Shown here piece by piece: positions 1-64,000 of a stretch of DNA of 64,000 bases. Both the position numbers and the translations under genes were made by a program. The stretch lies in contig NZ_CP083757.1 of assembly GCF_020149935.1 (NCBI RefSeq), positions 2,381,501-2,445,500 of the forward strand, given 5' to 3'. The notes under the pieces were generated by a model. It saw only the letters and a program-made list of their open reading frames with translations. It was not told the DNA's origin and did no database searches. Each line of letters begins with the position of its first letter. Position 1 is the first letter of the stretch. The DNA is from Marinilongibacter aquaticus (GTDB lineage Bacteria > Bacteroidota > Bacteroidia > Cytophagales > Spirosomataceae).

Positions 1-3000
1 GCTTTCTGGATAATGGGCCCAGTTCCATGGGAATGTGGAACGCTCGATATGCGGCATCATCACCAAATGTCTTCCGCTGGCGTCGCACAACATCGCCGTA
101 TTGAATGCCGAACCGTTCGGGTTTGCAGGATATTCTCCGTAACCATATTTGGCTACGATGTTGTATTGTGTTTCGGCATAAGGCAAATCGAATTTTCCTT
201 CACCGTGCGAAATCCACACACCCAAGGTGCTTCCGGCCAAATTGCCCAACATCACCGAGTTGTTTTCCTGAACAGTAACCGAGGTAAAGCCGCTTTCGTG
301 CTTGAATGAGTCGTTATGCTTCAATTTGCCGTGCACTTCGTGCTCGGGATTGATCAATTCCAATTCCATAAAAAGTTGACAACCGTTGCAAATCCCAACA
401 GAAAGGGTATCCTCGCGGGCAAAGAATTTCTTGATTGCCTCATTCGCTTTCGGATTGTACAAGAATGCCCCTGCCCAGCCTTTGGCCGAACCGAGCACAT
501 CCGAATTTGAAAAGCCGCCTACAGCTCCAATAAACTGTACATCTTCCAATGTTTCCCGCCCACTGATCAAGTCGGTCATGTGCACATCTTTCACATCGAA
601 GCCAGCTAGGTACATGGCGTTTGCCATTTCGCGTTCCGAATTGCTCCCTTTTTCGCGAATCACAGCCGCTTTAGGCCGGACACCCTGTGTTCTGCTCGCC
701 ACTTTTCCATCAAAATTTGCGGGAAAACTAAAGGTCAGCGGTTGGTGTTTGTAATTGGCATAACGTGCCTCTGCCGTTCCATTTTTCGACTGTCGCGTAT
801 CGAGCAAATACGAAGTTTTGAACCACACATCGCGAAGATGAGGTACATTCAATGTCCATTGTGTTTCGAAATTGCGAATTTCCACCGTGTCGCCTTCCAC
901 TACCTCACCAATTTTTTGAATTTGGATACCTGCTTCTTCACATGCCTTTTCCACGGATGCGTCTGCCTGAAAGACCAAACCTATGTTTTCGTTGAACAAG
1001 ACTTTTGCCGCATCCTTTTCATCCAAAGCCGTCAAATCGTACTTCGCCCCCACAGCCACTGTGGCAAAAGACAGCTCGAGCAAAGTGGTAACTAAACCTC
1101 CACTACCGATATCGTGTCCAGCAGCAATTTTGCCTTCTTTGATCAAGCCTTGCACGGTATTGAAGGCCTTTTTCAAATAGGCTGCGTCTTTTACGTCGGG
1201 CACATCGCTTCCCACTTTATTCAAAATTTGGGCGAATGAACTTCCACCCAATTTCAATTCATCTTTGCTGAGGTTCAAGTAATAAATTGCCCCTCCATTT
1301 ATTTTCAATACCGGCTCTACGATCTGGCGGATATTCGAACAAGATGCACCTGCCGAAATAATCACCGTACCTGGAGCCAAAACTTCATCATTCGGATATT
1401 TCTGCTTCATCGAAAGTGAATCTTTCCCCGTAGGAATATTGATTCCCAAGTCGATTGCAAAATCAGAGCAGGCTTTAACGGCCGCATAAAGCCGAGCATC
1501 CTCTCCTTTATTTTTTGCTGCCCACATCCAGTTTGCCGAAAGCGAAACCGACTTCAAGCCTTCTTTCAATGGAGCCCATACAATATTCGAAAGCGACTCT
1601 GCAATAGCCAGTCTCGATGCCGCCTCAGGGTCGACAACCGCAGCTACTGGAGCATGACCGATCGAGGTGGCAATTCCCTCTTTTCCCTTATAATCCAAAG
1701 CCATTACGGCCACATTGTTCAGGGGCAATTGCAGCGGGCCTGCACATTGCTGTTTGGCCACGCGACCGCCCACGCAACGGTCCACTTTATTTGTCAACCA
1801 ATCTTTACAAGCCACTGCTTCCAATTGCAGCAATTGCTCCAAATACGATTCGATTTTCGCAGTATCGTAGGTGAGCTCTGCAAAACTCTCCTTTTGCGTG
1901 CTATCCTGAAGCACCATTTTGGGAGAGCTACCGAACATATCCGCCAAGGCGAAATCCATAGGTTTTTGCCCTGTTTTGCTCGATTCGAACACGAATTTAT
2001 GATCGCCTGTCACTTCACCCACATTGTACATCGGCGAACGCTCCCTTTCGGCTATGCGTCGTAGTGTGTCTATGTCTTTCTCGCCAATCACCAGCCCCAT
2101 GCGTTCTTGCGACTCATTTCCGATGATTTCCTTTGCAGATAAAGTTGGGTCGCCCACAGGCAATTTATCGAGATCAATTTTCCCGCCACTTTCTTCTACC
2201 AATTCGGAAAGGCAATTCAAGTGCCCACCCGCTCCGTGGTCGTGAATCGACACAATCGGATTATGGTCAGATTCCACAAGGCCGCGAATGGCATTGGCCG
2301 CACGCTTTTGCATCTCGGGGTTTGATCGCTGCACGGCATTCAGTTCGATACCCGAACCAAATTCGCCGGTATCGGCTGAAGACACGGCCGCACCACCCAT
2401 ACCGATGCGGTAATTCTCTCCACCCAAAATAACCACTTGATCGCCTTTGTGCGGACTGTTCTTCTGGGCCATTTCTTGTTTCCCGTATCCGATTCCGCCG
2501 GCCATCATAATCACTTTATCAAAACCCAACTTCTTGTTGTTTTCGGCATGCTCGAAAGTGAGCAAAGAGCCTGCGATTAGCGGTTGACCAAATTTATTCC
2601 CGAAATCAGAAGCTCCGTTCGAAGCTTTGATGAGAATATCAATGGGCGTTTGGTAAAGCCAAGGGCGAGCATCCATGCCCTTTTCCCACGGTCTTTCATT
2701 TTCCAACCGCGAATAGGCTGTCATATAAACGGCCGTTCCTGCCAATGGCAAAGAGCCAATTCCTCCCGCCAAGCGATCCCGAATTTCACCACCAGAACCC
2801 GTAGCCGCTCCATTGAAAGGCTCGACGGTAGTGGGAAAATTGTGCGTTTCGGCCTTGAGCGAAATCACGGAATCAAATTCCTTTTCTTCATAGTAATCCG
2901 GTTTATCCGCCGATTTGGGAGCAAACTGCACCACTTTGGGGCCTTTCAGAAAAGCCACGTTGTCCTTATATGCCGAAACAATGTCATTCGGATTGGCCTC

Positions 3001-3606
3001 GGATGTTTTCTTGATCAGCTTGAAAAGAGAACTTGGCATTTCCTTTCCATCGATTATAAACTGCCCATTGAAAATTTTGTGTCGACAATGCTCAGAATTC
3101 ACTTGAGAAAAACCAAATACCTCCGAATCGGTCAATTTTCTTCCCAGTTTATTCGAAAGTTCATTCAAATAGCCGACTTCCTCCTCACTCAAGGCCAAGC
3201 CTTCTTGTTGATTGTAGGCCTCCACATCCTCAATTTCCAAAATCGGTTCGGGCTGAATATTTATCGTATAAATTAGTTGATCCAATTTTTGGTAACGCTG
3301 CGAGAGCATCGGGTCGAATGCGGTATTCGCATCCGATATGAAAAACTGCTCGATACGCTTTATTCCTTCTATTCCCATATTTTGGGTGATCTCCACCGCA
3401 TTGGTACTCCAAGGTGTAAGCATGGCTGCCCGCGGCCCCACAAAATGCCCGGTCAATTCTGCATCAGGCTTATTGTAAACCGTTTGCGAATTTTCATCTG
3501 AGCTGTTCAGCAACCAGAACAACTTGCCAAGATCTTCGGCAGAAAATAGATTTTCAGACTGAACGGCATAGACAGTAGAAGGAAGGCTTCCGAAAAAATG
3601 AATCAT
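1..3606 (-). CDS. purL: Phosphoribosylformylglycinamidine synthase, large single-chain form (3' end cut by window edge)
   Basis: This enzyme converts FGAR, glutamine and ATP to FGAM in the fourth step of purine synthesis, in the cytoplasm. The frame is open from ATG at 3606 to base 1 (1202 codons). The N-terminus reads MIHFFGSLPSTVYAVQ, and near residue 65 is GPRAAMLTPWSTNAVEITQN, typical of the N-terminal PurS-like domain of the roughly 1230-residue single-chain form. The C-terminal class I glutaminase domain is visible: GICNGCQLFMEL places the nucleophile at Cys1076, and MMPHIER at the window edge gives His1186 and Glu1188 of the triad. Only about the last 25 residues should be missing, judged from family length. 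A TATTTTTG -7 element lies about 30 bases upstream. The gene appears intact and monocistronic here. Confidence 0.97.
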   Translation of the reverse strand, partial: MIHFFGSLPSTVYAVQSENLFSAEDLGKLFWLLNSSDENSQTVYNKPDAELTGHFVGPRAAMLTPWSTNAVEITQNMGIEGIKRIEQFFISDANTAFDPMLSQRYQKLDQLIYTINIQPEPILEIEDVEAYNQQEGLALSEEEVGYLNELSNKLGRKLTDSEVFGFSQVNSEHCRHKIFNGQFIIDGKEMPSSLFKLIKKTSEANPNDIVSAYKDNVAFLKGPKVVQFAPKSADKPDYYEEKEFDSVISLKAETHNFPTTVEPFNGAATGSGGEIRDRLAGGIGSLPLAGTAVYMTAYSRLENERPWEKGMDARPWLYQTPIDILIKASNGASDFGNKFGQPLIAGSLLTFEHAENNKKLGFDKVIMMAGGIGYGKQEMAQKNSPHKGDQVVILGGENYRIGMGGAAVSSADTGEFGSGIELNAVQRSNPEMQKRAANAIRGLVESDHNPIVSIHDHGAGGHLNCLSELVEESGGKIDLDKLPVGDPTLSAKEIIGNESQERMGLVIGEKDIDTLRRIAERERSPMYNVGEVTGDHKFVFESSKTGQKPMDFALADMFGSSPKMVLQDSTQKESFAELTYDTAKIESYLEQLLQLEAVACKDWLTNKVDRCVGGRVAKQQCAGPLQLPLNNVAVMALDYKGKEGIATSIGHAPVAAVVDPEAASRLAIAESLSNIVWAPLKEGLKSVSLSANWMWAAKNKGEDARLYAAVKACSDFAIDLGINIPTGKDSLSMKQKYPNDEVLAPGTVIISAGASCSNIRQIVEPVLKINGGAIYYLNLSKDELKLGGSSFAQILNKVGSDVPDVKDAAYLKKAFNTVQGLIKEGKIAAGHDIGSGGLVTTLLELSFATVAVGAKYDLTALDEKDAAKVLFNENIGLVFQADASVEKACEEAGIQIQKIGEVVEGDTVEIRNFETQWTLNVPHLRDVWFKTSYLLDTRQSKNGTAEARYANYKHQPLTFSFPANFDGKVASRTQGVRPKAAVIREKGSNSEREMANAMYLAGFDVKDVHMTDLISGRETLEDVQFIGAVGGFSNSDVLGSAKGWAGAFLYNPKANEAIKKFFAREDTLSVGICNGCQLFMELELINPEHEVHGKLKHNDSFKHESGFTSVTVQENNSVMLGNLAGSTLGVWISHGEGKFDLPYAETQYNIVAKYGYGEYPANPNGSAFNTAMLCDASGRHLVMMPHIERSTFPWNWAHYPES

Positions 3607-3633
3607 GCTTATGGGGCTTGTTAAGAATATCCG

Positions 3634-3641
3634 CAAAAATA
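3634..3641 (-). promoter_or_regulatory. Putative purL -7 promoter element
   Basis: On the minus strand the bases read TATTTTTG, an exact match to the Bacteroidota -7 consensus TAnnTTTG, 28 bases upstream of the purL start. No clear TTTG -33 element is visible at the usual 19-21 base spacing, so the call rests on the -7 match and position. I see no purine riboswitch-like structure in the 127-base gap. Confidence 0.4.
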
Positions 3642-3733
3642 CGCTTATCTACTTTAGGAACCATAAAATTTATCTTCTTCACCTCTTTTTCAGGAAGAAA
3701 ATATAATTCCATCTTCGGAAGAATCTGTTTTGC

Positions 3734-4414
3734 TTACTCCTTCAAAAAACGCAGGCGGTATTTTTTACGCACTCTCGAAGAAACAATACCAAATACAATG
3801 CCGGGCATCACCCACAGCAGGACCTGCATAAAATCCTGTCCTTCGGGCAAAAAACGAGGCAGCACATTGACACAAAAAGCAGTGACCGCCGCCGAATAGG
3901 AGCCAATCATTTTTCCGGCATGACTAAAAAGCCAATACATTTTTGTGGCCTGTTTCGCACGGAAAAGCTTGAAATCGGAATAGGATAGGAACAACAACAC
4001 GCCCCCGAAGACAAAAAAGAGAATGCGTACAATGCCCCCTCCTTCTATACGCAAAGCATAAAACCACATCAACACACCCGACAAGGCCGCCAAGCCCAAA
4101 GCAACCCAATCGGCCCTTTTAGGCGATATCTCCTTTTTCATGCTTAGCATCCGCTTTCCGCTGTAAGCAGGATAAAAACTCACCACTCCGATCATCAAGA
4201 AAAAGTGATATTTTACTTGTTCGGGATAAAGCACCACAAACACAATGGCGGTAATCAAAATAAAGGCCATGCTCCAATAAAAAACCTGTCCGTTTCTTTT
4301 GTGCCAACGCCCTCCGAATTTCCGACTCACCATGGCAATCATTCCTGAAATTAAAGCCAGTGCCCCGGCCAGCACGTGAAAAAACAAAACCCATTTAAAA
4401 ATCAATTCTTTCAT
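3734..4414 (-). CDS. DUF2306-like multi-pass membrane protein
   Basis: A 226-residue integral membrane protein with about six or seven hydrophobic segments. It starts MKELIFKWVLFFHVLAG, followed by a HVLAGALALISG segment and a cytoplasmic basic loop (SRKFGGRWHKRNG) that recalls DUF2306 / predicted-membrane-protein families in Bacteroidota. The ATG at 4414 is chosen because the in-frame upstream extension (to 4612) overlaps the neighbouring LytTR gene and encodes non-membrane sequence of odd composition. The function is unknown. It lies downstream of the LytTR regulator gene on the same strand, separated by 115 bases that contain a tandem repeat resembling LytTR boxes, so it may be a target of that regulator (inference). 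Confidence 0.7.
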   Translation of the reverse strand: MKELIFKWVLFFHVLAGALALISGMIAMVSRKFGGRWHKRNGQVFYWSMAFILITAIVFVVLYPEQVKYHFFLMIGVVSFYPAYSGKRMLSMKKEISPKRADWVALGLAALSGVLMWFYALRIEGGGIVRILFFVFGGVLLFLSYSDFKLFRAKQATKMYWLFSHAGKMIGSYSAAVTAFCVNVLPRFLPEGQDFMQVLLWVMPGIVFGIVSSRVRKKYRLRFLKE

Positions 4415-4437
4415 TTTCGTTTCAATTATTATGGAAA

Positions 4438-4445
4438 CAAATATG
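4438..4445 (-). promoter_or_regulatory. Possible -7 element of the DUF2306-like gene
   Basis: The minus strand reads CATATTTG, seven of eight bases of TAnnTTTG, 24 bases upstream of the 4414 start. The tandem GTTTGACAA repeat begins 36 bases further upstream, a position suited to an activator. Confidence 0.3.
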
Positions 4446-4477
4446 AAGTAGGAATCAGCCTCGATGCAATTTAAAGG

Positions 4478-4509
4478 GCCGTTTGACAAGTTTATGGGAA
4501 GTTTGACAA
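4478..4509 (+). promoter_or_regulatory. Tandem repeat resembling paired LytTR boxes
   Basis: The 9-mer GTTTGACAA occurs at 4481-4489 and again at 4501-4509, a period of exactly 20 bases (two helical turns). With two preceding bases each copy (CCGTTTGA, AAGTTTGA) matches the core of the known LytTR-box consensus [AC][CA]GTTN[AG], and the period fits the usual 11-13 base gap between boxes. The site lies just past the end of a LytTR regulator gene and 64-95 bases upstream of the next gene's start. That the neighbouring regulator binds here is inference. Confidence 0.5.
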
Positions 4510-4529
4510 AGCATTTGGGGCCAAATGCC

Positions 4530-5345
4530 TTAATCCAACAGGTGCGACCGGCTTCGGGACACAGGCACACGCACATCGGCCGAGCCGAAATGCAATTGGT
4601 AGCCTTGGGCATTCCCCGTCACTTTGTCCACTCGCGAAAGGTTTGCAATGAATGAGCGATGTACCCTTTTGATTCGTTCGTTTTCGATTTGATCTTCCAA
4701 ACGCGAAAGGCTACTGCGAAACAATTCTTTCACCAAAGCCCCTTCTTTGTTAAATACAATTTCAGCGTAATTGTCGGCCGAAGAAATATAGAGCAAATCC
4801 TTCGCCCTCAACTGAAAAAAATCTTTACCATTTTCGGCCACAAGTCGCAAGTCATCCGTTTCAGGCATTGGGCTGTTTGGCACCCGCCCATCTTTATATT
4901 TCCGCACCAATCGGGCGTACGTCATCATGACCTCCAATACAATGGGGAAAACGCCAATGCTGAGCACATAAAACAAGGAAATCCCGAGGTTGGGCACACT
5001 GTACTTCGCCCCGATCAATATACGCAAGTACGAATGGTTTCCTACGGCAATGGCCACGAGCAGCAAAAGCGTGGAGAGTATTTCTTTCCAAACGGTCCAA
5101 TCCTTTTCTACAAAACTGAATTTCAAAAGCAACTTGAAGGCAAAATGCAGCAAAGCGGTGATCAGGCCAAAACCAGAAAGGTACCAGAACAAAGCCTCGG
5201 TTTTCCAATTGCCAATGCCAAAGGGCTGAAAAACATACAAGAAAAAAGTGATAAACGTCCCAATAAGCAGCGACCGCCCCAAAAGTTGCGGCAAGGTCCG
5301 TTCGGCTGTAAAAAACGGATACGGTTGTTTCAGCGGCTCAAACAC
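4530..5345 (-). CDS. Membrane-anchored LytTR-family transcriptional regulator
   Basis: A 271-residue protein with four predicted transmembrane segments in the first 150 residues and a C-terminal LytTR DNA-binding domain (about 170-271). Diagnostic segments are DLLYISSADNYAEIVF, the KELFRSSLSRLEDQI helix and RVHRSFIANLSRVDKV. There is no receiver domain, so it is not a classical response regulator; this membrane-plus-LytTR architecture is common in Bacteroidota. The start is GTG at 5345, directly after the TAA of the rhomboid gene, which suggests translational coupling; a later TTG is possible but would shorten the first hydrophobic segment. A paired repeat like LytTR boxes lies just beyond its 3' end, before the DUF2306-like gene. 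Confidence 0.88.
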   Translation of the reverse strand: MFEPLKQPYPFFTAERTLPQLLGRSLLIGTFITFFLYVFQPFGIGNWKTEALFWYLSGFGLITALLHFAFKLLLKFSFVEKDWTVWKEILSTLLLLVAIAVGNHSYLRILIGAKYSVPNLGISLFYVLSIGVFPIVLEVMMTYARLVRKYKDGRVPNSPMPETDDLRLVAENGKDFFQLRAKDLLYISSADNYAEIVFNKEGALVKELFRSSLSRLEDQIENERIKRVHRSFIANLSRVDKVTGNAQGYQLHFGSADVRVPVSRSRSHLLD

Positions 5346-5963
5346 TTAAAAGGGCAAACTGATTTGATTGACGAAACGCGAAAGAGCATTCGGATCGGCC
5401 ACCAAAATGAAGACCACTCCCCACAAAGCCCCCCAAAGGTGAGCCATATGGTTCACATTGTCCATTTGCCGTTTTTCCATGTAAATGGAATAGCCCATGT
5501 AAACAACCGCAAAAATATAGCCCGGCATGGGCAGTGGAATCGGAAAAATCATCAATTCCATCATGGGATTCAAAATCACCGAACAGAAAACCACAGCCGA
5601 AACTCCACCCGAAGCCCCCAAAGAGTTGAAGCCCAAGTGGTTTTTATGTTTCACAAAATCCGGCAAATTGGCAATAACAATGCCCAACAGATACAAAAGC
5701 AAAAAATAGACTGTGCCCTTTCCGCCAAAAAGGTAGGTAAAATACTGCACCACTACATCGCCAAAGAGATAAAGTGCGTACATATTGAAAAACAAATGCA
5801 GAAAATCGGCGTGAATAAAACCCGAACTCAACAAGCGATAATATTCTTTGTTGGTATTGGCATAATAAGGGTTGTGAATCCATTTAGATTGCAGCCCGGG
5901 GTTTCGCCAAGCATAAAGACTTATCCCTACGGTGATTAAAACCAAAAGAAGCGATATAGACAT
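5346..5963 (-). CDS. Rhomboid-family intramembrane serine protease
   Basis: A 205-residue, six-helix membrane protease. The family motifs are intact: HADFLHLFFNMYAL (residues 51-64, the loop 1 / HN motif), GASGG with catalytic Ser118, and NHMAHLWGAL with catalytic His175 and the following Gly. Rhomboids cleave transmembrane segments of substrates within the inner membrane; the substrate is unknown. It is the first gene of a pair with the membrane-anchored LytTR regulator, whose start codon follows its stop without a gap. A functional link (for example regulated proteolysis of the regulator's membrane part) is possible but is inference only. Confidence 0.93.
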   Translation of the reverse strand: MSISLLLVLITVGISLYAWRNPGLQSKWIHNPYYANTNKEYYRLLSSGFIHADFLHLFFNMYALYLFGDVVVQYFTYLFGGKGTVYFLLLYLLGIVIANLPDFVKHKNHLGFNSLGASGGVSAVVFCSVILNPMMELMIFPIPLPMPGYIFAVVYMGYSIYMEKRQMDNVNHMAHLWGALWGVVFILVADPNALSRFVNQISLPF

Positions 5964-5986
5964 ATTTTTTTACGAATTTTGCATGC

Positions 5987-6625
5987 ATGAAGAATCCGAA
6001 AATTACGAAAAGCCCCTTTGCAAAACGAATTATTTGTGCGATTGCCCTGCTTTTTTGCACGCAAAGCCTATTCGCCCAAAATTATGCTCAAGAGCTTGCC
6101 GATTTTCGGAAGAACTACAAAGCCGACTTCCTGAAAGACGACCATTCGCCTTTAAAAGAAGAAGATTTGGCCTATCTCGATTTTTATCCGCCAAACGAAA
6201 GCCTGAAAGTGAAGTGCGAGTTTGAAGCCATAGAGTCGAGCGATACTTTTGAATTGCCGACTTCAAGTGGAAAAACTAAAACGTATATGGTTTTTGGTCA
6301 ACTCGTTTTCAAGATAAAGGCAAAAAGCTATCGATTAAACGTGTACCGAAGCTTGGCTTTGATGAAAAATCCCCTGTACAAAGATTATCTTTTCATTCCT
6401 TTTCGGGATAAAACAAATGGAAAATCAACCTATGGTGCGGGCAGATATCTCGATTTACGCATGAAAGAATTGGGCGATGAAATCTATCTCGATTTCAACA
6501 AAGCCTACAATCCGTATTGTGCATACTCTCTGGGCTACAGTTGCCCCATTCCGCCGCAGGAAAATACACTTCCTTTGAAAATAAAGGCTGGAGAAAAGAA
6601 ATACAAGAAAGAACTAGACCATTGA
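5987..6625 (+). CDS. DUF1684 family secreted protein
   Basis: A 212-residue protein with an N-terminal signal peptide (IICAIALLFCTQSLFAQ, cleavage after about residue 31) and a DUF1684 domain. The characteristic C-terminal block is clear: DFNKAYNPYCAYS, then CPIPPQENTLPLKIKAGEK. The biochemical role of DUF1684 is not established. The gene is divergent from the rhomboid gene (23 bases between starts), and its stop at 6623-6625 is two bases before the ATG of the sulfite-oxidase-like gene, so the two are probably translated from one message. Confidence 0.88.
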   Translation: MKNPKITKSPFAKRIICAIALLFCTQSLFAQNYAQELADFRKNYKADFLKDDHSPLKEEDLAYLDFYPPNESLKVKCEFEAIESSDTFELPTSSGKTKTYMVFGQLVFKIKAKSYRLNVYRSLALMKNPLYKDYLFIPFRDKTNGKSTYGAGRYLDLRMKELGDEIYLDFNKAYNPYCAYSLGYSCPIPPQENTLPLKIKAGEKKYKKELDH

Positions 6626-6627
6626 GC

Positions 6628-7320
6628 ATGGAAGAAAAAAGCAAACTCGATCGAATTGTTGAAGCTCGGCTAAAGCTAAAAGCTCGCTTCGAAAAGAAAA
6701 TGGCCGAAACCGCGTCGGTGGCCGATGATCGTCCTTTGGGCAGTGGCGAAAAAAACCGACACGGCATGCCCAAGCTGCCTGTGGGCCAAACCGAAACCAT
6801 AAAATGGCCAATCCTCGATCTCGGTTACCATCCCGATATCGCCAAAGACCGTTGGCGGTTGACCATCGACGGCGAAGTGGAAAACCCCGTGGTTTTGAAA
6901 TGGGATGAATTCATGGATTTGCCGCAAACCGAAGACCATTCCGATTTTCACTGCGTAACCACTTGGAGCAAGTTCGACATGCCTTGGAAGGGCGTGCGTT
7001 TCATGGATTTGGCTGCCCTTGTGATGCCCAAAGAAACCGCCACCCACGTGCTCTGCTACGGCTACGACACCTATACCACCAATCTGCCCATCGAGGAAGC
7101 CCTAAAACCCGATGTGCTGATCGCCCATACTGTGTACAATGAGGCTCTGCCTTTGGAGCACGGCGGGCCGGCCCGCATGATCACTCCGCAATTGTATGCC
7201 TGGAAAGGCAGCAAATGGATCAAACGAATTGAATTCCTGAACAGCAACAAAAGAGGTTTCTGGGAAGAGAGGGGATATTCAGACACTGCCTTACCTTGGC
7301 GAAACGACCGCTATTCATAA
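6628..7320 (+). CDS. Sulfite-oxidase-fold molybdopterin-dependent oxidoreductase (YedY/SUOX type)
   Basis: A 230-residue protein with the oxidoreductase molybdopterin-binding domain. The likely molybdenum-ligating cysteine is in FHCVTTWSKFDMPWKGV, and the signature near the C-terminus is HGGPARMITPQLYAWKGSKW. Unlike MsrP/YedY it has no Tat or Sec signal: the N-terminus is a charged helix (MEEKSKLDRIVEARLKLKAR), so it appears cytoplasmic. It also lacks the dimerisation domain of true sulfite oxidase. The start at ATG 6628 is preferred over an upstream in-frame ATG inside the DUF1684 gene. Such short cytoplasmic SUOX-fold proteins are common, and their substrate is unknown. No MsrQ-like partner is beside it. 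A strong terminator follows directly. Confidence 0.88.
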   Translation: MEEKSKLDRIVEARLKLKARFEKKMAETASVADDRPLGSGEKNRHGMPKLPVGQTETIKWPILDLGYHPDIAKDRWRLTIDGEVENPVVLKWDEFMDLPQTEDHSDFHCVTTWSKFDMPWKGVRFMDLAALVMPKETATHVLCYGYDTYTTNLPIEEALKPDVLIAHTVYNEALPLEHGGPARMITPQLYAWKGSKWIKRIEFLNSNKRGFWEERGYSDTALPWRNDRYS

Positions 7321-7352
7321 AAAAGGCGGCCTCTTTCCAGAGGCCGCCTTTT
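7321..7352. terminator. Bidirectional intrinsic terminator
   Basis: A perfect 14-base-pair stem (AAAAGGCGGCCTCT / AGAGGCCGCCTTTT) with a TTCC loop begins right after the stop of the sulfite-oxidase-like gene and lies 18 bases from the convergent end of tpiA. The A and T ends make it usable from both strands. Confidence 0.93.
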
Positions 7353-7370
7353 GCTTTCAATACTTATTAT

Positions 7371-8138
7371 TTATCCCGGAAAAGACTTCGCAATATCCGT
7401 AAATCCTCTTGAATCCAAAGAAGCACCGCCCACAAGGCCACCATCCACATCTGGCTGTGCAAAAAGCTCTTCGGCATTGTTTGGCTTCACACTTCCACCG
7501 TAAAGGATAGACACCTCGTCGGCCACCTCTTGACCGTATTTGCTGGCCAAGTGATCACGCAATACTTTGTGCATCTCCTGAGCTTGCTCACTCGAAGCTG
7601 TTACGCCCGTACCGATCGCCCAGATGGGTTCGTAGGCAATTACTACTTTTTTCAAAGCATCGGCAGAAAGGTGGAAAAGGCTGTTGCTCAATTGTCCGCG
7701 TACAAAATCGAAATGCACACCGTCTTCTCTTTGGGCGAGCGTTTCGCCGCAGCAAAAAATGGGTGTTAGCTCTTCGGCCAAGATCGAGTCAACTTTCTGA
7801 GCGATAAAGGCGTCTGACTCTTCGAAATACTCACGTCTTTCGCTGTGCCCGATAATCACGTAGCTTACGCCCACAGATTTCAGCATGGGCACAGAAGTTT
7901 CACCTGTGTAGGCTCCAGAAGCCTTTGGATGGCAGTTTTGTGCCGCCAAAGCTACTTTTTCTGTGTTGATCAAATTGGCAAATGAACTCAGGTATGGGAA
8001 AGGTACGCCCATCACCACTTTCACATTCGGGTTTACCAATTCGTCTTTTACCATGTTTGTCACTTCTGAGAAAAGGATTTTTCCCTCTTCAAAAGTTTTG
8101 TTCATTTTCCAGTTACCTGCAGCGTATTTTGTTCTCAT
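7371..8138 (-). CDS. tpiA: Triosephosphate isomerase
   Basis: This glycolytic enzyme interconverts dihydroxyacetone phosphate and glyceraldehyde 3-phosphate in the cytoplasm. At 255 residues it has normal family length. The active-site residues are in place: Asn9 and Lys11 in GNWKMN, His98 in YVIIGHSERREYF, and Glu170 in VIAYEPIWAIGTG, with the phosphate-binding ILYGGSVKPNN near the C-terminus. It is transcribed alone, with a TATCTTTG -7 element about 33 bases upstream. Confidence 0.98.
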   Translation of the reverse strand: MRTKYAAGNWKMNKTFEEGKILFSEVTNMVKDELVNPNVKVVMGVPFPYLSSFANLINTEKVALAAQNCHPKASGAYTGETSVPMLKSVGVSYVIIGHSERREYFEESDAFIAQKVDSILAEELTPIFCCGETLAQREDGVHFDFVRGQLSNSLFHLSADALKKVVIAYEPIWAIGTGVTASSEQAQEMHKVLRDHLASKYGQEVADEVSILYGGSVKPNNAEELFAQPDVDGGLVGGASLDSRGFTDIAKSFPG

Positions 8139-8170
8139 TTTTGAAATTTCAAATTTGTTCTTTGCTCGGG

Positions 8171-8178
8171 CAAAGATA
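8171..8178 (-). promoter_or_regulatory. Putative tpiA -7 element
   Basis: The minus strand reads TATCTTTG, an exact TAnnTTTG match, 33 bases upstream of the tpiA start. A TTG triplet lies 15 bases upstream of it, closer than the usual -33 spacing, so the -7 match carries the call. Confidence 0.45.
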
Positions 8179-8206
8179 AGAAAAGGAGCTAGGCAATAAA
8201 GTATTT

Positions 8207-8929
8207 TTAATCGGCGAGCACCATATTGTGGTACACATTCTGCACATCCTCGTCTTCTTCCAGTTTTTCGAGCAGTTTATCTATATCTTCGGCATCGGTT
8301 TCGCTCAAGGTTTTCGTATCCAAGGGTATACGCTCAAATCCCGAACTTTCGATTTCAAATCCATTCTCTTCGAGGTATTTCTGCACATCGCCGTAGGCTT
8401 TGAATTCGCCGTAAATGTTTATTTGATTGTGCTCATCATCCAAAAACACATCGTCTACACCAAAATCAATCAGCTCAAGTTCAAGCTCTTCCAAATCCGT
8501 GCCTTTGTTTACCACTTTGAAAACACATTTTCTTTCGAAAATAAAGTCGAGCATGCCCGTTGTGCCCAAGCTTCCTCCGGTTTTGTTGAAATAACTTCGC
8601 ACATTGGCCACGGTGCGGTTGTTGTTGTCGGTGGTGCATTCGACCAGAACCGCCACCCCGTGCAGCCCGTAACCTTCCAAAACCACTTCGATATAGTTTT
8701 CCTGATCCTTCGAGCTCGCTCGTTTGATGGCACTTTCCACGTTGGCCTTTGGCATATTGGCCGCTTTGGCGTTTTGGATCACCGCACGCAAACGCGAATT
8801 ACTGCTGGGGTCGGGGCCACCTTCTTTTACCGCGATCACGATATCTTTTCCAATTCTTGTGAAGGTTTTGGCCATTGAGCTCCAACGCTTCATTTTTCTA
8901 GCCTTTCTGAATTCGAATGCTCTTCCCAT
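8207..8929 (-). CDS. YebC/PmpR family DNA-binding regulator / translation factor
   Basis: A 240-residue cytoplasmic protein of the YebC/PmpR/TACO1 family. The N-terminus MGRAFEFRKARKMKRWSSM is the form typical of Bacteroidota, followed by the conserved block KEGGPDPSSNSRLRAVIQNA and ECTTDNNNRTVANVRSYF. Family members bind nucleic acid; some act as transcriptional regulators, and related proteins relieve ribosome stalling at proline-rich stretches. The start at 8929 is chosen because it gives the conserved MGRAFEFRK N-terminus. It has its own well-formed promoter. Confidence 0.93.
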   Translation of the reverse strand: MGRAFEFRKARKMKRWSSMAKTFTRIGKDIVIAVKEGGPDPSSNSRLRAVIQNAKAANMPKANVESAIKRASSKDQENYIEVVLEGYGLHGVAVLVECTTDNNNRTVANVRSYFNKTGGSLGTTGMLDFIFERKCVFKVVNKGTDLEELELELIDFGVDDVFLDDEHNQINIYGEFKAYGDVQKYLEENGFEIESSGFERIPLDTKTLSETDAEDIDKLLEKLEEDEDVQNVYHNMVLAD

Positions 8930-8952
8930 TTTTTGCAATTAAAATTTGCTCG

Positions 8953-8984
8953 CAAAATTAGAGTTTTTATAAAATCCTATCAAA
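8953..8984 (-). promoter_or_regulatory. Full Bacteroidota-type promoter of the YebC-family gene
   Basis: On the minus strand TTTG (8981-8984) is followed after exactly 20 bases by TAATTTTG (8953-8960). Both elements and the spacing match the known primary sigma consensus TTTG-N19-21-TAnnTTTG. The -7 element is 24 bases from the start codon. Confidence 0.7.
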
Positions 8985-9073
8985 AAATCGTGAAAAAGCT
9001 GAGGCTTAAATCGCAGATGTTCGGCCTTTTGCCCATCCAAGTGCCCCAGATTGCCGACATACCCACAGAATGC

Positions 9074-9104
9074 TTTTCAGTTCAGGCCATAAACTTTACT
9101 TTTG
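9074..9104 (+). promoter_or_regulatory. Putative promoter of the GH3 fusion gene
   Basis: TACTTTTG at 9097-9104 matches TAnnTTTG exactly. TTTT at 9074-9077 sits 19 bases upstream and matches three of four bases of the -33 element. The start codon is 32 bases downstream. Confidence 0.5.
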
Positions 9105-9135
9105 TAAATCTGTAAATCATGAATCAACATAAAAA

Positions 9136-12099
9136 ATGACGAATAAGGCTAGGCTTGCCCTTCTAATGGCCAGCGTATTTGCGTTTCTGGTTTCCTTTGG
9201 TTTTTTACCAAAAAATAATCACGCACACAATCCACTCGCAACTTCAGACACAAACCGACAGATCTTTTGGGCCGATAGCGTACTGCAATCGATGAGCTTG
9301 GAAGAAAAAATCGGGCAATTGTTCATGATCTCGACCTATTCCAACCGAAACGAGAGCCACTATTCCGATATCGAGGAGAAAATCAAGAAATACCACATCG
9401 GCGGACTTATCTTCTTTCAGGGTGATCCCGAAACACAAGCCAAGCTGACCAACCGATACCAGGCCAAAAGCAGCGTACCCATGCTCATCGGCATCGATGC
9501 CGAATGGGGGCTGGGCATGCGGCTGGAAAATACCGTTTCATTTCCGAAACAGATTACTTTGGGAGCCATTGACGATGCCAACCTGATTATGGAAATGGGC
9601 GAAGAAATCGGTCGGCAGTGCAGGAGAATGGGCATTCACATCAATTTTGCTCCAGTGGCCGATGTCAACACAAATCCCGAAAATCCTGTAATCAACTATC
9701 GCTCTTTTGGCGAATCGAAAGATTGGGTGGCCGAAAAGGCATCGGCCTACGCCACAGGCTTGCAAAACATGCACGTAATGGCCGTGGCCAAACATTTTCC
9801 AGGGCATGGCGATACAGATACCGATTCGCACGTAGCTTTACCTGTTGTTCGACATACCAAAAAGAGACTTTACGAGCAAGAGCTCCTGCCCTTCAAAACG
9901 CTGATAAACAAGGGCATTAGAGGCATTATGATCGGCCATTTGTATGTACCCGCTTTCGAAAGCAGAAGCAATACTCCCGCCACGGTATCCAAAAGTATTG
10001 TTACAGACCTCTTGCAAAAGGAAATGCTTTTCGACGGCCTTACTTTTACCGACGCCATGAACATGCGGGGAATTACCCGCCAATTTTCGGCAGGGCAAGC
10101 GGAAGTTGAAGCGTACAAGGCAGGCAACGATGTGTTGTTGCAAACTTCGCATCTGGAAGAAGCCTTTGCCAAACTGAAATCGGGCTTTGAAGAGGGCGAG
10201 CTGAAAATCGAAGAACTGGACAAACATGTGCTGAAAATACTGATGGCCAAATACCAATCGGGATTGAGCAATTACCAACCTATCGAGCTCGAAGGACTGG
10301 GCGAATACCTCAATGACATTCGCAGCAGCAAATTGAAACTGAAGCTCTATCGCGATGCCGTCACCACTGTACGCAGCGAAAAAGACCTGATTCCATTGAA
10401 ATATTTGGACACCTTGAAAATCGCCTCGGTTACGGTGAGTGCTTCCGACGACAACAGCTTGCAGGAAGAATTTCTAAAATATGCCCCAATCGCTAAATTC
10501 AGCATTCCCAAACCGAGTAGTTCGAAAGATTGGCGTGATATTGTGGAGCAAGCGGATCAATACAATCTCATGATCGTTTCGGTACATGACATGAACAGCC
10601 TGCGTCGCCGAAACTTCGGGGTTTCACCGTCCACCATCGATTTCATCGAGGCTTTGAGCAAGAAAACGCATGTGATCGTATGCACCTTTGGAAACCCCTA
10701 TGGCCTGATGCTTTACGACAAGTTCCCGAACCTGATCTGCGGCTACGAAGATCAACCCGAAGCCTACCAAGCATTGGCCGAAGTACTTTTTGGCGGACTT
10801 TCCTCCCAAGGAAAGCTTCCGGTTACCGCATCGCGAAAAGCCCAATTCGATTCGGGCGTGCTCACAGCCGAACTTTCTCGCCTCATCGAAGACGAGCCCT
10901 ACAAGGTGGGCATGTACGCCAGCCGATTGGAACGCATCGATACCATTGTGGCCAATGCCATAAAACAACATACTTTTCCGGGTTGCCAAGTACTGGTGGC
11001 CAAAAGCGGACGCGTGATTTTCAATCGAGCTTATGGAAACAGACGCTATGGTTTCGACGAACCGGTAAGCACCGAAACCTTATACGATCTCGCTTCCATG
11101 ACAAAAGTGAGTGCCACTTTGCAAGCCGTAATGATACTGAACGAACGCGGCTGGCTAGACCTCAACCTCAAAGCTTCGGATTACCTTCCAGAGCTGAAAG
11201 GCACCAACAAAGAAAACATGGTGATTGCCGATATTTTGGAGCACCAAGCTGGCCTTCGCTCCTTTGAAGCATACTGGACCCACACCAAAGACAAAGGCCG
11301 TTTCTTACCCGAATATTACGAGAGTAAGCCGACCGAAAACAACCTACAAGTAGCCGATGGCCTCTATATCAAACGTAAAATCCGCGACGATGTATGGAAA
11401 TGGATAATCGAGTCGAAGCTTTCGACACGTAAAGACAGCCATGGCGGGTACCGCTACCTTTACAGCGATCTTGGATTGATCACGATGCAGAAAATAGTGG
11501 AACGCATCACTGGGCAGACGCTCGATCAATTCGTTGAACAAAACATCTACCAACCTTTGGGCATGTGGCATACGCTATTCAACCCTTTGAAAAAATTCAA
11601 AAAGGAGCAAATTGCCCCGACCGAGCAAGATAATATTTTCAGAGAACGGCAAGTCTGGGGCACTGTACACGATCCGAATGCGGCACTTTTAGGCGGTGTA
11701 GCCGGACATGCAGGACTTTTCAGCAATACTTGGGATTTGGCCAAACTCTACGACATGAACATGATGAACGGCTGGTACGGCGAAAGGCAATACCTTTTCC
11801 CGGAAACGGTGAGTCATTTTGCGACCAATTTCACCAAGAAAAGCCACCGCGGAATTGGCTGGGATAAACCCAAGTCTGGAGACGAGCGTTCCGATATGTC
11901 GGATATGGCCTCGGCCAGCACTTTTGGGCATACCGGATTTACCGGGACTGTAGTTTGGGTCGATCCAGACAATGAGCTGATCTTCATTATGCTCTCCAAC
12001 CGGGTGTACCCGAGAAGCGACAACAACCGCATTTCTCAACTGAAAATCCGTAGACTTGTACACGACGCCGTATACAGTGCATTAAAAGAACCCAGCTGA
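9136..12099 (+). CDS. Glycoside hydrolase family 3 (NagZ-like) fused to a serine beta-lactamase-fold domain
   Basis: A 987-residue exported protein with three parts. After a signal peptide (residues 1-31) comes a GH3 catalytic barrel with KHFPGHGDTDTDSH (residues 219-232), the motif that in beta-N-acetylglucosaminidase NagZ carries the His-Asp acid/base dyad, and FDGLTFTDAMNMRGI with the likely nucleophile Asp. A GH3 C-terminal domain follows (to about residue 590). The last 390 residues are a class C beta-lactamase / DD-peptidase fold with SMTK (Ser654, Lys657), YSD in place of the YxN motif, and HTG in place of KTG. Likely periplasmic and acting on peptidoglycan fragments. This fused architecture is known in Bacteroidota; the substrate of the second domain is not known. 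Confidence 0.92.
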   Translation: MTNKARLALLMASVFAFLVSFGFLPKNNHAHNPLATSDTNRQIFWADSVLQSMSLEEKIGQLFMISTYSNRNESHYSDIEEKIKKYHIGGLIFFQGDPETQAKLTNRYQAKSSVPMLIGIDAEWGLGMRLENTVSFPKQITLGAIDDANLIMEMGEEIGRQCRRMGIHINFAPVADVNTNPENPVINYRSFGESKDWVAEKASAYATGLQNMHVMAVAKHFPGHGDTDTDSHVALPVVRHTKKRLYEQELLPFKTLINKGIRGIMIGHLYVPAFESRSNTPATVSKSIVTDLLQKEMLFDGLTFTDAMNMRGITRQFSAGQAEVEAYKAGNDVLLQTSHLEEAFAKLKSGFEEGELKIEELDKHVLKILMAKYQSGLSNYQPIELEGLGEYLNDIRSSKLKLKLYRDAVTTVRSEKDLIPLKYLDTLKIASVTVSASDDNSLQEEFLKYAPIAKFSIPKPSSSKDWRDIVEQADQYNLMIVSVHDMNSLRRRNFGVSPSTIDFIEALSKKTHVIVCTFGNPYGLMLYDKFPNLICGYEDQPEAYQALAEVLFGGLSSQGKLPVTASRKAQFDSGVLTAELSRLIEDEPYKVGMYASRLERIDTIVANAIKQHTFPGCQVLVAKSGRVIFNRAYGNRRYGFDEPVSTETLYDLASMTKVSATLQAVMILNERGWLDLNLKASDYLPELKGTNKENMVIADILEHQAGLRSFEAYWTHTKDKGRFLPEYYESKPTENNLQVADGLYIKRKIRDDVWKWIIESKLSTRKDSHGGYRYLYSDLGLITMQKIVERITGQTLDQFVEQNIYQPLGMWHTLFNPLKKFKKEQIAPTEQDNIFRERQVWGTVHDPNAALLGGVAGHAGLFSNTWDLAKLYDMNMMNGWYGERQYLFPETVSHFATNFTKKSHRGIGWDKPKSGDERSDMSDMASASTFGHTGFTGTVVWVDPDNELIFIMLSNRVYPRSDNNRISQLKIRRLVHDAVYSALKEPS

Positions 12100-12102
12100 G
12101 TT

Positions 12103-13101
12103 TTAATTTAAGCTGAAAAATATCGGGAGCGTAAAATAAGTAGCCCAAGCCTGCCCTCTATACAACCCAGGCTTCCATTTGCCATCCAATGACTGAACAG
12201 CCTCCATAGCCAACTGATCTAAATGAGGATGCAAAGACTCTAAAAGCTCCTTTTTAAATATATGACCTCTCTTATCCACAAAGAACTTGATCAACACACG
12301 GCCTTCTATACCCTTATTGACAGCATCTTGGGGGTAATGTAAATTGTCCCCAATTATACGGTACATTTCCTTCTTCCCCCCTTTGAAAACTGGAGATTGC
12401 GTAATACTTTCATACGTATACCCCTTCCCTTCTTTATCATACGATTTCCCTTCAATCAAACCCTCTTCTCCATACTCTTCTGTATACCAAGGCTCTCCAT
12501 TATCATAAAAGCCCTCCCAAACTCCATACCTTAAACCTTTTCGATACTCCCCCTTTTCTTTGTAATTTTTCGCCGTCCATTCTTCCGATTCACCTTCACC
12601 ATTCTGCACAATCTTTTCCCCATCTCCATTATAAACCGTGATTACCTTTTCGATACGACCACCCGGTTCGTACTCACTTCCCTCATGCAATATGATTTTA
12701 AAAAGTTTTCCACTGGCAAAGTAAATCTTTTCATAACCCGACAACTCACCATTCTTGTACGTTCTGAAATGACAGGGCATACCTCCCGAACCGTATTCCA
12801 CAAAAATGCCTTCTCGCTTATAATTCCAAACCAATAAACCATCCAATTTCTCAAGGCCCGTTTCTTTGGATAAATCGAATTTCACATACCCCATCCTTAA
12901 TATGTTATTGGCAATCGAATAATCCCTTACCCTCATCAATGAATCATTGACCTGATGAAAAAGCCTATAAAAACTCCTTTGCTCCGGGGTCGAAAATTGA
13001 CTGAGTACCTTCTTGTCGACATCATAGTAAAGTGTGTCGGAAAATTGCCCAAAAGAGAAATGAAAGAGCAAGAAAAAGCAAAAACTTAGAATACAACGCA
13101 T
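12103..13101 (-). CDS. Exported protein with YwqK/MORN-like repeats and a C-terminal TonB domain
   Basis: A 332-residue protein with a signal peptide (ILSFCFFLLFHFSFGQ). The middle (about 85-235) has repeated short blocks with G-x-x-x-x-Y and G-x-W-x-G-x-Y patterns (for example KGLRYGVWEGFYDNGEPWY) as in YwqK/MORN-2 repeats. The last 95 residues are a TonB C-terminal fold: PVFKGGKKEMYRII, YPQDAVNKGIEGRVLIKFFV, and a terminal TYFTLPIFF strand. It has no ordinary TonB transmembrane anchor with a Pro-rich linker, so it may not be a true energy transducer. The gene converges with the GH3 fusion (3 bases between stops) and has its own -7 element. Confidence 0.82.
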   Translation of the reverse strand: MRCILSFCFFLLFHFSFGQFSDTLYYDVDKKVLSQFSTPEQRSFYRLFHQVNDSLMRVRDYSIANNILRMGYVKFDLSKETGLEKLDGLLVWNYKREGIFVEYGSGGMPCHFRTYKNGELSGYEKIYFASGKLFKIILHEGSEYEPGGRIEKVITVYNGDGEKIVQNGEGESEEWTAKNYKEKGEYRKGLRYGVWEGFYDNGEPWYTEEYGEEGLIEGKSYDKEGKGYTYESITQSPVFKGGKKEMYRIIGDNLHYPQDAVNKGIEGRVLIKFFVDKRGHIFKKELLESLHPHLDQLAMEAVQSLDGKWKPGLYRGQAWATYFTLPIFFSLN

Positions 13102-13125
13102 AGTTTAATGAAAAGGCTAGTGAGA

Positions 13126-13133
13126 CAAATATA
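13126..13133 (-). promoter_or_regulatory. Putative -7 element of the TonB-domain gene
   Basis: The minus strand reads TATATTTG, an exact TAnnTTTG match, 25 bases upstream of the 13101 start. No convincing TTTG lies at the right distance. Confidence 0.45.
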
Positions 13134-13242
13134 CATTTTGCGAACCAATCCCCTTAAAAACTGTTTTTATTTAATGGTTAAAAGTTTCACCCATGACCTT
13201 TAGCTCGGCTAATTCAAACCGAAGAGAAAACAAACTTTCAAG

Positions 13243-14433
13243 ATGAGTTCAAAAGAAAAGCGGCTACTTTTCATTCTAGCCAGTGTCAATTTCACGCACA
13301 TCGTCGATTTCATGATACTGATGCCACTGGGGCCGCAGTTGATGAGCATTTTCGGGATTGACGCCCAAGAGTTCGGTTTTGTGGTGGCCTGCTACGGACT
13401 TTCCGCTGCATTTTCGGGCTTCGGCTTGGCTTTTTTTGCCGATCGGTTCGACAGGAAAAAAGTACTGCTCTTCGCGTATATAGGATTTGTGATGGGCACC
13501 TTTGCCTGTGCATTTTCGCCCAGCTATCGCATTTTACTGATTGCTCGCACCATTACCGGGATTTTCGGCGGTATGATAAACTCGCAAGTGATGTCTATAG
13601 TCGCCGATACGTTTGGATATGAGCGTAGGGCTTCGGCCATGGGAATCATCATGACCGCCTTTGCCGTAGCTTCTGTGGTGGGTGTTCCGGGTGGTTTGTA
13701 TTTAACCAACGAATTTGGTTGGCATGCTCCCTTTTTCGCCATTGGTGGATTGGGCCTGATCATTACCGCATTGGTGGTCTTTTTTGTGCCCAATGTGAGA
13801 GACCACCTCGAAAACGGTTCTCCACAATCGGCCAATTTTGAAGTGATCCGCAACATTTTGAAAGACCGCAATCAGTTGAGAGCTTTAGGGCTTTCGATGT
13901 TCATCATGTTAGGCTCTTTCAGTGTGATTCCCTATGTTTCGCCCACATTGGTTTCGAATATCGGCTACAGCCAAGAAGACATTTATTTGATCTACCTCAC
14001 CGGCGGGATATTGACAATTTTCACGGCTCCCTTATTGGGCAAATTGGCTGACAAGAAAGGAAAATACTTTGTTTTTGCCCTTTTTGCCTTGATGTCTTTT
14101 GTGCCCATCTATTTTATCACGAACATGTTTCCCGCCCCGCTTTATGTCATTCTCGCCATCTCGGGATTGTTTTTCATTACCAACAATGGCCGGATGATCC
14201 CCACACAAGCGATGGTCACTGGCGTAGTGACACCCAAGCAGCGTGGCGGATTTATGGCCGTCAACTCTTCCGTTCAACTCATGTCTCAAGCCATTGCCAC
14301 AAGCATAGGCGGAGCCATTTTGGTGCAAAGAGACAACGGCTATTTGGACCATTACGCTTGGGTTGGTTTTTTCTCGATGGCGATGATCATTTCCAGTATA
14401 CTGATCGCAAAAAAAGTAAAGAATGTAGAATAG
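13243..14433 (+). CDS. MFS transporter, drug/sugar efflux type
   Basis: A 396-residue, 12-helix major facilitator. The cytoplasmic loop 2-3 motif is DRFDRKKVLLF, and helix 5 carries a GVPGGLYL stretch like the antiporter motif C (usual gPxxGG pattern), which suggests proton-coupled efflux. It resembles the AraJ / CflA-like group in Bacteroidota. The substrate cannot be told from sequence. A second, unrelated-subfamily MFS gene follows 52 bases downstream on the same strand with its own -7 element. Confidence 0.88.
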   Translation: MSSKEKRLLFILASVNFTHIVDFMILMPLGPQLMSIFGIDAQEFGFVVACYGLSAAFSGFGLAFFADRFDRKKVLLFAYIGFVMGTFACAFSPSYRILLIARTITGIFGGMINSQVMSIVADTFGYERRASAMGIIMTAFAVASVVGVPGGLYLTNEFGWHAPFFAIGGLGLIITALVVFFVPNVRDHLENGSPQSANFEVIRNILKDRNQLRALGLSMFIMLGSFSVIPYVSPTLVSNIGYSQEDIYLIYLTGGILTIFTAPLLGKLADKKGKYFVFALFALMSFVPIYFITNMFPAPLYVILAISGLFFITNNGRMIPTQAMVTGVVTPKQRGGFMAVNSSVQLMSQAIATSIGGAILVQRDNGYLDHYAWVGFFSMAMIISSILIAKKVKNVE

Positions 14434-14460
14434 CCGAACAGGCATTCCGTGAAATAATTC

Positions 14461-14468
14461 TATATTTG
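14461..14468 (+). promoter_or_regulatory. Putative -7 element of the sugar porter gene
   Basis: TATATTTG at 14461-14468 is an exact TAnnTTTG match, 17 bases upstream of the ATG at 14486. No TTTG is visible at the -33 position. Confidence 0.45.
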
Positions 14469-14485
14469 GATAGAAACCCTATCCT

Positions 14486-15832
14486 ATGAATAAAAATACT
14501 TTTCTCTACTTCATTGCTGCTGTTGCAGCTACTGGAGGTCTTCTTTTCGGATTCGACACTGGCGTAATCAATGTGGCATTGCCCTCTCTTCGCGAGCAAT
14601 TTGCCTTGAGCCCTACACAAGAAAGCACCGTGGTGAGTGCCGTTTTGTTCGGAGCCTTGTTCGGCCCTGTACTTTCGGGTATACTAACCGATTTGCTCGG
14701 AAGAAAAAAAATCAACCTGTTGGCTTCGATCATTTTTGTGGTCGGCTCTATTTTAGCCGCATTGGCCAGTTCTGTGGCCATGCTCATAGTTGGTCGCCTT
14801 TTTCTGGGCTTGGCCATCGGGATCGTGTCCGCCACTATACCCTTATACCTTGCCGAACTCTCGCCGAAAGAAAAACGTGGACAACTGGTCACTTTTTTCC
14901 AACTGGCCATTACTTTGGGCATCTTGCTTTCTTATGTCGTTGGCTACTGGTTCCAACACACTGAAGCCGCTTGGCGGGCAATGTTTTGGGCGGGCTTTAT
15001 TCCGGCTATGATGCTTTTTATAGGTATGCTTTTAGTTCCGGAATCGCCGCGTTGGCTACTTTTCAAAGGCCGCGAAGAAGAAGCCATTGCCGCACTGAAC
15101 AAGTTGCGTGACGAGGATGTGGTTGCACAAGAGCTGCAAGAAATAAGACTGACATTGCAAAAAGAAGCCAAGAATAAAAGCAGCTGGAAAGACCTTTTCA
15201 GCAAAAAATTACGCACACCTTTACTTATTGTTTGCTTGATTTTTGGAATACAACAGTTTTCGGGGATCAATGCCATCATTTATTTCTCGACAGACATCTT
15301 CAAAGACATGTTCAACGATACGCAGGCTACTTTGGCCACAGTAGGCGTGGGCATTGTCAATACCTTGGCCACCATTTTCGGCATGCGTTTTTTGGATAAG
15401 TGGGGACGCAAACCGATGCTGTATACCGGTCTTTTGGGCACGGCAATTTGTTTGGCCACAGTAGGTTTGGCCTTCTATTTTAAAAGTAGCCTGCCCGATG
15501 GCCTACGCCAAGCTATGCTCATCGGCGGGATTTATGTCTACATCATATTCTTTGCCATTAGCCTTGGGCCTTTGGGCTGGCTGCTGACTTCCGAAATTTT
15601 CCCGCTTAAAATTCGCGGCTTCGCTTCAAGTTTCGGCAGTTTGAATCACTGGTTTTTCGATATGCTTGTCGCTTTCTCATTCCCCTTGATGCGGGCCACT
15701 TCTTTGGGCGAAAACGGAGGAATTTTCGGCATTTACATGCTGGTTGTGCTCTTGGGCTTACTTTTTGCAAAATACATGGTTTTTGAAACCAAGGGCTTGA
15801 GCTTGGAAGACATAGAAAAACGCTACGAGTAG
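14486..15832 (+). CDS. Sugar porter family MFS transporter (sugar:H+ symporter)
   Basis: A 448-residue, 12-helix transporter of the sugar porter family (XylE/GalP-like). Hallmarks are GGLLFGFDTGVINVAL in helix 1, DLLGRKK after helix 2, VPESPRWLLFKGR before the central loop, QQFSGINAIIYFSTDIF in helix 7 (the sugar-binding QQxSGxNxxxYY site), DKWGRKPML, and the terminal FETKG. It should import a hexose or pentose with protons across the inner membrane; the exact sugar is unknown. It follows another MFS gene but no sugar kinase or isomerase is adjacent. Confidence 0.94.
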   Translation: MNKNTFLYFIAAVAATGGLLFGFDTGVINVALPSLREQFALSPTQESTVVSAVLFGALFGPVLSGILTDLLGRKKINLLASIIFVVGSILAALASSVAMLIVGRLFLGLAIGIVSATIPLYLAELSPKEKRGQLVTFFQLAITLGILLSYVVGYWFQHTEAAWRAMFWAGFIPAMMLFIGMLLVPESPRWLLFKGREEEAIAALNKLRDEDVVAQELQEIRLTLQKEAKNKSSWKDLFSKKLRTPLLIVCLIFGIQQFSGINAIIYFSTDIFKDMFNDTQATLATVGVGIVNTLATIFGMRFLDKWGRKPMLYTGLLGTAICLATVGLAFYFKSSLPDGLRQAMLIGGIYVYIIFFAISLGPLGWLLTSEIFPLKIRGFASSFGSLNHWFFDMLVAFSFPLMRATSLGENGGIFGIYMLVVLLGLLFAKYMVFETKGLSLEDIEKRYE

Positions 15833-15892
15833 TAAATCTCGGTTTAAATGGCTTTTTTTGTGGTTAATTGAAACAAAACCACGCTTTGCAAA

Positions 15893-16960
15893 ATGGGAGC
15901 AATATTATCTGGGACGGGATCGGCCCTGCCGAAAGATGCCATAAGAAACGATTACTTTTTGGATTGGAGCTTTTATGACAAAAGCGGCAGCCCCATTTCT
16001 AAACCCGGCGAGGCGGTCATCGAAAACCTTGAACGCATCTCGGGAATAAAAGAAAGACGGTACATTGGCAAAGAGCAAGAGAGCATGAGCATACTCATGG
16101 AAGCCGCTCAAAAAGCCATTGCCGATGCGGGAGTCGACAAGGAAAACATTGATGGAATAATAGTCGCTCACAATGCGGGCAATATGCTCGAATGCCGACA
16201 AAGCGTGTTCAGCACGGTGCCCAATTTAGCTGCATTGCTGAAAAACAGGCTGGGAATAGCCAATCACCACTGCCCTGCTTACGACATACTCTTTGGTTGC
16301 CCCGGTTGGGTTGAAGCCTGTATTCAGGCCAACCGCCTGATCCAAGCAGGTGAAGCCACACATGTGCTGGTCTGCGGACTTGAAGTGGCTTCTCGTTTTC
16401 TCGACAAACACGACATGGACTCCATGCTCATGGGCGACGGTTGCGGAGCCGCCGTTTTCTCGGCCAATGCAGATTCGAGCAAAGGCATTCTTTCTACGGC
16501 CACCTTTTCGCACGCCCGCGAGGATGTGGATTTCATTCGCTTGGGCGATTCCCTCAATCCCGAAGCCCCAAAAGACCTTACTTTTAAAATGAGCGGAAAG
16601 GATGTGTACCGCTACGCCACCACTTGGCTTCCCCAGGTTATTGCCGAAGCCCTGAACAAAGTAAACCTTACGCCAAAAGACATCGACCTCTTCTTTTTCC
16701 ATCAAGCCAATGCGAAAATGCTCGAGGCCATTGCTTTCAATTTGATGAAAATGTACGGGCAGGAACACGAAGATTTTGCCAAGAAAATCCCGATAAGCAT
16801 CCATTTTACGGGCAATACTTCAGTGGCCACTGTGCCCACTCTTTTGGACCTTGTAAGGCAAGGGCATTTCCCCAATTTCAAAATCAACAATGGACAAAAA
16901 TTGGTTTTTGCCTCTGTTGGAGCGGGAATGCATTGCAATGCCATCGTGTATCAAAATTGA
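15893..16960 (+). CDS. 3-oxoacyl-ACP synthase III family protein
   Basis: A 355-residue thiolase-fold condensing enzyme of the KAS III family. The catalytic triad is readable: Cys136 in DILFGCPGWVEA, His270 in DLFFFHQANAKMLEAI, and Asn308 in ISIHFTGNTSVATVP. KAS III enzymes condense an acyl-CoA primer with malonyl-ACP to start fatty acid chains, but the loci around the active site and the 25-residue longer N-terminal part differ from housekeeping FabH, so a specialised primer or a role in secondary lipid synthesis is possible. No other fatty acid gene is adjacent. It converges with lutC. Confidence 0.88.
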   Translation: MGAILSGTGSALPKDAIRNDYFLDWSFYDKSGSPISKPGEAVIENLERISGIKERRYIGKEQESMSILMEAAQKAIADAGVDKENIDGIIVAHNAGNMLECRQSVFSTVPNLAALLKNRLGIANHHCPAYDILFGCPGWVEACIQANRLIQAGEATHVLVCGLEVASRFLDKHDMDSMLMGDGCGAAVFSANADSSKGILSTATFSHAREDVDFIRLGDSLNPEAPKDLTFKMSGKDVYRYATTWLPQVIAEALNKVNLTPKDIDLFFFHQANAKMLEAIAFNLMKMYGQEHEDFAKKIPISIHFTGNTSVATVPTLLDLVRQGHFPNFKINNGQKLVFASVGAGMHCNAIVYQN

Positions 16961-16997
16961 CCGACGCCTTCTCGAAAGAAAGCTTATCCGCAGACTT

Positions 16998-17573
16998 TCA
17001 AATCACAAAAACAAAAATATCGCGGGGGCCATGTGCTCCCGTCACCAAAGATTGCTCAATATCGGCCGTTTTGGAAGGGCCCGCAATGAATGCTCCAAAA
17101 CCACTGTTTGGCGATCCAAGAATTTCATAGGCCTGCGGTAAAGTGGGCACAATTTTTTCCTTGCGGACAATCACGCCCAAATACTGGCAAATGAAGGGGC
17201 TTACCCTCTGGCCCATCAAATCATCTTGCATCCAAATGGCTCCATTCTCTGCCACGGCCACAGGAGTTTCGACCAAAGTGAACTCTACATCTTCAAGCTC
17301 ATGTGGATCGCTTTCACGCCAATTCGATTCCTCGAAACCGACAAGCTTGGTGTTGTTGATCACGCGTTTTCCTGCAAATTTATTCCTTACAAAATCCACT
17401 ATTTCCTCCTCGCCGTTCACCTCGATCACCTGCCCGTGCAGTACGCCAATAATGTTTTTGAACTGTACAACAGGGTCGCCCAAGTAAGCGGTATCAAAAG
17501 CCGGTCTCGGTTTTCTTTCTGTAGCCTTACGCTGGGCTTTCAATTGATCAAGAATCTCTTCTCTGCTGCTCAT
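16998..17573 (-). CDS. lutC: Lactate utilisation protein C (LUD domain)
   Basis: A 191-residue LUD-domain protein and third gene of the lutABC operon. In Bacillus the LutABC complex oxidises L-lactate to pyruvate; LutC is the subunit without iron-sulfur clusters. Visible family features are VETPVAVAENGAIW, near the middle, and IAGPSKTADIEQSLVTGAHGP at the C-terminus (the substrate or cofactor-binding LUD motif). Its start overlaps the end of lutB by four bases (ATGA), a sign of tight translational coupling. Confidence 0.94.
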   Translation of the reverse strand: MSSREEILDQLKAQRKATERKPRPAFDTAYLGDPVVQFKNIIGVLHGQVIEVNGEEEIVDFVRNKFAGKRVINNTKLVGFEESNWRESDPHELEDVEFTLVETPVAVAENGAIWMQDDLMGQRVSPFICQYLGVIVRKEKIVPTLPQAYEILGSPNSGFGAFIAGPSKTADIEQSLVTGAHGPRDIFVFVI

Positions 17574-18943
17574 TGCTTATCTCTGTTTTCCTTATACCAT
17601 TGCCTAAAACTCGTATCCGGCACACTCGGCATTTCACGCGAGGTATACCAAGGGTTCATTTTATTGTTGACCACTTTCGGAAATGCCTTCATTACTTTCC
17701 GGCCAACGGCTCCGCCCAGTGCAAAAACTTTCGGGTTCGAAAGCACGAAATTCATTGCTTGCAAACCAATCTTCTTTTTAGAATCGGCAAACCCTGCTTT
17801 CACAATTACCTGTCGCCAAGCATACAATTGCTCATGGATATTGATCTTCACGGGACACACATTGCTGCAAGCTCCACAAAGTGTACTGGCAAAAGGCAAG
17901 TCGCCAAACTTTTCCAAATCGGTATTGGGCGAAAGAATAGAGCCAATAGGCCCCGGCACGGTATTGTGATACGAATGCCCACCGCTGCGACGATACACAG
18001 GGCAAGTGTTCATACAAGCCGCACAACGTATGCATTTCAAACCATTTTTAAAATCGGGCTTCGCCAAATGTCGGCTTCTTCCATGATCCACAATCACCAC
18101 ATGCATCTCTTGTCCTTCTCTGGGCTTCCTGAAATGGCTACTGTAGGTTGTAATGGCCTGCCCCGTACTGCTGCGGGCCAGAAGTCTCAGAAAAATACCC
18201 AAATCGGCCCGTTTGGGGATCACCTTTTCCAATCCCATGCAGGCAATGTGCACTGGGGCCAAATGGGCTCCCATATCAGCATTGCCCTCATTAGTACACA
18301 CCACAAATTCGCCTGTTTCGGCAATGGCGAAGTTCACGCCGGTTAAAGCCGCGTCGGCCGTCAAAAAATCATTTCTAAGGCTTTGGCGAGCCGATTCTGT
18401 CAGATATTGCGGATCGATATTTCCTTTTTCGGTTCCCAGTTTTTCGTGGAAAGTCTCGCTGATATCTTCTCTTTTCAAGTGAATTGCTGGAGACACAATA
18501 TGGCTGGGTGGTTCGTGGCGAAGCTGAATGATTCGTTCGCCCAAATCGGTATCGATCACCTCTATACCTCTTTGTTCGAGGTACTGGTTCATGTGGCAGT
18601 CTTCGGTGAGCATCGACTTGCTTTTCACCAGTTTTTTCACCGCATGTTTTCGCAAAATGCCGTGTACAATCTCGTTGTGTTCTTTGTCGTCGGCTGCCCA
18701 ATGCACCTGCACTCCGTTGGCCAAGAGATTGCCCTCAAACTCCAAGAGCAGATCGTATAAATTTTCGAGCACAAAATCTTTAATTCCAGAAGCCGTTTCT
18801 CTCAGCATTTCCCAGTCGGGAATTCCGAAAGCAGCTTTGTCTCTATTCGACCGCACCCACCAAAGGGCTTTGTTGTGCCAATTGGTACGCTCGGTATCGT
18901 CGATTAGCTTTTTGGCCAGCACGGCATGATCTTGCGTATTCAT
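17570..18943 (-). CDS. lutB: Lactate utilisation iron-sulfur protein B
   Basis: A 457-residue protein with an N-terminal LUD domain (IAETGEFVVCTNEGNAD) and a C-terminal ferredoxin-like region carrying two 4Fe-4S sites: IRCAACMNTCPVYRRSGG and TLCGACSNVCPVKINIHEQ. It is the electron-transfer subunit of the LutABC L-lactate oxidase, which works in the cytoplasm at the membrane. The start codon shares its first base with the end of lutA, and the last four bases overlap lutC, so the three genes form one message. Confidence 0.96.
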   Translation of the reverse strand: MNTQDHAVLAKKLIDDTERTNWHNKALWWVRSNRDKAAFGIPDWEMLRETASGIKDFVLENLYDLLLEFEGNLLANGVQVHWAADDKEHNEIVHGILRKHAVKKLVKSKSMLTEDCHMNQYLEQRGIEVIDTDLGERIIQLRHEPPSHIVSPAIHLKREDISETFHEKLGTEKGNIDPQYLTESARQSLRNDFLTADAALTGVNFAIAETGEFVVCTNEGNADMGAHLAPVHIACMGLEKVIPKRADLGIFLRLLARSSTGQAITTYSSHFRKPREGQEMHVVIVDHGRSRHLAKPDFKNGLKCIRCAACMNTCPVYRRSGGHSYHNTVPGPIGSILSPNTDLEKFGDLPFASTLCGACSNVCPVKINIHEQLYAWRQVIVKAGFADSKKKIGLQAMNFVLSNPKVFALGGAVGRKVMKAFPKVVNNKMNPWYTSREMPSVPDTSFRQWYKENRDKQ

Positions 18944-19656
18944 TAAATTTGACTGTTTAAGATTTCGGCCAAATGAATCACTTTCATTTTGGCCTGGCCT
19001 TTCCTTTTAATAATGCCCTCGATGTGCATCAAGCAGGACATATCTGCAGAAGTGATATAATCGACATCGGCTTGCTCGAATTCCGCACACTTGTCTTGTC
19101 CCATTTTGGCCGAAACGGGTTCTTCGTTTACGGCAAATGTTCCTCCAAAACCACAGCATTCGTCCACCTTTTCAGGAATTCTTAATTCTAGACCCTTCAC
19201 TTGGTCCAAGAGCGTCCCAATTTTGGAATAGGGCTCATCGACCAATTCTGAGCTTTTGGCCAAATGCAAGCCCCGCAACCCGTGGCAGCTCTGATGAATG
19301 CCCACGCGAAACGGAAAGGAAGCGTGCAAATTCTCGACTTTCAGCACATCCACCAAAAATTCGCTGAGCTCGTACACTGGTAAATCTTGCGAAAAAACAT
19401 GCTCTTTCAAATGCAAGGTGCAACTTCCCGACGGACAAACCACACATTCGCAGCCCGCAAAAAGCGAATTGTTCTGCACATCCAATTTATGGGTCAAATG
19501 TTGAAAACCCGAATTGGCCATCGGCTGGCCGCAGCAGGTTTGTTGAGGATTAAAAACCACTTCGCAACCTTGCTTTTCGAGCAACTCCAAAGTGGCGATA
19601 CCCACTTGAGGATAAAACTGATCGATGTAACAGGGAACATATAAGCCAACTCGCAT
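18943..19656 (-). CDS. lutA: Lactate utilisation iron-sulfur protein A (CCG-domain)
   Basis: A 237-residue protein with two CCG domains that bind an unusual 4Fe-4S cluster: TCCGQPMANSGF with CVVCPSGSCTLHLKEH, and HQSCHGLRGL with DECCGFGGTFAV. It is the first gene of the lutABC operon for L-lactate oxidation. The neighbourhood holds no lactate permease (lldP/lutP) and no LutR-type regulator. I see no exact TAnnTTTG promoter in the 300-base gap upstream. Confidence 0.95.
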   Translation of the reverse strand: MRVGLYVPCYIDQFYPQVGIATLELLEKQGCEVVFNPQQTCCGQPMANSGFQHLTHKLDVQNNSLFAGCECVVCPSGSCTLHLKEHVFSQDLPVYELSEFLVDVLKVENLHASFPFRVGIHQSCHGLRGLHLAKSSELVDEPYSKIGTLLDQVKGLELRIPEKVDECCGFGGTFAVNEEPVSAKMGQDKCAEFEQADVDYITSADMSCLMHIEGIIKRKGQAKMKVIHLAEILNSQI

Positions 19657-19955
19657 TCGATATAGGGTTCAATGTTGTAAATGACTCGCAACAAACCGAG
19701 AAACGAAGCTTCGGTTTGCCTCTCTTGGGCTATGGAAATTCAGCAGTTCGAAATACATTCCTTCCTCCTGAACTTGCACATATCCAATACCGAGTGTCTA
19801 ACTCTGCTTCAAATCTAATTCATAATCCTAGAAACTGGTATTTTCAAAACCAAAATCTACGGATGATCGGAACAGGAATACTTGATTTGATGTTTTATGC
19901 AAAAATTTAGTAAGCAAAGTATCATTGGGTTTCTCCAAACCCCAAATCAATATTT
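19657..19955. other. Intergenic region between lutA and yaaA
   Basis: A 299-base gap between divergent genes. The only promoter-like sequence is TATCATTG at 19920-19927 (seven of eight bases of TAnnTTTG), 28 bases before yaaA. A 64-codon plus-strand reading frame (19716-19910) has no recognisable domain and no coding signature, so it is not called. No hairpin or riboswitch-like fold stands out. Confidence 0.5.
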
Positions 19956-20714
19956 ATGAAGATTGTTGTGTCGCCGGCCAAGTCACTGGATTTCGAATCG
20001 CAAATACCCACAAATGAATACACTCTTCCCCGATTTTTGACAGAAACCGACAAGCTCAATGCCGCTTTGAAAAAGAAATCGCGGAAGAAACTCTCCGATC
20101 TCATGAGTATTTCTGCTGCTTTGGCCGAACTCAACTACGACCGCAACCAAACGCGTGGAATCGACTACACCTTAGACAATGCCCGACAGGCTGTTTACGC
20201 TTTCAATGGCGACGTGTATTTGGGTTTGGACATCCATTCTTTAAACCCCGAAAAGTTGCCGCAATTGCAAGAGAAATTGAGAATACTTTCTGGACTGTAC
20301 GGCCTGCTGAAACCCTTGGACCTGATTCAGCCTTATCGCCTCGAAATGGGCACGAAACTGAAAGTAGGCCGAAAAAATGACCTCTACGCGTTTTGGGACA
20401 AAAAGGTAACTGAATCTTTGAATGAGGAACTCGAAGCGGGCGAACCATTCATCAATTTGGCCAGCAACGAGTATTTCAAAGTGGTAAAACCCGAATTGCT
20501 CAAAAGCCCGGTCATTACCCCTATCTTCAAAGATTACGTCAACGGGAACCTGAAAGTGGTCAGTTTTCACGCCAAAAAAGCACGCGGCATGATGACGCGT
20601 TTTGTGCTCGATAAAAACATTGAAAATGCCGAATCACTGAAAACATTCAATTACGGCAATTACGAATTCGACGAAAAACAAAGCAATGCCCAAGAATGGG
20701 TATTTGTCCGCTAA
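19956..20714 (+). CDS. yaaA: Peroxide stress protein YaaA family
   Basis: A 252-residue cytoplasmic protein of the YaaA/DUF328 family. The N-terminal signature MKIVVSPAKSLDF is followed by YDRNQTRGIDYTLDNARQAVYAFNGDVY and the C-terminal HAKKARGMMTRFV. In E. coli YaaA lowers intracellular free iron during hydrogen peroxide stress. It has full family length and is a single gene here. Confidence 0.95.
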   Translation: MKIVVSPAKSLDFESQIPTNEYTLPRFLTETDKLNAALKKKSRKKLSDLMSISAALAELNYDRNQTRGIDYTLDNARQAVYAFNGDVYLGLDIHSLNPEKLPQLQEKLRILSGLYGLLKPLDLIQPYRLEMGTKLKVGRKNDLYAFWDKKVTESLNEELEAGEPFINLASNEYFKVVKPELLKSPVITPIFKDYVNGNLKVVSFHAKKARGMMTRFVLDKNIENAESLKTFNYGNYEFDEKQSNAQEWVFVR

Positions 20715-20806
20715 TTCTCCGAAAAGCTACCGCCTAAAGCCTAAGTAAGAATCGCACTTTCTGCCGAGCAGGGCATACATTTGTCCGGTCGAAATTGCAA
20801 GTCCAT

Positions 20807-20814
20807 TTACTTTG
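20807..20814 (+). promoter_or_regulatory. Possible -7 element of the mannonate dehydratase gene
   Basis: TTACTTTG (seven of eight bases of TAnnTTTG) lies 31 bases before the ATG at 20846, with TTTG at 20780-20783, 23 bases upstream, slightly longer than the usual spacing. Confidence 0.3.
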
Positions 20815-20845
20815 CCCTAATTTTCGATATCAAAACCCTAATGAA

Positions 20846-21970
20846 ATGAAAAACGACCGAAGAGATTTTATTCGAAAATCGGCGGCCTTCACAGCCGCGG
20901 CGGCTTGGCCTCAGGCGGCCAAAACGAATCCACAGATTCCAAACAAAACAAGCGAGTATATTAAAGACGCAGGCATGCAGCTTTCCTTGGCCTATTTCTG
21001 GGGAATCGAGCCGCGGAAAGTGGCTTTGGCCAAGCAAATGAACGTCTTGGGAGCCGTTGGCGGAATCAACCCGCGAATGGTTAACATGAACGACAAGCCA
21101 AATTACAATGCTCAAGTAATCAAGGCGGTGAAAGCAGCCTGGGAAACCCAAGGCCTTCAACTAAAAGTGATAGAAGGGCCGCCAGCTCTTTACGAAAAAA
21201 CGAAACTCGGACTGCCGGGCCGTGATGAAGAAATCGAGCAGTTCATTCAGTTCATGAAAGGCATTTCTGCGGTGGGAATCGACACCGTGTGTTACAACTG
21301 GATGCCCGTAATCAGCTGGGCCAGAACCCAAACCGACCGTCCTAGTCGTGGCGGAGCTCTGGTGAGTGCTTTCGACGTGGATGCGATCCAAGACGAAGAG
21401 CTGATTACAAAATATGGCGAATTGAGTCACGAAAAAATGTGGCAAAATATGACCTATTTCTTGAAAGCCGTTATCCCCGAAGCCGAAAAACTGGGGGTAA
21501 AAATGGCTCTTCATCCCGATGATCCGCCGATCGACAACATCCGCGGTATTCCGCGAATCATGACCTCTGTCGACGCTTTCAAAAAACTGATCGATCTGGT
21601 GCCCAGCCCAAGCAATGGCCTTACTTTTTGTCAGGGCAGTTTTGCCTCAATGGGCGGCGAAGGACAAGGCGAAAACATTCCAGAAGCGATACGGTATTTT
21701 GGCAAAAAAGGCCTCATTCATTTTGTTCATTTTCGAGATGTAAAAGGCTATAAAGAGCATTTCGAAGAAGCCTTTCACGACGACGGCAAAACCGACATGT
21801 ACGAAGCCATGAAAGCCTATTACGAAGTGGGTTTCAAAGGCCCTATTCGTCCCGACCACGTGCCCACCATGTTTGGCGACAGCAACGAACACGCTGGTTA
21901 CAGCACAATCGGCACCTTGTTTGCCATAGGTTATATTCGCGGACTGATCGAAGGGGTAAGCAAGGCTTAA
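20846..21970 (+). CDS. uxuA: Mannonate dehydratase homologue with Tat signal
   Basis: A 374-residue TIM-barrel enzyme of the UxuA family, which dehydrates D-mannonate to 2-keto-3-deoxygluconate in hexuronate breakdown. All four metal ligands known from E. coli UxuA appear conserved: His in ALHPDDPP (residue 223), Cys in LTFCQGSF, His in IHFVHFRDVKG, and Asp in IRPDHVPTMFG. The odd feature is the N-terminus MKNDRRDFIRKSAAFTAAAAW, which looks like a twin-arginine signal, so the enzyme is predicted to leave the cytoplasm. The start at 20846 is chosen because an ATG at 20841 is followed at once by a stop. The stop overlaps that of the convergent beta-lactamase gene. The export is a prediction. 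Confidence 0.9.
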   Translation: MKNDRRDFIRKSAAFTAAAAWPQAAKTNPQIPNKTSEYIKDAGMQLSLAYFWGIEPRKVALAKQMNVLGAVGGINPRMVNMNDKPNYNAQVIKAVKAAWETQGLQLKVIEGPPALYEKTKLGLPGRDEEIEQFIQFMKGISAVGIDTVCYNWMPVISWARTQTDRPSRGGALVSAFDVDAIQDEELITKYGELSHEKMWQNMTYFLKAVIPEAEKLGVKMALHPDDPPIDNIRGIPRIMTSVDAFKKLIDLVPSPSNGLTFCQGSFASMGGEGQGENIPEAIRYFGKKGLIHFVHFRDVKGYKEHFEEAFHDDGKTDMYEAMKAYYEVGFKGPIRPDHVPTMFGDSNEHAGYSTIGTLFAIGYIRGLIEGVSKA

Positions 21971-22788
21971 TCTTTCAGAATTTCATTCAAAGCCTGAAGG
22001 CTTAGCCCCATACGAACGGCAAAAAAGTCGTCCATATTGAAACCCTCGCCCGGCTGCACGTTTGTGGCGAGGTAATAGATACGGCCATCCTTTTGGGCAT
22101 AACCCACAAACCAACCGATATTGGCCTCTTCCGTTTGTGCCCAACCCGTTTTACCCCAAAGGGTATACGGAACGCCCTCGTCCAACTCAATCTGCATAAT
22201 GCGGTTCAGCACTTGATAGCTGTGCTCCTGTATGGGCAATTGTTTTTCCACGAGGCGTTTCAGGAAGTCGACTTGTTGAAATTGGGAAATCTTCGAATCG
22301 CCTTGTACCCAAAAGCGATCGAAATTGGTGCTGTCGAAAACCATGCCGGGATATTCTATTCTCTCCAACAATTGACGCATGTTTTGCTCACCCGTTTTCC
22401 GGGCAATTTCTTGATAACAAGGCAGGCAGGATTTTTTATAAGCTTCTGCAAAAGTCATATCGGCTTCCCAACTTTTCATATAGCGAGGTTGGCCATCCCA
22501 AGGCAGCATGGTGCTGTCGTTTTCCACAATCCCGTTTTCCAAAGCATTGATTGAATTGGCAATTTTGAAAGTAGAAGCAGGTAAAAATCCAGAATCGGCC
22601 CAAGCAAAATTATTCGAATAAAAGCGATCGGCATGTTTGTCGTAGACCAAGACCGCCCCCTTCACCTTTGCCGAGTCGAGCAAATGCTGAAAAGAATCCA
22701 ATTTTACTTTTTGATTCCCTTTTTCTTCCGAAGCATGAGTACAGGCGAAAAGAGCAAACAAGCCTATCAAGAGCAAAAATATTTTCAT
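21967..22788 (-). CDS. Class D beta-lactamase family lipoprotein
   Basis: A 273-residue predicted lipoprotein (lipobox LFAC, Cys16) of the penicillin-binding-transpeptidase / class D beta-lactamase family. Motifs: PASTFKIANS with Ser72 and Lys75 (STFK), KKSCLPCYQEIAR with Ser120 at the SxV position (SCL here), RFWVQGDSKIS matching the conserved FWLxG..KIS region with Trp160, and WGKTGWA (Lys213-Thr-Gly). The complete set suggests an active acyl-serine enzyme. Whether it confers resistance or acts on cell wall is not decidable. The ATG at 22788 is preferred to a GTG nine bases upstream. No blaI/blaR or mecI-type regulator is adjacent. Confidence 0.92.
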   Translation of the reverse strand: MKIFLLLIGLFALFACTHASEEKGNQKVKLDSFQHLLDSAKVKGAVLVYDKHADRFYSNNFAWADSGFLPASTFKIANSINALENGIVENDSTMLPWDGQPRYMKSWEADMTFAEAYKKSCLPCYQEIARKTGEQNMRQLLERIEYPGMVFDSTNFDRFWVQGDSKISQFQQVDFLKRLVEKQLPIQEHSYQVLNRIMQIELDEGVPYTLWGKTGWAQTEEANIGWFVGYAQKDGRIYYLATNVQPGEGFNMDDFFAVRMGLSLQALNEILKD

Positions 22789-22935
22789 GGAAAACACACG
22801 ATATAAGATTCAAAACAAGATAAGCCAAAAATGCAGCATGCCAAAAATCTTCTTGCTTTATTCAGAGGCTTCGTATTGGGCCTAGGTTTCTCTCGCATGC
22901 AAAAAATTCATAATTTCGCTTCCTGAATTCGACAA

Positions 22936-23307
22936 ATGAAACAATTTCTAGTAGGCCGATTAAAAAGCATAAAATACGCTCTTCGTGGAGCTTTTCTGCT
23001 TATCCGCACCGAAGACGCCATAATTACTCAGTCTTTTGTTGCCCTGATTTTAACAATATTGGGTTTTTATTTCGGCATATCGCGTAGCGAATGGATGCTA
23101 CAGCTTCTCGCTTTTGGCCTTGTGCTGAGCATAGAAAGCTTGAACACGGCCGTTGAAAAACTCTGCGATTTCATCAATCCCGAATACCACGACCGCATCG
23201 GTTTCATCAAAGACATCTCGGCCGGTGCTGTCACTTTTGCAGCTTTGTTTGCCTTTGCCATAATCTGCATTATTTATTGGCCCTATCTTGCTCAGGCCGT
23301 AGCTTGA
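22936..23307 (+). CDS. dgkA: Diacylglycerol/undecaprenol kinase family protein
   Basis: A 123-residue inner-membrane kinase with three transmembrane helices. The family signature is ESLNTAVEKLCDFI, followed by the ISAGAV stretch. In Gram-positives the same family phosphorylates undecaprenol; in E. coli it recycles diacylglycerol. A near-consensus -7 (TAATTTCG at 22911-22918) lies 17 bases before the start. Its last 16 bases overlap the end of the convergent arsS gene. Confidence 0.94.
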   Translation: MKQFLVGRLKSIKYALRGAFLLIRTEDAIITQSFVALILTILGFYFGISRSEWMLQLLAFGLVLSIESLNTAVEKLCDFINPEYHDRIGFIKDISAGAVTFAALFAFAIICIIYWPYLAQAVA

Positions 23308-24368
23308 GCCACTTCGCCACCGCAACTGCTGCCCGCTCCGGCAGTACAACCAAAACAATGTTGATTGACAATAATTGAGCGGTTTTCCAATTCTTCCCTA
23401 TCGAAATCGCGAAGGTGCTTGGCTCCACAAGCCACTTTCAGGTCGAGCATTTGATTGAAATCGCAATCGAATACAAAGCCATCCCAACCGATAGACAGCG
23501 TATTTCGGCACATGACATGCTCGGCGGCTCCTGGATTGTAGGCGTTCAGCAATTTTTCCATGTAGGCTCCGTAGTTGTCGCTTACAATCAAATAATCCAA
23601 ATATCGACTGATCGGAATGTTGGTGATCGCAAAAAGTTGATTGAATTCAATCCCGAAATCTGCTTTCAGTTTGCGTTTGAAATTGAGCTCTAAACCCGCC
23701 TGACCGCTGGGCAAAAAAGCCCCAGAAGGATTGTAGACTAGATTCAGCTCCAAACCCGAGCCCACTTGCCCATAGCCCACGGCATTGAGCATTTGCAAAG
23801 CCTTTATGGAATCGCGAAATACGCCGTTTCCTCTTTGGGCGTCGGTGCGGGCTTCGGTATATGCCGGCAATGAGCTGACCACCTCCACCTTGTGTGTCTT
23901 GAAAAAATCGGGCAAATCGTGAAATCGCGGATTGGCCAAAATAATGGTTAGATTACACCGCACAATAATTTTTATTTCGGAATCAATCGCCCGAATCTGC
24001 TCCACAAACCAACGGAAATTGGGATTCATTTCGGGAGCACCGCCCGTAAGATCGACCGTATGAAAAGTGTGATTTTTCAAGGCATCCAAACACAATTCCA
24101 TCGTTTCCTTGGTCATGATTTCTTTCCTGTCTGGCCCGGCATCTACATGACAGTGGGCACACACTTGATTGCACATTTTGCCCACATTAATTTGCAGAAT
24201 TTCGAGGCCAGTTGGTTTGAGCGGATACAAATCGATTGCCTGCAATTTGCTTTTGAATTTCGGCATTTCGAAACCCAGTTTTTCGGTATCGTTCAATACT
24301 TTCAACTGAAATTCGGTTTCGCCCAATTCGTGTTTTTGAGCCTTTAGTGATTTTACGGGATTCGCCAT
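23292..24368 (-). CDS. arsS: Arsenosugar biosynthesis radical SAM protein ArsS
   Basis: A 358-residue radical SAM enzyme. The 4Fe-4S motif is CNQVCAHCHVDAGPD (Cys66, Cys70, Cys73), followed by LTGGAPEMNPNFRWFV and a C-terminal cysteine-rich DUF3641 domain with MCRNTLSIGWDGFVFDCDFNQ and HCFGCTAGAGSSCGG. This combination identifies ArsS, which in cyanobacteria adds the 5'-deoxyadenosyl group of SAM to dimethylarsinous acid to make an arsenosugar precursor. It is the last of five genes whose ends overlap or abut (start base shared with the upstream gene), and its 3' end overlaps dgkA by 16 bases. The arsenic methyltransferase arsM that feeds it in known pathways is not in the window. Confidence 0.95.
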   Translation of the reverse strand: MANPVKSLKAQKHELGETEFQLKVLNDTEKLGFEMPKFKSKLQAIDLYPLKPTGLEILQINVGKMCNQVCAHCHVDAGPDRKEIMTKETMELCLDALKNHTFHTVDLTGGAPEMNPNFRWFVEQIRAIDSEIKIIVRCNLTIILANPRFHDLPDFFKTHKVEVVSSLPAYTEARTDAQRGNGVFRDSIKALQMLNAVGYGQVGSGLELNLVYNPSGAFLPSGQAGLELNFKRKLKADFGIEFNQLFAITNIPISRYLDYLIVSDNYGAYMEKLLNAYNPGAAEHVMCRNTLSIGWDGFVFDCDFNQMLDLKVACGAKHLRDFDREELENRSIIVNQHCFGCTAGAGSSCGGEVAQATA

Positions 24369-24700
24369 TACATCAATAATTCTTTCGTTTTATTCATCAT
24401 CTGTACTCCATGTACGAGAGAAGCCCCTCCACGGATCGCTGATGCCACATGTACGGCCTCCATTAATTCGTCTTCAGCACAACCTTTTTCCAAAGTATCC
24501 GAGGTATACGCATCAATGCAGTAGGGGCATTGCACCGCATGAGCCACGGCAAGAGCGATCAAACTTTTCTCTCTTTCGGTAAGGGCCCCGGCTTTGAACA
24601 CCTCGTTGTAATACGAAAAAAACTTGTCGGCCAATTCTTGCCCGAATTCTCCGATATTGCCAAATTTCTTTAAATCTTCAGGATTGTAGTACGTTTTCAT
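24368..24700 (-). CDS. Arsenosugar-cluster AhpD-like peroxidase
   Basis: A 110-residue protein of the carboxymuconolactone decarboxylase / AhpD family. The redox motif is CPYC (Cys58, Cys61) in AVQCPYCIDAYTSD, followed by HVASAIRGGASLVHG. This matches the small peroxidase-like family that accompanies ArsS-type radical SAM proteins and in some species carries selenocysteine; here both motif positions are cysteine. Its stop overlaps the start of arsS by one base and its start overlaps the glycosyltransferase gene by four bases. The exact role in the arsenic pathway is not established. Confidence 0.93.
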   Translation of the reverse strand: MKTYYNPEDLKKFGNIGEFGQELADKFFSYYNEVFKAGALTEREKSLIALAVAHAVQCPYCIDAYTSDTLEKGCAEDELMEAVHVASAIRGGASLVHGVQMMNKTKELLM

Positions 24701-25401
24701 TTCGACTTGTTTAAAAGTTCTTTGTAAAGCGTTCGCAATTCTTGCGGACTTTTCTTTTTCGACATCCAGTTATTCATCACTATATAATTGGCTTTCAGTA
24801 CTTTCCAATAAGAGTTGTGCTTATATTTCCGGGCAGAAACAACAACATCTTTCGGAATGATCTTAAAACGAAAACTACCCTTACTTCTTAATAGAATGTC
24901 GTAGTCTTCCATAATCACATGCTCTGCCGAAAAACCCTGCAACGACTCAAACGCCTCACGACGGACAAACAGCGTCTGATCACCCCCGCGGCACCAAATC
25001 ATGGGGAAACGCGTAAAAAAAGAATTGATGTACATCAAAAAATACGGGTAAGCATCGAATTTATACCGATAGCAACCCATATCCACCCCTTGATCGATGG
25101 CGGCGAGAATATCCTTAACAAAATGAGGATGGACCAAAGTATCCGCATGCACAAAATACAAAATGCTGCTTTTGGTATACAAAGCCCCTTCGTTCATTTG
25201 ATGGTTTCGGCCCGCTTTATCGGCCACAACATACTTGACTGGAAATGCACAAAGCACAGATTCGATATTGTCTTCCGATTCGGGCGAATCCACGATAAGC
25301 ACATCCACCAGCTCATTGCCAATGGCATCAAAAAGGCGTGTCAAACAACGCGTAATGGTACCTGCTTCGTTGAATGTAGGTATAATTACACTGATTTTCA
25401 T
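24697..25401 (-). CDS. Family 2 glycosyltransferase of the arsenosugar cluster (TIGR04283 type)
   Basis: A 234-residue GT-A fold glycosyltransferase. The start MKISVIIPTFNEAGTITR is typical of GT2 enzymes, and AGRNHQMNEGALYTKSS followed by FVHADTLVHP matches the pattern GRxxQMNxGA...HADT of the TIGR04283 family, named for its association with arsenosugar biosynthesis. The family may transfer a sugar to the arsenic-containing adenosyl product or trim it; this has not been shown for this protein. It overlaps both neighbours by four bases. Confidence 0.9.
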   Translation of the reverse strand: MKISVIIPTFNEAGTITRCLTRLFDAIGNELVDVLIVDSPESEDNIESVLCAFPVKYVVADKAGRNHQMNEGALYTKSSILYFVHADTLVHPHFVKDILAAIDQGVDMGCYRYKFDAYPYFLMYINSFFTRFPMIWCRGGDQTLFVRREAFESLQGFSAEHVIMEDYDILLRSKGSFRFKIIPKDVVVSARKYKHNSYWKVLKANYIVMNNWMSKKKSPQELRTLYKELLNKSK

Positions 25402-26246
25402 AGGCTCACTTCATTGTTGAGAAGCCAATCCAGCGGGATTCCAGTATTTTTTGTTTCGGTTTCCGGTAAAATTTCTGTGTTGTCCCATACGCCCGTCATC
25501 AAGGTTTCGGCATAGGGCCAAGGCAAACTGTGTTCCATCATCAGCTGGTTTGCTTCAAAATTGTCGTACTCAAATCGTTGGAATCGGTAGTGAAAACCCG
25601 AAGAATCATCGAGGAGCAAATACCACACAAAGGGGGTTCCATCGTTTGCAGGCATACCGATTACGCCCGCATTCAACCAAAGTTTCTCCTCATTTTCACT
25701 GGCGAAAGGAATTCCGGCATGTCCGGCCAAAATCACATCGGCCTGTGTTTCTTCAAAACTTAAACTTTTCGTTTTCCAAGGTGTGGAAGCAAAAACAAAC
25801 TCTGAAATATAATGGGCCGAACCGTGCAGTACAGCCACTTTTCTTCCTCCATATTCAAACCTAAGCTCGTCGGGCATACTCTCCAAAAAGCGTCGATTTT
25901 CGGCAGAAATGCTTTCTTTGGCATAGGGAAACCAACTTCTGGAAAACATCTCACAACGACCGCCTTCCACATAATTGCATCCGCAATCGTCTGCTCCACT
26001 CAGAATATTCTCTTCCACATTTCCCTTGATGCAATGTATTCCCCATTCGCTCACAAAATCTGTACAAGCCGAAGGCGAAGCACAATAGCCTATCAGATCG
26101 CCAGTATGCACAATATTTTCGGGTAAAATATGCCGCTTTTCTGCAATCGCACGGAGCGTTTCCAAAGCTTGGAAATTGGAATAACAACCTCCAAATATGA
26201 GCATCGGCCCCGTTTTACAACCAATATCTTCAATATGCTTACTCAC
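25398..26246 (-). CDS. Metallophosphoesterase-fold protein with altered metal motifs, arsenosugar cluster
   Basis: A 282-residue protein of the calcineurin-like phosphoesterase fold. The usual first motif GDIHGN is replaced by GGCYSN, and the usual GHTHxPF by GHAGIPF, so two metal-ligand sites are changed; HTGDLIGYCASP and KGNVEENI keep the second and third motif patterns. It also carries a cysteine cluster (ADDCGCNYVEGGRC) and a conserved-looking NAGVIGMPANDGTPFVW segment. From memory, homologues next to ArsS share these changes. The start is GTG at 26246, overlapping the symporter's TGA as GTGA; longer in-frame extensions lie inside the symporter gene. Activity may be lost or altered. Confidence 0.82.
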   Translation of the reverse strand: MSKHIEDIGCKTGPMLIFGGCYSNFQALETLRAIAEKRHILPENIVHTGDLIGYCASPSACTDFVSEWGIHCIKGNVEENILSGADDCGCNYVEGGRCEMFSRSWFPYAKESISAENRRFLESMPDELRFEYGGRKVAVLHGSAHYISEFVFASTPWKTKSLSFEETQADVILAGHAGIPFASENEEKLWLNAGVIGMPANDGTPFVWYLLLDDSSGFHYRFQRFEYDNFEANQLMMEHSLPWPYAETLMTGVWDNTEILPETETKNTGIPLDWLLNNEVSL

Positions 26247-27592
26247 ACTTTCCTTTTTAGAATATAGTAAGGTACGAGAAAACCAGCAAAAGCGATCAAA
26301 GTACCCCACACATTCATGGTCAGCAGGTCGGCGTATTTACCCTTGCTCAAAAGCCATGTGGATGGCAAAGGGAAAAAGACCAAACAAATACCGGCCAAAA
26401 GGCCGCTGCCTACAGCCAAATAAAAGGAAATTTTGGGAGCATCTATGTACCAGAAAATAAAAACCGGAGCCAAACCCAGTACCATCGTGCCACTAATGGT
26501 TGTGGCCGAAAGCACGGCAGGATTGAAAAACACGGGCAAAGTGCCCAACAAAGCCAATATGGCCATGGTGATTCTTCCTGAGCCGACATTGAGGTTTCTC
26601 CCTTTTAGAATATCCAAATGCACCAATTTGGTGCTCGAGGCAAAGGTAGAATCGATGGTTGAAGCGGCAGAAGCCAGCATGATCAAATTGATGGCCAACA
26701 TCATACTCGTCCCAAAAAGTTTGGAAACCTCGGCCACAACTGGCGTGCCCAGGCCATTCACTTTGCCCAAAATCCCTACAAAACCAAAAAGTAAAATGCA
26801 GGCGATTCCGATAAATCCAGCCGCGAGAAAGGCCTTTCTCGCCTTTACCGGCTCGGAAATAAAACCGCGGTCTGTCATCACGGGATCATGAAAAGGGTAA
26901 CTAATCGACTGCAAAAAAGCTACCAAAAGAAGATTTACACCTTGATCCAACTTCCATGACCCACTCGAAACCAAAGTCTTGACCCCACCCGGAGCAGAGG
27001 GCAAAACGAACGAAAGCACAAACACCAGCAAAACCACGAAAAGCATCATTTGCAGCATATCGGTAAAAAGTGAACTGCGAAAGCCTCCCTTCATCGTGTA
27101 CGCCAAAGTGAGCACGGTGAAAACCAAAATGGCCAAGTAATATTCTCGAGACCCTTGCGGGCCGAAATACTGCCCGATGACTATGCTGTTCGACCAAATT
27201 TCGTTCATCAGACGAAAAGCGATAATCAGCGAAAAAAGGAAAAGTGCCCCACGCCCGTAACGGGTTTCTAAAAAATGATGAATACTCTTGAAACCGCCTT
27301 TTGTGCGAAGGGCGTAAATAATATACGCCGCCACAAAGAAAGAACAGTAATAGGCCGCATAGGCCACTGTGCCCACCAGCCCAAACTGCTGCCCCAGATC
27401 TGCCGCGTTGGTTATGGATTTGGCAAAAAGCCATGAAATTACCAAGCTGCCCGTGAGCATAAAAAGGCTCGGCTCCTTTTCGTTTCGGCTTCCTCTGAAA
27501 AAATCGTTTGCCGATTTGGCCCATGGCGACAGAGCGAACATCAAGCCCGAAAGGCCAAGCATCAAAAGCCACTGAATTGCATTTAAAGACAT
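26243..27592 (-). CDS. Sodium/solute symporter family transporter, arsenosugar cluster
   Basis: A 449-residue inner-membrane protein of the SSS family (LeuT fold) with about 13 hydrophobic segments. Family features include a YTMKGGFRSSLFTDMLQ segment (the conserved GGxxaVxxTDxxQ pattern) and ASAASTIDSTFAS near helix 8, the sodium-site region. It is the first of the five overlapping genes ending with arsS, so its likely cargo is a precursor or product of that pathway (inference). Its start is 58 bases after the stop of the upstream SusD gene, with no terminator or consensus promoter between. Confidence 0.88.
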   Translation of the reverse strand: MSLNAIQWLLMLGLSGLMFALSPWAKSANDFFRGSRNEKEPSLFMLTGSLVISWLFAKSITNAADLGQQFGLVGTVAYAAYYCSFFVAAYIIYALRTKGGFKSIHHFLETRYGRGALFLFSLIIAFRLMNEIWSNSIVIGQYFGPQGSREYYLAILVFTVLTLAYTMKGGFRSSLFTDMLQMMLFVVLLVFVLSFVLPSAPGGVKTLVSSGSWKLDQGVNLLLVAFLQSISYPFHDPVMTDRGFISEPVKARKAFLAAGFIGIACILLFGFVGILGKVNGLGTPVVAEVSKLFGTSMMLAINLIMLASAASTIDSTFASSTKLVHLDILKGRNLNVGSGRITMAILALLGTLPVFFNPAVLSATTISGTMVLGLAPVFIFWYIDAPKISFYLAVGSGLLAGICLVFFPLPSTWLLSKGKYADLLTMNVWGTLIAFAGFLVPYYILKRKV

Positions 27593-27650
27593 AGACCCTA
27601 AATATAGAAGATAGAAAGCCTAAGACCTGAACTCAAAAACGAAACAAGGC

Positions 27651-29102
27651 TCAATCTTGCACATCCCACCACACTTTGGCATTGATACTGTTCCCTTCGG
27701 TTCGCCCAGCAGCTTCTGTGAAATTGGCATTGTTCAAGGCATCTTCTGTAGTGGGATAAGGCAAACGCACGGGAATCAAATCGTTGTTCAAACTGGCTGA
27801 AATGGTTTTTAGAGCTGGGAAACCCGTTCTTCGGTACTCGATCCAACCTTCGTATCCGTTGATGATATTGGCCAACCATTTTTGCGTAATAATTTGTTCC
27901 AATGCACTGGAACTCTGAAAGGCTGCCGGCCCATCGGAAAGGTACGTTTCGGGCATGACCGTATACCAATAGGCAAAGGCATCGCGTACACCTTCTTCAT
28001 ACAAAACCTGCGGGTTGGCCTCTATAAATCCGCGTAAAGCAGCCTCGGCGAGTACAAATTTGGTTTCATAGCTGGTCATGAAATTCGCTTTTACCTTATC
28101 GGCCTCCTCGCGGAAAATAGTACCCGAGAGCGAATAATCTGCCACAGAAATAGAAAGTTGTGATGCATCTGGGCCATTCAGTAAACCGTGATACACATTG
28201 GCATCGGCCCCTGTCGGTCGAAAGTAGGTGGCCATTCGCGGATCATTTAATTTCTTCAATTCTTCTTCAATCGTTTCCGACATAATGAAAAGGCCAAAAT
28301 CGCCAATCCGAGCGGTACTCATTCGAAAATTATTCGGTTGCGAAGCGGTGAAATGGTATACGGCATCCTCGGAAATATCTTGAATGTAATTCCCTTCCGT
28401 ATAAATCGCTTTGATTTTTGCAGACACGTCTTCTTTATCGGCAATCCGAAGCAAGTATTTCAAACGTAGAGAATTCGCAAACTTCTTCCATTTATCCAGA
28501 TCTCCCGAAAACACAATATCGCCATTTAGGGGAATTGCAGACTGGTAAGCCTCCAAAGCTTCGAGCCCATTTTCCAGATTATCCAAAATGCCGTTTTCTG
28601 CAAGATAAATATCCCTTTGGCTGTCGTATTTTGGCCGCACATTCCCCGCTTTTCCTTGCAAAGCCTCGCTGTATGGGACATCTCCGTATAGGTCGGTAAG
28701 TTGGGCGGTGAACAGGGCCTTTAAAATCAATGCCGGGCCTTGGTACACTTTGGCTGCGGGCTCGGTTTCAGATTTCTTGAGCAGGATTTCGTTGTCGCGA
28801 AGATTCTGATACAAAAAGCTCCAAGGATTCCCTCCGTACTGCGATTGGCTCAAACCGTGCCGATCGAACAAATTGAAATCAATGGCGGTGAACAATTGCC
28901 CCAAAAGATTTCCAGCGACAAAGCCTTCATAAGACATGTTGTCGGAATAGTTGAACAAAACCTGACGCAACAGAAACTCGGGCTGCACGTCGACCGGAGC
29001 CGTAGGATTGAGGTTGATTTCTTCAAAATCTTTTGTACAGGATTGCAAACCCAAAAAGAGCAAAACAAAAACTAGGACGAAACGGCTGCTGTTTCTTTTC
29101 AT
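27651..29102 (-). CDS. SusD/RagB-family outer membrane lipoprotein
   Basis: A 483-residue lipoprotein (signal with lipobox LQSC at about residue 20) of the SusD-like-2 group, the surface lid of SusCD nutrient transporters. Recognisable are the TPR-like helices (VYQGPALILKALFTAQLTDL, then YGDVPYSEAL) and the C-terminal EWIEYRRTGFP-type block (GWIEYRRTGFPAL). The start at ATG 29102 follows the SusC stop by 13 bases; a longer form (to 29129) would overlap susC. It pairs with the SusC just upstream. The cargo is unknown; downstream gene content points to arsenic-sugar metabolism rather than a glycan, since no glycoside hydrolase is nearby. Confidence 0.95.
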   Translation of the reverse strand: MKRNSSRFVLVFVLLFLGLQSCTKDFEEINLNPTAPVDVQPEFLLRQVLFNYSDNMSYEGFVAGNLLGQLFTAIDFNLFDRHGLSQSQYGGNPWSFLYQNLRDNEILLKKSETEPAAKVYQGPALILKALFTAQLTDLYGDVPYSEALQGKAGNVRPKYDSQRDIYLAENGILDNLENGLEALEAYQSAIPLNGDIVFSGDLDKWKKFANSLRLKYLLRIADKEDVSAKIKAIYTEGNYIQDISEDAVYHFTASQPNNFRMSTARIGDFGLFIMSETIEEELKKLNDPRMATYFRPTGADANVYHGLLNGPDASQLSISVADYSLSGTIFREEADKVKANFMTSYETKFVLAEAALRGFIEANPQVLYEEGVRDAFAYWYTVMPETYLSDGPAAFQSSSALEQIITQKWLANIINGYEGWIEYRRTGFPALKTISASLNNDLIPVRLPYPTTEDALNNANFTEAAGRTEGNSINAKVWWDVQD

Positions 29103-29115
29103 CATTTTCAATTTT

Positions 29116-32100
29116 TTAAAACGATACACTCAATTTCATACCCAAGCTTCGGGCCGTGGGGTAGGCCATATCTTCCACTCCAGAAAGCACATTTTGCCCT
29201 TGAAAAGCCACTTGTTCGGGATCGAAGTGCTTAATTTTACTGATCGCAAAAATATTTCGCCCCACAAATGAAAGACTCATGCTTTCGATGGCTTTTCCCA
29301 GCCATTTTTCGGGTAGGCGATACGCTAAAGAAACCGACCGCAATTTGACATACGATGCATCTAAAGTGTTGTTCTCTTCGTGGTTGCGGTCGTAGTATTG
29401 GCGATAATACGATTCGGCAGAAATGGCCTGCGTATTTTTCTGATATACCGGATTTTCAACTGAACCCACATTGACCACGCCATCGGCAATTATCCCGGCC
29501 TCTGGCCTATAAGCCGTTTCCTCCAATTGGCCCGCAACACCCGCCAAGGCCTGTGTGCGTGACACAATTTGCCCGCCTTGACGCCAATCCACAACAAAAT
29601 TGAGATTCCAGTTTTTATACTTCAATTCATTGACAAAACCCGCCATGAATTTCGGATTGTAATTGCCCAACTTTATCAAATTGTTGTCTGCAATGTAATT
29701 TCCATCGGCATTGAGAATAAATTGGCCGGCCTCATTTTTCAAATAACCCGTCCCGTACATGTCGCCAAGTCGCCCACCTTTTTTCACCTGATACCATACC
29801 GTTTGATTCACGTTGTCGTACACGCGATTATAGGCTAAAGTCACCGTTTCAATGCCATCGGGAATAGATTGCAACACACTTTTGTACGTGCTAAAATTCA
29901 GTCCTAATGTCCAATTCAGCTTTTTTTGCTGGTATAAAGTATAGAAAACCGTCGCTTCGAAACCCGAATTTCGAATTCTTCCGCCATTGACATTTTGCTG
30001 CGTATACCCCGAAGACTCCGCAATGGGCATAGAGATAATCTGATTGCGGCTGAGCGAATTGAAATAAGTGAGATCCAATTTCAATTTATCATTGAAAGCC
30101 CGAATGTCGGCCCCAAATTCTTCAGACGAAATGCGTTCGGGCAGAAGGTTGGCATTGGGTATACTTTTTTGATCGGTAAATGTGGGCAAACCGCCAACGG
30201 GCGTTCCAGGAACAAAAAAGCCGGTGGTCTGGAAAGGATTCGTGTCATTGCCCACTTCGGCATAACTTGCTCTTAATTTCAAGAAAGAGAGATTGGGCGG
30301 TAATCTGAAAAGCTCGCTGAGCACAAATGCTCCCGAAACCGAAGGATAGAAAAACGAGGTGTTTTTTGTGGATGCTGGTGAAGCCAAAGCACTGCTCCAA
30401 TCGTTTCTTCCCGAAAGCTCGAGGAACAGATATTCGCCCAAACTAAACTTGGCCAAACCATACAAGCTGTTTATTCTTTTGATACCCACATTTTGGAAAT
30501 AAGCCAAAGGCGAAGCCCCGTTCGCCAAAGAGAAAACCCCAGGCTGGGCCAAAGTGAGCACTTGATTTTGCGTCATTTCCGCCGATTGATCCATGCGGTT
30601 TCCGCCAAGAGAAAAGTCCAAACCGTATTGCGAAAATTGCTTGCCGTAGTTCAATAAGAAATCGGTATTTATTTCATGGAAATTGATTTCCTGCTCGGCA
30701 TAAGCTCCGTTTTTAAACCTGTTCGAACTGAAGGCTCTTCGGAAGGCCCGCCTTTCAATTTGGCTATCGACACCCGATCGCACTTGCAAAGAAAGCTCTG
30801 GCGTAAAGGCATATCGGGCCAGCAAATTCCCAAAAATACGATTCCTGTTGAACGAATTCCTGTTTTCGTATAGTGTAAAATACGGATTGTCGAAATACGT
30901 ATAGTTGTAAGAATATTGCTGTACATCTTTCAATCCCGGCTGCCACATGTCTTTCATTGGATTGATATCTGTTTGCCTTCCCAGCCATGCCACCAAAGCA
31001 TAATTGATGTTCTCTGATCCGTATTTTGTAGCCGGACGGTTTCCACTTTTCGATTGCACATAATTCACATTCGAAACCACTGTCAATTGTTTCAAAGGGT
31101 TGAAAGTCATTGACGCGTTCAAAGTATTCCGCCCCAAATTCACACCCGGAATGAATGATTTACTATCCAGGTTGGTCAAGCCTAGGCGGTAATGGCCCAT
31201 TTCGTTACCCCCAGAAAAAGCCAAACTGTTGATGGCCGAATGCCCCGTTTGGTAAAAATTTTTGAGGTTATCCGGATGCGATACGAAGGGGGTTGGTGTA
31301 ATCGGCAAATTGCTGTACACACGCGTATCGCCCGCCCGAACAACTTGGCCATCCGGCAAACTTACCGGACTGTCGTATTGTGGGATAAGCAACCCTGCAT
31401 CCAATTTAGGGCCATAACTGTAGGTGATGTTGTCGTTTATTCCGCCGCCCAATCCATCTTTGTATTCAAACTGACCATTATTCCCTTGCCCGTAAAGGTT
31501 TTGAAATTTGGGCAAACGAAAAGGCTTATCGACGTAAAATGTCGAATTGTATTCTACGCCAATTCCGTTTCTTTCCCCTCCTTTTTTGGTTTGAATCAGC
31601 ACCACCCCGTTGGCTGCCCGCGTACCGTACAAAGCTGCGGCCGTTGGCCCTTTCAACACTGTGACATTGGCGATATCGTCTGGATTTACATCCATGGCCC
31701 CGTTTCCGAAATCCACTTCCTGAAATCCCTCGGCCGCATCGTTGGTAATATTTACCGTTGTGTTGTTGTTGATGGGCGTGCCATCCACCACAAAAAGCGG
31801 ATTGTTATTTGTGAAAGAGCTCTCTCCCCGGATCGTGATTTTGGTCGTACTCCCTACACCAGTAGAACCCATATTCACCGTAAGCCCGGCCACTCGCCCG
31901 CCGAGGTTGTCGAGCAAATTGGTTGATTTTATATCCGAAAAAGCCAGACCATTAATGGATTGCACCGCGTAGCCCAGATTTTTGCTTTCTCGCTCCAAGC
32001 CTAAAGCCGTAACCACAATTTCTTGAAGGGCCTCGTTTTGCCGCAGTGCAATGGAATAATCCGAGCGGTTCGCGTTTACTTCAACTATTTGGCTTTCGTA

Positions 32101-32331
32101 ACCCACCATACTGACTGTAAAGCGTTTCACTTCGCTGGAAATCAGTATCGAAAAACGGCCTTCTGCATCGGTAAAAGTGCCTTTGCTTTTCCCCGCAACG
32201 GTCATTACAATATTGGCCCCAGAAAGGCTTTCGTTTGTGGCGGCATCGTACACTCGCCCTTCAATCGGACGCTCTTGGGCTTGCAACTGAAGCCAGCAAA
32301 AAAGCAGTAGAAAAGGTAGTTTTCGCAACAT
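29116..32331 (-). CDS. SusC/RagA-family TonB-linked outer membrane transporter
   Basis: A 1071-residue TonB-dependent transporter. After a signal peptide (LPFLLLFCWLQLQAQ) comes a carboxypeptidase-D-like domain (IEGRVYDAATNESLSGANIV), then the plug with LQEIVVTALGL and LFVVDGTPINNN, the marker VLKGPTAAALYGTRAANGV, and a large beta-barrel ending in LGMKLSVSF. It forms the pore of a SusCD pair with the following gene. No extracytoplasmic sigma/anti-sigma or hybrid two-component regulator is adjacent, and no TonB-dependent signalling domain is seen. It may start a transcription unit that continues into the arsenosugar genes. Confidence 0.96.
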   Translation of the reverse strand: MLRKLPFLLLFCWLQLQAQERPIEGRVYDAATNESLSGANIVMTVAGKSKGTFTDAEGRFSILISSEVKRFTVSMVGYESQIVEVNANRSDYSIALRQNEALQEIVVTALGLERESKNLGYAVQSINGLAFSDIKSTNLLDNLGGRVAGLTVNMGSTGVGSTTKITIRGESSFTNNNPLFVVDGTPINNNTTVNITNDAAEGFQEVDFGNGAMDVNPDDIANVTVLKGPTAAALYGTRAANGVVLIQTKKGGERNGIGVEYNSTFYVDKPFRLPKFQNLYGQGNNGQFEYKDGLGGGINDNITYSYGPKLDAGLLIPQYDSPVSLPDGQVVRAGDTRVYSNLPITPTPFVSHPDNLKNFYQTGHSAINSLAFSGGNEMGHYRLGLTNLDSKSFIPGVNLGRNTLNASMTFNPLKQLTVVSNVNYVQSKSGNRPATKYGSENINYALVAWLGRQTDINPMKDMWQPGLKDVQQYSYNYTYFDNPYFTLYENRNSFNRNRIFGNLLARYAFTPELSLQVRSGVDSQIERRAFRRAFSSNRFKNGAYAEQEINFHEINTDFLLNYGKQFSQYGLDFSLGGNRMDQSAEMTQNQVLTLAQPGVFSLANGASPLAYFQNVGIKRINSLYGLAKFSLGEYLFLELSGRNDWSSALASPASTKNTSFFYPSVSGAFVLSELFRLPPNLSFLKLRASYAEVGNDTNPFQTTGFFVPGTPVGGLPTFTDQKSIPNANLLPERISSEEFGADIRAFNDKLKLDLTYFNSLSRNQIISMPIAESSGYTQQNVNGGRIRNSGFEATVFYTLYQQKKLNWTLGLNFSTYKSVLQSIPDGIETVTLAYNRVYDNVNQTVWYQVKKGGRLGDMYGTGYLKNEAGQFILNADGNYIADNNLIKLGNYNPKFMAGFVNELKYKNWNLNFVVDWRQGGQIVSRTQALAGVAGQLEETAYRPEAGIIADGVVNVGSVENPVYQKNTQAISAESYYRQYYDRNHEENNTLDASYVKLRSVSLAYRLPEKWLGKAIESMSLSFVGRNIFAISKIKHFDPEQVAFQGQNVLSGVEDMAYPTARSLGMKLSVSF

Positions 32332-32398
32332 GCACTTAAAAGGATTGATCAGTTATGCCCTAATTACGAAGAATCTTTCTACCCGGATCGAAAAGCTT

Positions 32399-32428
32399 AA
32401 AAATAAAAAAGCGTACAACCGCTTACGC
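32399..32428 (-). terminator. Putative terminator after the DUF4382 gene
   Basis: On the minus strand GCGTA pairs with TACGC around an 8-base loop and is followed by a T-rich run (TTTTTTATTTTT). It lies 33 bases after the DUF4382 stop and 68 bases upstream of the susC start, separating the two transcription units. The stem is short, so strength is uncertain. Confidence 0.5.
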
Positions 32429-32460
32429 AGCTGCACGCCTTCGCTATCAGAAACCTTAAT

Positions 32461-33426
32461 TTACAAATTCAATACGCCATCCAATTTGACGCTAAAGTCC
32501 ACTTCAACAGAAGCTCCGGCATCTACTTGCACACTGTTTAAATCCAAGGCACTTTCAAGTTCAAGCAAGGTATTAAACCAGGCTCCTGTACCTTCCTTCT
32601 GTTCGGGTTTGGCACACACTATCTCGTACTCACCTTCGGGTAAAAAGGCCAAAGTGTAATTTCCGTTGGCATCGACTTTTGCCGAAGTCACGGCATGTTT
32701 ATACATCACTTCGGCATTACCGTTGGTTTCGGTAGCGGCATCGAACTCGCCCTTCTCGTACGCATACACTACTAGGTTCGATCCGGCATTGAGCATATTG
32801 TCTACTTTCCCACTGATATTTCCGCAGGCCAATTTATTTTCCACGCGAATGGCCGATTGCAAATCACCTTTATTCACAAAGGCGTAACCGTTGGCTTTGG
32901 TTTTAATGGATTTTCTCAGATCGAAATCGAAAATCAACTCGGTGTTTTCGGCTTCTCTGATCTCAAAATCCTTGGATTGTAAATTCAGCTCTATTGTGCC
33001 GTTCCCTTCCAATTCCAAGTCCTTCGTTGTACCGTCTTCCATTTCGATATAACATCCAGAAGCACCGCCGTTTGTACTTGTTTGGCTATCCAGCACCAAA
33101 GTGATGTCTGAATACGAACCTACGGCCACATCTTGTGAGCCCAAATCCAATGACGTTCCATTCTGCAAATCGAGCACATTGATTGTTTGAGGCCCCTGAA
33201 AACCCTCAAACGTCTCTCCATCCACACGAATTTCGGAAATGGTTACAAAAACGGCCTTTACGCTGGCTTGGTCAATTGGAGCATCGGTAATGCTCATTTT
33301 CAAAGAACCTTTCGCTGCATTGGGGTCATTGATATTGCCATCAGGGCCAGAAGCCTGATCTTCGCAGGCAAAATTAAGGCTGGCCAAACTTACAAAGGCA
33401 AACACCCACATCCACATTCTTTTCAT
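32461..33426 (-). CDS. DUF4382 domain lipoprotein
   Basis: A 321-residue predicted lipoprotein (lipobox near LNFAC at residue 20). The first half is a DUF4382 domain: GSLKMSITDAPIDQASVKAV and FVTISEIRVDG, a form common in Bacteroidota and archaea. The second half has a carboxypeptidase-regulatory-like fold with NGNYTLAFLPEGEYEIVC. Rich in acidic residues. The function is unknown. The start at 33426 is chosen because it gives the signal peptide MKRMWMWVFAFVSLASL; the longer frame upstream has no such features. Confidence 0.85.
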   Translation of the reverse strand: MKRMWMWVFAFVSLASLNFACEDQASGPDGNINDPNAAKGSLKMSITDAPIDQASVKAVFVTISEIRVDGETFEGFQGPQTINVLDLQNGTSLDLGSQDVAVGSYSDITLVLDSQTSTNGGASGCYIEMEDGTTKDLELEGNGTIELNLQSKDFEIREAENTELIFDFDLRKSIKTKANGYAFVNKGDLQSAIRVENKLACGNISGKVDNMLNAGSNLVVYAYEKGEFDAATETNGNAEVMYKHAVTSAKVDANGNYTLAFLPEGEYEIVCAKPEQKEGTGAWFNTLLELESALDLNSVQVDAGASVEVDFSVKLDGVLNL

Positions 33427-33576
33427 CTTTACAATTTTTAGGTTATCAATCAAAAACACGTATACGTCGTCTATACATTTCATTTTAGTGTTCAAAACCG
33501 TTCGGGAAAATAATTGTGCCGCAGTGGCTAAAATGCGTATAGGCATTCATCGAGGAAAATAGTTTCCCAATATGGG

Positions 33577-33615
33577 GAAATAAGAAAAGTCAGCACCTCA
33601 AATGAAGTACTGACT
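33577..33615 (-). terminator. Intrinsic terminator of the ferritin-like gene pair
   Basis: On the minus strand a 12-pair stem (AGTCAGTACTTC / GAGGTGCTGACT) with an ATTT loop includes two G-U pairs that only form on this strand, and is followed by TTTCTTATTT. It lies 42 bases after the stop at 33658. The strand-specific G-U pairs support its direction. Confidence 0.8.
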
Positions 33616-33657
33616 TCGTATTCACAACCTTTACTATTATTACTTTCCCTTATTCGT

Positions 33658-34488
33658 TTACGATACAATGAAGAGACTGGCAATAGCTACCGCATCGTCT
33701 CCACTCAATGCCTCATCGTAGGCCTCTGAAGAAGCCTCCATAGTGAACGGACTTCCAGAACCCAAGCTGGTCAAATCCACTCCACCTTGCATATAATTCT
33801 CTTCGCCATTGTATACCGCTTGCGTAGCTTCTGGCATGCCAGCCCCACGCTCCATTCCGGTGATCCAACCTTTCAAACCGCGAATTCTTCGGATTTCCGA
33901 CGCATGGCGAGCCTCTACAGAGTGAATTTGCAAAGCAGGTGTAATGTACGGTGTCCCGATCAAATTGCCCGCTTGCCCTTTATAGGCCCGAACACCTGTA
34001 TCTTCAAAGGCTTGTGCCAAAGCCAACAATTGGGCATAGGCCGTATCCATACCCACGCCGTTTTCGTTGAATGGATCGAAAGCTCCACCCACCGTAAAAT
34101 CGAATGTGGGCTTGCTCACAGGCGTAACACCTGCCGCAGTAAGACCGGCGACCAAGAAATCGACATGAGCTTGTTCGTGTTTCGAAATTTGCATATATGC
34201 TTTTTCTGCACGACTTCCTGAAGGGATTACTCCCGATTGAAGAGCCAAGTCATAAAACTCGTCTTCGAGGTATTCTAAAGTCAGGGCCAATTGAAGAGCA
34301 GAAACTGCATCTTTGGGCGAACGAGCCTGAGCCTTCTTTGGAGCTACAGCCAAACCCAGTGGCAATGCCGACATCGCCAAGTTTTTCCCGATATCACCAA
34401 AAGAACCAAAAAGTTCGCGACGAGAAGCTCGCTTGTCTTCCTGAATATTTTCTGTACTGAATTGATTTAAAAACTTTATGATATTCAT
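33658..34488 (-). CDS. Tat-exported ferritin-like domain protein (first of pair by position)
   Basis: A 276-residue protein with a ferritin-like four-helix bundle. Candidate di-iron ligands fall in the pattern E...ExxH twice: LEYLEDEFYDLAL, ISKHEQAHVDFLVAG, AFEDTGVRAYKG and SVEARHASEIRRIRG. The N-terminus has RRELFGSFGDIG followed by a hydrophobic stretch and AQA, a probable twin-arginine signal, fitting a protein folded with metal before export. It resembles the desiccation-related ferritin-like group. It follows a related gene by 21 bases and is probably co-transcribed with it. Protection against iron or oxidative stress outside the cytoplasm is inference. Confidence 0.88.
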   Translation of the reverse strand: MNIIKFLNQFSTENIQEDKRASRRELFGSFGDIGKNLAMSALPLGLAVAPKKAQARSPKDAVSALQLALTLEYLEDEFYDLALQSGVIPSGSRAEKAYMQISKHEQAHVDFLVAGLTAAGVTPVSKPTFDFTVGGAFDPFNENGVGMDTAYAQLLALAQAFEDTGVRAYKGQAGNLIGTPYITPALQIHSVEARHASEIRRIRGLKGWITGMERGAGMPEATQAVYNGEENYMQGGVDLTSLGSGSPFTMEASSEAYDEALSGDDAVAIASLFIVS

Positions 34489-34509
34489 AATTGTAATGCT
34501 TTTTAAGGA

Positions 34510-35238
34510 TTAAGGTAATTTGTTGGCTGTAAACTCGGTTTTCACAAAACCTGTGCCTGCCACAGCCGCTAGAATAACCGAAGGGGCAAGTGCTTGATCC
34601 AAGCCGTTGCCGTCAACCACGTCATCGCCCGAGAAATCGGCAGAATCTGGATTCAACAAAGAGCGAATAGCCGAGGCATGTCTCGCTTCAACAGAAACAA
34701 TCTTGCCCGCAATCAAAAGATAATCGGCATTGGTGATCAGGTAACCGGCACCATTGTACGCAGCCACACCTGTATCTTCCAAAACCTTGGCTGTGCCCAA
34801 AACCTGTGCACGGTCGCTGAAATCCAATCCACCGTAATCGAATTCCAATTCAGGAGTAATCAAGTCCGTATCGCCAGAGGTAGCGGCCGTCAAAGCGGCT
34901 TTGAAAAATTCTCTGTGATTCACCTCGTGATTGTACAGGTCGGTCAACACTTGTTTTTCGTCATCCGAAATGCCCGAGTAAAATGAATTCACCACTTTGG
35001 TGTAGAAGTCGGCCTCCAATTGTTCCAAAGCGTAAGCGTAGTTGAGCACGCCCAAGTCGCCTTCGCCCAAATCGAACGGCGTTTCCGGATCAGGATCGGG
35101 AGTTGGCATGTCGTTGTTATCGTCTTTACAGGCCGCCAAAACACCTGCAGAAGCTAGGGTAAGTCCACTTATTTTCAAAAACTGGCGACGGTTTTTAAAC
35201 CCACCAGCATAATGAACTTTTACTGATTGCTTTTTCAT
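34510..35238 (-). CDS. Tat-exported ferritin-like lipoprotein (second of pair)
   Basis: A 242-residue ferritin-like protein with a clear Tat motif NRRQFLKISGLTLASAG and a lipobox (LAACK), so it is probably a Tat lipoprotein at the membrane. The helices carry LEQLEADFYTKVV, NHEVNHREFFKAAL, VLEDTGVAAYNG and SVEARHASAIRSLL, the same spacing of Glu and ExxH ligands as in its neighbour. The two proteins are distant paralogues and an apparent two-gene operon. An 8-base element shared with the fasciclin gene promoter region lies 35 bases upstream of the start. Confidence 0.9.
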   Translation of the reverse strand: MKKQSVKVHYAGGFKNRRQFLKISGLTLASAGVLAACKDDNNDMPTPDPDPETPFDLGEGDLGVLNYAYALEQLEADFYTKVVNSFYSGISDDEKQVLTDLYNHEVNHREFFKAALTAATSGDTDLITPELEFDYGGLDFSDRAQVLGTAKVLEDTGVAAYNGAGYLITNADYLLIAGKIVSVEARHASAIRSLLNPDSADFSGDDVVDGNGLDQALAPSVILAAVAGTGFVKTEFTANKLP

Positions 35239-35272
35239 AGAATTGGATTTTGAATTAAAAGTTAAACTGGGG

Positions 35273-35302
35273 TATGTACGTGAAGACTTGAGAAAAAAGA
35301 TC
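35273..35302 (-). promoter_or_regulatory. Candidate alternative sigma-factor promoter of the ferritin-like operon
   Basis: On the minus strand GATC (35299-35302) is followed after 18 bases by CGTACATA (35273-35280), 34 bases upstream of the start. The same CGTACATA with GATC 17 bases upstream lies before the fasciclin gene 3 kb away. It is not the primary TAnnTTTG type; the nearby ECF sigma gene is an obvious candidate to read it (inference). Chance sharing is possible for two sites. Confidence 0.35.
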
Positions 35303-35510
35303 GATGGAAGAATAAAATTACAGGTGTATTGCTCGAAACAAACAAATTAACACACTAATAACAAGCACATTACAAAAGGAAATATTTTAATCCATCTCTA
35401 CACATTTCGCAAAGAAGTGATTTTAATCTACCTGAAAGAATTGCCTCGACGCTCTGTTTTGAACTTTATTTTCGTGGGGTTCGAGAGAAATGAAGCAGGC
35501 CTTATCCCAC

Positions 35511-35534
35511 AAAAAAAGCCCGCGGTGGCGGGCT
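35511..35534 (-). terminator. Strong intrinsic terminator of an unassigned minus-strand transcript
   Basis: On the minus strand AGCCCGC pairs with GCGGGCT around a 4-base loop and is followed by seven T. It lies about 50 bases after the stop of a 53-codon frame and 500 bases downstream of the GlsB-type gene, which has its own terminator, so it implies a separate short transcript ending here. Confidence 0.85.
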
Positions 35535-35586
35535 CTTGTTCTATATATTTAAGGGGCGATCTTCTGCCGCCAACCTGTCTGTTTTG

Positions 35587-35748
35587 CTATTCACATACAC
35601 GTGCACCTCGTATACACATTAGAAAGCGTCTGCCTTTCATTTTCAACGCACTCACACGCTCATTCACGATTTCCAAAACAGGCTTGTCTTTGTACTGGGC
35701 TTTTCCACCCCGAAGCATCAGATAGAATGTTGTCAGTAGTATTAACAT
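35587..35748 (-). CDS. Possible 53-residue small protein
   Basis: A short minus-strand frame from ATG 35748 to TAG. The product begins with a hydrophobic MLILLTTFYLML and continues with a basic part containing KDKPVLEIVNERVSALKMKG and two cysteines near the end. I do not recognise a family. Support is indirect: a strong terminator lies about 50 bases downstream, and upstream on the same strand there is TTG, 17 bases, TAACTTG, close to a Bacteroidota promoter. It could equally be a small RNA with an incidental frame. Confidence 0.3.
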   Translation of the reverse strand: MLILLTTFYLMLRGGKAQYKDKPVLEIVNERVSALKMKGRRFLMCIRGARVCE

Positions 35749-35979
35749 AGTAATAAACAAGTTAGCTTTTCATAAGATTTACAATGAACGCTCAAAATGT
35801 CGTTCCAAATACACGCTTCTCCAAATTTTCATGTCCAGTGTAGAGCGTATTCCCAAGCTGTAGGAAGAAATTACCCAAAGTCAAAAACAAAAACACTGAA
35901 ATTTCGAGAAACTCATTTGCTCTCAGGCTTTTATACAAACCCTTATAAATCTTAAAAGTTCATTCTCGACTAAAAAATC

Positions 35980-36007
35980 AAAAGGCCGCCCAAATGGGCG
36001 GCCTTTT
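35980..36007 (-). terminator. Intrinsic terminator of the GlsB/YeaQ-type gene
   Basis: A perfect 12-pair stem (AAAAGGCCGCCC / GGGCGGCCTTTT) with an AAAT loop on the plus strand, about 20 bases after the stop at 36029. The A and T ends make it usable in both directions. Confidence 0.9.
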
Positions 36008-36028
36008 GCAATATACATTCGACAAAGC

Positions 36029-36277
36029 CTACTTTCGTTTGAAGAGGCCAATAATAAAAAGCAAAACCAAAGCCCCAATTACCGATGTAATAATTGTGCC
36101 GATTGTACCTGAGCCAATCGAAATGCCCATGAAAGCAAAAAGCTTGCTGCCCAAAAAGGCTCCGATGATACCCACGATAATGTTGCCGAGCAATCCAAAG
36201 CCAAAGCCATTTTTGATGAGTCCGGCAAGCCAGCCCGACACGGCACCAACTATGATCATATACAGAAATTCTCCCAT
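36029..36277 (-). CDS. GlsB/YeaQ/YmgE family stress-response membrane protein
   Basis: An 82-residue, three-helix inner-membrane protein, the usual length for the transglycosylase-associated protein family. It is very rich in glycine: GAVSGWLAGLIKNGFGFGLLGNIIVGIIGAFLGS is conserved in spirit across the family. Members are induced by stress in many bacteria, but the mechanism is not known. It lies among other stress-type genes and has terminators on both sides, so it is a single-gene unit. Confidence 0.92.
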   Translation of the reverse strand: MGEFLYMIIVGAVSGWLAGLIKNGFGFGLLGNIIVGIIGAFLGSKLFAFMGISIGSGTIGTIITSVIGALVLLFIIGLFKRK

Positions 36278-36352
36278 TGTTTTAGGTTTTAGATGATGTA
36301 ATATTCTTTAGACTTACGAACTCACTAAAGTTACATTTTTACCTAAAACAAA

Positions 36353-36383
36353 GCAAAAAAGAGGACCATTAATGATCCTCTTT
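36353..36383 (-). terminator. Intrinsic terminator of the sigma/anti-sigma operon
   Basis: On the minus strand AAAGAGGATCATT pairs with the matching AATGGTCCTCTTT (one G-U pair on this strand) and is followed by a run of T. It lies 22 bases after the anti-sigma stop. Confidence 0.82.
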
Positions 36384-36404
36384 CTCTATTCTCTTTTGGC
36401 CAAA

Positions 36405-37208
36405 TTATACGTTGGCCAACACATAAAGCTGGTCGAGTGTAGGGCTCGGCACCCCGCCTTCATTTTCCAACGTAATGGCGAAAGCACTCGGCTGCCCAGA
36501 CACATGTTTCATTGCCAAAACCTTGCCTTCGAAATCGTTGTCGATCACGCCCATATCTTCGGGTCCATTTTCTCCGATTATCCACAACTGGTACTGTTTT
36601 CCAGCCGTCGGTTTCGGAAGATTGTGTACCTGCAAAGCCACTGAATTGTTCTTCACGTTCCAGTGCACAATCACCGAACCACTCGGATGAGCCTCCACTC
36701 CATTCAACTTGAGCACTTTCACATCCGGGCTCTCAAAGGAAGAAAGCAAGGCCTCGTTTTTCTGGTTCTTCGCTTCCAGCACAGCCAGTCTATCGGCAAG
36801 ATTCTCCGTCGAAGACTTAAGTGCATTGTTCTGTGTGTACATCCAAGCCGCCAAAACAGCCAACAACACCGATGCCGCCAATGAAAGCCTGCTCCACATA
36901 GGCACCACTCTGCTCTGCTGCACCGACACTTGTTCTACATCGCCCTCTTCTGCCTCCTCTTCCAAATCCTCGTCTTCATCTGCAAAAGTCATTTGGGCGA
37001 AAATCTGCTCTTTGAGAAAAGCCGGTGGCTGTTTCTCATACACTGCCATATATTTACCCATTGATTGGTTCAACACGTCTATTTCCTTTTGTATCTCAGG
37101 ATAGGTTTTTGCCAAACATTCCACCCCTTGGGCTTCTTGTTCTGATAACACCCCTAAAACGTACTCTTCCAGCACTCCCGAGTTTTCTATAAATTCTCTT
37201 ACATTCAT
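36405..37208 (-). CDS. Anti-sigma factor (RskA type)
   Basis: A 267-residue single-pass membrane protein. The cytoplasmic N-terminal part (1-100) starts MNVREFIENSGVLEEYVLGVLSEQE, typical of anti-sigma domains in Bacteroidota, and includes an acidic stretch (ADEDEDLEEEAEEGD). A transmembrane helix (about 105-125) is followed by a periplasmic RskA domain with PSGSVIVHWNVKNNS and YQLWIIGENGPEDMGVI. It should bind and hold the sigma factor encoded just upstream, whose stop it overlaps by four bases. The release signal is unknown. Confidence 0.9.
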   Translation of the reverse strand: MNVREFIENSGVLEEYVLGVLSEQEAQGVECLAKTYPEIQKEIDVLNQSMGKYMAVYEKQPPAFLKEQIFAQMTFADEDEDLEEEAEEGDVEQVSVQQSRVVPMWSRLSLAASVLLAVLAAWMYTQNNALKSSTENLADRLAVLEAKNQKNEALLSSFESPDVKVLKLNGVEAHPSGSVIVHWNVKNNSVALQVHNLPKPTAGKQYQLWIIGENGPEDMGVIDNDFEGKVLAMKHVSGQPSAFAITLENEGGVPSPTLDQLYVLANV

Positions 37209-37747
37209 GCCGCAAAATAAATTTTAAGATCCTGTAATGCTGTTCTAATCCTCGATTTCGCTGTTCCCAGAGGGATATTCAACTTCTCGGCGGCCTCTTT
37301 TTGTGTGTAGCCCTGCAAATAAACCAGATCGAGCAATTCTTTCCGCTCCGGCTTAAGTTTGTCTACCAAATCTTTCAAATCCATCGTACTTTCCTCTATC
37401 TGCTCTTGCTTGTCCCTATCGATCACTTTCACCTCTTGTTCAATATCTGTATGATATTTGTTCTTTTCTTTTCGGTAAAGGTCGATTGCGGCATTGCGAG
37501 CAATGTTCATCATCCATGTGAAAAGGCTGGCCTTTCCAGGCTCATACTGCTTCACGTTTTTCCAAATTTTCAGAAAGACATCTTGTAATATATCTGCGGC
37601 CTTTTCTTCATCTTTTATCACCCGGCTGATTACACCGAACAACGCTGCGGAATAATTATCGTATAGATACTCAAACGCAGACCTCTGATTTTTCTTTAGG
37701 GCCAGTACAAGTTCATCTTCTGAATAGCTTAAATTTTTTGTTGCCAA
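37205..37747 (-). CDS. ECF-type RNA polymerase sigma factor
   Basis: A 180-residue sigma-70 family factor of ECF length. Region 2 reads FEYLYDNYSAALFGVISRV then DILQDVFLKIWKNVKQY and FTWMMNIARNAAIDLYRK; region 4 reads LDLVYLQGYTQKEAAEKL then LGTAKSRIRTALQDLK. The start is assigned to TTG at 37747: no ATG is available, and the longer ATG frame to 37855 would run through the terminator hairpin of the fasciclin gene. It forms an operon with its anti-sigma factor. Targets may include nearby stress-type genes (inference from the shared upstream element). Confidence 0.9.
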   Translation of the reverse strand: MATKNLSYSEDELVLALKKNQRSAFEYLYDNYSAALFGVISRVIKDEEKAADILQDVFLKIWKNVKQYEPGKASLFTWMMNIARNAAIDLYRKEKNKYHTDIEQEVKVIDRDKQEQIEESTMDLKDLVDKLKPERKELLDLVYLQGYTQKEAAEKLNIPLGTAKSRIRTALQDLKIYFAA

Positions 37748-37805
37748 AATGTATTCAGTTTTGAGTTCGTATAAAGATAAAGGATAAAAATCAAATGGCC
37801 TGCAA

Positions 37806-37838
37806 CCGATCTGGCAAAGAAAATTTTCGCCAGATCGG
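37806..37838 (-). terminator. Hairpin after the fasciclin gene
   Basis: A perfect 10-pair stem (CCGATCTGGC / GCCAGATCGG) with a 13-base loop lies 17 bases after the fasciclin stop. The following T-rich stretch begins only about 10 bases later, so termination may be partial and some reading into the sigma gene is possible. Confidence 0.6.
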
Positions 37839-37854
37839 CCGAAAGACACCCACA

Positions 37855-38409
37855 TTACTTTGGCAAGAGCACCTTGTCTATCGAATGAATCACCCCATTG
37901 CTTTGGTACACATCATAAACTACAATGTTGGCTACGCCTCCGTTTTCATCCATAATCATCACATTGCGGTCGCCATTCATCTTAAATGTCAGCATACCGC
38001 CAGACAGGGCTTTCATTTCTACTTTTCCCTTACCTTTCTTAATTGCCTTCATCAAGTCGCTCGCATCGTACTTTCCCGAAACGACATGATAGGTAAGAAT
38101 ACCCGCCAACTTTTCTTTGTTTTCTGGTTTCAACAAAGTACTCACTGTACCTTCTGGAAGTGCATCAAAAGCGGCATTCACAGGAGCAAACACCGTAAAA
38201 GGCCCCTCTCCAGAGAGAGCGTCGACCAAACCTGCCGCTTTTACAGCCGCCACCAAAGTGGTGTGGTCTTTCGAGTTTACCGCATTTTCGACAATGTTTT
38301 TGTTCGGGTACATGGCCTCTCCGCCTACCATTACTGTTTGGGCACTTGCCCATTGGGTAGCCAGTACTCCAGCTAAGATTAATCCAAATGTTTTAAAGAG
38401 CTTTTTCAT
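37855..38409 (-). CDS. Fasciclin (FAS1) domain exported protein
   Basis: A 184-residue exported protein: signal peptide FKTFGLILAGVLATQWASAQ, then one FAS1 domain (about 40-184). Both FAS1 boxes are present: GPFTVFAPVNAAFDALP (H1 box) and the C-terminal NGVIHSIDKVLLP (H2 box). FAS1 domains mediate adhesion or interaction with other surface proteins. It lies directly upstream of the ECF sigma/anti-sigma operon, and shares the CGTACATA-type upstream element with the ferritin-like genes, so it may be part of that sigma factor's regulon. Confidence 0.93.
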   Translation of the reverse strand: MKKLFKTFGLILAGVLATQWASAQTVMVGGEAMYPNKNIVENAVNSKDHTTLVAAVKAAGLVDALSGEGPFTVFAPVNAAFDALPEGTVSTLLKPENKEKLAGILTYHVVSGKYDASDLMKAIKKGKGKVEMKALSGGMLTFKMNGDRNVMIMDENGGVANIVVYDVYQSNGVIHSIDKVLLPK

Positions 38410-38436
38410 AATTTGTTTGTGTTTTAAAATTCGAAT

Positions 38437-38465
38437 TATGTACGCTAAGTCGCGTTTTTTGGATC
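38437..38465 (-). promoter_or_regulatory. Candidate alternative sigma-factor promoter of the fasciclin gene
   Basis: On the minus strand GATC (38462-38465) is followed after 17 bases by CGTACATA (38437-38444), 27 bases before the start. Sequence, spacing and distance to the gene match those before the ferritin-like operon. No TAnnTTTG element is seen here. Confidence 0.35.
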
Positions 38466-38563
38466 AAACCTCCTTCATTTTTTTGCTTTGCCCACTGAAA
38501 ACAGCCTTTAATTCTGTTTCATTCTTTTCAAAAAGCAGCTTGTATTTGCAATGAAAACGAATC

Positions 38564-38596
38564 ATAAAAAAAGCCGTTTCAGTACTGAAACGGCTT
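38564..38596 (-). terminator. Intrinsic terminator of the ftsZ end of the division cluster
   Basis: On the minus strand a perfect 12-pair stem (AAGCCGTTTCAG / CTGAAACGGCTT) is followed by seven T. It lies 22 bases after the ftsZ stop and ends the ftsW-to-ftsZ transcription unit. Confidence 0.92.
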
Positions 38597-38618
38597 CAAA
38601 ACAAACAGTTATTCTCTT

Positions 38619-39935
38619 CTACACCCGATTGATCAATCGATTTTCTTCGGGAATGTCTTCTAAGTCATCCAATTCCAAACCGTACCGAATGTAAGCAGGC
38701 ACTTGTTCGATATCTTCTTTCACATTTTCATTTTTAGAAAAAGAGGTCACCGTTTTACGCAACCTTTCCTCCGCTTCAAATAATCCAAATTGGCTCTCGT
38801 CGGCTTTCTTTTCCACCTTTTTGGGTTTGGGCTTATTTGGGCTCGCAATTCCAGGCATGGCAAAGGGGCTATCCACTTGCTTGTTGCTCGGTTCTTCGGC
38901 CTCCACTTCGCGATTGATTTCCTTTTTCACGGCCTCATTGCCAAAATCGGTAATGCCGGCAGCCACTATGGTCACCCGAATTTTATCTTTCAGCGAGCTG
39001 TCTATCGTATATCCATGTTTCACGATTTTCGCCTTGGTCTTGATCTGCCCTTCAATGATTCGCATCACCATCGCCTGATCACTCATTTTCAAACGGTATT
39101 CCGGCTTCTCATCCGAATAGGAAATCGAAACCAAAAGACGTTTCGACCCCTTAATGGTATTGCTGTGCAGCAAGGGCGACTTGAGTGCCTCTTCCACGGC
39201 AATCTTGGCCCGATCTACACCAGAGGCCTCTGCCGAGCCCATTACAGCCTGACCCGCATTGCTCAATACGGTTTTTACATCGGCATAATCCAAATTAATG
39301 ATACCGGGTTTCGTAATCAATTCGGCAATGCTTTTCACTCCGTTGGCCAATATTCCGTCGGCTCTTTCAAAAGCTTCCTGAATGTCCATGTCGTGAAAAA
39401 GATTTTCTAAACGGTCATTTTTCACGATCAAAACCGTATCGCAGAATTCCTTCATGCGTTCGATTCCTTCGCGAGCTTGTTCAATTTTATCCGTACCTTC
39501 CCAGCCAAAGGGATCCGTTACCACACCTACGGTAAGCATTCCTTTTTCGCGGGCAATGCGGGCAATTACCGGAGCCGCTCCCGTACCTGTGCCCCCGCCC
39601 ATTCCGGCGGTGATGAAAACCATTTCTGTTTTTTCATGAAACAGGTTATTGATGGCCTGCTCACTTTCCATCGCTGCATCTTCGCCCACTTTGGGAATTG
39701 CTCCAGCTCCGAGCCCCTTTGTCAGTCCGGCTCCGAGTTGTAAACGTGAGATGCCATCGGGCAAGTTTTTGAGCACCTGCAAATCTGTATTGGCAGCTAC
39801 AATATCCACATCATGAATGCCGAGTTTGTGCAGTGTGCGAACGGCATTTCCGCCAGCCCCACCTACGCCAATCACCATAATGATGTTTTCGCTCTGCGAT
39901 TCGAAATTTAGATCATAATCTTGCTCGTATAACAT
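38619..39935 (-). CDS. ftsZ: Cell division protein FtsZ
   Basis: A 438-residue tubulin-like GTPase that forms the cytokinetic ring. The GTP site shows [16 protein letters not shown] (T1 loop), ANTDLQVL, and the tubulin signature [13 protein letters not shown]; the T7 loop region reads [16 protein letters not shown] variable linker (about 320-400) leads to [10 protein letters not shown], the conserved C-terminal peptide that binds FtsA and other partners, and a further 15-20 residue acidic-basic tail. It is the last gene of the partial dcw cluster, 30 bases after ftsA, followed by a strong terminator. Confidence 0.98.
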
Positions 39936-39965
39936 AGCCTTATTGTTTAGGTTCTCGAATACCGA

Positions 39966-41327
39966 TCACTCTCCGTAACTTCTTCTCAAATCGGGATCGT
40001 CGAACATTCTTCTGATTTTATTCATTACCGAATTGTTCCCGAATATACTCATTGATGACGGTCTTCTCTTGGATCGGATGCCATCAATTTCAGGAATTCT
40101 TTCGTCTAAGCTAATCAAACCCGCCAACATGGCTCCAATTGCCGTGGAGTATTTCGGGTTTGCCAACTCCAATTTTGTGTTGCGTTGAATTCGCAAAGTG
40201 GCATTGGCCACGCGGATATTCAAAGGGTAAAACGTTTTCTCGAAAACTTTCCGGGCGATGTGCATCCGAACCGGGCCACCGGTAAGCATCACGCCGTTGC
40301 CCAGCATGCGGGCATACCCACTTTCGATCACGTCGGAAGCCGCCAAACCTGCAATTTCCTTCAAACGACTTTCGATAACCAAAGCCACAGATTTTTGCAA
40401 AAACTGTCGACGTGGCAAACCGTTTTTCCCTTCCAGTTCTAAGACCTCATTGATTTCGATATCACGACTCAACTTGTCGCCACTGGCCAACAACAAATGC
40501 TCGGCTTGCTCTTCCGTTATATTAAACGCTTGGGCGATATCGTTTACAATCGCCTGAGCTCCAAGGCCGATCACACGGGTATACCGAAGCCCCAAGTCTT
40601 TGTAAATACTCACTTCGGTAAGTTGAGCACCGACATTGATCAATAAAATCCCCGCCCGCTTGTCTTCATCCGAAAGGCAAGACAGGGCGTCGGCATGGCC
40701 ACTGTAAATAAGCTGCTCTATAAACACTTTATTGCCTCGTTCGCGGCGATATGCGTCGGCCATACCGTATTGCATGCCGTTGGTCGAATCCAAAAATTCA
40801 TCAACCAACCGCGAAGGACTCATAATCCCGTTGAAATTTGAGCTCAATTTATTGCCAATCACGCCCATTGGCATTTTGTTGATTTTCTCTTCGTCGATAA
40901 AGAAATCGGTAGGCAGGCAATGCAAAAGCTCGGATTTGCCGTCCACTTCAAGCTGATCTTTGGCCGATTTCAGTAAAGCATCCAACTCCAATACGCCCAC
41001 CGTAAATTTGTTCCCGCTGTTTGTTACTTCGGAACGCACGCTCCGCATGCCAATTTGCTCATTGGAATAAGCACAGTTTACACCGTGGATATTCAAGCCA
41101 GAACTTTGGGCAATTTGCTCCAACACCGCATTCACCGCACTGAGGGTATTGTCTTTGTTTTTGACCAAACCCTTGCTCATCGACTCGTAATTTGGATTGT
41201 ATCGGGCTTCTGCATAATCCAAAATGCAGATCCGGCCCTCTTCATCGAGGTTTCCGGCCACGGCACACACTTTTGAGTTGCCTATATCTAGGCCAACAGT
41301 ATACACGGGTTCACTGGACTCTTTCAT
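39966..41327 (-). CDS. ftsA: Cell division protein FtsA
   Basis: A 453-residue actin-like ATPase that links FtsZ filaments to the membrane. YTVGLDIGNSKVCAVAG is the phosphate 1 loop, and GILLINVGAQLTEVSIYK and GVMLTGGPVRM are the later nucleotide-binding loops. A C-terminal helix (NSVMNKIRRMFDDPD) fits the usual membrane-targeting amphipathic helix. The start is placed at ATG 41327, which gives a family-like MKESSEPVYTVGLD N-terminus; a GTG at 41351 directly after the ftsQ stop would add eight residues and is possible. Confidence 0.95.
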   Translation of the reverse strand: MKESSEPVYTVGLDIGNSKVCAVAGNLDEEGRICILDYAEARYNPNYESMSKGLVKNKDNTLSAVNAVLEQIAQSSGLNIHGVNCAYSNEQIGMRSVRSEVTNSGNKFTVGVLELDALLKSAKDQLEVDGKSELLHCLPTDFFIDEEKINKMPMGVIGNKLSSNFNGIMSPSRLVDEFLDSTNGMQYGMADAYRRERGNKVFIEQLIYSGHADALSCLSDEDKRAGILLINVGAQLTEVSIYKDLGLRYTRVIGLGAQAIVNDIAQAFNITEEQAEHLLLASGDKLSRDIEINEVLELEGKNGLPRRQFLQKSVALVIESRLKEIAGLAASDVIESGYARMLGNGVMLTGGPVRMHIARKVFEKTFYPLNIRVANATLRIQRNTKLELANPKYSTAIGAMLAGLISLDERIPEIDGIRSKRRPSSMSIFGNNSVMNKIRRMFDDPDLRRSYGE

Positions 41328-41351
41328 TTTCTTCAGATTATTAGGATGCAC

Positions 41352-42107
41352 TTATTCACAAACCACCTGATTTTTGTACTGGATCTTCACTTTCTTGAAT
41401 TTGTCCCAGCCATCCACAGGCATAATTTGTTTATAGTATATTTTTAATTTGTTGAGCTTCTCTTCAATATCCTCCGGCTTACCGAACTCGATGATGTGGT
41501 CGCCCACAAGCGGCAAGAAACGCACGTTTCCTTCTCGCGATACATCGATTTGGGCAATCTGGGCATTCCAAAATTCATCGGCTTTTATGTAATCGATCAA
41601 TTCGAGATACTCGGGATAATCCACGCTCAAATCGGGCTGATCATTGAAAAAAGCACCAGAAAGCAATATTACACGGGCCGTATGGTAATTGGAAAGGGGG
41701 AAATACCGCCCCAGTTTATCCACATACATGCCGCGTCCATAATTTGCAACAATTCGAGCATAGGGCACATAAGGCTTCACTTTTACATGGATTTCACCTT
41801 CTAAATCGCCGTAAGCTTCGCCAAACTCCACTTGCTTTATCTCTCTTACTTTGGCCTCCAATTGGCTCAAATCAATATCCGAAAGCAATTTACCTTTCAA
41901 AGGTTTCAGGCCATTTGCCGTTACATAATTGCTGATGTCTTCCGCCGAAACATACTGCTGTTTGTCGGCATCCAAGAGCTCGACCGTCAAGCCTTGGCAA
42001 CGACGTACATTCGTCTTATCGTCGACGAATGCAATCAAGGCAATCACCGCCCCCAAACCCAAAAAGGCCAGGCCAAACTCTTTGATATTTTTCTGATCCA
42101 ATCTCAT
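41352..42107 (-). CDS. ftsQ: Cell division protein FtsQ/DivIB
   Basis: A 251-residue bitopic membrane protein with a short cytoplasmic tail (MRLDQKNIKEF), one transmembrane helix (GLAFLGLGAVIALIAFV) and a periplasmic POTRA-like domain (VSAEDISNYVTANGLKPLKG, SDIDLSQLEAKVREI). It scaffolds the divisome and recruits FtsB and FtsL. Divergent in sequence, as usual in Bacteroidota; the position directly before ftsA supports the call. Its ATG shares one base with the preceding gene's stop. Confidence 0.92.
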   Translation of the reverse strand: MRLDQKNIKEFGLAFLGLGAVIALIAFVDDKTNVRRCQGLTVELLDADKQQYVSAEDISNYVTANGLKPLKGKLLSDIDLSQLEAKVREIKQVEFGEAYGDLEGEIHVKVKPYVPYARIVANYGRGMYVDKLGRYFPLSNYHTARVILLSGAFFNDQPDLSVDYPEYLELIDYIKADEFWNAQIAQIDVSREGNVRFLPLVGDHIIEFGKPEDIEEKLNKLKIYYKQIMPVDGWDKFKKVKIQYKNQVVCE

Positions 42108-42883
42108 TAAAGTGAATCTAAAAAGTCGTTCCGGTCTTCCAATTGTTTAAAACTATCTTTCTCTTTGGGTTCCGTGTCCACTTTACACAGAGCCTTGAGC
42201 AATTTCACATCCTGATTCCACTTTTGGCCATCCCAAAAGGATAGCCCTTTGTGGTCGCGAATTTTATACAAAGCCGCTGTTTTATAGGCCGTGCCCAAAT
42301 ACACATTTTTCAGCCCATTTTCTTTTGCCCACACAATGGTCTTCCACATCATCCACTTGCCCAAAGAATGGCTTTTCATGTATTCTATATCAAAGAAAGC
42401 GAACCAATAATGCAGCATATCGCTACCTACCGCAGCTAAAATATAGCCCATTGTCTTTTCTTTGTTCGAAAATTTAAAAATGTGCGTACCAACTTTACTC
42501 GCCAAAATATATTCCAAACGTTCGGCGTTCATGTTTCCATCGCCAATTCTCTCGGAAACGTAATTTTCACAAAAAGCCCTGAAATCAGGATCGTTCAGAT
42601 CGAAGTCGTTTTTGTTGATCAACTCCATTTCCACACCCAAAGGCTCCATCAAACGGCTCACTCTTCTGTTTTCCGAACTATCGACAAAGCGTTCCAAATC
42701 CACACGTAGGCTGCGTGCCATATAGAAAAGCTCCTTTTCCAGAGTCAAATCGCCACTGTATGGCAAAAATCCTTGATTGTAAATCGGGGAAAGATCTTCT
42801 GCCCCTTCACGCAATGCATAAGGAGCATACGAAAAAGTATATGTTCCATAATCGATTGTGCTCTCTGACAAAAAAACTTTCAT
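42107..42883 (-). CDS. Arginyl-tRNA-protein transferase-like / GNAT-fold protein in the division cluster
   Basis: A 258-residue soluble protein. The C-terminal half resembles the C-terminal domain of arginyl-tRNA--protein transferases and related GNAT-fold enzymes: MGYILAAVGSDMLHYWFAFFD, then SLGKWMMWKTIVWAKENG and NVYLGTAYKTAALYKIRDHKG, FWDGQKWNQD. I do not see the N-terminal Cys-rich domain of ATE1 enzymes, so the acceptor is unknown. It sits exactly where murC lies in standard dcw clusters, with a 4-base overlap with murG and a one-base overlap with ftsQ. A link with cell wall or division is suggested by position only. Confidence 0.65.
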   Translation of the reverse strand: MKVFLSESTIDYGTYTFSYAPYALREGAEDLSPIYNQGFLPYSGDLTLEKELFYMARSLRVDLERFVDSSENRRVSRLMEPLGVEMELINKNDFDLNDPDFRAFCENYVSERIGDGNMNAERLEYILASKVGTHIFKFSNKEKTMGYILAAVGSDMLHYWFAFFDIEYMKSHSLGKWMMWKTIVWAKENGLKNVYLGTAYKTAALYKIRDHKGLSFWDGQKWNQDVKLLKALCKVDTEPKEKDSFKQLEDRNDFLDSL

Positions 42884-43980
42884 TTCGTAACTATTTTTTT
42901 TATTTCTTCTACAATTTCATTTGCGGCATTGGGCTTGGCAAACAGGCGGATATTCTTCGAAAGTTCCATTTGACGAATTTCATCGTCAATCAAACCCAAG
43001 GCCGTGTCGGCAAGCTGATCCGCCGCTTCAGCATCCTTGATCAAAACCGCAGCATTACGCTCAACCAAACTGAGGGCGTTTTGTGTTTGATGGTCTTCTG
43101 CTGCCAATGGGAAAGGCACCAATACGGCAGGCTTTGCGGTCAAACAAAGCTCAGAAACAGAAAGAGCACCCGCCCGCGAAATCACTACGTCTGCAGCAGC
43201 ATAGGCTTTGTCCATTTCGTAAATAAAAGGCCTCACCGCAACATTCGCATAGCCTTTTGCAGCCTCCAATGCCTCTTCTTCAAAAGCAGGCCCCGTTTGC
43301 CAAAGCACACTCACCTGAGCACTTTCAAACTTTGCCAAATCATTTTTTATTGCCCTGTTTATACTTCTGGCTCCTTGACTGCCGCCAATGACCAATATGC
43401 ATTTCCGTTCGGCATCCAAACCAAAGTTGGCCTTGGCCTCTTCTTTCGACAAGTTTGTGCTTACAATGTCTTTCCGCACCGGATTTCCCGTAAAAACCAA
43501 TTTTGCTTTCGGGAAAAAGCGTTCCATATCGGGATATGCGACACAGATTTTCTTGGCCTTTCTAGCCAATAGCTTGTTCGTAACTCCAGCGAAAGAGTTC
43601 TGTTCTTGCAATAAAGTTGATATGCCCAACAAATTCGCCACAAAGAGCGTCGGACCACTCGCATAACCTCCCACACCTACGGCAATATCGGGCTTAAAAC
43701 CTTTCAATACATTTCGGGCTTCCCACACGCTTTTAATGAGCTTAAAGGGAAAACCCAAATTCGCCAACATATTGGATCGGTTAAAACCGGCAATCGGCAA
43801 ACCCACTATTTTATATCCAGCCTTGGGTACTTTTTCCATTTCCATTTTACCCAAAGCCCCCACAAAGAGAATTTCGGCGTTCGGAAAAACCTCTTTGCAC
43901 GAATTGGCGATGGCCACCGCAGGATAAATGTGCCCTCCGGTTCCCCCTCCACTAATCAATATTTTAGGCGATGCTGTCAT
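42880..43980 (-). CDS. murG: UDP-N-acetylglucosamine transferase MurG
   Basis: A 366-residue peripheral membrane glycosyltransferase that adds GlcNAc to lipid I to make lipid II. The first glycine-rich loop is ISGGGTGGHIYPAVAIA, the second VIGGSQGARSIN, and the donor-binding region is VISRAGALSVSEL followed by FPLAAEDHQTQNA. It has normal length and sits after ftsW with a 4-base overlap, and overlaps the next gene by 4 bases. Confidence 0.97.
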   Translation of the reverse strand: MTASPKILISGGGTGGHIYPAVAIANSCKEVFPNAEILFVGALGKMEMEKVPKAGYKIVGLPIAGFNRSNMLANLGFPFKLIKSVWEARNVLKGFKPDIAVGVGGYASGPTLFVANLLGISTLLQEQNSFAGVTNKLLARKAKKICVAYPDMERFFPKAKLVFTGNPVRKDIVSTNLSKEEAKANFGLDAERKCILVIGGSQGARSINRAIKNDLAKFESAQVSVLWQTGPAFEEEALEAAKGYANVAVRPFIYEMDKAYAAADVVISRAGALSVSELCLTAKPAVLVPFPLAAEDHQTQNALSLVERNAAVLIKDAEAADQLADTALGLIDDEIRQMELSKNIRLFAKPNAANEIVEEIKKIVTK

Positions 43981-45164
43981 TTGGATTTGGTTACTGAGGG
44001 TGCAATTTCTTCATTCTTCGATACCGAGAGCACAATACCAATGGCCACGAAAGTAAATAAGATCGAGGTTCCCCCTTTACTAATCAAAGGCAAGGTTTGG
44101 CCCGTGACTGGCCCCAAACCCACATTGATAAACATATGGGCAAACGCTTGAAAAACGATACTCAGGGTAAGACCAATGCTCAAAAGCCCACCAAAAGCCT
44201 GTTTCGTTTGGTCAATATTTTTAAGCCCTCTCGCCAATAACCAAAGGTATGTGAACATGACAACAATGCCTCCCAACAAACCGTACTCTTCTATAATTAT
44301 GGAATATATAAAATCGGAATATGCCTCGGCCAATTTATTTTTCACTGCACTTCTCCCTGGTCCCACTCCCACCAAACCACCTCGGGCAATAGCGGCAAGA
44401 GCCTGGTCTTGCTGCTCACTCACACTCCCCAATTCTCCCCCAATGAGTTCATTCCCATCCAAATCGATATTCAAAAACGATTCAGTCCGGTTGATGACCG
44501 TTTCTGTTCGTCCAAAGCTTTTATGCAATACAGCCTTGGAAAACAAACCGGCCAAAAAAGTAAGACAAAGGCCAATGAACACAGAGGCCACCATTCTGAA
44601 AATGTATTTTCTGGGCACACGCCCGATGATCATGAGCATGAAGCAAGTTACCCCCAAAATCACCGAAGTAGAAAAGCTTGAAATGGCCAAAAGCCCACAG
44701 AGAATACCGCTCCAAATGATAATCGGCCAGAGATTCTTGAATTTATCCATGGCATTTTGCTTTCGGGCCAACATCGCCGCCAAATTGGTGATGAGTACCA
44801 AACGAATCAAATCTGAGGTTTGGAAGGTCCAACCCATAACCGATATCCACCTTTTGGCTCCCCCTACAGAGTGCCCAAAAGTAAGCGTATACACCAAGAT
44901 CAATGGCGAAAGCCAAAGCAACACTTTGGCCAATGGTGCAAAGTTCAAGAAATTGAAACGGTGCACAACGTATGTGATTCCAAGCCCCACAAGCACAAAG
45001 GATAGCTGGCGAAACATATAGGCTTCTGAAGACATGGAACTTCTATACGCCAATGCCGACACAGAGCTATACACCGCAGCAATACCGAAGCAAGATAACA
45101 GGAGCGTGATAAACCAAATTTGAGGATCACCCTTCAAATGGTCTTTGATCTTAAACGTACTCAT
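43977..45164 (-). CDS. ftsW: Septal peptidoglycan polymerase FtsW (SEDS family)
   Basis: A 395-residue membrane protein with ten predicted helices, of the SEDS family of glycan-strand polymerases. Features: VGGAKRWISVMGWTFQTSD (the R/W-rich motif after helix 3), a large periplasmic loop with VSEQQDQALAAIARGG and GPGRSAVKNKLAEAYSDFIYSI, and the final GLGPVTGQTLPLISKGG with STSILFTF-like ending. It starts the ftsW-murG-X-ftsQ-ftsA-ftsZ unit, and a TAAATTTG -7 element lies 60 bases upstream. Chosen as FtsW rather than RodA from its place in the division cluster. Confidence 0.95.
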   Translation of the reverse strand: MSTFKIKDHLKGDPQIWFITLLLSCFGIAAVYSSVSALAYRSSMSSEAYMFRQLSFVLVGLGITYVVHRFNFLNFAPLAKVLLWLSPLILVYTLTFGHSVGGAKRWISVMGWTFQTSDLIRLVLITNLAAMLARKQNAMDKFKNLWPIIIWSGILCGLLAISSFSTSVILGVTCFMLMIIGRVPRKYIFRMVASVFIGLCLTFLAGLFSKAVLHKSFGRTETVINRTESFLNIDLDGNELIGGELGSVSEQQDQALAAIARGGLVGVGPGRSAVKNKLAEAYSDFIYSIIIEEYGLLGGIVVMFTYLWLLARGLKNIDQTKQAFGGLLSIGLTLSIVFQAFAHMFINVGLGPVTGQTLPLISKGGTSILFTFVAIGIVLSVSKNEEIAPSVTKSK

Positions 45165-45223
45165 TACACCGGATATTAAGAAAGCTTTTGACGATCAAGA
45201 ACAATTTCAGCCTTAATCTTATC

Positions 45224-45231
45224 CAAATTTA
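45224..45231 (-). promoter_or_regulatory. Putative -7 element of the ftsW-ftsZ unit
   Basis: The minus strand reads TAAATTTG, an exact TAnnTTTG match, 59 bases upstream of the ftsW start and 57 bases past the mscL terminator. No TTTG at the -33 position is seen. Confidence 0.4.
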
Positions 45232-45287
45232 CCAAATCTGTGCCACCGAGAAAAACGATTTCGAATTATTTATTCAACGGTATCTAC

Positions 45288-45316
45288 AAAAAAGGGAGAT
45301 TCTTCCTGAATCTCCC
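45288..45316 (-). terminator. Intrinsic terminator after mscL
   Basis: On the minus strand a perfect 9-pair stem (GGGAGATTC / GAATCTCCC) with a 5-base loop is followed by six T. It ends the sigma-to-mscL unit about 30 bases after the mscL stop. Confidence 0.9.
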
Positions 45317-45345
45317 CATTCGTTCATGGCACGAAAAGGCCTTGA

Positions 45346-45747
45346 TTATTTCTTCAACGCGTCTCTGATTTCCGTCAGCAAATCGATTTCGCTCGGGCCA
45401 GATGGAGCTGGTGCAGGTTCTGGCTTGCGGGCTTTGTTGTATGCCTTTACAATAATGAAAAGCACCAAACCCACAATCACCAAATTGATAATCGCATTGA
45501 TCCAAGATCCATAAAGAATCGCATTCTCGGGTTTCGCAATCGTACCATCAGCAGCCAATACGGCCTCATCCAGCACAATTTTCATGTCCGAAAAATCGAT
45601 TCCTCCAGTAAAATGGCCCACAATCGGCATAGCAATATCACTTACGAAACCTTTCACTACCAAGCCAGTTGCACCGGCCAAAATAACCGCCACGGCCAGA
45701 TCGATCACATTCCCGGTCAGGATAAATTCTTTGAATTCTTTAAACAT
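45346..45747 (-). CDS. mscL: Large-conductance mechanosensitive channel MscL
   Basis: A 133-residue inner-membrane channel that opens under high membrane tension to release solutes after a sudden fall in osmolarity. The pore helix is NVIDLAVAVILAGATGLVVKGFVSDIAMPI, and the second helix INAIINLVIVGLVLFIIVKAYN; a Pro-rich linker and a C-terminal coiled helix (IDLLTEIRDALKK) follow. It is the last gene of the unit that also contains an MscS-type channel. Confidence 0.96.
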   Translation of the reverse strand: MFKEFKEFILTGNVIDLAVAVILAGATGLVVKGFVSDIAMPIVGHFTGGIDFSDMKIVLDEAVLAADGTIAKPENAILYGSWINAIINLVIVGLVLFIIVKAYNKARKPEPAPAPSGPSEIDLLTEIRDALKK

Positions 45748-45765
45748 ATTTGTATCGTATTAAGA

Positions 45766-46740
45766 TTAAAAATTCACCAAAAAGCCAACACCCAAACCGC
45801 TGGCAGACTGCCATCCATCTACAATGTCTTTATCGCCAATTCCGATATAGGTAAAGTTCACATTCAAATATTTGTTGATCGCAGCCGTGGCCACAAGGTC
45901 GAGACGATGATCAATCGGTTTATTTTTTACACCCGAGCTTTCTTTCCATGCCTTGAATGCATTGTATCTGAAGCCCAAGTTTACATTCTTCACCACTTCT
46001 TTGTTGAAACCTACGGTAATTTGCGAACCAAATTCGCTGATGTACTTGGCCTGTTTTTCGTCGCCGGTGGCAATGGGCACACCGTAAGCGTAACCGTCTT
46101 CGTTGGCCATAATGTGATCGTTTGCCACGAAAGTCCATTTATTGGCTACTGGGGAAATCTTAAAACTCAAATAATCCAGCGGGCGATAATTGAGACCCGT
46201 AGAGATAGTCAGATAGCCCGGAGCCATAAATGCCGAACCCAGATTACGCGTTCCCGTAGCCTCGGGGTCTTCGCTTTTCAGAAATTGCGAAATGAAGTTG
46301 GCTTCTGCATAAACCAACAACTTATCACTGATCTCTCTCCCGTACATTGAGTTGAGGAACAGTTTGTCGACATTTCGGGCAAAGGCACTTCCTTCCGATT
46401 TCAAAAAGCCAATTTGTCCTTGAATATCGTTCACCCAAGTATTTTTCCCTTTTAATAAAGCATCGTGATGATTGAGCACAAAGCCCAAAGTAGTATTGCC
46501 TTTGGCCCCATCGTTTACCGATTTCCAAGAACTGTTGAAACCCGTCATATTGAAGTTAATACCAAATTGGGTCGATTTATTCCAACCTTCTTTCAAATCT
46601 CCCTTCAAGTCCTTTTTGGAAAATGCATCGCCCACTTTTTTCGAAGCTGCGTCTTTGCTGGGCACTTCCTGAGCAGAAAGCGAAACAGTATAGCCCAAAA
46701 TTAGCATGACCTTAAAAAGGAACTTCATCTTACTTTTCAT
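45766..46740 (-). CDS. DUF3078 outer-membrane protein
   Basis: A 324-residue exported protein of the DUF3078 family, with a signal peptide ending in SLSAQ and a beta-strand-rich body. The conserved part reads GWNKSTQFGINFNMTGFNSSW and NTWVNDIQGQIGFLK, then repeated amphipathic strands down to a final GLGVGFLVNF ending in Phe, typical for outer-membrane barrels. The function is not known. It lies 26 bases after the MscS-type gene and 18 bases before mscL, so all three are likely co-transcribed. The start at 46740 is the first ATG; ATG 46728 is an alternative. Confidence 0.85.
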   Translation of the reverse strand: MKSKMKFLFKVMLILGYTVSLSAQEVPSKDAASKKVGDAFSKKDLKGDLKEGWNKSTQFGINFNMTGFNSSWKSVNDGAKGNTTLGFVLNHHDALLKGKNTWVNDIQGQIGFLKSEGSAFARNVDKLFLNSMYGREISDKLLVYAEANFISQFLKSEDPEATGTRNLGSAFMAPGYLTISTGLNYRPLDYLSFKISPVANKWTFVANDHIMANEDGYAYGVPIATGDEKQAKYISEFGSQITVGFNKEVVKNVNLGFRYNAFKAWKESSGVKNKPIDHRLDLVATAAINKYLNVNFTYIGIGDKDIVDGWQSASGLGVGFLVNF

Positions 46741-46766
46741 ATAAAAATTCAATTTGTTAGTTACTG

Positions 46767-47600
46767 TTATTTTTTATGCAGGATAACTTTATGTGTTTGC
46801 AACACCCGCAATGGGAAAACTGTTTCGGTTTCACCATCATTCAGTACGATACTTGTGCTGTCGATCCGAACGATCTCGCCTTTTACGCCTTCAATCTCTA
46901 CCACTTGTCCCTCTTGATATCGTTTCTTGGAATAAAACGAACTGATTATGTTCAAGAGTATTTCGCGTGATGCAAAGCCATAACCGATGGAAAACGAAAG
47001 GATGACACCGGCAATCAGGATATTAAAACTGCTTTCCAACAAAGCCGTGTTGATTCCTGCCTGACCCAAAGCGGCGATCAATGTCACCACCATGACAAAG
47101 AAGAAAACACCCATACCGATCAATTTGCCCGATTCTACATTGAACGATTTGCAAAGGCCAATCACAAATTGCTTCACGGCTTCGGCCAAGAGCAAGCCCG
47201 CCATTATCATGATTACGGCAACAATAAGTTTGGGAATGAAATCGACGATCATCGCAAACATATTGGAGATGGCCGGAATGCCGAGAGCGTCTGAGGCCGT
47301 CATGAGTATGAAAAGCAAGACAAAATAATACACCACTTTGGCCACTACTTTGCTCAAGACAATCTCCATGCCCAACTTTTTCACGGCATCGATTTCATTG
47401 ATTTTTTCACCCACTCTGTCGATACCGATTCGGGAAAGCACATTGCGAATGGCCACACTCAAGATTTTGGCAATTCCCCAACCGACAATGACGATTACCA
47501 AGGCTCCAAAAAAATCGATGGCGAAGCTACCCACTTGGGTAACAAACCGCTGAAAGGTTTCCACTAAAATTTCCTTAATGTTGGGAAGAATTTTCATCAC
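46767..47600 (-). CDS. Small mechanosensitive channel (MscS family)
   Basis: A 277-residue inner-membrane protein of the MscS superfamily, close to the size of E. coli MscS, with five predicted helices. The last is the pore-lining helix (IAGVILSFSIGYGFASREILLNIISSF), followed by the beta domain YQEGQVVEIEGVKGEIVRIDSTSIVLNDGETETVFP. It differs from E. coli MscS by a longer N-terminal helix set. Its 5' end overlaps the end of the small gene before it by 26 bases, so translation is coupled. Confidence 0.93.
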   Translation of the reverse strand: MMKILPNIKEILVETFQRFVTQVGSFAIDFFGALVIVIVGWGIAKILSVAIRNVLSRIGIDRVGEKINEIDAVKKLGMEIVLSKVVAKVVYYFVLLFILMTASDALGIPAISNMFAMIVDFIPKLIVAVIMIMAGLLLAEAVKQFVIGLCKSFNVESGKLIGMGVFFFVMVVTLIAALGQAGINTALLESSFNILIAGVILSFSIGYGFASREILLNIISSFYSKKRYQEGQVVEIEGVKGEIVRIDSTSIVLNDGETETVFPLRVLQTHKVILHKK

Positions 47601-47790
47601 TGTTGTTGTTCTGTTTGTTGTCTTGCAATTCTTGAAATAATGTAGCTGCGGCGAGAAAAGATTCGGTCAAAAACATATTCACCACCACCATGGTATCTCG
47701 GATCACGTCGATCTCCGAAACGAGCTGTTGCTTAAGCTTGTCGGCATTTTCAAAGCTTTTTTCTTGGTTGAAATCAAAAATACTAGCCAT
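47575..47790 (-). CDS. 71-residue acidic helical protein between sigma factor and MscS channel
   Basis: No known domain recognised. The protein is helical and acidic with a central amphipathic segment (DVIRDTMVVVNMFLTESFLAAATLFQEL) and a hydrophilic, Asn/Ser-rich tail. It is probably real: its ATG shares one base with the sigma stop (TAATG), and its 3' end overlaps the MscS gene by 26 bases. The position directly after a sigma gene is where anti-sigma factors or other partners are often found, but it has no transmembrane segment; that role is inference only. Confidence 0.72.
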   Translation of the reverse strand: MASIFDFNQEKSFENADKLKQQLVSEIDVIRDTMVVVNMFLTESFLAAATLFQELQDNKQNNNSDENSSQH

Positions 47791-48392
47791 TATTTTCTTA
47801 GGATTAGTAATATTTTCAGCAAGATCAATGTGATCATTGCTATATGCTCTAGGTAGAGCTTTTTCATTTTTTCTTTGGTTCTCAACAACCTCATCTTGGT
47901 GGCACTTTCAGAAATCTCGAAGGTCTCTGCAATTTCCTTTATGCTGAAGTTGTCTTGGTATTTCATGAGCAAAATGGCCTTTTCTACGGGAGAAATTTGC
48001 TCCAAGCTTTTCTGAAGCCCTTCTTGTTTCATACTGAGCAATTCGTCTTCGGGCTCGTCTTCCATAAATTCCATAGGATAGTCCAAAGGGTCTTCCTTCA
48101 TTTTCTGCTTTTTCCGCAGGCTATCCATACAGTAATTATAGGTGATGGAGTAAAGCCATGTCGAAAATTTCGCATCTTCTTTGAAGGTCCCAATTTTGGT
48201 GATGACTTTCAAAAAAATATCGTGAGCCAAATCTTCGGCCTTGGCTTGGTCTTTCACAAAAGAAAAGCACTTGCGAAACACCTTATCTGAATAACGCTCG
48301 TATATTTCTTCGAAATAAATGTTTCGTTGGGTCTTCAGATAAATCTTCACCAACTCCTCATCTTTATATTCGCTCAATTCATTCACGTTCAT
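47790..48392 (-). CDS. RNA polymerase sigma factor with hydrophobic C-terminal tail
   Basis: A 200-residue sigma-70 family factor of ECF type. Region 2: EIYERYSDKVFRKCFSFVKD, LAHDIFLKVITKIGTF and FSTWLYSITYNYCMDSLRKKQ; region 4: LLMKYQDNFSIKEIAETFEI then SATKMRLLRTKEKMKKLYLE. After region 4 the protein continues with an 18-residue hydrophobic end (HIAMITLILLKILLILRK), unusual for a sigma factor and long enough for a membrane-inserting helix. It heads a unit with a small protein, an MscS channel, a DUF3078 protein and MscL. Confidence 0.9.
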   Translation of the reverse strand: MNVNELSEYKDEELVKIYLKTQRNIYFEEIYERYSDKVFRKCFSFVKDQAKAEDLAHDIFLKVITKIGTFKEDAKFSTWLYSITYNYCMDSLRKKQKMKEDPLDYPMEFMEDEPEDELLSMKQEGLQKSLEQISPVEKAILLMKYQDNFSIKEIAETFEISESATKMRLLRTKEKMKKLYLEHIAMITLILLKILLILRK

Positions 48393-48556
48393 TTGAGACT
48401 ACGCTTATGTGAAAAAGTAACTCCATATATTATCCTTGTCATTTATTCGTAATATAACTCTAATTTTACACAATCAGGCCTTCGGTCTATTCCAGAGGTA
48501 ACTAATACTAAAGTTAAAATAAAAAGCTCATTCTCAGTATTTGTAATTTAATTGAT

Positions 48557-48865
48557 ATGCAAGCCAAAGAATTATTACTGACTATCCCCCCGAAAATTGC
48601 CCCAAGCGAGCATCCCGACTTGAACACCACCATCCATTTCGATTTGGAAAGCGAAGCTTACAGCTTGGAAATTCGGGATGGCAAAGCCGAATTGAAAGAC
48701 GGCCTACAAGGCGATGCGGAAGTGACGCTGAAAGCCAGCCCCGAAAACTTCGTCAAAATTGCCTCAGGTGAAATGAACCCGATGACCGCCGTGATGTTCG
48801 GAAAATTGAAAGTGAATAATCCTGGAGCCATGATGAAGTATGCGAAACTTCTCGGCTTTATGTAG
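48557..48865 (+). CDS. SCP2 sterol-binding domain protein
   Basis: A 102-residue stand-alone SCP2-fold protein. The core IHFDLESEAYSLEIRDGKAELKDGL and ASPENFVKIASGEMNPMTAVMFGKLKV is typical of this family, which binds lipids in a hydrophobic tunnel. The role in bacteria is not settled. It is divergent from the sigma operon and convergent with nuoB (22 bases between stops). Confidence 0.9.
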   Translation: MQAKELLLTIPPKIAPSEHPDLNTTIHFDLESEAYSLEIRDGKAELKDGLQGDAEVTLKASPENFVKIASGEMNPMTAVMFGKLKVNNPGAMMKYAKLLGFM

Positions 48866-48886
48866 TGCTGCATGGTTGTATTGTGA

Positions 48887-49399
48887 TTACGATTTAATCG
48901 TGCGGAGACTTTCTTTTGTTTTTATTTTCTCCTGTAATTTCAAAATCCCGCCAATAAGTGCCTCCGGCCTTGGCGGGCAGCCGGGCACATAAATATCTAC
49001 GGGAATAACCCTGTCTACTCCTTTCACAACGTGATAACCGTGTTCCCAATACGGGCCGCCACAATTCGAGCAGCTGCCCATAGAAATTACGTATTTGGGA
49101 TCGGCCATTTGTTCGTACAAACGCTTTATCCTGTCGGCCATTTTGAAAGTCACCGTCCCCGAAATGATCATCAAATCGGCCTGTCGCGGCGAGTTTCTAG
49201 GAAAAATACCGAATCTTTCGAGATCATAATTTGAAGCCATCGAAGCCATCATTTCTATCGCACAACAGGCCAAGCCAAAACCTAAGGGCCAAAGGGAATT
49301 TGCCCGGGCCCAGTTTGCCAGTTCGTCCAGATTCGTCAAAATAACATCTCCTGCTCCGTCTTTGATGTGCTCTTGTTTCTCCAACGATTCAAAATTCAT
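48887..49399 (-). CDS. nuoB: NADH-quinone oxidoreductase subunit B
   Basis: A 170-residue complex I subunit that carries the N2 iron-sulfur cluster, the last electron carrier before quinone. The four Cys ligands are Cys45 and Cys46 ([10 protein letters not shown]), Cys110 ([10 protein letters not shown]) and Cys141 (VPGCPPRPE). The start overlaps nuoA's stop by four bases. The next genes on this strand are not nuoC/D; the remaining complex I genes must lie elsewhere. Confidence 0.97.
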
Positions 49400-49860
49400 C
49401 GGTATTTTTCATTTATGACCTTATACGCTTCCAAAGGCACCTTGCTTTCGAATTTCTTCTGGCTGGTGTCTGGTTTCACCCAGTCCAAATGCCCTTCACG
49501 CCAAGCGTACAGCAAGCCCAAAGCCAGCACGAAAATAAAAATGAACATTTCGCTGATGGCATACCAAGCCCACTGCCCTTCGCTCTCTGCAATCAGAGCC
49601 TCGTCTCCGAAAACAATCCCCCAAGGAAAAAGAAAGACCAATTCGACCTCAAACAACAAGAATATGATGGCAATCACATAAAAACGGATATTGAAACTCA
49701 CGAAAGCACTGCCTTCGGTTTCTTCGCCCGATTCATATGTGGCTCCCTTTTCTTCGCTTGGCTTTTGTGGCCTCAATATTTTGGCAATGCCCAATATCAC
49801 GGTCAGCATTAAGAAGCCGCCAAGAATAAAAAGAAAAATGAAAAAGAAATTCTCTGCCAT
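49396..49860 (-). CDS. nuoA: NADH-quinone oxidoreductase subunit A
   Basis: A 154-residue membrane subunit of complex I with three helices. The conserved loop is [23 protein letters not shown], and the second helix [16 protein letters not shown] carries the conserved E in FEVE. The ATG at 49860 gives the family-like [12 protein letters not shown]-terminus; upstream TTG extensions are less likely. A TAGGTTTG element ends just seven bases before the ATG. Confidence 0.94.
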
Positions 49861-49866
49861 ACCCTG

Positions 49867-49874
49867 CAAACCTA
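49867..49874 (-). promoter_or_regulatory. Consensus -7 element directly before nuoA
   Basis: The minus strand reads TAGGTTTG (exact TAnnTTTG) and ends six bases before the ATG. If used, transcription would begin at or beside the start codon, giving a leaderless or near-leaderless message. No TTTG is found at the -33 distance. Confidence 0.3.
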
Positions 49875-49920
49875 CGGAAAATTAGCCAATTTCATTTCTT
49901 TGAAAAAAACAAAATCCTTG

Positions 49921-51762
49921 TCAGTTTCCGTTCAAACGCACCTTAATCTCGAGCTCATCACCGCCTACTGTCCAAGCCGGCACCCGCAATTCAACGCGTT
50001 TCAGCCCTTTGATCTGGCGATCCAATTCCAATGGAGCCGGATCCAACTCAATCACACTGAAATGCAAAGCCGGATGTGATAAGTTTTCCACGAGCAATTC
50101 TTGCCCGTCTTTTCTTAGCAATAAACCACCCTTTACCAGTTCCACATCTGCTGTGGTCATCAATTGCCAAACGATCGATTTGCTATCTCCATTGAGTTTC
50201 AAATGGTCTTTGATCAGCAACGAACGAGGAGAATCTTTTGTGAATTCACGGTTGGCTTCGGTTACAAAATCACCGAAAACGGCAGTCATATCAATTTTGG
50301 CCTGTGGTTTCATCCCATCCTCAAATTCGACAATATCCGCATATCCATTTACGCGATGCAGCGAATCGTTGATGCTTATCGTGCTGTGGCCAAAGTTGTT
50401 TTTGGTGAGCAAAGTCCAACGCTCGCAGTTTTGGCATTTCCCCCAGAGGTCAAACCCCGTTTTTTCGAGATCATTGTAATTTTGGTTGCCTGGATCGACC
50501 ACCCATCGCGTACCGTCAAGTTCGAAAACAAAAGAACCCGCATCCATATTCCCGTGATTCACCGAACCTCTTCCGCCTTTCGCCCCGAGAAAATACTTTT
50601 CCGTTTCCTCTCTAAAAAAGACGACGGGGTTATCTCCTTTGCCCATCCAAGCTGTGGGCAATCCGCCCGCTTCTTGTTCGAGGTTGATCATGGAAAGCCA
50701 AACCAAACCCGAACCGCAGTTTCTATCCAATTTGCCCAAATGACTAGGCTCTGCTAAGAAATCATCTTTTTTCAAATACATTGAATTGCCACTTTTCATG
50801 GCAAACCATGCCAAAATGATGTCCCCGTTTTTTCCGGGCTTATCTCCGCAGTCGGCAAAATTGTAATACCAACCCGACGGAGCCTCACTCAAGACCTTGA
50901 ACAAAGCACTTTCTTTGAATGCTGGAAAATCGTACACACCGAAATCTGTGCCAAAAGCCGTTTCCAATAGCGACGAGGTCACCACCGAAAAGCCCGTGCC
51001 ATACGACCAATATGTAGCCCCTTCGGGATAAACCCCATCCGGCCCATACTCTTTCAAAGCATGCGGCATGCCATCCAAAGAGCGTGCAATTGTTTTCGCT
51101 GCCAATTCAGCATCCTTGTCGTAAGTGGCGATGGCCGCGGCAATCATCCCTGCATTGCACACCTGATTCCAGTTGTTGTTTCCATCTACCCACCATTGCT
51201 TTTTTTCAAAAGAGGGCATTATTCCCTTTTCGATTAGATTTTTTTGCACCAAAGACACTGTAGTTTTGGGTAGGTCGTCACCTGTCCAATCGATCGCCAA
51301 AGCAAGAGCCAAAGACATCTCTGCGACATCGAGATAATGCGAGGGGTTCCAATCCTTGAAAGCACAAACCGCTTCTAACTCGGCTTTTATTTTGTTTAGA
51401 AGGGCCTTATCTCCATCTATTTTATACAGCATACAAAGCACATTCATGCGGTACAGCATCTCGCGAGACACAGAAAGCAAACGCCTTCCAGTCATGATTC
51501 GCTCGAGTTCGGGCTGTTTCAATATCGCCTCGGCATTCAGTTTCATGGCGAGGTAGTAGTTTTTCACAAGTGGGTCGGTCTTGATTTTTTCTTTCAAGCC
51601 CATTAGCCGCTCATTTGTCAATACCATTCTGGGGCCATCTTTTTTCAGATGTGTTTTCAGATAAGCCGCGTCTATGGGGTTTTGAAGTGTTTGTGCTCGA
51701 GCCCCTATGAGTAGGGCAAAGAGGAAAAATAAATTTATTGTCTGAACGATTCTTATTTTCAT
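49921..51762 (-). CDS. Heparinase II/III-like polysaccharide lyase
   Basis: A 613-residue exported protein (signal IVQTINLFFLFALLIGARAQ) with the two-part lyase architecture: an alpha/alpha barrel, where WWVDGNNNWNQVCNAGM and YPEGATYWSYGTGF hold likely active-site residues, and a C-terminal beta-sheet domain with GGRGSVNHGNMDAGSFVFELDG and RWVVDPGNQNY. This fold cleaves uronic-acid-containing chains (heparin, heparan, alginate or other uronates) by beta-elimination. The substrate is unknown. It follows susD by 118 bases with a hairpin between, and forms a PUL with the SusCD pair upstream. The start at ATG 51762 gives a proper signal peptide. Confidence 0.9.
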   Translation of the reverse strand: MKIRIVQTINLFFLFALLIGARAQTLQNPIDAAYLKTHLKKDGPRMVLTNERLMGLKEKIKTDPLVKNYYLAMKLNAEAILKQPELERIMTGRRLLSVSREMLYRMNVLCMLYKIDGDKALLNKIKAELEAVCAFKDWNPSHYLDVAEMSLALALAIDWTGDDLPKTTVSLVQKNLIEKGIMPSFEKKQWWVDGNNNWNQVCNAGMIAAAIATYDKDAELAAKTIARSLDGMPHALKEYGPDGVYPEGATYWSYGTGFSVVTSSLLETAFGTDFGVYDFPAFKESALFKVLSEAPSGWYYNFADCGDKPGKNGDIILAWFAMKSGNSMYLKKDDFLAEPSHLGKLDRNCGSGLVWLSMINLEQEAGGLPTAWMGKGDNPVVFFREETEKYFLGAKGGRGSVNHGNMDAGSFVFELDGTRWVVDPGNQNYNDLEKTGFDLWGKCQNCERWTLLTKNNFGHSTISINDSLHRVNGYADIVEFEDGMKPQAKIDMTAVFGDFVTEANREFTKDSPRSLLIKDHLKLNGDSKSIVWQLMTTADVELVKGGLLLRKDGQELLVENLSHPALHFSVIELDPAPLELDRQIKGLKRVELRVPAWTVGGDELEIKVRLNGN

Positions 51763-51848
51763 TTTACATAAAAGGTTAGAACGAATTTTCAATTTCAGTT
51801 GCCAATTGGCCACGAAAATCAATCCGCATTCAAGTTAAGATTTTAAAT

Positions 51849-51871
51849 GGGCGGAAAACGTGTTTCCGCCC
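51849..51871 (-). other. Intercistronic hairpin between susD and the lyase gene
   Basis: A perfect 9-pair stem (GGGCGGAAA / TTTCCGCCC) with a 5-base loop starts nine bases after the susD stop. The following bases on the minus strand (ATTTAAAATCTT) contain no long T run, so it may act as a 3'-end-stabilising or attenuating structure rather than a full terminator, consistent with susCD needing higher expression than the lyase. Confidence 0.65.
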
Positions 51872-51879
51872 AAGATCAT

Positions 51880-53658
51880 TTACCAACCTGGATTTTGGCC
51901 GATATTCTCATTTTGCGAAATTGCACTCAGTGGAATGGGCCACAAATAATGCTTGCTTTCGTCGAATACCGGATTTTCGTAATCCGTTCCCTTGTAAATT
52001 TCAAGGTATTCTTTGCCCGATTCGGGATCAACACCAACACCAATGGAGATTTCAGGGAATTTTGCTTTAGCTGCTTCATTCCAACGCATTCCATAATCTT
52101 TCTTTTCCAATTTTTTGCCCTGTTTCCAACGCTTGAGGTCATTGTATCGGAAACCCTCCATGAAAAGCTCAACCCTTCTTTCTCTTCTGATTTCGACAAT
52201 AAGCGGTGAAATACCGTCATCCGCGTAACGCGGGTCTACGGGTACATTATCCAGCATCAAATGCGGCATGCCCACTCTATCGCGAAGCAGGTTGATGCTC
52301 ATATCCAAATCGGACTGAGAAAGCGTACCTAGCTCGGCTTTGGCTTCGGCATAATTGAGCAAAGCCTCGGCAAAACGAAGAATGATCGCCGGCATTTCGG
52401 CTGTATTGTAAGCCTTTCCGATCAAATCGTCGGCATTGTAGTTTTTGATAATATGGTAACCGGTTGTCGATTTATTTCCCCCACCGGGCATACCTTGAAT
52501 CCGTGGATATTCCAGTCCATCTCCAGAATAATATCTGTATTTGGCGGCATCATCTGGATGCAATACCGATTGACGTAAACGAGGGTCGCGGTTTTCAAAA
52601 AGTGCGGTAAAAACTTCATCGCCTTTATACAAATCTGAAGTGGAAATCGGCAGACCGTCCGTGCACAGATAATCTTCTACCATGCTTTTTGTAGCCCCTC
52701 CCACGTAGCTGCAGAAATAATTCAAAACGTGGTTGGTGAAAATCCCCAATTTGTATTTTCTCCAGTACATCACTTCCGGATTCCCCGAAAGGTCCAAAGC
52801 CTGCTGAAAGGCGTTGTAGTCATTCAGTGGATCACCCGTGGAATACAAGGAATAGGGGCCATTGTCCATCAACTCTTTCGCGGCATCGGCAGCCTCTTGC
52901 AGCCAAGTTTCGGCTCCTGCTTCGTTTCTGTATTTCCGCCATGTGCCTTCAAAGAGGCAAACACGAGACTTCACCAACAATGCACACCATCTATTCAATC
53001 GCCCGGGAGCATTCCCATCGCCCCAATCGTCGGGCAGGTTTTGCGAAGCAAAAGTAAGGTCTTCCAGTACATGGTCCATCACTTCGTTTCTAGGCGTTCG
53101 AGAAGCATAAAGCTCTTCCGAGTCGATATTCAACTCATGATCTACCCATTGTACATCTCCGAATTTCTCCACTTTTTCGGCATAAAACCAGCCTCTGAAA
53201 AGGCGTGCTTCAGCCATATATTTATTTCGTATCGCATCGGTTACGGCGGCTTTCCCGTAATTGTCGAGACCTACATTTAAGGCCCGCACAAAATTCCAGC
53301 CTTTGAAACCGAACCTTTGAGGGCTATCCGGTACATTTTGCTTTCCGGCCCGCACACGTTGAAATTGATCGTGGCGATCGTGGCGTGGAGCTGCGTTATC
53401 GGTAAATTCATCCTGCATCCAGATACTGCCCCAGTGGCTGTCGAAGCCCTCAAAATGCCCCATCAAAATGGGCACATTGTCGTCATTCCGAGCCAAATTG
53501 TACAAACTGTTGTTGTAGGCAATCAGGTCGTTTTCGGTATTGAAAAAGGTTTCTGTACTGATATTATCGAGAGGGTATCGTTCTAGAAAATGGTCATTAC
53601 AAGCCAGGCAGAACAAGCTCATAATCAGAGTTAACGTATATTTTTTTATCTGTGTCAT
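51880..53658 (-). CDS. SusD/RagB-family outer membrane lipoprotein
   Basis: A 592-residue lipoprotein (lipobox CLAC, cysteine at about residue 20) of the classical SusD group. N-terminal NDHFLERYPLDNISTETFFNTENDL and the TPR-like region AEARLFRGWFYAEKVEKFGDV are typical, as is the C-terminal EIRRERRVELFMEGFRYNDLKRW. It caps the SusC pore and captures oligosaccharides at the cell surface. It begins 18 bases after the SusC stop. Confidence 0.97.
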   Translation of the reverse strand: MTQIKKYTLTLIMSLFCLACNDHFLERYPLDNISTETFFNTENDLIAYNNSLYNLARNDDNVPILMGHFEGFDSHWGSIWMQDEFTDNAAPRHDRHDQFQRVRAGKQNVPDSPQRFGFKGWNFVRALNVGLDNYGKAAVTDAIRNKYMAEARLFRGWFYAEKVEKFGDVQWVDHELNIDSEELYASRTPRNEVMDHVLEDLTFASQNLPDDWGDGNAPGRLNRWCALLVKSRVCLFEGTWRKYRNEAGAETWLQEAADAAKELMDNGPYSLYSTGDPLNDYNAFQQALDLSGNPEVMYWRKYKLGIFTNHVLNYFCSYVGGATKSMVEDYLCTDGLPISTSDLYKGDEVFTALFENRDPRLRQSVLHPDDAAKYRYYSGDGLEYPRIQGMPGGGNKSTTGYHIIKNYNADDLIGKAYNTAEMPAIILRFAEALLNYAEAKAELGTLSQSDLDMSINLLRDRVGMPHLMLDNVPVDPRYADDGISPLIVEIRRERRVELFMEGFRYNDLKRWKQGKKLEKKDYGMRWNEAAKAKFPEISIGVGVDPESGKEYLEIYKGTDYENPVFDESKHYLWPIPLSAISQNENIGQNPGW

Positions 53659-53676
53659 TGTTCAAATTCTTTAAGG

Positions 53677-56600
53677 TTATAGAGAGACATTCAGACCCAA
53701 TGTGAAGATTCTTTGCATCGGATACTCAATGGCCGTGGCGTAAATGGTCTCGGGGTCTAGAGGTTTACGGATGGGCGAATATTCCCAAAGGTTCATCCCC
53801 GTGAAATACACCTGAAGTCGCGTCAACTTCGCTTTCGACACCAAATGTTGGGGCAGTGAATAAGCCAAGGTCACGTTTTTCAAACGGACATATCCCGCAT
53901 TCTGCAAGAAACGGCTCTGGGTTTCCAGATTTTTCTTGTCGTTAGTCGAAATATGCGGGGCGGGGAAATACGCGTCTCTGTTGTCTTCACTCCACGAATC
54001 TTTAATGAAATATTTCTCTACGTGTCCTGCATTGAAGGGGAAGAACCAGGTCCAGCTGCCGGAACTCGGCACATAATCACGATGGAAGTAGCCTTGCGAA
54101 AAAGTTGTCAAAGACCAGTTTTTGTATTTCAAATCCAGGTTTACACCAAAGCTGTATCGCGGATTGTTGTTTCCAATTATGGTCAAATCTCCGTGATCGC
54201 TCAGCGTGTTGCTTCCTTTGCTAATGATGTTATCGCCGTTCAAATCTTTGTAACGGATATCCCCTGGACGCCAATTTGAGCCAATTCTCGACTGGTCGGG
54301 ACTTGAAGCCACTTCATCTTCTGTTTGGAAAATACCTTCGGTTTCAAAACCCCAAATCTCGCCCAACTTCTGCCCAACATAGTATTCGCTCAATGAACCA
54401 GAAGGGTTGTCGTATTTGGTAATCTTGGCTGTCCAGTCAGAAAGTGCCAAGGTGAAGCGGTAGCTCAAATCGTTCTCGAAGCGGTCACGCCAAGTCAGAG
54501 ACAACTCCCAACCTTTGGTTCTCAAATCTGCAGCGTTGGCTTTCGGAGCACTTGTACCCAAAATATCAGGGTATTTCACGTTCATCAACATATCTTTGGT
54601 ATCGCGTGTGTATAGGTCGAACGATGCATCCAAACGTTGATTCAACAGTGTCACATCCAAACCGATGTTCTTCGAAATTACGGTTTCCCACGTTAAGGAT
54701 GGGCTAACCAAATCGGCAGCAGAAACATAAGGAATACGGCTATCGGCAAACATGTAAGGCGACGAACCTACACCCATGGTGGCAATGTATGGGTAATAAA
54801 GCTGACTGCTCCCGTTTTTCACGGTCTGGTTACCCAATGTACCGTAGGACCCCCTCAGTTTCAGGTTGTCGATTACGCCTCGTGTGTTGGCCATAAAGCC
54901 CTCTTCCGAAATACGCCATCCGGCCGAGAAAGAAGGGAAGAAACCGAATCGCCTGTCTTTGGGGAATCTGGAGGTTCCGTCGTAACGTCCATTCGCTTCA
55001 AGAATGTAGCGGTCGTCGAAATTGTAGCCCAACCTATAAAATAGACCACGAAGAGCCACATGGTTTTTATATCCTCCGGTTTGCATGGTTCCTGTGGTGG
55101 CATTCAAATCGGTAACTTGCGGCGTAATCAACGATCGTGCTTGAGCCGTAATTTGTGAGCTTTTTCCCCATTCTTGGTTGAAGCCCACCAAGGCTTTCAA
55201 GCCATGTTTGCCCAAGTTTTTATTGTACTCGGCATAGGTATTCGACACAAAATATTGATTGTATCTGGACTGGTTGTATATCCAGTCGTCACCGCTGAAA
55301 CCGTTGCTGATCAAATTGGGCTCGGTCAAGTTTTGACTGACGATCTCCACCTTGCTCTGCACATCTTGGTAATCGCGGTGGAAGTTGTTGTATGAAAACG
55401 TACTTCTGATTTTCAATCCATTGAAGGGCGTCAAGGTAATGCCTTGGGTCAGCCAAAGGTCAAGGTTGTTGAAAGTAGTTCTTCCGCCATCGAGTAGATA
55501 AGGGAAGAAATTCGTTCCACCGAAATACTTTCCAATATATTGAGCATATTGATCGTGATCTCCAGGTTCGATATAGTATTCGAGGTCTGGAAATTGAATC
55601 GGCATAATGGGGCTCACACGGGCTAAAGAGTTGATATTCACATCCCAATTGTAGAAGTGTGGCTTGTCGCTGTATTCAGAATTGACCACAATCTTCTCAT
55701 CGAGCGTAATCCAATCGTTCACTTTGAAATCCCCTTTCATCAAAATGTTGTACCGCTTGAATTTTTCGTTGTTCGCCGGTTTCAGGTAACCGTCTTTATT
55801 CAAATGACCAAAGGATACATAAAAGCTCGATTTGGGCCCGCCCCCGTTGATCGATAAATTGTATTGTTGCTGGGGAGCATAATCGGTCATAATTTGCTCT
55901 TGATAATGGTTGTATCCATAATACTGAAGCTGACCGTCTACCACACCCCACTCTGGAGCGGTATCTGGGTTTTCGGAGTAGGCCTTCACTTTCGAAACAA
56001 AATCCGAATCGTAGGCGGGGGCACCGTTGGTTCGCATAGTGGCCATATTTCGGGCCAAAACAAACTCATATGGGTCTGTGACTACATCCATATTGAAAAT
56101 AGGCTTGGCCGTTGAAAAGCCCGAGCCAAAATCAACCCTTACTTTTCCCGAACTCCCTTGTTTGGTTTCGATCAAGATCACACCGAAGGCCGCTCTTGCC
56201 CCGTAAATAGCCGCCGCCGAAGCATCTTTCAATACATTGACACTTTTGATGTCGTTGGGATTGATGAGGTTAATGTCCATCGGCACGTTGTCCACCAAAA
56301 TCAGGGGCTCGCCCCCATTAATCGATTGATAACCGCGAATGTTGAAATTGGCTCTGGTGGTGGGGTCGCCATTGTTTATCGTAATATTTAGGTTTGGCAC
56401 CATACCCTGCAAACCGCTTCCGAGGTTGGTGATGGGCCGGTTATCCAAAACATCCCCCGAAATTGCCGTTACGGCACCTGTCAAGTTTGCTTTCTTTTCT
56501 GTACCGTATCCCACAACCACCACTTCATCCAAGGTGGATTCATCGGGTTGAAGGGTGATGTCAAAACCTTTTTTCCCATTCACAGAAATTTCTTGACTTA

Positions 56601-56886
56601 AATACCCGACAAAAGAGAACACAAGCACGGGATTAGCAGCCTTTACATCCAGATCAAATTTCCCCGTCTGGTCTGTCATGGTACCGTTGCTCGTCCCTTT
56701 GACAATCACGCTAACTCCCGGCATGGGAATATTGGTTTCGTCCACTACTGTCCCAGCGATTTTTTGGGCATAAGTAGACAATGCAACCGATAGCATAACA
56801 AAAAACAAAATTAAAGTCCGCCCCTTATGGATAGAAAATCCATCCCAAAATGGCCTACTTTGGAAAATGTAACGATTAAGCTTCAT
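53677..56886 (-). CDS. SusC/RagA-family TonB-linked outer membrane transporter
   Basis: A 1069-residue TonB-dependent transporter. After a signal (LILFFVMLSVALSTYAQ) comes a carboxypeptidase-D-like domain (IAGTVVDETNIPMPGVSVIV), then the TonB-box-like DEVVVVGYGTEKKANLTGAV, plug motif PLILVDNVPMDIN and VLKDASAAAIYGARAAFGV. The barrel ends MQRIFTLGLNVSL. With the following SusD and the heparinase-like lyase it forms a small PUL for an acidic polysaccharide (inference). No HTCS, ECF sigma or other PUL regulator is adjacent. A -7 element and a 22-base-spaced direct repeat lie upstream. Confidence 0.97.
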   Translation of the reverse strand: MKLNRYIFQSRPFWDGFSIHKGRTLILFFVMLSVALSTYAQKIAGTVVDETNIPMPGVSVIVKGTSNGTMTDQTGKFDLDVKAANPVLVFSFVGYLSQEISVNGKKGFDITLQPDESTLDEVVVVGYGTEKKANLTGAVTAISGDVLDNRPITNLGSGLQGMVPNLNITINNGDPTTRANFNIRGYQSINGGEPLILVDNVPMDINLINPNDIKSVNVLKDASAAAIYGARAAFGVILIETKQGSSGKVRVDFGSGFSTAKPIFNMDVVTDPYEFVLARNMATMRTNGAPAYDSDFVSKVKAYSENPDTAPEWGVVDGQLQYYGYNHYQEQIMTDYAPQQQYNLSINGGGPKSSFYVSFGHLNKDGYLKPANNEKFKRYNILMKGDFKVNDWITLDEKIVVNSEYSDKPHFYNWDVNINSLARVSPIMPIQFPDLEYYIEPGDHDQYAQYIGKYFGGTNFFPYLLDGGRTTFNNLDLWLTQGITLTPFNGLKIRSTFSYNNFHRDYQDVQSKVEIVSQNLTEPNLISNGFSGDDWIYNQSRYNQYFVSNTYAEYNKNLGKHGLKALVGFNQEWGKSSQITAQARSLITPQVTDLNATTGTMQTGGYKNHVALRGLFYRLGYNFDDRYILEANGRYDGTSRFPKDRRFGFFPSFSAGWRISEEGFMANTRGVIDNLKLRGSYGTLGNQTVKNGSSQLYYPYIATMGVGSSPYMFADSRIPYVSAADLVSPSLTWETVISKNIGLDVTLLNQRLDASFDLYTRDTKDMLMNVKYPDILGTSAPKANAADLRTKGWELSLTWRDRFENDLSYRFTLALSDWTAKITKYDNPSGSLSEYYVGQKLGEIWGFETEGIFQTEDEVASSPDQSRIGSNWRPGDIRYKDLNGDNIISKGSNTLSDHGDLTIIGNNNPRYSFGVNLDLKYKNWSLTTFSQGYFHRDYVPSSGSWTWFFPFNAGHVEKYFIKDSWSEDNRDAYFPAPHISTNDKKNLETQSRFLQNAGYVRLKNVTLAYSLPQHLVSKAKLTRLQVYFTGMNLWEYSPIRKPLDPETIYATAIEYPMQRIFTLGLNVSL

Positions 56887-56944
56887 AGAGTTGAATTGTT
56901 TAAGTGAAAGAATTCATCGACTAAATAATAGATTCAGACAAGGA

Positions 56945-56952
56945 CAAATGTA
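56945..56952 (-). promoter_or_regulatory. Putative -7 element of the second susC
   Basis: The minus strand reads TACATTTG, an exact TAnnTTTG match, 58 bases before the susC start. It overlaps the first copy of a TGTAAATAT direct repeat. Confidence 0.45.
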
Positions 56953-56979
56953 AATATGATTATACATATTTGTAAATAT
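56949..56979. repeat. TGTAAATAT direct repeat with 22-base period in the susC promoter region
   Basis: TGTAAATAT occurs at 56949-56957 and 56971-56979, close to two helical turns apart, and the surrounding bases (ACAAATGTA ... TACATATTTGT) also form an imperfect inverted repeat. It lies next to the -7 element in the gap between divergent susC and the zincin gene, and may be a regulator site. The AT-rich background makes chance similarity possible. Confidence 0.35.
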
Positions 56980-57056
56980 ATTATTAGAAAAATGCTATTT
57001 TATTTCTCCACACTCTTCTACCTTTACTCGTAAGCCGTTCACTATTTCTTTTAAAA

Positions 57057-58319
57057 ATGCCCAAAGACATGCGGTACGCCCTGTTTTATACATTTTTTCC
57101 TTTGTTTATTTTTTGTGCAATGGGTATCGCAAACGGCCAAGAATCTGCAGTACCCCTTCCTGTATACTGCCCAGCTGCTGAGTTTTCTGCCAATACCCGC
57201 GTGGCTCTTTCGGCAACACAAAAAAGCAGGTTGAATCCCCAAAGTGTTATTTCGGTAGAATACGAGAATTTTCCATCCGAGGCCATCGCAGCCTTTGAGC
57301 GTGCGGTTGAGGTTTGGGAAAGCCTGTTGATTTCCAAAGTGCCCATTTATATCAAAGCCTCATGGGCCGAAATGGCCGGAAACACTCTGGCATATTCCAG
57401 TGCAAGCCGCATTTACCGCAATTTCGATCACTGTCCATATTATGATGTATGGTATGCTGGCCCACTGGCCGAAGCCCTTGCGGGAAAAGATTTGAACGCG
57501 GGAGAAAGCGACCTCGAAATCACATTTAACCAGCACATCAGCTGGTCTTTCTTAACGGATGGAAGCACAGAGGCCTTACATTACGACCTGATGACAGTCG
57601 CCCTTCACGAAATTGCACATGGTTTGGGTTTTTCGGCTTCTTTTCAATTGATCAACAACGATTCTGAAGGCCAGTGGGGATATACCGGCTACCCGTATAT
57701 CTACGATCTCTTTGTGGAGAATCAGGATCAAAACTTTCTCACAAACAAAGATTTTGTCCAAAGCCCTTCTTCCGAATTGCGAGAGGTTATGGAAAACGAT
57801 CGACTTTATTTCGAAATTGATAAAGGCACTTTTTCACAAGAATTGCCTCAACTGAACGTAACCAAGCCTTTCCGAAAAGGCGAAAGTATCTCGCACATCA
57901 ACGAAAGCGTGTACCCTTCAGGAAATAGCAATTCGCTGATGACCCCCCTCATTGGTCGGGCCGAAGTGATCCACTATCCCGGAGAGTTGACTTTAAGCAT
58001 GCTCAATCAAATGGGTTGGCCGGTTTTCAACCTCGACAGTTTCGAGATTTTGGGAAATGAAAACGAAGCTCAAATATTGGTCTACCCCAATCCTTTAATC
58101 GATCACTTGAGGGTCTTTATGCCTTCCCATTTACGGCACAAAAATACCAATTTGGCGATCTATGGCAGCAATGGAAAGAAGCTTATGCCTGCCACCACAA
58201 TAGATACAGTGGAAAAGCCTACATTCGAAATAAACCTCGAGCATTGGCCCCGTGGAAACTATCTACTCAAAATCCGGACTGGAAATAATGTGACAATCAA
58301 GCGGGTTTCGAAACTTTAG
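57057..58319 (+). CDS. Secreted zincin metalloprotease with T9SS sorting domain
   Basis: A 420-residue exported protein (signal to about residue 27). The zinc site is HEIAHGLGF: His184, Glu185 and His188, with gluzincin/metzincin-like form, but the usual third His of metzincins (position 194) is an Ala. The substrate is unknown. The C-terminal 75 residues (from about 345) form a type IX secretion sorting domain, type A: VYPNPLIDHLRVF, NLAIYGSNGKKL and WPRGNYLLKIRTG. So the protein is predicted to cross the outer membrane and be released or anchored. The stop overlaps the convergent symporter by 23 bases. ATG 57069 is an alternative start. Confidence 0.88.
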   Translation: MPKDMRYALFYTFFPLFIFCAMGIANGQESAVPLPVYCPAAEFSANTRVALSATQKSRLNPQSVISVEYENFPSEAIAAFERAVEVWESLLISKVPIYIKASWAEMAGNTLAYSSASRIYRNFDHCPYYDVWYAGPLAEALAGKDLNAGESDLEITFNQHISWSFLTDGSTEALHYDLMTVALHEIAHGLGFSASFQLINNDSEGQWGYTGYPYIYDLFVENQDQNFLTNKDFVQSPSSELREVMENDRLYFEIDKGTFSQELPQLNVTKPFRKGESISHINESVYPSGNSNSLMTPLIGRAEVIHYPGELTLSMLNQMGWPVFNLDSFEILGNENEAQILVYPNPLIDHLRVFMPSHLRHKNTNLAIYGSNGKKLMPATTIDTVEKPTFEINLEHWPRGNYLLKIRTGNNVTIKRVSKL

Positions 58320-59778
58320 CATCTTTGATGAGGAACAGGCCCAAGATTGTAAGTAGACCATTCAAAACCAGGTTTTCAAAACCAAATTTATACCCGCCGT
58401 AATTTTCAATCACGAAAACCAGAAAGTAGGTCAGAATCGGAGCTGCCAAACAAACAAAGGGCACATATTTATCCATCACTTTGCGTTTGGTGTAAATTCC
58501 AAAAACAAATAAACCCAAAAGAGGCCCATATGTATAGCTCGCAATTTTGTAAATGGCTGTGATGAGATCAGAACTGTTGACCGCATTGAACACGAGTATG
58601 GTCAAGAAAAACACAAAAGCAAAGGCCAAGTGCGTTCGGTTCTTCAGTTTCATCCTTTCCTTTTCTTCCTTTTTCTCAATGTTCAGAAAATCCACACAAA
58701 AAGCCGTAGTCAAAGCCGTAAGTGCTGAGTCTGAACTGGCATAAGTGGCCGCCGTGATGCCTATCAAGAAAGTGACCGCTACAATTACGCCGCCTGTGCC
58801 CAATTCAAAACTACCGAAATGTTTCAGGGCCATGAGCGGATAAAAGTCGTCGGTCTTTTCGGGCAATGCAAAGCCAATTTGATCGGCATAGATATACATC
58901 AAAGCTCCCAATCCCAAAAAGAGGATATTGACAAACACAAGCACAACCGTAAACCACAACATATTCTTCTGAGCTTCTCCAATATTCTTGCATGTCAGGT
59001 TTTTCTGCATCAAATCTTGGTCCATTCCGGTCATCACAATGGCAATAAAAGCCCCACTAAAAAACAGCTTAAAGAAGTTTTTGGCATCGCCCCAACCTCC
59101 CGAAAAGAAAAATGTTTCCGAGTATTTACTTTCCGAAATCGTTTGTACCATTTCGCCCAAACCCAAACCCATTTCTTTTGTAATGAGCATGATGGTCAAC
59201 ACCACCGCCGACACCAAAAATGTTGTTTGTAAAGTATCGGTAATCACGATGGTCTTTATCCCCCCTTTGAAAGTGTAAATGTAAATGAGGCCGATCGTAA
59301 TGAGCACCGAAAGCCAAAAAGGCACGCCCAAAGGGTCGTAAATGGCAATTTGCAAAACCTGAGCCGCCACATAAAGTCGCACGGCCGAACCTAATGTTCG
59401 GCTCAGCAAGAAGAATGCCGAAGCGGTTTTATACGACCACCAGCCAAAGCGTTCTTCAAAATATCCATAGATCGAAATCAAATTCATTTTATAGTACAGC
59501 GGCATCAAAACTGTAGCGATAAACAAATAGCCCAAAGTAAAGCCCAGTACCATCTGAAAATACGAAAAGGAATTGTTCAGCACCGCCCCGGGCACCGAGA
59601 TGAACGTCACGCCAGAAAGCGATGTGCCGATCATACCAAAGGCCACCAGATACCAAGGCACGGATTTATTGGCTGTAAAAAAGGCATTGGTATCCGCTCC
59701 TTTAGAGGTGCGAATGGAAATGAAAACCAAAACCGCGAAATAGATTAAAAGGATTGCAATTGCGAGCCCAGAAGACAT
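58297..59778 (-). CDS. Sodium/solute symporter family transporter
   Basis: A 493-residue SSS-family inner-membrane transporter with about 13 helices. Visible features: WYLVAFGMIGTSLSGVTFISVPG in helices 1-2, YTFKGGIKTIVITDTLQT (the conserved GGxxaVxxTDxxQ block), and ASSDSALTALTTAF in the sodium-site helix. Sequence resembles the group importing sugars, sialic acid or related solutes. It is only 30% or so like the other SSS protein in this window by eye and belongs to a different context. Its position after the PUL and a protease suggests import of breakdown products (inference). Confidence 0.9.
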   Translation of the reverse strand: MSSGLAIAILLIYFAVLVFISIRTSKGADTNAFFTANKSVPWYLVAFGMIGTSLSGVTFISVPGAVLNNSFSYFQMVLGFTLGYLFIATVLMPLYYKMNLISIYGYFEERFGWWSYKTASAFFLLSRTLGSAVRLYVAAQVLQIAIYDPLGVPFWLSVLITIGLIYIYTFKGGIKTIVITDTLQTTFLVSAVVLTIMLITKEMGLGLGEMVQTISESKYSETFFFSGGWGDAKNFFKLFFSGAFIAIVMTGMDQDLMQKNLTCKNIGEAQKNMLWFTVVLVFVNILFLGLGALMYIYADQIGFALPEKTDDFYPLMALKHFGSFELGTGGVIVAVTFLIGITAATYASSDSALTALTTAFCVDFLNIEKKEEKERMKLKNRTHLAFAFVFFLTILVFNAVNSSDLITAIYKIASYTYGPLLGLFVFGIYTKRKVMDKYVPFVCLAAPILTYFLVFVIENYGGYKFGFENLVLNGLLTILGLFLIKDAKVSKPA

Positions 59779-59901
59779 AGCGTTGATGAAAATTTATCTA
59801 AAAACAAGAGATTGTCCGACAGCTTCAACACAGCAAATCCGATCGGATTTTGTTTATTTCGTTAAGCTGCTCAAACCCTTAAAGAAACGGCTTTTTTTTG
59901 A

Positions 59902-59909
59902 TAAATTTG
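59902..59909 (+). promoter_or_regulatory. Putative -7 element of clpS
   Basis: TAAATTTG is an exact TAnnTTTG match, 21 bases before the ATG at 59931. No TTTG at the -33 position. Confidence 0.45.
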
Positions 59910-59930
59910 CAATCGATAGAGAAACAGCGT

Positions 59931-60224
59931 ATGGAAATTTTTGAAAATCCAGAGATTCAGGTGCTTCAAGAAGTAGAGGAACTGGAGAAAGAAACCAAAA
60001 TTTGGGCCCTGATTGTATTTAATGACGAGGTAAATACCTTCGATCATGTAATCAACACCTTAATGGAAGTCTGCAAGCACAAATCGCATCAAGCCGAACA
60101 ATGTGCTATGATTATTCATTTCAAAGGCAAGTGTGCAGTAAACAGTGGTGAATACGACGAATTGGTGAAGCAGAGAAATGAAATCTGCCGCCGCGGCATT
60201 TCGGCAGAAGTAGAAATCAAATAG
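59931..60224 (+). CDS. clpS: ATP-dependent Clp protease adaptor ClpS
   Basis: A 97-residue adaptor that hands N-degron proteins to ClpAP. The signature ALIVFNDEVNTFDHVINTLM and SHQAEQCAMIIHFKGKCAV corresponds to the NDExxTMxFV-type pocket in ClpS. The start at ATG 59931 is preferred to the in-frame TTG upstream. clpA is not adjacent, as is common. Confidence 0.94.
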   Translation: MEIFENPEIQVLQEVEELEKETKIWALIVFNDEVNTFDHVINTLMEVCKHKSHQAEQCAMIIHFKGKCAVNSGEYDELVKQRNEICRRGISAEVEIK

Positions 60225-60228
60225 GCCT

Positions 60229-60504
60229 TTACTTTCCGTAAATGCTCTGCAATTTCTTGTTCAGGGCCAACTTCTTCAGCATCTCTTTCTTCCCTGTGCG
60301 GTACCAAGCCAATATCAAAGCCCCTACCAAAATATAAGGTGTGAGCAAAAGGTACAATATGCCGAAGTTCAAGCCTGTGCCAATTACTCCTCGGCCTTCA
60401 CTCAAATTACTGCCCACAGTGGCTCTGCACATCGCACATTGAGCCCAAGAGACATTGGAGAAAAATAAAACCAAAACCAGAACGATTGCGAGCTTTTTCC
60501 ACAT
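60229..60504 (-). CDS. Small exported membrane protein with CxxC motif, cox-operon associated
   Basis: A 91-residue protein with a signal peptide or N-terminal helix (AIVLVLVLFFSNVSWAQ) followed directly by CAMCRATVGSNLSEG, then a transmembrane segment (FGILYLLLTPYILVGALILAW) and a basic C-terminal tail (RTGKKEMLKKLALNKK). I do not recognise a named family but similar proteins sit beside SCO/DUF420 genes in Bacteroidota (from memory). The paired Cys near the outer surface would suit metal handling, which is inference. It is the last gene of the cox assembly operon, 4 bases from the next gene's end. Confidence 0.72.
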   Translation of the reverse strand: MWKKLAIVLVLVLFFSNVSWAQCAMCRATVGSNLSEGRGVIGTGLNFGILYLLLTPYILVGALILAWYRTGKKEMLKKLALNKKLQSIYGK

Positions 60505-60508
60505 AGCA

Positions 60509-61030
60509 CTAATTGTAATAAGGCGAAATCATTGCATAGGCAATCACGCCTGTTATAGAAACGTATAACCAAATAGGATAGGCAAATTTAACCAATTTCT
60601 TGTGTCGAGCGAAATCTCTGACATACGCAAAATAGAAGGCACGCAGCACCAAAGGCAAAACAATAAGCGAAAGTAAAATGTGGCTTATCAACACCACGTA
60701 ATAAAAATACTTCAGGAAACCCTCCCCACCGTAAGAGGTCGAGTGGTTGGTGAGATGATACATCACATAGCTAATCAAAAAAGCACCACCCAGCACAAAG
60801 GCAGCTGTCATTACTTTCCGATGAGCTTCCCTGTTTTTCCGCTTGATTAGAGCATAGCCCACAAGCAACAGAATGGCCGTCAAAGAGTTGATCACGCCGT
60901 TCAAATGAGGCAAAAGTTTCGTCCATTCGCCCAAATCGGGTTTCGTTCGAATACCCAATAAAACGGCCACCGCCACCGGAATAACAATGGAAAGGACATT
61001 GATGGTCCTAAGTGATTTATTTTCCTTCAT
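60509..61030 (-). CDS. DUF420 family membrane protein
   Basis: A 173-residue inner-membrane protein with five helices of the DUF420 family, which includes CtaM (YozB), needed for assembly of haem A oxidases in Firmicutes. Conserved parts are LLPHLNGVINSLTAILLLVGY, KRKNREAHRKVMTAAFVLG and SYGGEGFLKYFYYVVLISHILLS, with histidines (L-P-H, E-A-H, S-H) that could bind haem or copper. Its 5' end overlaps the SCO gene by 14 bases. A role in cytochrome oxidase assembly is supported by the neighbours. Confidence 0.88.
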   Translation of the reverse strand: MKENKSLRTINVLSIVIPVAVAVLLGIRTKPDLGEWTKLLPHLNGVINSLTAILLLVGYALIKRKNREAHRKVMTAAFVLGGAFLISYVMYHLTNHSTSYGGEGFLKYFYYVVLISHILLSLIVLPLVLRAFYFAYVRDFARHKKLVKFAYPIWLYVSITGVIAYAMISPYYN

Positions 61031-61721
61031 TCTTTTCTTGTTCGTCTAAAAGGATTTTCAGTTCCAATTGAAGCTTCTCCAAGTCATCGACGTCCGTTCC
61101 CGAGTAAATACCGCGTACGTAGTTGGCCGCATCCAAGAGAATAACTTTATCCGAATGTATAAAAGTTTCATCGATATCAACTATTGTAGAATCGTATTGA
61201 CTGGCATCAGATACGGGCAATTTGAACTCGTGGATGCCCAAATCGTATATATATTTTTTCTCACCAGTTAGAAAATACCAATTGGGAGGATTCCCAAACT
61301 TTTCGGCATATTTCTTCAACACATTTGGCGTGTCGTTTTGTGGATCAACAGTAATGGAGAGGAATACGTGTTCTGCTTCGTTTGGCCTCAAATTCTTGTG
61401 TACTCTGGCCAAATTTTGATTCAATATTGGGCAAATCGTACCGCATCGACTAAAGAAAAAACTCACAGCCTTTACTTTCCCTTCAAAATCAGAAAGCGAA
61501 TGGGCAGTGCTGTCTTGTCCTATAAGTTCGAAATCTACGATGCGATGGAAAAGCGTATCGCCAGCGGCGGTAGTCTGCACGTGCCCCGAAGCGTCCAATT
61601 CTGGAAAATAATAGGGTAGACTAAAATGGTTTTCACCAAAAAACTTCAGAAACAAAAAAACAAAAGCTGGGACAATCAGCACGAGGCCCAATATCCCAGC
61701 TTTTAAATATCTATTCGACAT
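61017..61721 (-). CDS. SCO1/SenC-family copper chaperone
   Basis: A 234-residue membrane-anchored thioredoxin-fold protein. The N-terminal helix (AGILGLVLIVPAFVFLFLKF) anchors it facing the periplasm. The copper site is readable: CGTIC (Cys-x3-Cys) in SFFFSRCGTICPIL, and the third ligand His in DETFIHSDKVILLD. SCO proteins deliver copper to the CuA site of cytochrome c oxidase. The ATG at 61721 is chosen as it gives the transmembrane anchor at the N-terminus. It follows the subunit IV gene by five bases. Confidence 0.93.
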   Translation of the reverse strand: MSNRYLKAGILGLVLIVPAFVFLFLKFFGENHFSLPYYFPELDASGHVQTTAAGDTLFHRIVDFELIGQDSTAHSLSDFEGKVKAVSFFFSRCGTICPILNQNLARVHKNLRPNEAEHVFLSITVDPQNDTPNVLKKYAEKFGNPPNWYFLTGEKKYIYDLGIHEFKLPVSDASQYDSTIVDIDETFIHSDKVILLDAANYVRGIYSGTDVDDLEKLQLELKILLDEQEKNEGK

Positions 61722-61726
61722 CTCGA

Positions 61727-62065
61727 TTAATAGACCACAGATCCGATATATCCGCCTTCTAGCAATACCAATGCCACCAAGAACCAAATCACGAAGATCA
61801 CCGGCAATACCACCGACCATATCATGGATTTCACCTCGTCTTTAAGGTGCATAAAAGTACCTACGATGTAAAATGATTTCACGAAAGTCAAAATGATAAA
61901 GGTTCCGATCTTAAACCATTTACCCGACAAGCTATTCGCCGATACGGTGAAAGCGATAAGGAATTCGAGGGCGGTAACGCCAAGCAAAATCCAGAACACT
62001 TTCCACAATTGCTTGGTTTGTGGTTTAATTCTTTCCGTAGGTGTATTTTCTATATGTGCTGCCAT
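61727..62065 (-). CDS. Cytochrome c oxidase subunit IV (caa3 type)
   Basis: A 112-residue inner-membrane protein with three helices of the prokaryotic cytochrome c oxidase subunit IV family. The KSFYIVGTFMHLKDE motif between helices 2 and 3 is characteristic. It stabilises the oxidase complex. ATG 62065 is chosen; the longer form to 62086 would overlap the previous gene's end region without added features. It follows the coxC gene by 21 bases. Confidence 0.9.
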   Translation of the reverse strand: MAAHIENTPTERIKPQTKQLWKVFWILLGVTALEFLIAFTVSANSLSGKWFKIGTFIILTFVKSFYIVGTFMHLKDEVKSMIWSVVLPVIFVIWFLVALVLLEGGYIGSVVY

Positions 62066-62086
62066 TTCAAATGTATGCTTTAACAA

Positions 62087-62818
62087 TTAAACCAAATAAA
62101 AGAAGGTAAATACAAATACCCATACAAGATCTACAAAGTGCCAGTAAAGACCCACTTTCTCGATCATTTCGTAATGTCCTCTTTTCTCGTATACACCGTT
62201 CACTGTGTTATAGAATATCATAATATTCAAAACCACACCAGAGAACACGTGCGTGCCGTGGAAACCCGTAATGAAAAAGAAGAAATCGGCAAATGCAGGC
62301 GGGCCATACTCATTGTGCACCAAATTGGCACCACCCAAACCTGTACCGTGGATAAAGTGCGACCATTCCCAAGCCTGAGAACCCAAGAAAGTAAAGCCAC
62401 CCAAAATCGTCCATAGCATCCATTTTTCCACATCGGCTTTATCTCTTCTGTGACCAGCTTCTACAGCCAACACCATGGTTACCGAGCTGAAAATAAGAAT
62501 GAACGTCATGATCCCTACGAATACCAATGGAGCTGTAACGCCATGTAAGAACGGTACCGCTTCGAATACAAATTCGGGAATTGGCCACCAATGTTCTGAA
62601 GGCACAAAGTCATGGATCATTTGCCCAGGATGCACATCCAAGAAAGAAGGATAGCTAAAGCGAATCAATCCGTACGAGATCAATAAAGCTGAAAAAGTAA
62701 ATGTATCTGATAAGAGGAAAATCCACATCATCAGTTTGCCATAACCTACTTTCATAGGCTGAACTCCACCTTTCCAGATCAAGTGCTCGGGAGTAGAAGA
62801 AGCATGTGTTGTTGCCAT
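62087..62818 (-). CDS. Cytochrome c oxidase subunit III
   Basis: A 243-residue, seven-helix-type subunit III of a haem-copper oxidase. The signature GFHGTHVFSGVVLNI and the terminal YWHFVDLVWVFVFTFFYLV are diagnostic; LVHNEYGPPAFADFFFF precedes them. It is the longer of two adjacent subunit III-type genes, a layout usual in Bacteroidota. A promoter with exact TAAATTTG lies upstream, so this gene and the following ones may be transcribed separately from ctaB. Confidence 0.95.
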   Translation of the reverse strand: MATTHASSTPEHLIWKGGVQPMKVGYGKLMMWIFLLSDTFTFSALLISYGLIRFSYPSFLDVHPGQMIHDFVPSEHWWPIPEFVFEAVPFLHGVTAPLVFVGIMTFILIFSSVTMVLAVEAGHRRDKADVEKWMLWTILGGFTFLGSQAWEWSHFIHGTGLGGANLVHNEYGPPAFADFFFFITGFHGTHVFSGVVLNIMIFYNTVNGVYEKRGHYEMIEKVGLYWHFVDLVWVFVFTFFYLV

Positions 62819-62846
62819 AAACGATTTGAAATTTACGAAATCAAGG

Positions 62847-62879
62847 CAAATTTAAACATCTTTTATAAATATGCCTCAA
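62847..62879 (-). promoter_or_regulatory. Putative internal promoter before the second cox subunit III gene
   Basis: On the minus strand TTG (62877-62879) is followed after 22 bases by TAAATTTG (62847-62854), an exact -7 match, 28 bases before the start at 62818. The gap is 83 bases, the only large gap in this operon. Confidence 0.5.
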
Positions 62880-62901
62880 TATCGGTTTAATGGTTAAAAA
62901 A

Positions 62902-63486
62902 TTATCGGAAATAGATTAAAAACACGAACAAATAGACCCACAACAGGTCGAGAAAGTGCCAGTAGGTAGAGCATACCTCGATCTGAACCAAACTCTTGCT
63001 GTGAATCTTCATCTTAAAGGCGGCATTCAATGCAAACAAAAGCACTACCAGGCCAGTAATCAAGTGAAAGGCGTGCAAACCTGTTAGCACATAAAGGAAA
63101 GAACCGGATGGATTTCCTTTCAAATACACACCTTCGCTTTGCAGCTCTTGCCATCCAAAATACTGCATACACAAAAAGGCGATTCCGAAAGCAAAGGCCA
63201 TTGAAATTGCCAAACGCAACTTCGAGAAGTCGTCGTTTCGGGCAAAACGCTGTGCCAAAAACATCATCACGCTACTGATCAAAAGCACGCCGGTACTCCA
63301 ATAAAAAATAGTCGGTACCGCAAATTCGATCCAATTGCCTTCGGCACGGCGTACCAAATACGCTGAAGTTTGAGAAGCAAACAGCATCACAATGGTGATG
63401 ATGAAAAGCCAAGTGATAAACTTAAACTTGTTTACCGTCAAAATAGGCTTTGCCTCTTCTTGAAATGAATTATTCACTGTCATCAT
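62902..63486 (-). CDS. Cytochrome c oxidase subunit III-like protein
   Basis: A 194-residue, five-helix subunit III-type protein, shorter than the next gene. It keeps LTGLHAFHLITGLVVLLF and the terminal YWHFLDLLWVYLFVFLIYF signatures. The start ATG overlaps the ctaB stop (ATGA), and a second ATG follows directly. Tandem coxC genes of this kind are seen in other Bacteroidota; which one binds the caa3 core is not clear. Confidence 0.93.
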   Translation of the reverse strand: MMTVNNSFQEEAKPILTVNKFKFITWLFIITIVMLFASQTSAYLVRRAEGNWIEFAVPTIFYWSTGVLLISSVMMFLAQRFARNDDFSKLRLAISMAFAFGIAFLCMQYFGWQELQSEGVYLKGNPSGSFLYVLTGLHAFHLITGLVVLLFALNAAFKMKIHSKSLVQIEVCSTYWHFLDLLWVYLFVFLIYFR

Positions 63487-64000
63487 AACTTATCAATTAA
63501 ATAAGCTATTTGCACAATCGGCAAATAGATAAAAGAACCATACATCAAACGCAAAGCGGCCTTTGTGCTCACTTCACGCATAAGTTGAAATGTCTGTATC
63601 AAAAACAAAACGCCCAATAGCATGGCCAACATCGCTGAATATTCTCCCGTCATGCCCAAGAACATGGGTACCCAGCACAAGGGCAACAACACTACTGTAT
63701 ACATCATAATCTGGATGGCCGAGTTGATGTTTCTTCCGCCCGAAGAAGGCAACAATTTGAAACCTGCCTTTTTATAATCGTCGTCCAAAACCCAAGCAAT
63801 AGCCCAGAAGTGCGGGAATTGCCAGAAAAATTGAATTGCGAAAAGAATACCCGGCTCGAAACCGAATTGATTCGTAGCCGCCAACCAGCCGATCATTGGA
63901 GGAAATGCACCTGGCAAAGCCCCTACCGCCACGGCCACTGGGCCCTTTCTTTTTAAAGGCGTATAGACAAAACCATAAAGCACAAAACTCAAAAGAGCTA
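63483..64000 (-). CDS. ctaB: Protoheme IX farnesyltransferase (5' end cut by window edge)
   Basis: The C-terminal 172 residues of the UbiA-family prenyltransferase that makes haem O for the oxidase. Visible are YTPLKRKGPVAVAVGALPGAFPPMIGW (the second, family-typical substrate-binding region) and FFWQFPHFWAIAWVLDDDYKKAGF (the conserved WQxPHFxxxA motif). The frame is open to the right edge; the N-terminal third with the first Asp-rich motif lies outside. It is the first visible gene of the cox operon. Confidence 0.95.
   Translation of the reverse strand, partial: ALLSFVLYGFVYTPLKRKGPVAVAVGALPGAFPPMIGWLAATNQFGFEPGILFAIQFFWQFPHFWAIAWVLDDDYKKAGFKLLPSSGGRNINSAIQIMMYTVVLLPLCWVPMFLGMTGEYSAMLAMLLGVLFLIQTFQLMREVSTKAALRLMYGSFIYLPIVQIAYLIDKL

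Follow-up and report, generated by a model that had tools for sequence, protein, structure and literature searches.

Classical ECF sigma factors are paired with a membrane anti-sigma factor, as in the RpoE-RseA type, and we know of no sigma operon in Escherichia coli that contains the gene for either MscS or MscL. The SigX-CfrX-CmpX system of Pseudomonas, with the associated CmaX and OprF, has been placed in group ECF102 and described as an "ECF regulated by a mechanosensing complex" (PMC8999054; PMC7641640), and the account in PMC8999054 gives SigX as the only studied ECF sigma factor that is regulated in this way. Expression of sigX is described as rising in hypo-osmolarity and on membrane alteration (PMC7641640), and CfrX and CmpX are suspected regulators of SigX (PMC7641640; PMC8999054). 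It should be noted that, in these accounts, the small protein is proposed but not proven to act as an anti-sigma factor, and the same is true of the channel as a sensor.

The operon analyzed here is located in a window of 64,000 nucleotides from Marinilongibacter aquaticus (contig NZ_CP083757.1), in which positions are counted from the first letter. Judged from sequence, SigX-CfrX-CmpX is its closest described system, which it resembles but of which it is not a proven member. Shared by the two are an ECF sigma factor accompanied by a small protein of no known domain, an MscS channel of the CmpX type and of equal length (276 residues here, 274 in Pseudomonas), an adjoining probable outer-membrane protein, and a GTKAC..GTC promoter site ahead of the operon. 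However, the gene order is sigma-small-channel here and small-channel-sigma in Pseudomonas, a DUF3078 protein replaces OprF, with no OprF-like gene among the adjoining ORFs, MscL is added, and a CorA-type cmaX-like gene is absent among the five operon genes; the small protein also lacks detectable homology to CfrX, and the sigma factor falls below the SigX cut-off and carries a hydrophobic tail. The presence of the same kinds of part in a distant lineage suggests that the sigma factor, small protein and CmpX-type channel are the ones that matter, and the comparison suggests that OprF, CmaX, DUF3078 and MscL are local parts. In the literature searched, we found neither a description of the arrangement outside Pseudomonas nor an experiment on the present operon.

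Organization of the Operon

The stretch from the sigma gene to mscL is a real operon. Its five ORFs, all on the minus strand, encode an ECF sigma factor (200 residues, positions 47790..48392, from the ORF list and family profiles), a small acidic protein that is a candidate anti-sigma factor or adaptor (71 residues, 47575..47790, from the ORF list), an MscS-type, CmpX-like channel (276-277 residues, 46767..47600, from family and profile matches), a DUF3078 protein (45766..46752, ATG start at 46740), and the large-conductance mechanosensitive channel MscL (133 residues, 45346..45747). The sigma and small-protein genes overlap by 1 base and the small-protein and channel genes by 26 bases (23 when counted from the ATG), and these junctions are followed by gaps of 26 bases from the channel gene to the ATG of the DUF3078 gene and 18 bases from there to mscL. 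The gene set and junctions that had been predicted at the outset are thus borne out, as is the predicted end of the operon in a terminator: 28 bases downstream of mscL, a pattern scan found a terminator-like hairpin (45317-45293, minus strand) with a 10-pair stem followed by TTTTT. Because 12 such hairpins were found in an 8-kb stretch, as compared with 9.1 expected from shuffled sequences, this assignment rests on the strength and the place of the hairpin.

Properties of the Encoded Proteins

The sigma factor matches Sigma70_r2 (5e-17) and TIGR02937 (104 bits, cut-off 43). Against the model of Pseudomonas SigX (NCBIfam NF007222, PRK09640) it scores 99.7 bits, which is below the equivalog cut-off of 194, but it is the best of the 24 matches to this model in its genome, the next scoring 75 bits. 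Its hydrophobic C-terminal tail (residues 180-200, positions 47793..47855, minus strand) is kept around an invariant central lysine in 20 of 20 loci from the same family, the Spirosomataceae, but was not seen in 14 loci of other families.

The small protein contains 12 Asp and Glu as compared with 5 Lys and Arg residues (pI 4.3) and is predicted from its single sequence to form one helix (pLDDT 90). The operon resembles those of the RpoE-RseA type in that the gene of a candidate partner overlaps the ECF sigma gene, but the small protein differs from the anti-sigma factors of that type in having no match above cut-off to any Pfam or NCBIfam family, those of anti-sigma factors included, and no transmembrane stretch evident by eye. 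Comparison with CfrX by hhalign, using narrow and diverse CfrX sets, gave probabilities of 0.1-0.6%, as against values of up to 1.7% for shuffled sequences, in what is a weak test for short divergent proteins.

The channel protein matches MS_channel_1st_1 (2e-18) and comprises roughly five long helices together with a beta domain. Its profile matched Pseudomonas CmpX at 3e-47 to 1e-49 in all five loci tried, with 27-29% identity over the length, and matched MscS structures at 6e-9 to 1e-5; the Pfam beta-domain model PF00924 matches CmpX but gave no match to the channel of the operon. The part that contains the pore and the beta domain (residues 116-261) aligns with E. coli MscS (PDB 2oau and 6vyk), from which the protein differs in having additional PF05552-type helices at its N terminus and in ending after the beta domain, at residue 276, without the large C-terminal alpha-beta cage. 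In a Foldseek search with a structural model of the channel (pTM 0.52), the top matches were to MscS with a probability of 1.00, but with a TM score of only about 0.3.

The DUF3078 protein (PF11276, 4e-10; 40.3 bits, Pfam cut-off 25) has a probable signal peptide, as judged by eye, and is probably located in the outer membrane. MscL (PF01741, 3e-38; TIGR00220, 108 bits, cut-off 71) is an ordinary MscL like that of E. coli.

Conservation and Distribution

Conservation of the gene order, on which the original prediction could have failed, was examined in 20 loci from 14 genera of the Spirosomataceae. The order sigma-small-MscS-DUF3078 is kept in all 20 of the loci read, and mscL follows in the same order in 19, while the flanks outside the operon vary across genera. 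Together with the overlapping or abutting genes and an ECF-type promoter site, this conserved order gives good support to the view that the genes are regulated as a single unit that includes a sigma factor of its own.

A profile of the small protein alone matched only 10 of 395 genomes of Bacteroidota, six of them weakly, and the phylum was therefore searched with the channel and sigma profiles. A sigma gene lies upstream of every one of the 20 strong MscS matches, which come from 18 genomes in this sample, and a small ORF of 59-97 codons lies between the two genes in 18 of the 18 phylum-wide loci read; a sigma gene also adjoins the channel gene at locus L109 (4e-21). DUF3078 was found in five of 14 loci from other families, and mscL was found in none of these 14, within about 1.5 kb after the channel gene and with two of the loci having little or no room after DUF3078. 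Thus, the conserved core consists of the sigma factor, the small protein and the MscS-type channel, MscL and DUF3078 are lineage additions, and the pairing of MscS with MscL, on which the original proposal drew, is not the core of the module.

In trees of the sigma factors and of the MscS-type channels, the 34 modules outside Pseudomonadales form one clade (support values 97/88 and 100/97, respectively), within which the two trees have an identical split; the trees do not resolve SigX and CmpX as sisters of the module clades. Among 194 genomes of Pseudomonadales, a sigma gene lies beside the close CmpX homologs in 12 of 12 loci read but beside remote ones in none of 11. No module was seen in plasmid and phage records (loci L075 and L316 were opened among the matches), the Pseudoalteromonas channel gene at L075 has no adjoining sigma gene, and the viral contigs searched gave no match.

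The Promoter Site

The conserved ECF-type promoter motif GTTAC-N17-GTC (48397..48421, minus strand), which was not part of the original prediction, ends four bases upstream of the ATG of the sigma gene, and the sigma mRNA is predicted to be leaderless or nearly so. Motifs of this type precede the sigma gene in 18 of the 20 family loci, as compared with a rate of 0.7% in shuffled sequences, and in nine of the 14 loci from other families, being absent from the other five; they precede none of the 23 other ECF matches of this genome. In Pseudomonas, GTKAC..GTC is found before cfrX in 80 of 80 loci, and in 11 of 11 further loci of Pseudomonadales, but not in the 110 bases before oprF in the same 80 Pseudomonas loci. 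The start of cfrX determined by RACE (-208) is away from this motif, and a SigX motif is given in the form of a figure in PMC4362757. The sigma factor probably drives the promoter of its own operon, and the shared promoter type provides a direct handle by which switching of transcription by a mechanosensitive channel could be tested in harmless bacteria.

Proposed Mechanism and Alternatives

The reading that we favor, with a probability of a little under 0.6, is that the operon encodes an envelope-tension module which regulates itself and operates in the manner of SigX-CfrX-CmpX, the small protein being the putative anti-sigma factor and the channel the putative sensor. While the cell is at rest, the small acidic protein would retain the sigma factor in a membrane-bound state, probably by way of the CmpX-like channel, and in the Spirosomataceae the hydrophobic tail of the sigma factor may aid in holding it there. 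A change in membrane tension or fluidity would alter the shape of the channel and release the sigma factor, which would transcribe its own operon from the conserved site GTTAC-N17-GTC. The freed sigma factor would thereby raise its own level and those of the small protein, acting as a brake, the MscS-type channel and the DUF3078 envelope protein, and in the family that of MscL also, so that sensing and pressure-release capacity would be gained together. Of the membrane-tension or hypo-osmotic module originally proposed, a role in tension or in the envelope is supported by analogy to SigX-CfrX-CmpX, but a hypo-osmotic response is only putative. A broader version, in which ECF sigma factors of this class are widespread and occur in at least two phyla with the MscS-type channel as tension sensor and a fast-evolving small protein coupling it to the sigma factor, and in which the sigma factor of the present family is held at the membrane by its tail and has both emergency valves, MscS and MscL, as output, is advanced only tentatively, as less likely than not.

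The same genes could be an effector operon only, in which the channel conveys no signal to the sigma factor. The activity of the sigma factor would then depend on its own level or on some other signal, the channels and DUF3078 being no more than its targets. Autoregulation alone accounts for the promoter, and MscL and DUF3078 join or leave the operon between families, as targets do, but the MscS-type gene adjoins the sigma gene throughout the strong set (20/20) as CmpX does (12/12), in two distant groups and with a permuted order. So fixed a pair is less to be expected of an exchangeable target than of a sensor or regulator, and this explanation is rather unlikely. A lower likelihood still is given to the idea that the small protein serves the channel, as its chaperone, as an assembly factor or as one of its subunits, which would leave the sigma factor with no protein partner. 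The small gene does overlap or abut both of its neighbors, and the prediction of an all-helical protein with no detectable relation to CfrX and no family above cut-off would suit such a role; against this, the small gene starts -4 to +5 bases from the sigma gene in 11 of the 20 family loci, a spacing often associated with translational coupling to the sigma gene. That the genes are chance neighbors under separate regulation is ruled out for practical purposes by synteny, since genera that differ in the outer flanks share the order and the sigma-channel linkage is phylum-wide, and no point in favor of it was found.

Further Sites in the Genome

Scans of the genome with GTTACTTN{14,15}GTC, GTTACN{16,17}GTCNNA and GTKACN{16,17}GTCTNA gave 7 matches (two at promoter places), 22 matches (three outside ORFs) and 11 matches (seven outside ORFs), respectively. 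The corresponding reversed patterns gave more (44, 112 and 27 matches), so that the number of matches is not in itself evidence and only place and conservation count. As the motif is missing in the two relatives of the same genus, a BON-LysM gene is still to be regarded as a candidate member of the regulon; this gene begins 46 nucleotides after a motif, and of the best 30 among 87 loci, 14 have the motif, that of its own genome included.

Organization and conservation of the operon

The operon at 48392-45346 (− strand) consists of five ORFs, and ORF and terminator-like hairpin scans agree with the original prediction on their strand, junctions, and end point. Family scans identify an ECF sigma factor, a PF05552-type mechanosensitive channel, a DUF3078 protein, and MscL; no family reaches its cut-off for the 71-residue protein encoded between sigma factor and channel. 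A second terminator-like hairpin with TTTTT sits where the DUF3078 gene ends, upstream of mscL (45784-45804, − strand), and could reduce mscL expression. A divergent SCP-2 domain gene (48557-48865, + strand) shares its upstream region with the sigma gene, a layout that recurs in several relatives.

A search with the small protein matched 52 of 101 Spirosomataceae genomes, but because the protein is short and divergent the 49 unmatched genomes are not read as absences. Regions of roughly 10 kb were read at 20 of these 52 matches, representing 14 genera; the genes for sigma factor, small protein, MscS-type channel, and DUF3078 protein have the same order at every locus, and mscL is next in 19 (within 100 bases in 18 and at 671 in one), being absent from locus L047. 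The flanks vary by genus, with scp2/nuoB beside the unit in some, whereas in others it follows genes that by eye resemble ribosomal-protein genes, often with ftsW downstream. Since these outer flanks differ and the inner order is kept, the unit stays together.

Among 395 sampled Bacteroidota genomes, the channel profile has matches in 41 at 1e-10, and 20 strong matches (below 1e-40) in 18 genomes. Each of the 20 is preceded on its own strand by a strong sigma match, with 193-455 bases between the two in 19 cases and 1245 in one, and an ORF of 59-97 residues lies in the gap in each of the 18 loci read, one per genome. At the chosen threshold the distribution is patchy (18/395); in two genomes (G137, G278) the sigma-channel pair occurs twice. 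DUF3078 follows the channel in 5 of 14 loci from other families (L090 (weak), L091, L092, L094, and L096 (tblastn)), with Pfam backing in the four scanned. The gene order proposed originally holds within the family, but its mscL member is found in none of these 14 loci (about 1.5 kb past the channel, with little or no room after DUF3078 in L094 and L096).

Properties of the proteins

Residues 116-261 of the channel profile, extending to 271 in the best matches, align with MscS structures over their pore and beta domain. A model built from the window protein and 18 rows of CmpX, the Pseudomonas counterpart (pLDDT 76, pTM 0.52), shows a beta domain together with five long helices and some shorter ones; MscS ranks first in a Foldseek search with this model (probability 1.00, E 1e-5, TM about 0.3), and the channel is without the large cytoplasmic cage found in MscS. 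An MscS-like stretch with 32-35% identity is also carried by two short contigs from human faeces (MT836389.1, MT836807.1); their label is "Bacteriophage sp.", but they may be bacterial rather than phage.

The small protein is acidic (pI 4.3), and a single-sequence model as one long helix (pLDDT 90) indicates helical tendency, not fold. Small proteins of the family and of other families are related (hhalign 96%, E 1.5e-9).

In all 20 family loci the sigma factor has a hydrophobic C-terminal tail of ∼17-20 residues with an invariant lysine, possibly a membrane anchor or possibly a docking helix; none was seen in the 14 loci from other families. Close relatives of the module sigma without a strong channel match nearby occur in genomes G008, G402, G418, and G004, the last at five places besides locus L119. 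In these cases the sigma gene was apparently duplicated on its own, apart from the other module genes.

The promoter-like motif

Upstream of the sigma gene, GTKAC-N15..19-GTC is present in 18 of 20 family loci versus 0.7% in shuffled sequence, and its distance to the conserved DEELV codons hardly varies (30-40 bases); it also occurs in 9 of 14 other-family loci (shuffled 1%). It precedes none of 12 sigma genes that have no channel and none of the 23 other ECF matches of the window genome (shuffled 1%). Six channel-less sigma genes (L138, L140, L141, L143-L145) have in common an upstream TGTAACC...GTCGTC, by eye near but unlike the module motif. In the window (GTTAC-N17-GTC, 48421-48397, − strand) the GTC ends four bases upstream of the sigma ATG, which would leave the sigma mRNA with little or no leader.

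The motif also precedes cfrX in 80/80 Pseudomonas loci, themselves closely related, and in 11/11 others, with N18 in 86 of 91. In loci L289 and L290, where the cfrX frame has the published length of 84 codons, GTC ends 20 bases upstream of the first codon. A cfrX start with a 13-nt leader, mentioned as unproven in PMC7641640, would there probably fall about 7 bases past the GTC, as would fit an ECF promoter. However, the motif is not found within 110 bases upstream of oprF in any of 80 Pseudomonas loci, and the same source describes a cfrX start mapped at −208, both of which count against a universal motif.

Relationship to SigX-CfrX-CmpX

The window-type channel profile matches CmpX in five of five loci tried (3e-47 to 1e-49), and CmpX is 27-29% identical to the window channel. 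In Pseudomonas, the gene order is cfrX-cmpX-sigX-oprF (six loci inspected), in contrast to sigma-small-channel in the module. In the best 80 of 567 Pseudomonas-type loci, one titled Paucimonas, fixed first motifs located cfrX in 80, CmpX in 75, and OprF in 78. CmpX-like matches occur in 23 of 194 Pseudomonadales genomes, 13 at 36% identity or more; 12 of these 13 close loci were read, all having an adjoining sigma gene and 11 a listed upstream small ORF, whereas none of 11 remote matches has an adjoining sigma gene.

The 34 module sigmas of the phylum group in one clade (97/88) and the 34 channels in another (100/97), both divided internally in the same way; SigX and CmpX fall into clades of their own, and the trees do not fix a sister relation to the module clades. 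Among the 12 weaker, shorter phylum channel matches read (L104-L115), 11 are without an adjoining sigma gene. The other, L109 (genome G463), combines a weakly matching sigma gene (4e-21) with a CmpX-like channel branching near Pseudomonas CmpX (91/70), and may connect the two groups.

The module sigma is the top of 24 SigX-model matches in its genome (99 bits, the next 75). The module is not assigned to the SigX-CfrX-CmpX system, because this score is below the model cut-off of 194, OprF is not a neighbour, and hhalign detected no homology between CfrX and the small protein. It is a variant of a kind that is known but has hardly been studied, and it likely works in the same way. In Pseudomonas, as described in PMC7641640, PMC8999054, and PMC10965496, sigX goes up under hypo-osmolarity as well as after valinomycin, with CfrX and CmpX as suspected SigX regulators; PMC10965496 also describes reduced sigX transcription on cmpX deletion.

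The conserved unit, sigma-channel linkage, channel type, and promoter-like site were seen directly. In the working proposed, the sigma factor would drive its own operon, the small protein would act as its brake, and the channel would be a sensor through which tension frees the sigma factor. Because of the Pseudomonas sigX response and its suspected regulators, the signal might by analogy be a hypo-osmotic or fluidity change.

Candidate targets

A genome scan with GTKACN{16,17}GTCTNA gave 11 matches, versus 27 for the reversed control pattern. The seven outside ORFs comprise the operon itself and candidate targets encoding a BON-LysM protein (Pfam), a 193-residue secreted-looking protein without family, a DUF3575 protein, a DUF1361 protein, and two further, doubtful ones. 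The BON-LysM protein resembles the potassium-binding Kbp/YgaU. The motif upstream of its gene is absent from both same-genus loci, and is present in 14 of the best 30 of 87 loci, the window genome's own included (L257, L260, L263, L266-L270, L274, L276, L280-L282, L285), the expectation from letter shuffling being 0.0003 per sequence.
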